Of a DNA stretch of 18,504 nucleotides, positions 1 to 18,504 are shown piece after piece; within the stretch, counting starts at the first letter, position 1, and every line of letters begins with the position of its first letter. The position numbers and the translations under genes were made by a program. The stretch is from Acidimicrobiaceae bacterium (GTDB lineage Bacteria; Actinomycetota; Acidimicrobiia; Acidimicrobiales; RAAP-2): assembly GCA_003131665.1 (NCBI GenBank), contig PKWA01000125.1, forward strand, positions 33,452 to 51,955, read 5' to 3'. Under the pieces are notes generated by a model. That model had not been told where the DNA came from. It made no database searches and saw nothing but the letters and a program-made list of their open reading frames with translations.

Positions 1-625
1 TGCGCTCTTCGGCGTCGCGGCGTTCGATCTCGCGTAGTTTGCGCAACTTTTCGGCTTCGATGGCTTTGCGTTTGGCCTCGATGTCGCGTTGCTTCTTCGC
101 CTCAATCGCGGCCTTCTCGCGCGCCTTTCTCGACACTTCGCGCTCTTTAGCGGCAATCTTGGCCTTCGCGTCGTGTTCCTTTTTCGCCTTCGCGACAGCC
201 TGGGCCCGAGCCTTTTGCGCGGCATTCTTCTCCTTGGCTCGCGCGCGGGCCTTCAACTCGCGATCCTTTTTTGCCTTGGCGAGCGCCAGTGCTCGCTGAC
301 GGGCCAACGCCTTTTGGACGGCGGCCTTCGTTCGAATCTCTCGGTCCTTTTTTGCCTTGGCCAGCGCCAGCGCCTTCGCCCTCTTCAATGCGACGGCCTT
401 CTGGGCCGAACTCAAGACCTTGGTCTTTTTGGCCGGCGGTTTCTTGGCCGGCGATTTACGCGTCGGCACTTTCTTGTTCGGCAATTTTTTCGTTACTTTC
501 TTCATGGGTCGCTTCTTGCTGGGCGACTTCTGAGCGCTCTTCTTAACGAGGCTTTTCGACGCACTCTTCGCCACCGCCCCCTTCTTGGTCGGGGCTCGCT
601 TTACAGTCTTCGTGTTCGTCGGCAT
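1..625 (-). CDS. Lys/Ala-rich histone-H1-like repeat protein (C-terminus outside the window)
   Basis: I translated this frame by hand from an ATG at 625-623. It stays open for 208 codons to the window edge, so the end is missing. A strong Shine-Dalgarno GAGGAG (637-632) sits 6 nt upstream. Residues 1-70 are Lys/Pro/Ser-rich with PAKK-type motifs, like linker-histone tails, and should bind nucleic acid. Residues 75-208 are almost only Ala, Lys, Arg and Glu and should form a long charged helix or coiled coil. They contain a 27-residue duplication: ALALAKAKKDRE starts at residues 85 and 112, and a weaker copy starts near 141. No catalytic motif is visible. In other actinobacteria a DksA/TraR-type zinc-finger protein with a Lys-rich N-terminus can follow divIVA; a C4 zinc finger beyond the window would fit, but I cannot see it. 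The frame is certain as coding; the function is not known. Confidence 0.8.
   Translation of the reverse strand, partial: MPTNTKTVKRAPTKKGAVAKSASKSLVKKSAQKSPSKKRPMKKVTKKLPNKKVPTRKSPAKKPPAKKTKVLSSAQKAVALKRAKALALAKAKKDREIRTKAAVQKALARQRALALAKAKKDRELKARARAKEKNAAQKARAQAVAKAKKEHDAKAKIAAKEREVSRKAREKAAIEAKKQRDIEAKRKAIEAEKLRKLREIERRDAEER
262..370 (-). repeat. 27-codon tandem duplication inside the Lys/Ala-rich gene
   Basis: Bases 262-289 and 343-370 are 26/28 identical and exactly 81 nt (27 codons) apart. Both encode the LALAKAKKDRE block. Identity at the DNA level, including a shared run of six T on the plus strand, suggests a fairly recent internal duplication. The more distant third copy is recognisable only in protein. 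Confidence 0.75.
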
Positions 626-685
626 GCTTAACTCCTCGGGTTCCTAAGAACAAGTGCCCGACGACACTAGCAGTCGAAGTGCGAG

Positions 686-1345
686 TTACTGACGTTCGTC
701 GCGAGAAGGCTGATCAAATTTCAGAACTTGACCGATGGTGGGCGGAGACGACGCCGGCGCACTCTGACGAGCACCACCCGCCTGCAGCGAGGTCTCCACC
801 CAACGCGTGAACTCCGCAAGGACCTGAGCGATGCGTGCGCGCTCCGCCTGAAGTTGATGACCCAGCGTGTCCACGTCTTCACTCAAACGTTGCTTGAGCC
901 CGTTGAGTCGGTTTACCTCGTCTTCGGCCCGACTCCGCGCTTCGGTGACGATCTCGCGCGCGCGTTCTTGGGCGGCGACAGTAAATTCGCGCGCCTTCGC
1001 TTCGGCTTCTTGCTGCGCCTGATCGATAAAGCGCTGCGCGAGGGCAATCATCGACGTCACCTGTTCGGCGTCGGCCGCGCCGCCTGCGCGAATCGCGGGC
1101 GCGCTGGGTGCGCTGGGCGCGCTGGGCGCGCCACCGCCGCGCGCATCGAGTTGGCTAATTCGTTCCGCGGCCTGTCGAAGCTGTTGTCGCTGCTGGTGAG
1201 CGAGATCTTTGAGTTGACGAACCTCTAGCGAGAGTCGCTCCAAGAACTCGTCGACTTCGTCAACGTTGTAACCCTTGAGACCGACCTTAAAGGCCACCGA
1301 ATCGATAGCGTCTAGTGCCGAAAGTGCGTTGTCCGTGCTGTCCAT
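686..1345 (-). CDS. divIVA: DivIVA / Wag31-like polar growth protein
   Basis: This 219-residue protein belongs to the DivIVA family, which binds negatively curved membrane at poles and septa and organises cell-wall growth in actinobacteria. The N-terminal lipid-binding and crossing region is visible at residues 18-38, with F19-K20 and the motif GYNVDEVDEFLERL. A first coiled coil covers about 38-66. A low-complexity linker of SAP repeats follows at 73-83, then a long coiled coil at about 93-185 rich in A, E, Q and R, and a disordered tail. The ATG at 1345 follows AGGGTGG. The gene lies 47 nt downstream of yggT, the usual order in Gram-positive dcw clusters. The C-terminal partner-binding part is not recognisable by motif. 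Family assignment is firm. Confidence 0.93.
   Translation of the reverse strand: MDSTDNALSALDAIDSVAFKVGLKGYNVDEVDEFLERLSLEVRQLKDLAHQQRQQLRQAAERISQLDARGGGAPSAPSAPSAPAIRAGGAADAEQVTSMIALAQRFIDQAQQEAEAKAREFTVAAQERAREIVTEARSRAEDEVNRLNGLKQRLSEDVDTLGHQLQAERARIAQVLAEFTRWVETSLQAGGARQSAPASSPPTIGQVLKFDQPSRDERQ
1101..1127 (-). repeat. Three 9-bp tandem units encoding SAP repeats in divIVA
   Basis: Three near-identical units, gcgctgggt, gcgctgggc and gcgctgggc on the plus strand, encode consecutive Ser-Ala-Pro triplets in the linker between the two coiled coils of DivIVA. Such in-frame 9-bp repeats can expand or contract by slippage. Confidence 0.8.
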
Positions 1346-1392
1346 GCAGCCACCCTACTGCGCAAGGCGCGGGACGGCCGGGGATTTACAAA

Positions 1393-1644
1393 CTAGATAA
1401 TGACGTTGATCACCTCGAGCGCGACCACGGCCACCAGCACCGAGAGGTCGATGCCGACGCCCCCCAAATTCGGACGGGGCAGGATGGATCGCAAGGGTCG
1501 CAAGACCGGTTCGGTGAGCCGCGACAAGACGCGCTTGGTGGCGGCCAGCGCGCCGTCGTGATTCGTGCTCGGCAGCCAACTCAACAGGGCCGCAATAATC
1601 AAGATCCAGATGTAGAGCGTGATGATGTCATGTACGAGAGTCAT
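1393..1644 (-). CDS. yggT: YggT family integral membrane protein
   Basis: This 83-residue protein has two hydrophobic segments: about 6-26, ending in a SWLP motif, and about 62-83. Between them is the family's conserved stretch LTEPVLRPLRSILP (residues 43-56) followed by GGVGIDLS. YggT proteins are short membrane proteins placed between sepF and divIVA in Gram-positives; their biochemical role is poorly defined, and links to osmotic stress and division are only suggestive. The start overlaps the sepF stop in the sequence ATGA, so translation is probably coupled to sepF. The two genes likely act together at the division membrane (inference). Confidence 0.9.
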   Translation of the reverse strand: MTLVHDIITLYIWILIIAALLSWLPSTNHDGALAATKRVLSRLTEPVLRPLRSILPRPNLGGVGIDLSVLVAVVALEVINVII

Positions 1645-2243
1645 GCCTGGTCATAAGCGCGATAGTTCGCCGCGCGCAGCCGCTCTTTCATCTCGGCACT
1701 GACGTGCATGCCCTGGGGGCTCACAAGATAGACACCACGAATCAGCATTTCAATTTTGGCGTTCAGCGCGTAGGCGGTGCCGGCCGTGAAATCCACCAGT
1801 CGTCGACCAAGTCCCGAGTCGACGTCCAACGTCGTTAAGACGACCGCCCGATTCGCGCGCAGTAGATCGGTGATGCGTCGTGAGTCGTCGTAATTGCCCG
1901 GAGCGACCACGGCCACATCACGCTCTTGGGAGAACGACGAAAGGGGCCGCGACGCATTCGGATTCGCGATGGGTCGAATGCGTGTCGAGCCGTTCTCGCC
2001 CTCAAGCACGGAGATCGAGCTCGTGCGCCTTGGCGCGGACGAGACCGGCGCGCGAAAGGGTGACGGGTTGGCCGGCTGAGTGGGAAAGGTCCGAGCGACG
2101 GGCGCCGGGCTGGGCGACCACTCGGGTTCGACCTCCTCGGGCTGGTCGGAAAAGGGTCGTGGCGAGTTGCTCGGCCCGTACTCGCCGTACTCGTCCTCAA
2201 CGAGGCCGAGAAACCCCAGAAACCCTCGTAACTTTTCTTTCAT
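1641..2243 (-). CDS. sepF: SepF, membrane anchor of the Z ring
   Basis: SepF tethers FtsZ to the membrane and substitutes for FtsA, which is absent here. I chose the ATG at 2243 because AAGGAG lies upstream at correct spacing and the protein then begins with the expected amphipathic membrane helix (KEKLRGFLGFLGLVEDEY, residues 2-19). The reading frame continues upstream to 2354, but that part overlaps yggS and is not SepF-like. Residues 20-105 form an acidic, Pro/Ser-rich linker. Residues 108-181 are the SepF core: VVAPGNYDDSRRITDLL, VVLTTLD, and DFTAGTAYALNAKIEML, which gives the dimer and the FtsZ-tail binding surface. Total length is 200 residues. The gene lies 34 nt after yggS and overlaps yggT by 4 nt. 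Confidence 0.93.
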   Translation of the reverse strand: MKEKLRGFLGFLGLVEDEYGEYGPSNSPRPFSDQPEEVEPEWSPSPAPVARTFPTQPANPSPFRAPVSSAPRRTSSISVLEGENGSTRIRPIANPNASRPLSSFSQERDVAVVAPGNYDDSRRITDLLRANRAVVLTTLDVDSGLGRRLVDFTAGTAYALNAKIEMLIRGVYLVSPQGMHVSAEMKERLRAANYRAYDQA

Positions 2244-2277
2244 CGACTTCTCCTTGGCACCGGTGCCCAGAACTATG

Positions 2278-2970
2278 TTAGGCCAGGCGCCCCTCGCTCG
2301 ACCGAGGACCAAAGAGCGCACGGCCCAGACGTACTTCCGTGGTACCCAGTTCACAGGCCAGCTCTAGATCGTCACTCATACCCATCGAGCGCTCGCGCAG
2401 GTCCCACTCCTCGGCCAGCGCATTCGTCGCCAAAAAGGCCTGTCGGGTCGCCTTTTCACCCTGCGGCGCGACCACCATGAGCCCGCGCACCTGTAGTTCC
2501 AGTGCTCTCGCGCGTCGCACGATCTCTCCGACGTCGCCGGGCGCGACACCGTTGCGCCCGGGATCGTCGCCAAAGTCCACCTGGACGTCGATGACCTGGC
2601 CCGGCGAGAGCGCGGCGATCTTTTCGAGTTCTTTGACGCGCGCGACGCTGCTGAGTACGTCAGCGCATCGCACGGCGCGCGTGATCTTATTGGACTGCAA
2701 CGGGCCTAAGAAGTGCCACGAAGCCGTGAAGGCACTCATCGCTCGTCGCTTCTCACAGAGTTCGTCCACGTAGTTCTCACCAATGCTCGTCAGGCCCAGC
2801 GCGAGCGCCGCCGCCACGTGGGTCACGTCAAAGGTCTTGGTCACCGCGACCACGCGTACACTTCGCGCGTCACGTCCGCTGCGTTCAATTCGATCGCGCA
2901 CGCTCGCCAGATTGGCGCGCACGCGCTCGAGGAGCTCGTCGCTAGCGGAGGAAGCTGGGGAGATCGTCAT
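2278..2970 (-). CDS. yggS: YggS/PROSC-type PLP homeostasis protein
   Basis: This pyridoxal-phosphate-binding protein of the YggS/YlmE/PLPBP family is a cytosolic TIM-barrel protein that manages free PLP rather than a true racemase. With the start used here it is 230 residues. Visible motifs are the PLP lysine K45 in [16 protein letters not shown] (64-70, usually GENRVQE), [10 protein letters not shown] (86-95), GLMVVAPQG, and near the end [10 protein letters not shown] and [10 protein letters not shown]. The start is uncertain: ATG at 2970 overlaps the end of ftsZ by 29 nt, while a GTG at 3018 with GAGGG upstream would overlap by 77 nt and add 16 unconserved residues. The yggS gene next to sepF is standard in Gram-positives. 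The pgeF-type gene often found between ftsZ and yggS in actinobacteria is missing. Confidence 0.92.
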
Positions 2971-4015
2971 CGCCACCGACGTCAAAGAAGTCGTCGCCGG
3001 TGGAGGTGAAGATGTCACTGCGCGGACCCTCGGTCATTGACGGCTGACTCGACGTGACTTTGGGGGCACTTTGATCGAATCCGGCGGCGATCACGGTCAC
3101 GCGCACCGTCTCGCCGATCGAGTCGTCGATCACGCTGCCGAAAATGATGTTCGCGTCGGGGTGGGCCACCGAGTGAATGATCTCCGCCGCTTGGGTGACT
3201 TCGCTCAAGGTCACGCCCGAGCCGCCCACGATGTTCATCAAGATTCCGCGCGCACCATCGATGGAGGCTTCGAGCAGTGGCGACGTGATCGCGGCGCGCG
3301 CCGCGTTGACGGCCCGGCCCTCGCCCGTCGAACTACCCACGCCCATAATGGCCGTACCGGCGTTGCGCATAATGGTGTTGACGTCGGCGAAGTCGGTGTT
3401 AATGAGCCCCGGCACGGTGATCAGGTCAGTGACGCCGCGCACCGCAGAGAGCAAGACGTCGTCGGCGATCTTGAAGGCGTCGAGCATCGAGGTGTCGGGT
3501 GCCGTGACCGAGAGCAATCGGTCGTTGGGAATCACGATCAAGGTGTCCACCTTGTCGCGCAGGGACTGAATCCCCTTCTCGGCCTGGGTCGCTCGACGCT
3601 TGCCTTCGAAGGCGAAGGGGCGGGTTACCACGCCGATGGTCAAGATGCCCAGGGCGCGCGCAATCTCGGCCACCACGGGCGCGGCGCCGGTGCCGGTGCC
3701 GCCCCCTTCCCCGGCCGTGATGAAGACCATGTCGGTGTCTTTCAACGCCTCTTCGATTTCAGCGCGGTGATCTTCGGCGGCCAGTCGACCGACTTCGGGG
3801 TCGCTCCCGGCGCCCAACCCGCGCGTGAGATCACGGCCGATGTCAATTTTGAGATCCGCTTCACTGAGCAACAGCGCTTGGGCGTCGGTATTAGCGGCGA
3901 TGAATTCGATGTTCTTCAGACCCGAGGTGATCATTCGATTCACCGCGTTCGCGCCGCCACCACCCACGCCAATTACTTTGATTACGGCGTGGTAGTTGCT
4001 CTGATTAAGACTCAT
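2942..4015 (-). CDS. ftsZ: Cell division GTPase FtsZ
   Basis: This tubulin homologue polymerises into the Z ring. The 357-residue protein has [13 protein letters not shown] near residue 16, the tubulin signature GGGTGTG at 104-110 and the synergy (T7) loop NTDFAD at 206-211, whose Asp residues trigger GTP hydrolysis in the neighbouring subunit. The globular core ends near 312. The linker is short, about 35 residues, and is followed by the C-terminal peptide DDDLPSFLR, similar to actinobacterial tails that bind SepF. The ATG at 4015 follows AAGGGGAG. A 107-nt gap from ftsQ contains a candidate promoter, consistent with separate ftsZ expression. No irregular residues were seen. Confidence 0.98.
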
Positions 4016-4082
4016 GGGCTCCCCTTGGCTATGTATCCATTGTTACCGCCTTCGCGGGGGCGGCGTCGCGAACAGTCACTGA

Positions 4083-4111
4083 AGGCTAGTCAGTGCCTAC
4101 ATCATGGTCAA
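4083..4111 (-). promoter_or_regulatory. Candidate ftsZ promoter
   Basis: On the minus strand, TTGACC (4111-4106) and TAGCCT (4088-4083) are separated by 17 nt, a reasonable sigma-70-type promoter for an actinobacterium. It would give a leader of roughly 60 nt before ftsZ. It lies in the only sizeable gap between the mraZ-ftsQ block and ftsZ. The -10 element matches only the key T, A and T positions. A hairpin (6-bp arms at 4077-4082 and 4090-4095) overlaps the -10 and predicted transcription start, and a 5-bp-arm GC hairpin lies further downstream in the leader. Prediction only. Confidence 0.45.
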
Positions 4112-4117
4112 ATGACC
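4106..4117. repeat. Perfect palindrome over the candidate ftsZ -35
   Basis: GGTCAAATGACC has two perfect 5-bp arms around a 2-nt centre. It lies 5 nt beyond the ftsQ stop and covers the TTGACC box of the candidate ftsZ promoter. The size and position fit a small operator for a dimeric repressor, but no regulator is assigned and a palindrome this short can arise by chance. Confidence 0.4.
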
Positions 4118-4122
4118 CCTAT

Positions 4123-4938
4123 TTACGACGTGGTCGGTGGCGTCACCGCCAACTCGTCGGGTACCGTCACGTCAACGACGTCGCCCGGCACGAGGGTGCT
4201 GTGCGCGATCACCGATGCGATGGCAACGAACTTGGCGTGCAGGTTGGTCGCGGGGCCGAGGATGAAACTGACCGGCGTGCTCATTTGCAGCGTGACGTCG
4301 CCCTGCGCGTTCTCCGAGATCACCGAGACCTGAGAGCTGAAGGCCCGGGGCAACTGGCTCGCCACGTACGCGGCGCCCTTGCCGGCGCGCGCGTAGGGCC
4401 ACGTAGGGCCGGTGGGGTGCAGGTACTGGAGTGTTGGCAGATTTTCCGTGAGTGGGGCGGGACCGAGCTCGCGCCCCGTGTCGTCAACGAACTCGAGCAC
4501 GTGCTTGGCCGTATAGGCGACGGCGACGGCGACACTTTCGTGCACACTCACCACGACCGTGTTCGGCCAGTGCTTGGTGACCGTCACGGCGTTGATCCAC
4601 GTGAACGAGGAGAGATTGCTCTTGACGGTGGCGCCGTTCACGTCAATCATCGCCGGATGGCTCGCCAGGCCCGAGGCCGCGAGCACCGCCGACGAGGACT
4701 CGTGACGCAGCCCCACAAACGTGACGTGTTGGACCCGCAAGAACGACTGGTGCAGGGTCCACTGCGCGCCGAAGGCGAGCGCCGTCACGAGCAGCCCGAC
4801 GCTCAGGGTCCACTTGGTCAAGCGGCGAAGTCGCCGTCGAGGACGCCGCAGCGCTTCGCGCCCTTCGCGCTGTTTGGGCGCCGGCCGTTGCGACGCGCGC
4901 GCCGGCGCGCCGGCGAGCGTGTCCCGGTGGCGACTCAC
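4123..4938 (-). CDS. ftsQ: Divisome protein FtsQ
   Basis: FtsQ is a bitopic membrane protein that recruits and controls the FtsL/FtsB/FtsW/FtsI synthase module. The 271-residue sequence has a strongly basic cytoplasmic N-terminus (residues 1-42), one transmembrane segment at about 43-60, an extracytoplasmic POTRA domain at about 66-135 (FLRVQHVTFVG, then VTKHWPNTVVVSVHE), and a beta domain to about 255 (VLEFVDDTGREL). The start is GTG, sharing GTGA with the murB stop. The position between murB and ftsZ is the classical actinobacterial one. The sequence is diverged, as usual for FtsQ, but the topology, POTRA signature and synteny make the call safe. Confidence 0.93.
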   Translation of the reverse strand: MSRHRDTLAGAPARASQRPAPKQREGREALRRPRRRLRRLTKWTLSVGLLVTALAFGAQWTLHQSFLRVQHVTFVGLRHESSSAVLAASGLASHPAMIDVNGATVKSNLSSFTWINAVTVTKHWPNTVVVSVHESVAVAVAYTAKHVLEFVDDTGRELGPAPLTENLPTLQYLHPTGPTWPYARAGKGAAYVASQLPRAFSSQVSVISENAQGDVTLQMSTPVSFILGPATNLHAKFVAIASVIAHSTLVPGDVVDVTVPDELAVTPPTTS

Positions 4939-5849
4939 GGCGTCACGCCAAAGCCGACAAATCGATGCTCGGAGATCAGCGAGATGCCCGAATTCTCGAG
5001 CACCCGTTCACGCACGAGATTCATCAGTGCGTAGACGTCGTCGGCACTTCCCCCGGGCTGAGCTTGGATGAAGTTCGCGTGCTTGTCACTGACCGAGGCA
5101 CTGGCGTGGTGAAGTCCCTTGCATCCGGCCGCTTCGATGAGGCGCGCCGCGTGGTCGCCGGGAGGATTGCGAAAGACGCTGCCGCCATTGGCGCCCCCGG
5201 GTTGGTGTTCGCGGCGCCAGCGGACCACGTCGCGCACGCGCTCTTCTGACGTGGTCGCCTCCCCGTGGGCCAGCGCCAAGGTCACCGACAGCACGAGGTC
5301 CCCGCGTGTCACTGCGCTCGTTCGATACCCGAGGTGCAGATGCTCCTTCGACCACGTCGTCACGTCCAGGTCGTGCCAGATCGTGGCGCCCTCGATCGAA
5401 CTCGCCATGTCCGATCCGTGACCGCCCGCGTTCATCGCCACCGCACCGCCAAAGGTACCCGGCACCCCGACCGCCCACTCGAATCCGACCACGCCCTCAC
5501 GAGCCAGCCGACGCGCCGCGATCGGCAGATCGAGTCCGGCGCCCGCATCCACGATCACCCGATCACCTTCATCGTGCCAGTCCAACATGGCGAGCTCGTC
5601 CGTGAGGTGCACCACGAGCACCTCGTGCTCACCGTCTTGCACCAGTAAGTTCGAGCCGTTACCCAGCGCGACGAGTTCGAGCCCGCAGGCCCTGATCGCT
5701 GGGGCGAGTTCGCCGAGATCTCCGAGCGACGAGAGCGTGATGAGAAGTCGCACACTCCCACCCACTCGATAGGTGGTGCGTGCGCCCAGGGGCGCGTGTT
5801 GCACGGCCCGTGGCCCCGCGAGAACAACGAGGTCGTCCAGGGCACTCAC
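4935..5849 (-). CDS. murB: UDP-N-acetylenolpyruvoylglucosamine reductase MurB
   Basis: MurB uses FAD and NADPH to reduce the enolpyruvyl group on UDP-GlcNAc, giving UDP-MurNAc. In the 304-residue protein the FAD-binding motifs are clear: GNGSN at 63-67 and VGVPGTFGGAVAMNAGG at 127-143. The active-site elements are R176 in the GYRTS motif, S224 in GSVFRNP (proton donor to the flavin-reduced intermediate) and E294 in ISEHRFVGF. RLIEAAGCKG (237-246) and SDKHANFI are also typical. The missing Tyr loop suggests the shorter type-II MurB. It starts with GTG in a GTGA overlap with murC and ends in a GTGA overlap with ftsQ. Confidence 0.97.
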   Translation of the reverse strand: MSALDDLVVLAGPRAVQHAPLGARTTYRVGGSVRLLITLSSLGDLGELAPAIRACGLELVALGNGSNLLVQDGEHEVLVVHLTDELAMLDWHDEGDRVIVDAGAGLDLPIAARRLAREGVVGFEWAVGVPGTFGGAVAMNAGGHGSDMASSIEGATIWHDLDVTTWSKEHLHLGYRTSAVTRGDLVLSVTLALAHGEATTSEERVRDVVRWRREHQPGGANGGSVFRNPPGDHAARLIEAAGCKGLHHASASVSDKHANFIQAQPGGSADDVYALMNLVRERVLENSGISLISEHRFVGFGVTP

Positions 5850-7210
5850 GTCAGTCCGCCGGGAAGTTCGTCGATGAGCGAACCGACGTCGCCCGCGCCG
5901 AGCACGAGAATCACGTCACTGTCGCTCGCTAATTGCTCGAGCGCCTTCAGGACACCGGCGAACTCGGCCCGGTACGTCGTGTCGAGCGACGAGTCGTAGT
6001 GCACCAGGGCGTCCGCCACGAGCTCACCGGTGACCGAGGTGGGATTGGCCTCGCCGGCGCTGTAGAGATCGGTCACCACGACGTGACGCGCCCCTCGAAA
6101 GGCCGGCGCGAACTGCTCGACGAGCGCCAGCGTGCGAGTGACCCGATGGGGTTGAAAGACCACCGTCACCCGCTCGTAGCCGGCCGCGCGCGTCGCCTCG
6201 AGCGTCGCGGCGATCTCGCCGGGCAGGTGCGCGTAGTCCTCGTAGACGTCGACGCCTCGCCACGCGCCTCGGTACTGGTAGCGCCGCGGCGCGCCCACGA
6301 AGTTCGAGAGCCCCGCGACGACGGCCTCGCTCGAGAGTCCGAGCGTGCGGGCCAACCCCGCCACCACCGCCGCGTTCGCCACGTTATGGGCGCCCGTGAC
6401 GCGCAGCGTGATCGACAACGACTCACCCGGGCCACTCAACACGAACGAGGCTCGGCGACGTTCGAGCTCGACCTTGCTCACCCGCCACGCGACGCCCTTC
6501 GACGTTCCCACCCGTACGACCTCTCGCTTGAGGCTTCGCACCACGCGAGTGGCGCCCGCGTCCTCACCCCACACCACCACCGGCCCCGCCGTTCGAGTGA
6601 TCAGGCCGCCAAAGGCCGCCTCGAGGGCGTCGAGGGTGCCGTAGTGATCGAGATGGTCGGCTTCGACGTTCAAGAGCCCCAGCGCGAAGGGCCGCAGCTC
6701 GCCAAAAGTGCCAAAACTCTCGTCCAACTCGGCGATGAGATCGCCCTGGCCCCAGTGGCCGTTCGCGCCCACGCCCAGGACCGGGGCGCCCACGAGCCAC
6801 CCGTCATCTCGACCGGCCGCCAAGGAGACCTGCACCATCATCGACGTCGCCGTGGTCTTGCCGTGCGTGCCCGCCAGGCCGATCACCCTCTTCATCGTCG
6901 CCAACTCGTTGAAGGCGTCCGCACGAGTCACCAGTCGTGCGCCATTGGCCCGTGCCGCCACCACTTCGACGTTGTCGGCGGCTACCGCCGGTGACCAGGT
7001 CAGCACGTCAACGCCCTCGACCTGGCTCGCGCGGTGACCGACGAAGGTGCGAACGTGATGATCGCGCAGCTCTTGTAACACCAACGAGTCCACCGCATCG
7101 CTGCCGCTCACCGAGGCGCCCATTTCCGCCAACAACAGCGCCAGGCCGCTCATACCCGCGCCCCCCACGCCCACCACGTGCACGTGTGGATGGGCGTCAA
7201 AACTGCTCAC
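5846..7210 (-). CDS. murC: UDP-N-acetylmuramate--L-alanine ligase MurC
   Basis: MurC is the ATP-dependent cytosolic ligase that adds L-Ala to UDP-MurNAc. The frame is open further upstream, but that part lies inside murG. The GTG at 7210 shares GTGA with the murG stop and gives a normal 454-residue protein beginning just before the Rossmann motif GVGGAGMSGLA (14-24). The ATP loop is GTHGKTT (114-120). Metal ligands are expected at E161 in AELDES and H186 in NVEADHLDHYG. HNVANA (275-280) and FQPHRVTRT are also present. Two positions differ from the usual consensus: EDYAHLP (324-330) in place of YxHHP, and LDESFGTF in place of ADESDxSF. The ligase fold is intact. This is the only UDP-MurNAc ligase here besides MurE. 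Confidence 0.95.
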   Translation of the reverse strand: MSSFDAHPHVHVVGVGGAGMSGLALLLAEMGASVSGSDAVDSLVLQELRDHHVRTFVGHRASQVEGVDVLTWSPAVAADNVEVVAARANGARLVTRADAFNELATMKRVIGLAGTHGKTTATSMMVQVSLAAGRDDGWLVGAPVLGVGANGHWGQGDLIAELDESFGTFGELRPFALGLLNVEADHLDHYGTLDALEAAFGGLITRTAGPVVVWGEDAGATRVVRSLKREVVRVGTSKGVAWRVSKVELERRRASFVLSGPGESLSITLRVTGAHNVANAAVVAGLARTLGLSSEAVVAGLSNFVGAPRRYQYRGAWRGVDVYEDYAHLPGEIAATLEATRAAGYERVTVVFQPHRVTRTLALVEQFAPAFRGARHVVVTDLYSAGEANPTSVTGELVADALVHYDSSLDTTYRAEFAGVLKALEQLASDSDVILVLGAGDVGSLIDELPGGLT

Positions 7211-8325
7211 GAGCTCGCTCGAACTTCCAGAATCACCGCGGCGATGGCCTGGGCCGCACCGGGGTGGGCCAGCGTACGCGCACCGAGCGACATCGAGCGC
7301 AGCGTGGCGGGCTCGGCCACTCGCTCCAAGAGCTCTTCTAAGGCGGCGCCGGTGCACTCGTCGTCACGCAGCAACACCGCGCCCCCGGCGCGGACCACGG
7401 CGTCGGCGTTCTTCGCCTGGTGATCGCCCGGCGCGTTGGGCAGTGGCACCAAGATCGAGGGAATGGCGAGCGCCGTGAGTTCCGCGACGGTGCCGGCACC
7501 AGCGCGGCAGATGGCGACGTCACTCACGCTCCAGAGTTCGACCATGTCGGCGAAGGCGATCACTCGATAGTCAAGTCCGCTGGTGGCGAGAGTTCGCGAT
7601 CGAGTGCCGTCGTAGTCTCGCTGGCCGGTGACGTGCAGAAGTGCTCGATCTCGGCGCGACACCCACCTGGTCGCGAGATCGCTCACGGCCTCATTCACGC
7701 GCGACGAGCCCAGCGAACCGCTCATCACCACCACCACGACGCGCTCGGGGTCAATGGGTGGCGTGGCGGCACGCTTGGCCCTGAGACGAGCCTCGTTTGA
7801 ACGATCGACGTGTTCGATGGATGCGCGAAGCGGCGCGCCGGTCACCACGTCCTTCTCTCCACTCGAGCTAAAGGCGCAGCACCGCTTCGTGGCGTAGTGG
7901 GCAAAGAGTCGCTGAACCGCGCCGGGGGTCGCGTCGAACTCCACCAGTACCAGAGGAATGCGCCAACACCTCGCCGCAAAGGACACCGCGAAAGAGGCGT
8001 ACCCGCCCACCGACACCACCACCGAGGGGCGCCAGCGTTTCACCAACACCAACGCCATGAACAGCGCCGCGACCAAGCCCGACGCCGCGGCGAGGTTGCG
8101 CGCCACGTCAGCCACCCGAGGCGATCGCACCAGGCCGCGTCCCGGCAACAAGGTGAGCGCGACGTCGCCCCCGCCGAGCAGTCCGCGCTCTTGCCCGCGA
8201 CGACTACCCACGAAACGAAGTTCCTCGGATGTGACGCCCAGCTGGCGAAGGGCCTCTTCGATCGCCTGCATCGGAAAGACGTGTCCTCCGGTCCCGCCGC
8301 CCGTGATGATGACGGGACCGCGCAC
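7207..8325 (-). CDS. murG: UDP-GlcNAc:lipid I transferase MurG
   Basis: MurG is a GT-B glycosyltransferase on the inner membrane face that adds GlcNAc to lipid I, forming lipid II. The 372-residue protein shows the glycine loop TGGGTGGHVFP (8-18), VGGYAS (106-111), SGSLGSSRVN (202-211, usually GGSxGAxxxN) and the donor-binding segment RAGAGTVAELTAL with E282 plus PGDHQAKNA (299-307). The acceptor-side motif, usually HEQNxxPG, reads VEFDATPG at 128-135, keeping only the Glu and the PG. A hydrophobic patch (about 82-96) suits membrane association. It starts with GTG in TAGTG, sharing one base with the ftsW stop, and overlaps murC by GTGA. Confidence 0.95.
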   Translation of the reverse strand: MRGPVIITGGGTGGHVFPMQAIEEALRQLGVTSEELRFVGSRRGQERGLLGGGDVALTLLPGRGLVRSPRVADVARNLAAASGLVAALFMALVLVKRWRPSVVVSVGGYASFAVSFAARCWRIPLVLVEFDATPGAVQRLFAHYATKRCCAFSSSGEKDVVTGAPLRASIEHVDRSNEARLRAKRAATPPIDPERVVVVVMSGSLGSSRVNEAVSDLATRWVSRRDRALLHVTGQRDYDGTRSRTLATSGLDYRVIAFADMVELWSVSDVAICRAGAGTVAELTALAIPSILVPLPNAPGDHQAKNADAVVRAGGAVLLRDDECTGAALEELLERVAEPATLRSMSLGARTLAHPGAAQAIAAVILEVRASS

Positions 8326-9566
8326 TAGTAGTCCTGTCGGTAGCGGCGCGCGACGGGTTGACGTTCAATCGGACGGGCCGGGCGCGCGCGCTCGACGGTC
8401 TCGCGAAAGTTCGTGAGGCGGTACTCGCGGATCGTGAGGTCGCCGCTGCGACTTCGATCGTGGGCGATGTTATAGAGCAGTCCCACCGCGGCCAGTTCGG
8501 TGATCAGTGCCGTGCCGCCGTAGGAGAAGAACGGCAACGGCACCCCGGTGACGGCCCACCACCCCAGCACCGAAGAGATGTTGATCAACGCCTCGGCGCA
8601 GATCCACGTCGTGATGCCCACCGCCACCAGTTGATAGACCTGGTTCGAGCAGCGCTGAGCGATGCGCACCGACACCATCAAGAACGCCACGAACAGAGCA
8701 ATGACCGCCAACGCACCGATCAAGCCGAGCTCTTCGCCGACGATCGTAAAAATGAAGTCAGTGTGCGGGTTCGGCAGTAACCCCCACTTCTCGCGACTGT
8801 GGCCGAGTCCTAGACCCGTCACGCCCCCGGCGCCCAAGCCGATGCGCGACTGCAAGAGCTGATAGCCGCTCCCGAGCAGATTGGTGTTGGGGTGAAGAAA
8901 CGAGAAAAAACGCTTGGCGGAGTAGGGCTTCACCAGCACGTAGCCACCCACGGCGACGGCCGCCAACACCAGCACCCGCAGGAGCAGTCGAGAAGAGAGG
9001 CCGGCCACGGCCAACATCGAAAAGCAAATCATCATCACCACCGACGCGGTACCGATGTCGGGTTCGAGCACGATCAAGCCACAGCCCAACCACACGGGTG
9101 TCGTCCAGATCACCAGCTGTCGCCAATTGTTCAGCTCGTCATGGTGGTGTTGGACCAACCACGCGATGAAGATCACCGTGAAGAGTTTGAACAGCTCCGA
9201 AGGCTGCAAGTCAATCACGTGAAGATTGAGCCAACGTTTTCCGCCATTCGTGGTGACGCCGACGGCCTTTACCGCGAGCAACAGCACCAGACCTGCGACG
9301 ATGAGCAAGGGGGCACTGCGAACGAGGCGCTCGAGGCGTACGCGCGCCGCGCAGTAGAGCGCGAAGACACCCAAACAGAGGTACGCCCCGTCGTGGGCCA
9401 TGATCGAAAAGGCCGTGCCGTTCGCGGCCTGGCCCTCACTCGCGGAGGCGACGAAGATCGTGCCAAAGATGACGAGCACCGTGGTGACCACGAGCAACGC
9501 GCGCCCCGTGGCACTGCCGCGCGGCAGCGGCTGGACGAAACCTCGCAGAGGCTGACGCGCTGACAC
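8325..9566 (-). CDS. ftsW: SEDS peptidoglycan glycosyltransferase FtsW
   Basis: FtsW is the septal SEDS polymerase that works with the class B PBP encoded upstream. The 413-residue protein has about ten hydrophobic segments. Family motifs are NGGKRWL (107-113), QPSE (121-124), LEPDIGTA (167-174), LLPNPHTDFIFTIVGEELG (263-281) with the catalytic Asp expected at D270, and GVPLPFFSYGGT (341-352). The cytoplasmic tail after about residue 370 is Arg-rich and ends in RYRQDY. The start is GTG immediately after the mraY stop (TGAGTG). This is where murD usually lies, between mraY and ftsW, and it is absent. Confidence 0.97.
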   Translation of the reverse strand: MSARQPLRGFVQPLPRGSATGRALLVVTTVLVIFGTIFVASASEGQAANGTAFSIMAHDGAYLCLGVFALYCAARVRLERLVRSAPLLIVAGLVLLLAVKAVGVTTNGGKRWLNLHVIDLQPSELFKLFTVIFIAWLVQHHHDELNNWRQLVIWTTPVWLGCGLIVLEPDIGTASVVMMICFSMLAVAGLSSRLLLRVLVLAAVAVGGYVLVKPYSAKRFFSFLHPNTNLLGSGYQLLQSRIGLGAGGVTGLGLGHSREKWGLLPNPHTDFIFTIVGEELGLIGALAVIALFVAFLMVSVRIAQRCSNQVYQLVAVGITTWICAEALINISSVLGWWAVTGVPLPFFSYGGTALITELAAVGLLYNIAHDRSRSGDLTIREYRLTNFRETVERARPARPIERQPVARRYRQDY

Positions 9567-10601
9567 TCAGACCACCTTGGCGATCTTGAGAAAGTCGCCG
9601 TAGAAGATGCCCAGGCCGAGCATCGCCACGAGCCCGGCGAGTATCCAGAATCGAATGAGGACCGTGGTCTCGGGCCAACCGCGAAGTTCGAAGTGGTGGT
9701 GAAAGGGCGCCATGCGAAAGATCCGACGGCCGAAGATTCGAAAACTGACCACTTGGAGAATCACCGAGGCGGTCTCGGCGACGAAGAGTCCGCCAATGAT
9801 CACGAGCAGCAGGTCCAGGTTCATTAACAGACAGAGCGCACCCAGGCCCGTGCCGACCGCCAAGGAGCCGGTGTCACCCATGATGATTCGAGCGGGTGCC
9901 GCGTTCCACCAGAGAAAGCCGAGGCACGCCCCGACCAGTCCTACCGCGACGAGTCCGAGGTCGAGCGCCGCGTGCAGTTGGTAGATCCCGAAGTGACGAA
10001 ACTGCCAGTAGCCAATGATCGACAACACCCCAAAGCAAAACGTGGCCGAACCGGCCGCCAAGCCGTCGAGCCCATCGGTCAGATTCACCGCGTTGGACGT
10101 GGCGATGATGACAAAGACCGCCAGTAGGAACCAGCCCGTCGCCGTCAAGTTCCACCCGGGCAGCGAAAACCGAGTGAAGGAGAGATCGGTCGAGGTGTGC
10201 ACCCACGAAAGAGCCAGCAACGCAAAGACGCCCGCGATCACCAGTTGACCGATCAGCTTGCCCAGCTTGTTCAGACCTAAGTTGCGGGCGTTACGAATGG
10301 CCAAGTAGTCGTCCATGAAACCTAAGAGCCCCGAAGCGACCATGACCAGCACCGCCAAGACGCCCGCGCGCGTGAAGCCAATCGACGTACCGACGTGGCC
10401 CATGAGGTAACCGAGCACGCCAGCCAGCACGATGATCACCCCGCCCATCGTGGGTGTGCCCGCTTTGTGATGATGGGTCGAGGGACCGTCTTCACGGATC
10501 TGCTGGCCGAGGGAGCGCGCCCGCAAGAACCTCATCCACAGTGGCGTGAGCAGTAACGAGCAGAGGAATCCGACCCCGCCCGACTCCATCAGACTCAACA
10601 T
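9567..10601 (-). CDS. mraY: Phospho-MurNAc-pentapeptide transferase MraY
   Basis: MraY transfers phospho-MurNAc-pentapeptide from UDP to undecaprenyl phosphate, making lipid I. The 344-residue polytopic protein contains all signature loops: HHHKAGTPTMGG (43-54), the acidic pair DDY (97-99), SNAVNLTDGLDGLA (169-182), GDTGSLA (242-248) and MAPFHHHFELRGWPE (297-311). The ATG at 10601 follows GAGGT, which overlaps the murE stop region, leaving a 7-nt gap. murF, usually directly upstream, is absent. No abnormal residues were seen. Confidence 0.98.
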   Translation of the reverse strand: MLSLMESGGVGFLCSLLLTPLWMRFLRARSLGQQIREDGPSTHHHKAGTPTMGGVIIVLAGVLGYLMGHVGTSIGFTRAGVLAVLVMVASGLLGFMDDYLAIRNARNLGLNKLGKLIGQLVIAGVFALLALSWVHTSTDLSFTRFSLPGWNLTATGWFLLAVFVIIATSNAVNLTDGLDGLAAGSATFCFGVLSIIGYWQFRHFGIYQLHAALDLGLVAVGLVGACLGFLWWNAAPARIIMGDTGSLAVGTGLGALCLLMNLDLLLVIIGGLFVAETASVILQVVSFRIFGRRIFRMAPFHHHFELRGWPETTVLIRFWILAGLVAMLGLGIFYGDFLKIAKVV

Positions 10602-10608
10602 GGCGACC

Positions 10609-12009
10609 TCACTTCAACAGCTCTTGAACTACGACACGGTCATCGAAGGGAAGCACGAGGTCGCCCACCGTCTGGGTCGACTCGTGGCCCTTGCCGGCGA
10701 TGACCACCACGTCGCCCGTCTCGGCGCCGGCGAGTGCCTGCGCGATGGCCGAACGACGGTCGACGTCACGAACGACCTGGGCGCTTGGCGCCACGCCCAC
10801 CATCACGGCATCAATGATGGCATCTGGCGCTTCGGTGCGGGGGTTATCCGACGTGACGACGGTGAGATCCGACAAGGTCGACACGACACGGCCCATTTCG
10901 GGCCGCTTGGCCCGATCGCGATCGCCTCCGGCCCCATAGACGGTGATCATTCGCCCGCCGGTCTGAAGGAGTCGCACGTCGCTCAAGAGTCGCTGCAAAC
11001 CCTCGGGCGTGTGCGCGTAGTCGACGATGACGGTCACGCCGTTGCCGTAGAGCACGTCGAACCGGCCGGGAATTGACGCGACTTCACCCATGGAAGCCGC
11101 CACCTGCTCATCGCTGGCGCCCAACGTACTCATGATGGCCATCGCGAGCAAGGCGTTATCGACGTTGTAGTCCCCGACCAGCGACGAGTTGACCAAGTGG
11201 CCGCGCCAAAAAAAGGTCGACCCCTGCAGTGTGGTCTCGACGTCCTTCGCGTCACCGCGTGAGACTCGCGTCACCGGCAGCGCGGTCATCTCGGCCAGGC
11301 GCTGGCCGTAGGGGTCGTCGATCCAGATCACGGCGCGCTTCGCGTATTCGATCGTAAAGAGGGAGGCCTTGGCCAGAAAATACTGTTCCATCGTCCCGTG
11401 ATAGTCGAGATGTTCGTGACTGAGATTGGTAAAGGCGGCGACACAAAACCGCAGGCCTTCGATGCGGCGCTGATCGAGCGCGTGACTCGAGACCTCGATG
11501 GCCACGAGTGAGTCGGGCGTCGTGGAGTTGAAGTGACCCACGAGGGTGGCGAGCGTGCGATAGAGCTCGGGCGCCGCGGGCGTCGTTCGCTGGTTCGTCA
11601 AAGTGCCGATACTGGCCGCGTTCCACGAGAGCGCCCGGGCCAACGAACTCACCAGTGTCGTCACACTCGTTTTGCCGTTGGTACCGGTCACCGCGACTAA
11701 CTTGGCCCTGGTTTCTGGGTGAGCGACGATGGCGGCGCTGGCGTGCGCGAGTAGCGCACGCAGTTGCGAGGTCGGCACCACCACGACGGGTACCGTGGCG
11801 TTGATTGGCCGATCGGACACGACAGCCAGCGCTCCACGGCCGATCGCGTCCTTGACGAACGCGGCCCCGTGCTGGCGCGTACCGGGCATCGCGAAGAAGA
11901 GCGTGCCGGACTCGCACTCACGCGAGTCGATCTCGACGCGCGAGACTTCCAGGCTGCTCGTCGAGACGTCAAGGGAAAGATCGTCCAGGATGTCGCCCAG
12001 CTGCATCAC
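10609..12009 (-). CDS. murE: UDP-MurNAc-tripeptide synthetase MurE
   Basis: MurE adds the third stem residue to UDP-MurNAc-L-Ala-D-Glu. The 466-residue protein has the N-terminal UDP-binding domain (DSRECESGTLFFA, 28-40), ATP loop TGTNGKTS (108-115), the segment FTNLSHEHLDYHGTMEQYF (193-211) with the likely carbamylated lysine K214, DYAHTPEGL (330-338), and GKGHE (439-443). DNPRTE at 388-393 is the form associated with meso-diaminopimelate specificity, so an mDAP-type wall is predicted. The start region reads GTGATG: the GTG at 12009 overlaps the ftsI stop as GTGA, and the ATG at 12006 is equally possible. No murF-like domain is fused. Confidence 0.97.
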   Translation of the reverse strand: MMQLGDILDDLSLDVSTSSLEVSRVEIDSRECESGTLFFAMPGTRQHGAAFVKDAIGRGALAVVSDRPINATVPVVVVPTSQLRALLAHASAAIVAHPETRAKLVAVTGTNGKTSVTTLVSSLARALSWNAASIGTLTNQRTTPAAPELYRTLATLVGHFNSTTPDSLVAIEVSSHALDQRRIEGLRFCVAAFTNLSHEHLDYHGTMEQYFLAKASLFTIEYAKRAVIWIDDPYGQRLAEMTALPVTRVSRGDAKDVETTLQGSTFFWRGHLVNSSLVGDYNVDNALLAMAIMSTLGASDEQVAASMGEVASIPGRFDVLYGNGVTVIVDYAHTPEGLQRLLSDVRLLQTGGRMITVYGAGGDRDRAKRPEMGRVVSTLSDLTVVTSDNPRTEAPDAIIDAVMVGVAPSAQVVRDVDRRSAIAQALAGAETGDVVVIAGKGHESTQTVGDLVLPFDDRVVVQELLK

Positions 12010-13844
12010 GTCACGTCCGAGGAGATACTGGCGCCCGCGCCCGTGAGGGGTTTTTGTTCAACGCCAGTGGAGGGAATGCCGTAGTGATGCAAGGCGTAGG
12101 ACATGACCTCTTGGAAGACCGGCGCCGCCACGGTGCCGCCGAAGATGTCCGACTCGGGACGCTCGATGACCACGATCATCGAAAGTACGGGATTGTTCGC
12201 GGGCGCGAATCCGACGAACGTGGCGTTGTAGTTGCCCGTGAGTAGTGAGTCGCGTCCGGGGTAGGGCATCGTCGCCGTGCCGGTCTTGCCCGCGACGCTG
12301 TAGCCCGGAATGATGGCGTTGGTCCCGGTACCGTCCAACACCACTTGTTCGAGCATCTTGACCATCGTGGCGTCCACGCTCTTTGAGAGCACGACGCGCT
12401 GGACACTCGACGCGGTGGCCTTCAGCGCTCCGTCGGCGTAGACGTAGCCGCGAACGAGCTTCGGTTCAATAAAAACGCCGCCGTTCGCGATGGCGTTGTA
12501 GGCGTCTAACACCTGGATCGCGGGCACGGCGTCAACTTGGCCGATGGGCAACGCCACTTGGTCGCTGGTGTACCAGTCGGTGGCGTTCACGAGCAGGCCC
12601 GAGGTCTCACCGGGATAGTCCAGCGAGGTGGTCTGGCCAAAGCCCATCCGCTCCACCTGGGCCAAGAGCCCCGCTTCACCCACGCGCGTACCCACCTCGT
12701 AAGTGCCGATGTTCGACGACTGGGCCAGCACCTCGGTCGCGGTGAGATGTTCCAGGCCGTGGCTTTCCGCGTCGTGAAAGAGTCGCCCACCCACCACCAC
12801 TGAATTGGGAACCGAGAACACGGTGTTGGGCGTGATGAGACCGGCCTGCAAGGCCGCCGAGAACGTGACGACCTTAAAGACGGAGCCCGGTTCGTACGCT
12901 TGGGAGAACGCCAGGTTGTTGATCGTCTGCTGGACGCCCGCGACACCCACATTCTTACCCCACGTCGAAATCGGTCCGAGGACGCCCGCGGTGGTTTTGG
13001 TATTGACGAGCGACGCGTCGGCGAGAATCTCGCCAGTCTTTACGTCCATCACCACCGCCAAGCCCGTCAGTCCGTCGGAGGCCGAAAGCTCCCGGGCCAA
13101 GTCGCGCTCGGTGACGTACTGCAATGAGGAGTCGAGCGTCAGTTCTAGCCCGACGCCCGGTTTGGCTTTGCGTATCACCGTGGAGTGCGAAGCGGGCAGA
13201 TTCACGCCCGAGGACGAGACAAACTCTCGCGTGATACCCGTCTGGCCGGCTAGTACTTTTTGATACTCGTACTCCAGGCCCGCCGATCCCGCGCCGGCCG
13301 CGTTGACCCCACCCAGCAGTGACGTCGCGAGCGTGCCATCAGGATACGTGCGAACCGAGGAGTTCTGCACGACGATGCCGGGGAACAACAGGGATGACAC
13401 TTTGCGTCCATCGGTGAGATCGAGCTCGTTGTTCACGATGACGTAGCCGCTGTGCTCGGAGAGCAGCGAGGTCAACTTCGCCACGGGCACGTGAACCAGC
13501 GGGGACATGGCCCGCGCCTGACTCGCGGCGTTGGTGATCTGAAAGTCGTCGGCGATGACAATCGAGGTGGGACGCGACACCGCCAGCGTCTCACCGTGAC
13601 GGTCGTAGATTCCGCCCCGAAGGGCGGTCGTTGTTAAGTCCTCTCGGACCTGAGCGATGGAGAGTTTGGCGTAGTGCGTGTGGTCAACCACCTGCAAGAA
13701 GAAAAGTCGAACGCCGAGCGCGCTAAAGGCCACCGCCAAGACCGCGCGCAGGAGAAGCAAGCGGCGCGATCCCCGAGGCTTCGGCGGGGGCGCGTTGTGG
13801 GCGACTCGGGTTCGACTGTGGGTCGAGGTCTGATGCGCACTCAC
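12006..13844 (-). CDS. ftsI: Septal class B penicillin-binding protein (FtsI/PBP3)
   Basis: This monofunctional transpeptidase crosslinks septal peptidoglycan beside FtsW. The 612 residues comprise a basic cytoplasmic tail (1-28), a single membrane anchor (about 29-51), an N-terminal pedestal (RGGIYDRHGETLAVS, 76-90) and a transpeptidase domain (about 258-585). The active-site triads are complete: S321-V-F-K324 with catalytic S321, S376-S-N378, and K520-T-G in AGKTGTATMPYPG. The Ala-Pro-rich tail after 590 carries no PASTA domain. The start is GTG in GTGA overlap with the ftsL stop. Its position after ftsL and before murE is standard and separates it from elongation-type PBP2 genes. Confidence 0.96.
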   Translation of the reverse strand: MSAHQTSTHSRTRVAHNAPPPKPRGSRRLLLLRAVLAVAFSALGVRLFFLQVVDHTHYAKLSIAQVREDLTTTALRGGIYDRHGETLAVSRPTSIVIADDFQITNAASQARAMSPLVHVPVAKLTSLLSEHSGYVIVNNELDLTDGRKVSSLLFPGIVVQNSSVRTYPDGTLATSLLGGVNAAGAGSAGLEYEYQKVLAGQTGITREFVSSSGVNLPASHSTVIRKAKPGVGLELTLDSSLQYVTERDLARELSASDGLTGLAVVMDVKTGEILADASLVNTKTTAGVLGPISTWGKNVGVAGVQQTINNLAFSQAYEPGSVFKVVTFSAALQAGLITPNTVFSVPNSVVVGGRLFHDAESHGLEHLTATEVLAQSSNIGTYEVGTRVGEAGLLAQVERMGFGQTTSLDYPGETSGLLVNATDWYTSDQVALPIGQVDAVPAIQVLDAYNAIANGGVFIEPKLVRGYVYADGALKATASSVQRVVLSKSVDATMVKMLEQVVLDGTGTNAIIPGYSVAGKTGTATMPYPGRDSLLTGNYNATFVGFAPANNPVLSMIVVIERPESDIFGGTVAAPVFQEVMSYALHHYGIPSTGVEQKPLTGAGASISSDVT

Positions 13845-14293
13845 CGAAGGGTCCTTGATGTTGCCGGTGCGTAACCCAAGAACTTCGGTAGTGGCAGGGG
13901 CGCATCAAGAGACGTCGAGGGTACTTGGGTGACCGACGTGGGATCCACCAGGTGCAATGCCCCGGCCTGCGTCGCAATCTGACTGGGCGCAGACAGATTG
14001 GTGAGTGATCCCACTTGCACCGCAAACGTTGACTGCTCTTGTAACAACTGGCTCTGCAGCGAGTGAATCTCGATCTGACGATTGGCTTCGACCATGCTGC
14101 CCGCGAGCGAGAGCGAGAGGGCGAAGACCACGATCAACGCCGACTTTCGCGACGTCGACGTGCCACGCCAACGTTGTGCGGCCACATCGCGCCGAGGGGC
14201 CCGCGCGCGATGAGACGGTGTGCGCGTGGAAGGAGTCTCGCGCCGGAGCGGTTTGCGGGTGTCGACGCGACGGGGAAAACTAATGACGCTCAC
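13841..14293 (-). CDS. ftsL: Divisome protein FtsL
   Basis: FtsL is a small bitopic protein that forms a coiled coil with FtsB and activates FtsWI. The GTG at 14293 shares GTGA with the rsmH stop and gives 150 residues; the longer open frame upstream lies inside rsmH. Residues 1-50 are basic and probably disordered in the cytoplasm. The transmembrane helix is about 51-70. A heptad region rich in L and Q follows (72-98). Then comes the FtsL-typical pattern LSAPSQIATQAGALHLVDPTS (100-120), equivalent to the 'sP.ri...A..lGmv.P' consensus. Identification rests on this pattern, topology and position between rsmH and ftsI. Confidence 0.88.
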   Translation of the reverse strand: MSVISFPRRVDTRKPLRRETPSTRTPSHRARAPRRDVAAQRWRGTSTSRKSALIVVFALSLSLAGSMVEANRQIEIHSLQSQLLQEQSTFAVQVGSLTNLSAPSQIATQAGALHLVDPTSVTQVPSTSLDAPLPLPKFLGYAPATSRTLR

Positions 14294-15231
14294 GGCGCCA
14301 CCTTTCGAGCGACCCGCAACCGAGCCGCGCGAGCGCGTGGATTGAGGGTGACTTCGTGCGTGCTGGCCAGTTGGGCGCTGGCCCGAAAGACCTTGACTCG
14401 CGCGACGGCGCCGCACACGCAGCCCAGTTCGGGCGAGCAACGGCACCCGCCGCTCTGTTGATCCGCCAGAAAGCCTTTCACGACCCGGTCCTCGCCCGAG
14501 TGGTACGAGATGACCGCGACAACTCCGCCGACGCTCAGCGCGTCCAGCGCCGCCGCGAGACCCCGCGTCAACTGGTCCTCTTCGTCGTTCACGGCTATTC
14601 GCAGGGTCTGAAAGACCCGGGTCGCCACATGGCCGCGGCGGCGCGCGGCCATGGGCACCGCGCGCTCTACCGCTTCGGTCAACTCGTTGGTGGTGATCGG
14701 CTGACGCTCAATGACTGACTTGGCGATTCCCCCGGCAAAACGAGTCTCTCCGTTCTTTCTCAACATTCGCGCCAACTCGTGCTGGTCCACGCGGGCGAGA
14801 AACTGCGCGGCCGCCTCACCCTTGGTGGGATCCATGCGCATGTCCAATGGCGCGTCGGCGCGAAATGAAAAGCCGCGACTCGACTCGTCGAGCTGATGAG
14901 AGGAGACCCCCAAATCCATCAACACACCCACGACCTCATCGCCATCGAGGAAGTCACTGTTCTCGCGAACGACGGCAAGTAAGTCAGCGAACGTGGCGTC
15001 GACGACTCGGACACGATCGCCAAAGACGCCCAGGCGTTCGAACGCCGCGGTGCGGGCCTCGGGATCGCGGTCGATGCCGAGCACCCGTAGCTGAGCGGCC
15101 GACTCGAGGATCGCTTCGGCGTGTCCCCCGCCACCCAACGTGGCGTCAACGATCACCCCAGCCGGCAGGCTGGAAAACAACTCGACGATCTCCTTCGCGA
15201 GTACTGGTTCGTGAAAACGGTCCTGGGCCAT
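14290..15231 (-). CDS. rsmH: 16S rRNA m4C1402 methyltransferase RsmH (MraW)
   Basis: RsmH methylates N4 of C1402 in the 16S rRNA decoding site using SAM. With the ATG at 15231 (AAAGG 6 nt upstream) it has 313 residues, the usual family length. Motif I is DATLGGGGHA (29-38), followed by GIDRDPEA (52-59), LMDLGVSSHQLD (104-115), DMRMDP (130-135), TRVFQTLRIAVNDE (204-217) and YHSGEDRVVK (243-252; usually YHSLEDR). A Cys cluster C263, C265, C271, C273 is present. The frame is open to a GTG at 15348 whose codon overlaps the mraZ stop as TAGTG, giving a 39-residue extension that does not look conserved. Which start is used matters because the start region lies inside a long hairpin. Confidence 0.95.
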   Translation of the reverse strand: MAQDRFHEPVLAKEIVELFSSLPAGVIVDATLGGGGHAEAILESAAQLRVLGIDRDPEARTAAFERLGVFGDRVRVVDATFADLLAVVRENSDFLDGDEVVGVLMDLGVSSHQLDESSRGFSFRADAPLDMRMDPTKGEAAAQFLARVDQHELARMLRKNGETRFAGGIAKSVIERQPITTNELTEAVERAVPMAARRRGHVATRVFQTLRIAVNDEEDQLTRGLAAALDALSVGGVVAVISYHSGEDRVVKGFLADQQSGGCRCSPELGCVCGAVARVKVFRASAQLASTHEVTLNPRARAARLRVARKVAP

Positions 15232-15314
15232 CCGCAGCCTTTCAATCGTGACAACGGGCGAGAGGGCGGAGGAGGTGTCTCGCCTCGCTGTCACGATTGC
15301 CAGGCTGCGCGTGG
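15228..15314 (-). promoter_or_regulatory. Long hairpin enclosing the rsmH ribosome-binding site
   Basis: An imperfect inverted repeat pairs 15228-15253 with 15289-15314 (22 of 26 positions), including a perfect 11-bp arm (15243-15253 with 15289-15299) and an 8-bp arm (15233-15240 with 15302-15309). Inside it a second stem pairs 15257-15263 with 15278-15284. In the transcript this sums to about 32 pairs with two 2x2 internal loops, one A bulge and a 14-nt loop. The 3' arm contains the AGG of the rsmH Shine-Dalgarno, its spacer and part of the start codon. No U-tract follows, so it is not a classical terminator. Regulation is inferred. Confidence 0.7.
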
Positions 15315-15347
15315 TCCGCGGCCGGTACTGCTGGAATGCTCCCTTCA

Positions 15348-15767
15348 CTAGTCACTGCCCTGCTTAAAGATCTCTTCTGCGGCGTTGACCTTCTCCGCGT
15401 ACGTCGCGGGGTTCCAAAGTTCGACATGATCGATGGCGCCCACCACCAACACGTCGCCGGCTAGCCCTCCGTACTCACGAATGGCCCCCGGCAGTGCGAA
15501 GCGACCTTGCTTATCAAACTCAACGTCAGAAGAGTTGGCCGACCAGTAACGGACCTGTTGACGTTCCGACGAACCACCCACGCGGCTTTGTTGGAGACGC
15601 TCGTCCATCTGTCGTGCGAACTCGCCCGGTGTCCACAACGCGACGCAGCCCTCGGTGTTCGGACTTAGATGACCGCCGCGCTCGAACTCGACACGGAACT
15701 TGGCCGGGAGGATGAGTCGACCCTTGGCGTCAAGCGTGTGCTGAAACTGACCCACGAACCCGAGCAT
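15348..15767 (-). CDS. mraZ: MraZ, transcriptional regulator of the dcw cluster
   Basis: MraZ is an AbrB-fold DNA-binding protein forming ring oligomers that binds phased repeats in its own promoter. The 139-residue protein has two tandem AbrB-like halves with the diagnostic motifs DAKGRLILPAKFR (13-25) and DKQGRFALPGAIREY (near 84-98). The ATG at 15767 follows AAGGGA at 5-nt spacing. A candidate operator of five decamers lies immediately upstream. Its stop overlaps a GTG in frame with rsmH, and 116 nt separate it from the family-length rsmH start. It is the first gene of the main cluster. Confidence 0.96.
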   Translation of the reverse strand: MLGFVGQFQHTLDAKGRLILPAKFRVEFERGGHLSPNTEGCVALWTPGEFARQMDERLQQSRVGGSSERQQVRYWSANSSDVEFDKQGRFALPGAIREYGGLAGDVLVVGAIDHVELWNPATYAEKVNAAEEIFKQGSD

Positions 15768-15782
15768 CGCTGTCCCTTCGTG

Positions 15783-15832
15783 GGTTCACCACTTTCCCCC
15801 ACTTCGTGACACATTACACCACTCTTCGCCAC
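15783..15832 (-). promoter_or_regulatory. MraZ operator: five phased decamers
   Basis: On the minus strand five consecutive 10-bp units each begin with GTG: GTGGCGAAGA, GTGGTGTAAT, GTGTCACGAA, GTGGGGGAAA, GTGGTGAACC. Four of five start GTGG, and units tend to end in A-rich bases, giving the AAAGTG/GTGG pattern at 10-bp period known for MraZ boxes in other bacteria (three or four repeats). The array overlaps the candidate -10 and the early leader, fitting autorepression. Confidence 0.75.
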
Positions 15833-15842
15833 CTAGCGCCAA
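15813..15842 (-). promoter_or_regulatory. Candidate mraZ (dcw) promoter
   Basis: TTGGCG (15842-15837) and TGTAAT (15818-15813) on the minus strand are separated by 18 nt; the -10 matches TATAAT at five of six positions. Transcription would start near 15806, about 40 nt before mraZ. The -10 lies inside the second MraZ decamer. The spacing is acceptable and the location is as expected for the main cluster promoter. Confidence 0.55.
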
Positions 15843-15883
15843 ATTGACCAGTCCAGGAAGCATTTTATGGCCCTCAATGCCCC

Positions 15884-15926
15884 GGCCGGAGGGTCGGCCA
15901 AAGTGGAAGCCGAGGGGCTGAGCCCC
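15884..15926. other. Two short GC hairpins after the lipoate-ligase-like gene
   Basis: GGGGC-TGA-GCCCC (15914-15926) and GGCCG-N6-CGGCC (15884-15899) lie 8-50 nt beyond the stop codon of the upstream gene and before the mraZ promoter. They are placed where a terminator would separate the two operons, but no T-run follows on the minus strand. A Rho-independent terminator is therefore not proven. Confidence 0.35.
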
Positions 15927-15933
15927 AGAAGAG

Positions 15934-16596
15934 CTAAGGAACGATCTCGGTGGTCCTAAAGCGCCACGGGCTGCTCGCCAAGCGCAGGCGCGCGAGCATC
16001 TCTTGTGGAGCACTGAGATGGAGCGAGTCCAGGCCTTGGTGATCCAAAGCGTCGCTCAGACCCTCCGGAACCGAGGCGAGATACTCTACGACGTCATTCG
16101 TGGGTTGGAGGTGCAAAACGGTGGAAAGCAACACGCCTTCACGGACCCTCCACTGGGTCAGCCCGACGGCCTTTCGGCGGCCCACGAAGACCTCTCCGGG
16201 TCCGCGCCCCGCGAAGCAAACCATCCGAAATGCGGGATTCCCCTCGAGCGCGCCCGCGTGGACCGACACGGTTTCGCTCGTGTAGTGACGCAGTACGCCA
16301 GCCCACCACTCGCCGGCACGAATCGAACTGACGTGGACGTCGCTGGACCATCGCGGATCATTCGCCGGAATCCACCAATCGATCCACAGGTCATTGGGCC
16401 GAAGAAGAACGAGTCCCCCTCCGCCGCGGCGCCGGCGAAGTGACGTCGCTCCAAGCTTCGATACGTCGAGGACGCTCGGTGACTGATTGGCGCCCAGGAC
16501 CAGCGTCGCGCGCGTCACGTGCGCGGTGATCATCGTGGCTTCCTCCTCGCCACGAAGAGAGCTGTAGTCGATAAGTTCTTCGAGCGCTTCGTTCAC
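15934..16596 (-). CDS. Lipoate-protein ligase A-like protein
   Basis: This 220-residue protein resembles the BPL/LplA/LipB fold, in which lipoate or a similar acid is activated with ATP and moved to a lysine of a carrier domain. Features that match are TLVLGANQSPSVLD (31-44), the RRRRGGGG substrate loop (54-61, family RRxSGGGxV), PNDLWIDWWIPANDPRW (67-83), VCFAGRGPGEVFVGRRKAVGLTQWR (in 126-150) with K142 as the expected catalytic lysine, and a short C-terminal part. The Ser of the usual RxSGGG is Arg here. GTG start shares GTGA with the HNH gene. The substrate could also be octanoate or another acyl group. No lipoyl-domain protein is encoded nearby. Confidence 0.75.
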   Translation of the reverse strand: MNEALEELIDYSSLRGEEEATMITAHVTRATLVLGANQSPSVLDVSKLGATSLRRRRGGGGLVLLRPNDLWIDWWIPANDPRWSSDVHVSSIRAGEWWAGVLRHYTSETVSVHAGALEGNPAFRMVCFAGRGPGEVFVGRRKAVGLTQWRVREGVLLSTVLHLQPTNDVVEYLASVPEGLSDALDHQGLDSLHLSAPQEMLARLRLASSPWRFRTTEIVP

Positions 16597-17099
16597 GACG
16601 CGCGAGGCAGGTACGGCGCCCAGAGTGGATCAGGATCGGGCACGTGTCGCCATCGCCACCAGGGTCCGTCGGGCACTCGAGGTAAAAAGTGCATTCGCCA
16701 ACCCATCTCCTCCACGAGTCGGTCGCCCTTTTGCATGTTGTGCCGGCGACAGGCGGCCACCACGTTGGTCCATTCGTGACGTCCGCCGCGCGAGCGCGGC
16801 ACCACGTGATCGATGGTGTCGGCGTGCTCCATGCAGTAGGCGCAGCGGTAGCTATCTCTCAGCAACAGTGAGCGGCGCGTCAGCGGCGGCGTTCGAATCT
16901 TCGTTGGCAATTTGACCATTTCGTGCAGGCGCACGATCGCTGGAATCTCCACCACGATGCTCGCGGATCGACAGACCTCGGGTTCGTCGGGCATCGCGAT
17001 GGGCTCGGCTCGGCCCGCCAGCATCAACACGACGGCGCGACGCTGCGAGACCAATTGCAAGGGCTCAAAGGTAGCGTTCAGCAAAAGGACTCGCCCCAC
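16593..17099 (-). CDS. HNH endonuclease family protein
   Basis: This 168-residue protein is of the small actinobacterial HNH type. The N-terminal half (VLLLNATFEPLQLVSQRRAV, residues 4-23) is typical of this group. The beta-beta-alpha metal fold has C86-x2-C89, D97-H98 with H98 as the expected catalytic His, SRGGRHEWTN (103-112), and C117-x2-H120-N121 followed by KGDR. The C117/H120 and C86/C89 pairs should hold a structural zinc. The role in the cell is not known. GTG start, 9 nt after the upstream stop, with only a weak AGG upstream; it ends in a GTGA overlap with the next gene. Confidence 0.88.
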   Translation of the reverse strand: MGRVLLLNATFEPLQLVSQRRAVVLMLAGRAEPIAMPDEPEVCRSASIVVEIPAIVRLHEMVKLPTKIRTPPLTRRSLLLRDSYRCAYCMEHADTIDHVVPRSRGGRHEWTNVVAACRRHNMQKGDRLVEEMGWRMHFLPRVPDGPWWRWRHVPDPDPLWAPYLPRAS

Positions 17100-17108
17100 G
17101 AGAGGTAC

Positions 17109-17363
17109 CTACGGTCCCACTCGTTGGCGACGTGACCACTGGGCGAACGTCACGACGTCGTCCACGCTCAGCAGTCGATTTGCCGAGCCATTGGCGGTGA
17201 TCACACGAAAGTTCCAATACGCGTGGTCAGGCAGAGGGAGAAACGGAGCGTGTCGCCACCATTTGACCGCTCGAAGTCGCCACGCCGCACCGACCACTAC
17301 TGGTGCCTGCGATGGATGCAAGAGAAGATGGCGCGTGAGTTGCTTGAGGTCAATCCCTCTCAC
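17109..17363 (-). CDS. Small basic protein of unknown function
   Basis: I do not recognise this 84-residue protein. I use the GTG at 17363, which shares GTGA with the ROK kinase stop like its neighbours; an ATG at 17378 would add five residues. It is rich in R, W and H: GAAWRLRAVKWWRHAPFLPL sits in the middle, followed by PDHAYWNFRVITANG and SVDDVVTFAQWSRRQR. No membrane segment, signal peptide or Cys pair is present. Its spacing between kinase and HNH genes and its normal codon use argue that it is real, and it may be cotranscribed with both. Confidence 0.75.
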   Translation of the reverse strand: MRGIDLKQLTRHLLLHPSQAPVVVGAAWRLRAVKWWRHAPFLPLPDHAYWNFRVITANGSANRLLSVDDVVTFAQWSRRQRVGP

Positions 17364-18235
17364 GGCGCACCTCGCCATCCCACGAGCGCGGCACCGAGCA
17401 GTGGCCCGTTGAAGCCGAGCTGGGAGCGGCGGATCTCCACGTCGTGCGAATACGACATCATCGCCGTGGCCCGCGCCGATTTGTTCGCTTCGGCGAAGAA
17501 CTCGTCACCGTAACCCAGCGCCACCGATCCGGCCACGAAACAGTGACGAAAGTCCAGCACCGAACTCAACATCCCCACCGCTCGACCGACCAGTTCACCC
17601 GTGCGCAGTCGCGTCGCCTGATCGGCCTGATCGGCCGGACGGCCGGTGCGTGACTCGATGGCCCAGCCAGACGCCTCCGCTTCAAGACACCCATACGCGC
17701 CACACGAGCACAAGGCGCCGTTGGTGACGACGTTGAGGTGACCCACGTGGCCCGCGTTGCCGGTGTCGCCGTCGAGCAGACGACCGTTCAAGACGAGTCC
17801 CCCGCCCACGCCAGTGGACACCACCATTGAAAGATACGACGTCACCCCACGAGCGGCGCCAAAGACCCCTTCGCCCAACGCGAGAGCGCGCGCGTCACCG
17901 TCCACGTGCACGTCGGCGTCGAGAGCGTCAGAGAGCGATCCCCGCAAGGGGAAATCTCGCCAGCAAGGAATGTTGAGCGGTGATACCGTGTCACCCCCAC
18001 GCGTCATCGGTCCCGCGCAGCCCACGCCAATCACGTCAATTCGCTGATCACCTCGTACGCGCCGCGCCATCTCCACGAGCGCCTCAAACAGATCCGACTG
18101 ATGTTCGGCGACGTCCAGTCGTGCACGGAGCGCTACGGCCCCATCGGGAGCCACGATCGCGGCTTCAATTTTGGTGGCTCCGATGTCGAGCGCTAGGCAC
18201 GGAGACGCGCGGCGCGCGTCTCCGACGAGGGTCAT
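17360..18235 (-). CDS. ROK-family sugar kinase (glucokinase-like)
   Basis: ROK kinases phosphorylate glucose, fructose or amino sugars with ATP. The 291-residue protein has the phosphate-binding motif ALDIGATKIEAAI (15-27), the catalytic Asp region VDGDARALALGE (111-122, D114 expected), STGVGGGLVLNGRLL (140-154), and the zinc motif CSCGAYGCLE (C176, C178, C183). There is no N-terminal DNA-binding helix-turn-helix, so it is an enzyme rather than a repressor. The position of the first acid in the family ExGH motif is His (H163 in GNAGHVGH), which could change sugar selection. ATG start overlaps the upstream gene as ATGA. The exact substrate cannot be told. Confidence 0.88.
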   Translation of the reverse strand: MTLVGDARRASPCLALDIGATKIEAAIVAPDGAVALRARLDVAEHQSDLFEALVEMARRVRGDQRIDVIGVGCAGPMTRGGDTVSPLNIPCWRDFPLRGSLSDALDADVHVDGDARALALGEGVFGAARGVTSYLSMVVSTGVGGGLVLNGRLLDGDTGNAGHVGHLNVVTNGALCSCGAYGCLEAEASGWAIESRTGRPADQADQATRLRTGELVGRAVGMLSSVLDFRHCFVAGSVALGYGDEFFAEANKSARATAMMSYSHDVEIRRSQLGFNGPLLGAALVGWRGAP

Positions 18236-18504
18236 TCGCTCTTATGGCGATGACGCGACAACCAGTCGCGGAGCGAACTGGTTCGAGGACCATAGTTCGC
18301 TTGGGCGTCGTCGCCCTGGCAGGAACTGGTGATGTCCCGCCAAGACGCGCGTCCCAATTTACGAGCGTTTCGCTCAACTACCACTGCGGAGATGAACATC
18401 AATGCCACACCCAGGAGTCCGAGAAGGACCGAGGCCGAAAAAAACAGGACCAAGATGGCGAGACCGGCGAGAAATCCCACGATGCCCCAGCGAACGCGGC
18501 GTCC
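18232..18504 (-). CDS. Small membrane protein, start uncertain, possibly outside the window
   Basis: I do not recognise this protein. The frame is open to the window edge; the first possible start inside is a GTG at 18480, giving 82 residues, but in-frame codons before it (encoding RRVRWGI) look like a natural membrane-flanking continuation. Residues 2-35 after that GTG are almost entirely hydrophobic, enough for one long or two short helices, and are followed by a basic cytoplasmic tail (ERNARKLGR and a His/Arg-rich C-terminus, RHRHKSE). It ends in ATGA overlap with the ROK kinase gene, so the two are probably cotranscribed. Confidence 0.7.
   Translation of the reverse strand, partial: GRRVRWGIVGFLAGLAILVLFFSASVLLGLLGVALMFISAVVVERNARKLGRASWRDITSSCQGDDAQANYGPRTSSLRDWLSRHRHKSE

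Follow-up and report, generated by a model that had tools for sequence, protein, structure and literature searches.

The junction between mraZ and rsmH in an Acidimicrobiaceae genome raises the question of what a large inverted repeat is doing across the apparent start of a gene that encodes a 16S rRNA methyltransferase. The window, by which we mean the whole stretch of 18,504 nucleotides that was analysed, carries both genes on the minus strand, to which all window coordinates below refer: mraZ at 15348..15767 (PF02381, 66.7 bits, cut-off 23) and rsmH, the 16S rRNA (cytosine(1402)-N(4))-methyltransferase, at 14290..15348 (TIGR00006, 265.1 bits, cut-off 154.3; PF01795). Ahead of mraZ, at 15790-15850, we observe repeated GTGG-type words (agtggtg, aagtggg, aagtggtg), which we take to resemble MraZ boxes. 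A division and cell-wall cluster, named by best family match, occupies 7207-14446 with PBP/ftsI, murE, mraY, ftsW, murG and then murC, and holds no murF or murD ORF between murE and ftsW. A 201-aa ORF at 13841-14446, with no NCBIfam or Pfam match at E 0.001, lies in what is presumably the usual place of ftsL, and a protein at 16593-17099 weakly matches IscB and Cas9d models, far under their cut-offs.

We found that the minus strand from 15210 to 15360 folds at −75.7 kcal/mol, compared with a mean of −53.5 (sd 4.29) in 200 dinucleotide shuffles, none of which is equally low (z −5.18; 0/200). The large hairpin that the sequence-only reading had proposed around the rsmH start is thus real; of the borders given for it, 15228-15314, the place stands and the actual extent is slightly wider. 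The whole element spans 15225..15317 and in its window form is one long imperfect hairpin of 93 nt, with 34 pairs, small interrupting internal loops and an apical loop of 14 nt (CACCUCCUCCGCCC, 15264..15277), as judged from fold and alignment and from a score of 51.3 bits with the junction model R2 described below. The closing stem, P1, pairs 15302..15317 (5' strand) with 15225..15240 (3' strand), and is followed by a GG/AA internal loop seen in the fold (15300..15301 opposite 15241-15242) and by the stem P2, whose 5' strand (15278..15299; inner part fast-evolving and compensated) and 3' strand (15243..15263) were delimited by alignment and covariation. The 3' strand of P1, supported by covariation and instance counts, holds an ATG at 15229..15231 and part of a Shine-Dalgarno-like AAAGG (15238..15242), three of whose five bases are paired. 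As had been claimed, CCU at 15304-15302 is paired in the fold with the AGG (15240-15238) of the putative ribosome-binding site, and the ATG (15231-15229) lies within the stem. A genome-wide sequence search returned strong matches only at the hairpin site and its own inverted strand, the others being short (E at least 0.13), and a repeat or mobile palindrome was rejected, the hairpin being single-copy in the genome.

A search for RsmH covered 61 genomes, 59 of which gave a match, and a set of genome contigs, from which 80 loci were kept. In most of the closest relatives, which are mostly Acidimicrobiaceae metagenome bins with bog, fen or palsa in their names, the hairpin is found at the same place in the mraZ-rsmH junction; it is absent from that junction in four relatives of the window's RsmH (L069, L070, L074, L075). 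In these four an ATG that overlaps the mraZ stop still begins the rsmH frame, and together with L181 and L182 they form a natural comparison for function. The alignment of near relatives, A1, comprises 49 sequences including the window (one, L029, cut by a contig end and one, L052, containing N), and excludes 13 loci identical over the compared stretch, L067 (with a 24-nt insert; present in alignments A2 and A4), the four hairpin-free relatives and the more distant L076-L118 except L079; because of those excluded rows it measures conservation where the single-hairpin form exists, not presence.

Across these 49 sequences the 93-nt hairpin shows no insertion or deletion, and on the point on which the sequence-only reading had staked it, conservation and covariation of the two arms in relatives, the hairpin holds: the 34 pairs are formed in 91.4% of cells, and doubly changed cells number 183 compared with 63.7 in shuffles (0/500 as high) and 25-48 with the partner slid, with double changes at 18 pairs. 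When the structure was taken from the window only, the other 48 sequences were canonical at 91.1%, in comparison with 69.9% (sd 2.9, maximum 80.2%) in 500 tree-based simulations that preserve the number of substitutions per column on the tree. In the same 48 sequences, scored on the window structure, pairing survives 23 double changes and is lost through 7, and among single changes from a canonical pair 66 keep pairing and 48 break it. Single steps off Watson-Crick pairs lead to G-U in 35 cases, to A-C in 15 and to others in 30, and the excess of G-U over A-C favours an RNA of the rsmH sense strand. In a strict all-pairs covariation test one structural pair reached E <0.05 (64-106), the next structural pair standing at 0.18, and a non-structural neighbour pair, 138-139, also passed; because this test is weak, the weight rests on the whole-structure tests. 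These findings indicate that the hairpin is a conserved, selected RNA structure.

The frame of rsmH is open upstream through the hairpin up to the GTG at 15348 (15346..15348), which overlaps the mraZ stop TAG as TAGTG and is likely a coupled start that would give RsmH an N-terminal extension of 39 residues; the match to the RsmH family does not begin until residue 42 of the 14290..15348 product. Over the 37 codons that precede the stem ATG, stops interrupt the rsmH frame in 0/48 near relatives and the other frames in 39/48 and 47/48, these counts and the recoding below using the 48 sequences without N. Additionally, element length is divisible by three in all 43 elements assigned to the window's family, compared with residues of 18, 18 and 21 among 57 elements of other families, the split having been set by hand from kinship columns and locus numbers. 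Since the frame is stop-free and the family lengths are all divisible by three, 15231, which had been taken as the translation start, is probably not the only one. The same two features mean that ribosomes leaving mraZ could restart at the overlapping GTG and traverse the hairpin, and the window structure probably sits inside the 39-residue extension, translated from that GTG. The sequence-only reading is therefore borne out as to a selected RNA structure, in sense orientation, in which a start codon and a purine tract are hidden, and departs from our results in treating 15231 as the lone start.

An open frame and family lengths in multiples of three are also what would be seen if the N-terminal extension of RsmH were the thing that selection acts on, with the hairpin as its by-product. 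Yet synonymous recoding weakens the fold in 48/48 sequences (z −5.5 to −2.3, median −4.0), with 8 of 4800 recodings reaching the natural fold, the lengths in the other families are spread over the residues, and the frame is closed in or after the element in 16/100 chosen instances. This explanation is largely contradicted, and we give it almost no credence. In the near relatives an RNA layer and a peptide layer both appear to be selected.

To follow the RNA structure outward we used two covariance models. The first, R1, was made from 47 near-relative sequences and in a position-blind scan matched 42/395 genomes of the class, 26 of them outside the genus; of these 26 we examined 16, and rsmH lay downstream in 16/16. 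In most of the examined sites from other families the element is a three-way junction, in which P1 closes two hairpins: P2 on the 5' side, whose loop is C-rich, and P3 on the 3' side. The junction alignment A4, whose 37 rows were selected by eye from model matches and a one-per-family sample (L179 and L180 among those omitted), has 41 pairs formed at 84.9% and 172 doubly changed cells compared with 56.9 in shuffles (0/500), P3 being the weakest helix at 64.7% paired. P3 is absent from the window, its nearest relatives and several other lineages, which have forms of 86-95 nt. Within the window's genus, seven loci (L140-L142, L149, L150, L183, L184) have a two-armed form of 114 nt with P3 present, and the element is absent from L181 and L182.

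The second model, R2, represents the three-way junction form and matched 122/148 class genomes and 66/81 genera, leaving 26/148 unmatched, where some matched genomes had trained the model and about 30 of the 148 belong to one genus, g209, with weak E-values. In a phylum scan R2 matched 28/396 genomes, with only four weak matches outside the class (G649, G601, G783, G151); spread outside the class was discarded, there being no RsmH or MraZ in the stretches fetched, and an in-class match, G266, was discarded as a false hit. When 36 class matches were fetched, RsmH lay downstream in 35 and MraZ upstream in 34, one genome (G254) being without a MraZ match, and in a non-random set of 100 chosen instances, found some via rsmH and some via the models, RsmH is downstream on the same strand in 100/100. 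A one-per-family sample comprised 21 genomes (of 24, two had no rsmH match and one lay at a contig edge); R1 matched 16 of these on the rsmH strand at E ≤0.1 and R2 matched 18, many of which had been used in R2 training, and the model scans found no element in L164, L171 and L175. R1 scores L165 higher on the antisense strand, and the higher scores of the models on the sense strand carry little weight because the models were built on that strand. As regards a conserved aptamer core of the kind that a riboswitch would have, the conserved columns outside the loop are by eye mainly those of the paired P1 stem. As judged by model matches, the element is on rsmH in most sampled genomes of the class, and it is not in Rfam.

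A scan of the window stretch and 23 relatives (24 sources) against Rfam 15 found no family reaching its threshold. The sub-threshold matches were mostly to miRNA models, and the one with the lowest E, RSV_RNA on the antisense strand of L072 (2.9e-5; 30.5 bits, cut-off 105), was taken as chance. Among the matches listed in our literature search, in which subscription journals were mostly outside the scope so that absence is weak evidence, no paper treated an rsmH leader RNA in the class. The earlier statement that no such rsmH leader had been described nevertheless needs correcting, since the mraW RNA (RF01746) is described at the same place in actinomycetes; what stands is that the present element is separate from it by score. 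Weinberg et al. 2010 list mraW RNA for Actinomycetales (PMC2864571), the leader is found in C. glutamicum RNA-seq (PMC3890552, PMC4046766), and its function is called unknown (PMC5640933), as far as the available parts of these sources go.

That our element has diverged from within the mraW RNA family, sharing that family's function, is suggested by the shared mraZ-rsmH position, the long hairpin, one single-sequence fold (L124) that is three-way, and the conserved C-rich apical loop, ACUUCCCC and ACUCCGCC agreeing by eye at 6 of 8 positions. Against this, RF01746 (threshold 50 bits) gives no match in the 24 sources at E up to 1, 5 or 10, the RF01746 sites are missed by both R1 and R2 (the lone match in those loci, elsewhere in L126, is at chance level with E 1.6), and the RF01746 loop words do not have their best match in 16S rRNA at C1402. 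RF01746 itself occurs in 9/149 phylum genomes and in none of the class members in that set, with the loop CUUCCCC in the eight loci examined. We consider common membership doubtful, although it is the strongest of the alternatives weighed here. The RF01746 RNA lies inside an open rsmH-frame extension (LAYFPNAR) in L119 and L121, and in another frame than rsmH in L122.

What the element might do is indicated by where the start codon falls. The 3' strand of P1 has a slot, 7 nt short of the end of the element, that holds an in-frame ATG or GTG in 72/100 chosen instances (five of them GTG). In the 83 instances with any ATG or GTG there, a mean of 2.7 of the codon's 3 bases are paired, and for the purine tract ahead of it the median paired fraction is 1.0; as a Shine-Dalgarno sequence, that tract is no better than its own shuffles (mean z −0.10). 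The slot lacks an in-frame start in 28/100, and of the 16/100 in which the frame is closed, either within the element or beyond it, six use the slot and ten must start elsewhere downstream, so that burial of the start codon is not universal. A second ATG, in the 5' strand of P1 (CCAUGCGCAG), is present in many near relatives, its position reading GTG in L152, TTG in L150 and L184 and CAUC in distant families; it may therefore be a further start in part of the class.

Since the purine tract and an in-frame ATG or GTG usually lie in the closing stem, initiation at that point should be hindered while the stem is closed. We consider it probable (about 0.7), on the strength of comparative sequence evidence, that the element is a structured RNA acting in cis, within the mraZ-rsmH message, to control rsmH translation. 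In the near relatives, the hairpin could also be opened by ribosomes that reinitiate at the start codon overlapping or following the mraZ stop, which would couple RsmH output to mraZ translation. A stem of this kind could instead serve processing or stability, as an RNase III type site at which the mraZ message is parted from that of rsmH or the proportion of the two is set: most single-sequence folds give P1 by itself about 20 pairs and few mismatches. Such a site leaves the conserved loop and the in-stem start codon unexplained, and we regard it as improbable.

The chief mechanistic rival to a factor acting on the message is a reading through modified ribosomes, in which the stem taxes translation of rsmH by ribosomes without m4Cm1402, and RsmH feeds back via the ribosomes, not touching the message. 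There is precedent in a 2026 preprint, the available part of which ties a dependence on MraW-modified ribosomes to early stem-loops in the B. subtilis genes cmpA, isp and yukJ (PMC13317604), and a strong stem lies over the ATG/GTG slot in most of our instances. However, this feedback could work with any loop, whereas among the unpaired parts it is the loop that is most conserved; the feedback would be positive, which we judge odd for a housekeeping enzyme; and the stems here are long, whereas in the part of the preprint available strengthening the cmpA or isp stem blocked translation or drastically reduced it, so that strong stems block even modified ribosomes (PMC13317604). We hold it to be unlikely, and return to an RNA whose closed and open forms would be set by something that reads the loop.

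In the 100 chosen instances, a motif search gave the loop core (15265..15271 in the window) as CUCCGCC in 91, CUCCACC in 5 and others in 4 (CUCCGCA in L045 and L146, UUCCGCC in L219, UACCGCC in L213). With no motif imposed, CUCCGCC stands in 86/96 sequences at the loop columns of a model-made alignment, which omits L221, L139, L228 and L231. The loop is kept even in the lineage f90/g209, with genomes of 0.6-1.1 Mb and elements of 44-47% GC, genomes that we take to be of the kind found in Actinomarina. In the near relatives the loop reads Ser-Ser-Ala with the free third codon positions nearly always C (GCA twice, in L045 and L056), and for this reason the peptide does not explain the loop.

One candidate for the loop's partner was the message itself, in a pseudoknot of CUCC with the GGAG just after the GTG start or in pairing elsewhere in the transcript. 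In 32/48 sequences the start is followed by GGAG, and L028 has a GAAG/CUUC pairing variant. The pseudoknot was rejected, the true partners pairing no better than permuted ones (p 0.86), and over 97 instances the complement of the loop shows no excess over shuffled loops within 300 nt upstream or downstream; we regard pairing elsewhere as very improbable.

Within 16S rRNA, the 10-mer ACUCCGCCCG agrees at 9/10 positions with ACACCGCCCG, its best place in the 1520-nt 16S rRNA of a genome of the same genus (G018), the next best reaching 7. We take ACACCGCCCG to be E. coli 16S 1396-1405, which includes C1402, the base methylated by RsmH; under the mimicry reading set out below, the equivalent position in the window is 15266. 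Shuffled 10-mers reach 9 at the C1402 window in 520/200000 cases, a figure to be read with the 10-mer having been picked after the match was seen, and shorter cores say less, their shuffles matching at C1402 in 1.6% (9-mer), 2.3% (8-mer) and 21% (7-mer). The 10-mer's first A is present in 39/96, and C1402 is the best or joint best 16S site for 69/100 single sequences. Three points speak against mimicry: the second core base is U in 94/96, whereas 16S has A; the best match in 16S of the RF01746 loop words is not at C1402; and RsmH, according to the available text of two reports, acts on 30S and not on protein-free 16S rRNA (PMC5053481, PMC6821322).

Taken together, control of rsmH translation by this RNA would involve a trans-acting factor that recognises the loop and tips the element towards its closed or its open form. 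Since the loop resembles the sequence around its target C1402, we judge RsmH itself, in autogenous repression, to be the most likely single reader, a tentative choice whose chances are well short of even. A slightly more doubtful proposal still is that the whole class carries an autogenous switch by mimicry, in which the message is predicted to show a near copy of 16S 1396-1405, ACUCCGCCCG for ACACCGCCCG: RsmH exceeding its 30S substrate would bind the loop, lock the stem that buries the rsmH start, and perhaps methylate the loop C equivalent to C1402. RsmH would then count unmethylated small subunits. The locus matters as a conserved RNA on one of the most universal rRNA-modification genes, heading a division and cell-wall cluster, and as a case of an RNA structure inside a reading frame. 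If RsmH does read the loop, the element would reveal how a 16S methylase is kept in step with the supply of new small subunits, and it would suggest a hypothesis for the mraW RNA of actinomycetes, which still awaits an explanation.

Autogenous control via rRNA-like leaders is known for ribosomal proteins and the ermC methylase. The putative mechanism here would be like theirs, with a gene product binding an mRNA copy of its own rRNA site, and would differ in that RsmH is reported, in the available text, to use 30S and not naked 16S rRNA (PMC5053481, PMC6821322). The stem-loops of B. subtilis cmpA, isp and yukJ likewise cover or follow the start codon and share the link to RsmH and C1402, whereas they are hairpins in unrelated genes and the part of the preprint available mentions no conserved loop (PMC13317604). 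The nearest known thing is the mraW RNA: the loop is CUCCGCC here and CUUCCCC there, and the models do not cross-match at each other's sites, so that by score the two would be separate families, while both are structured RNAs in the actinobacterial mraZ-mraW(rsmH) gap with a long hairpin and a conserved C-rich apical loop, to which the present element appears to be analogous.
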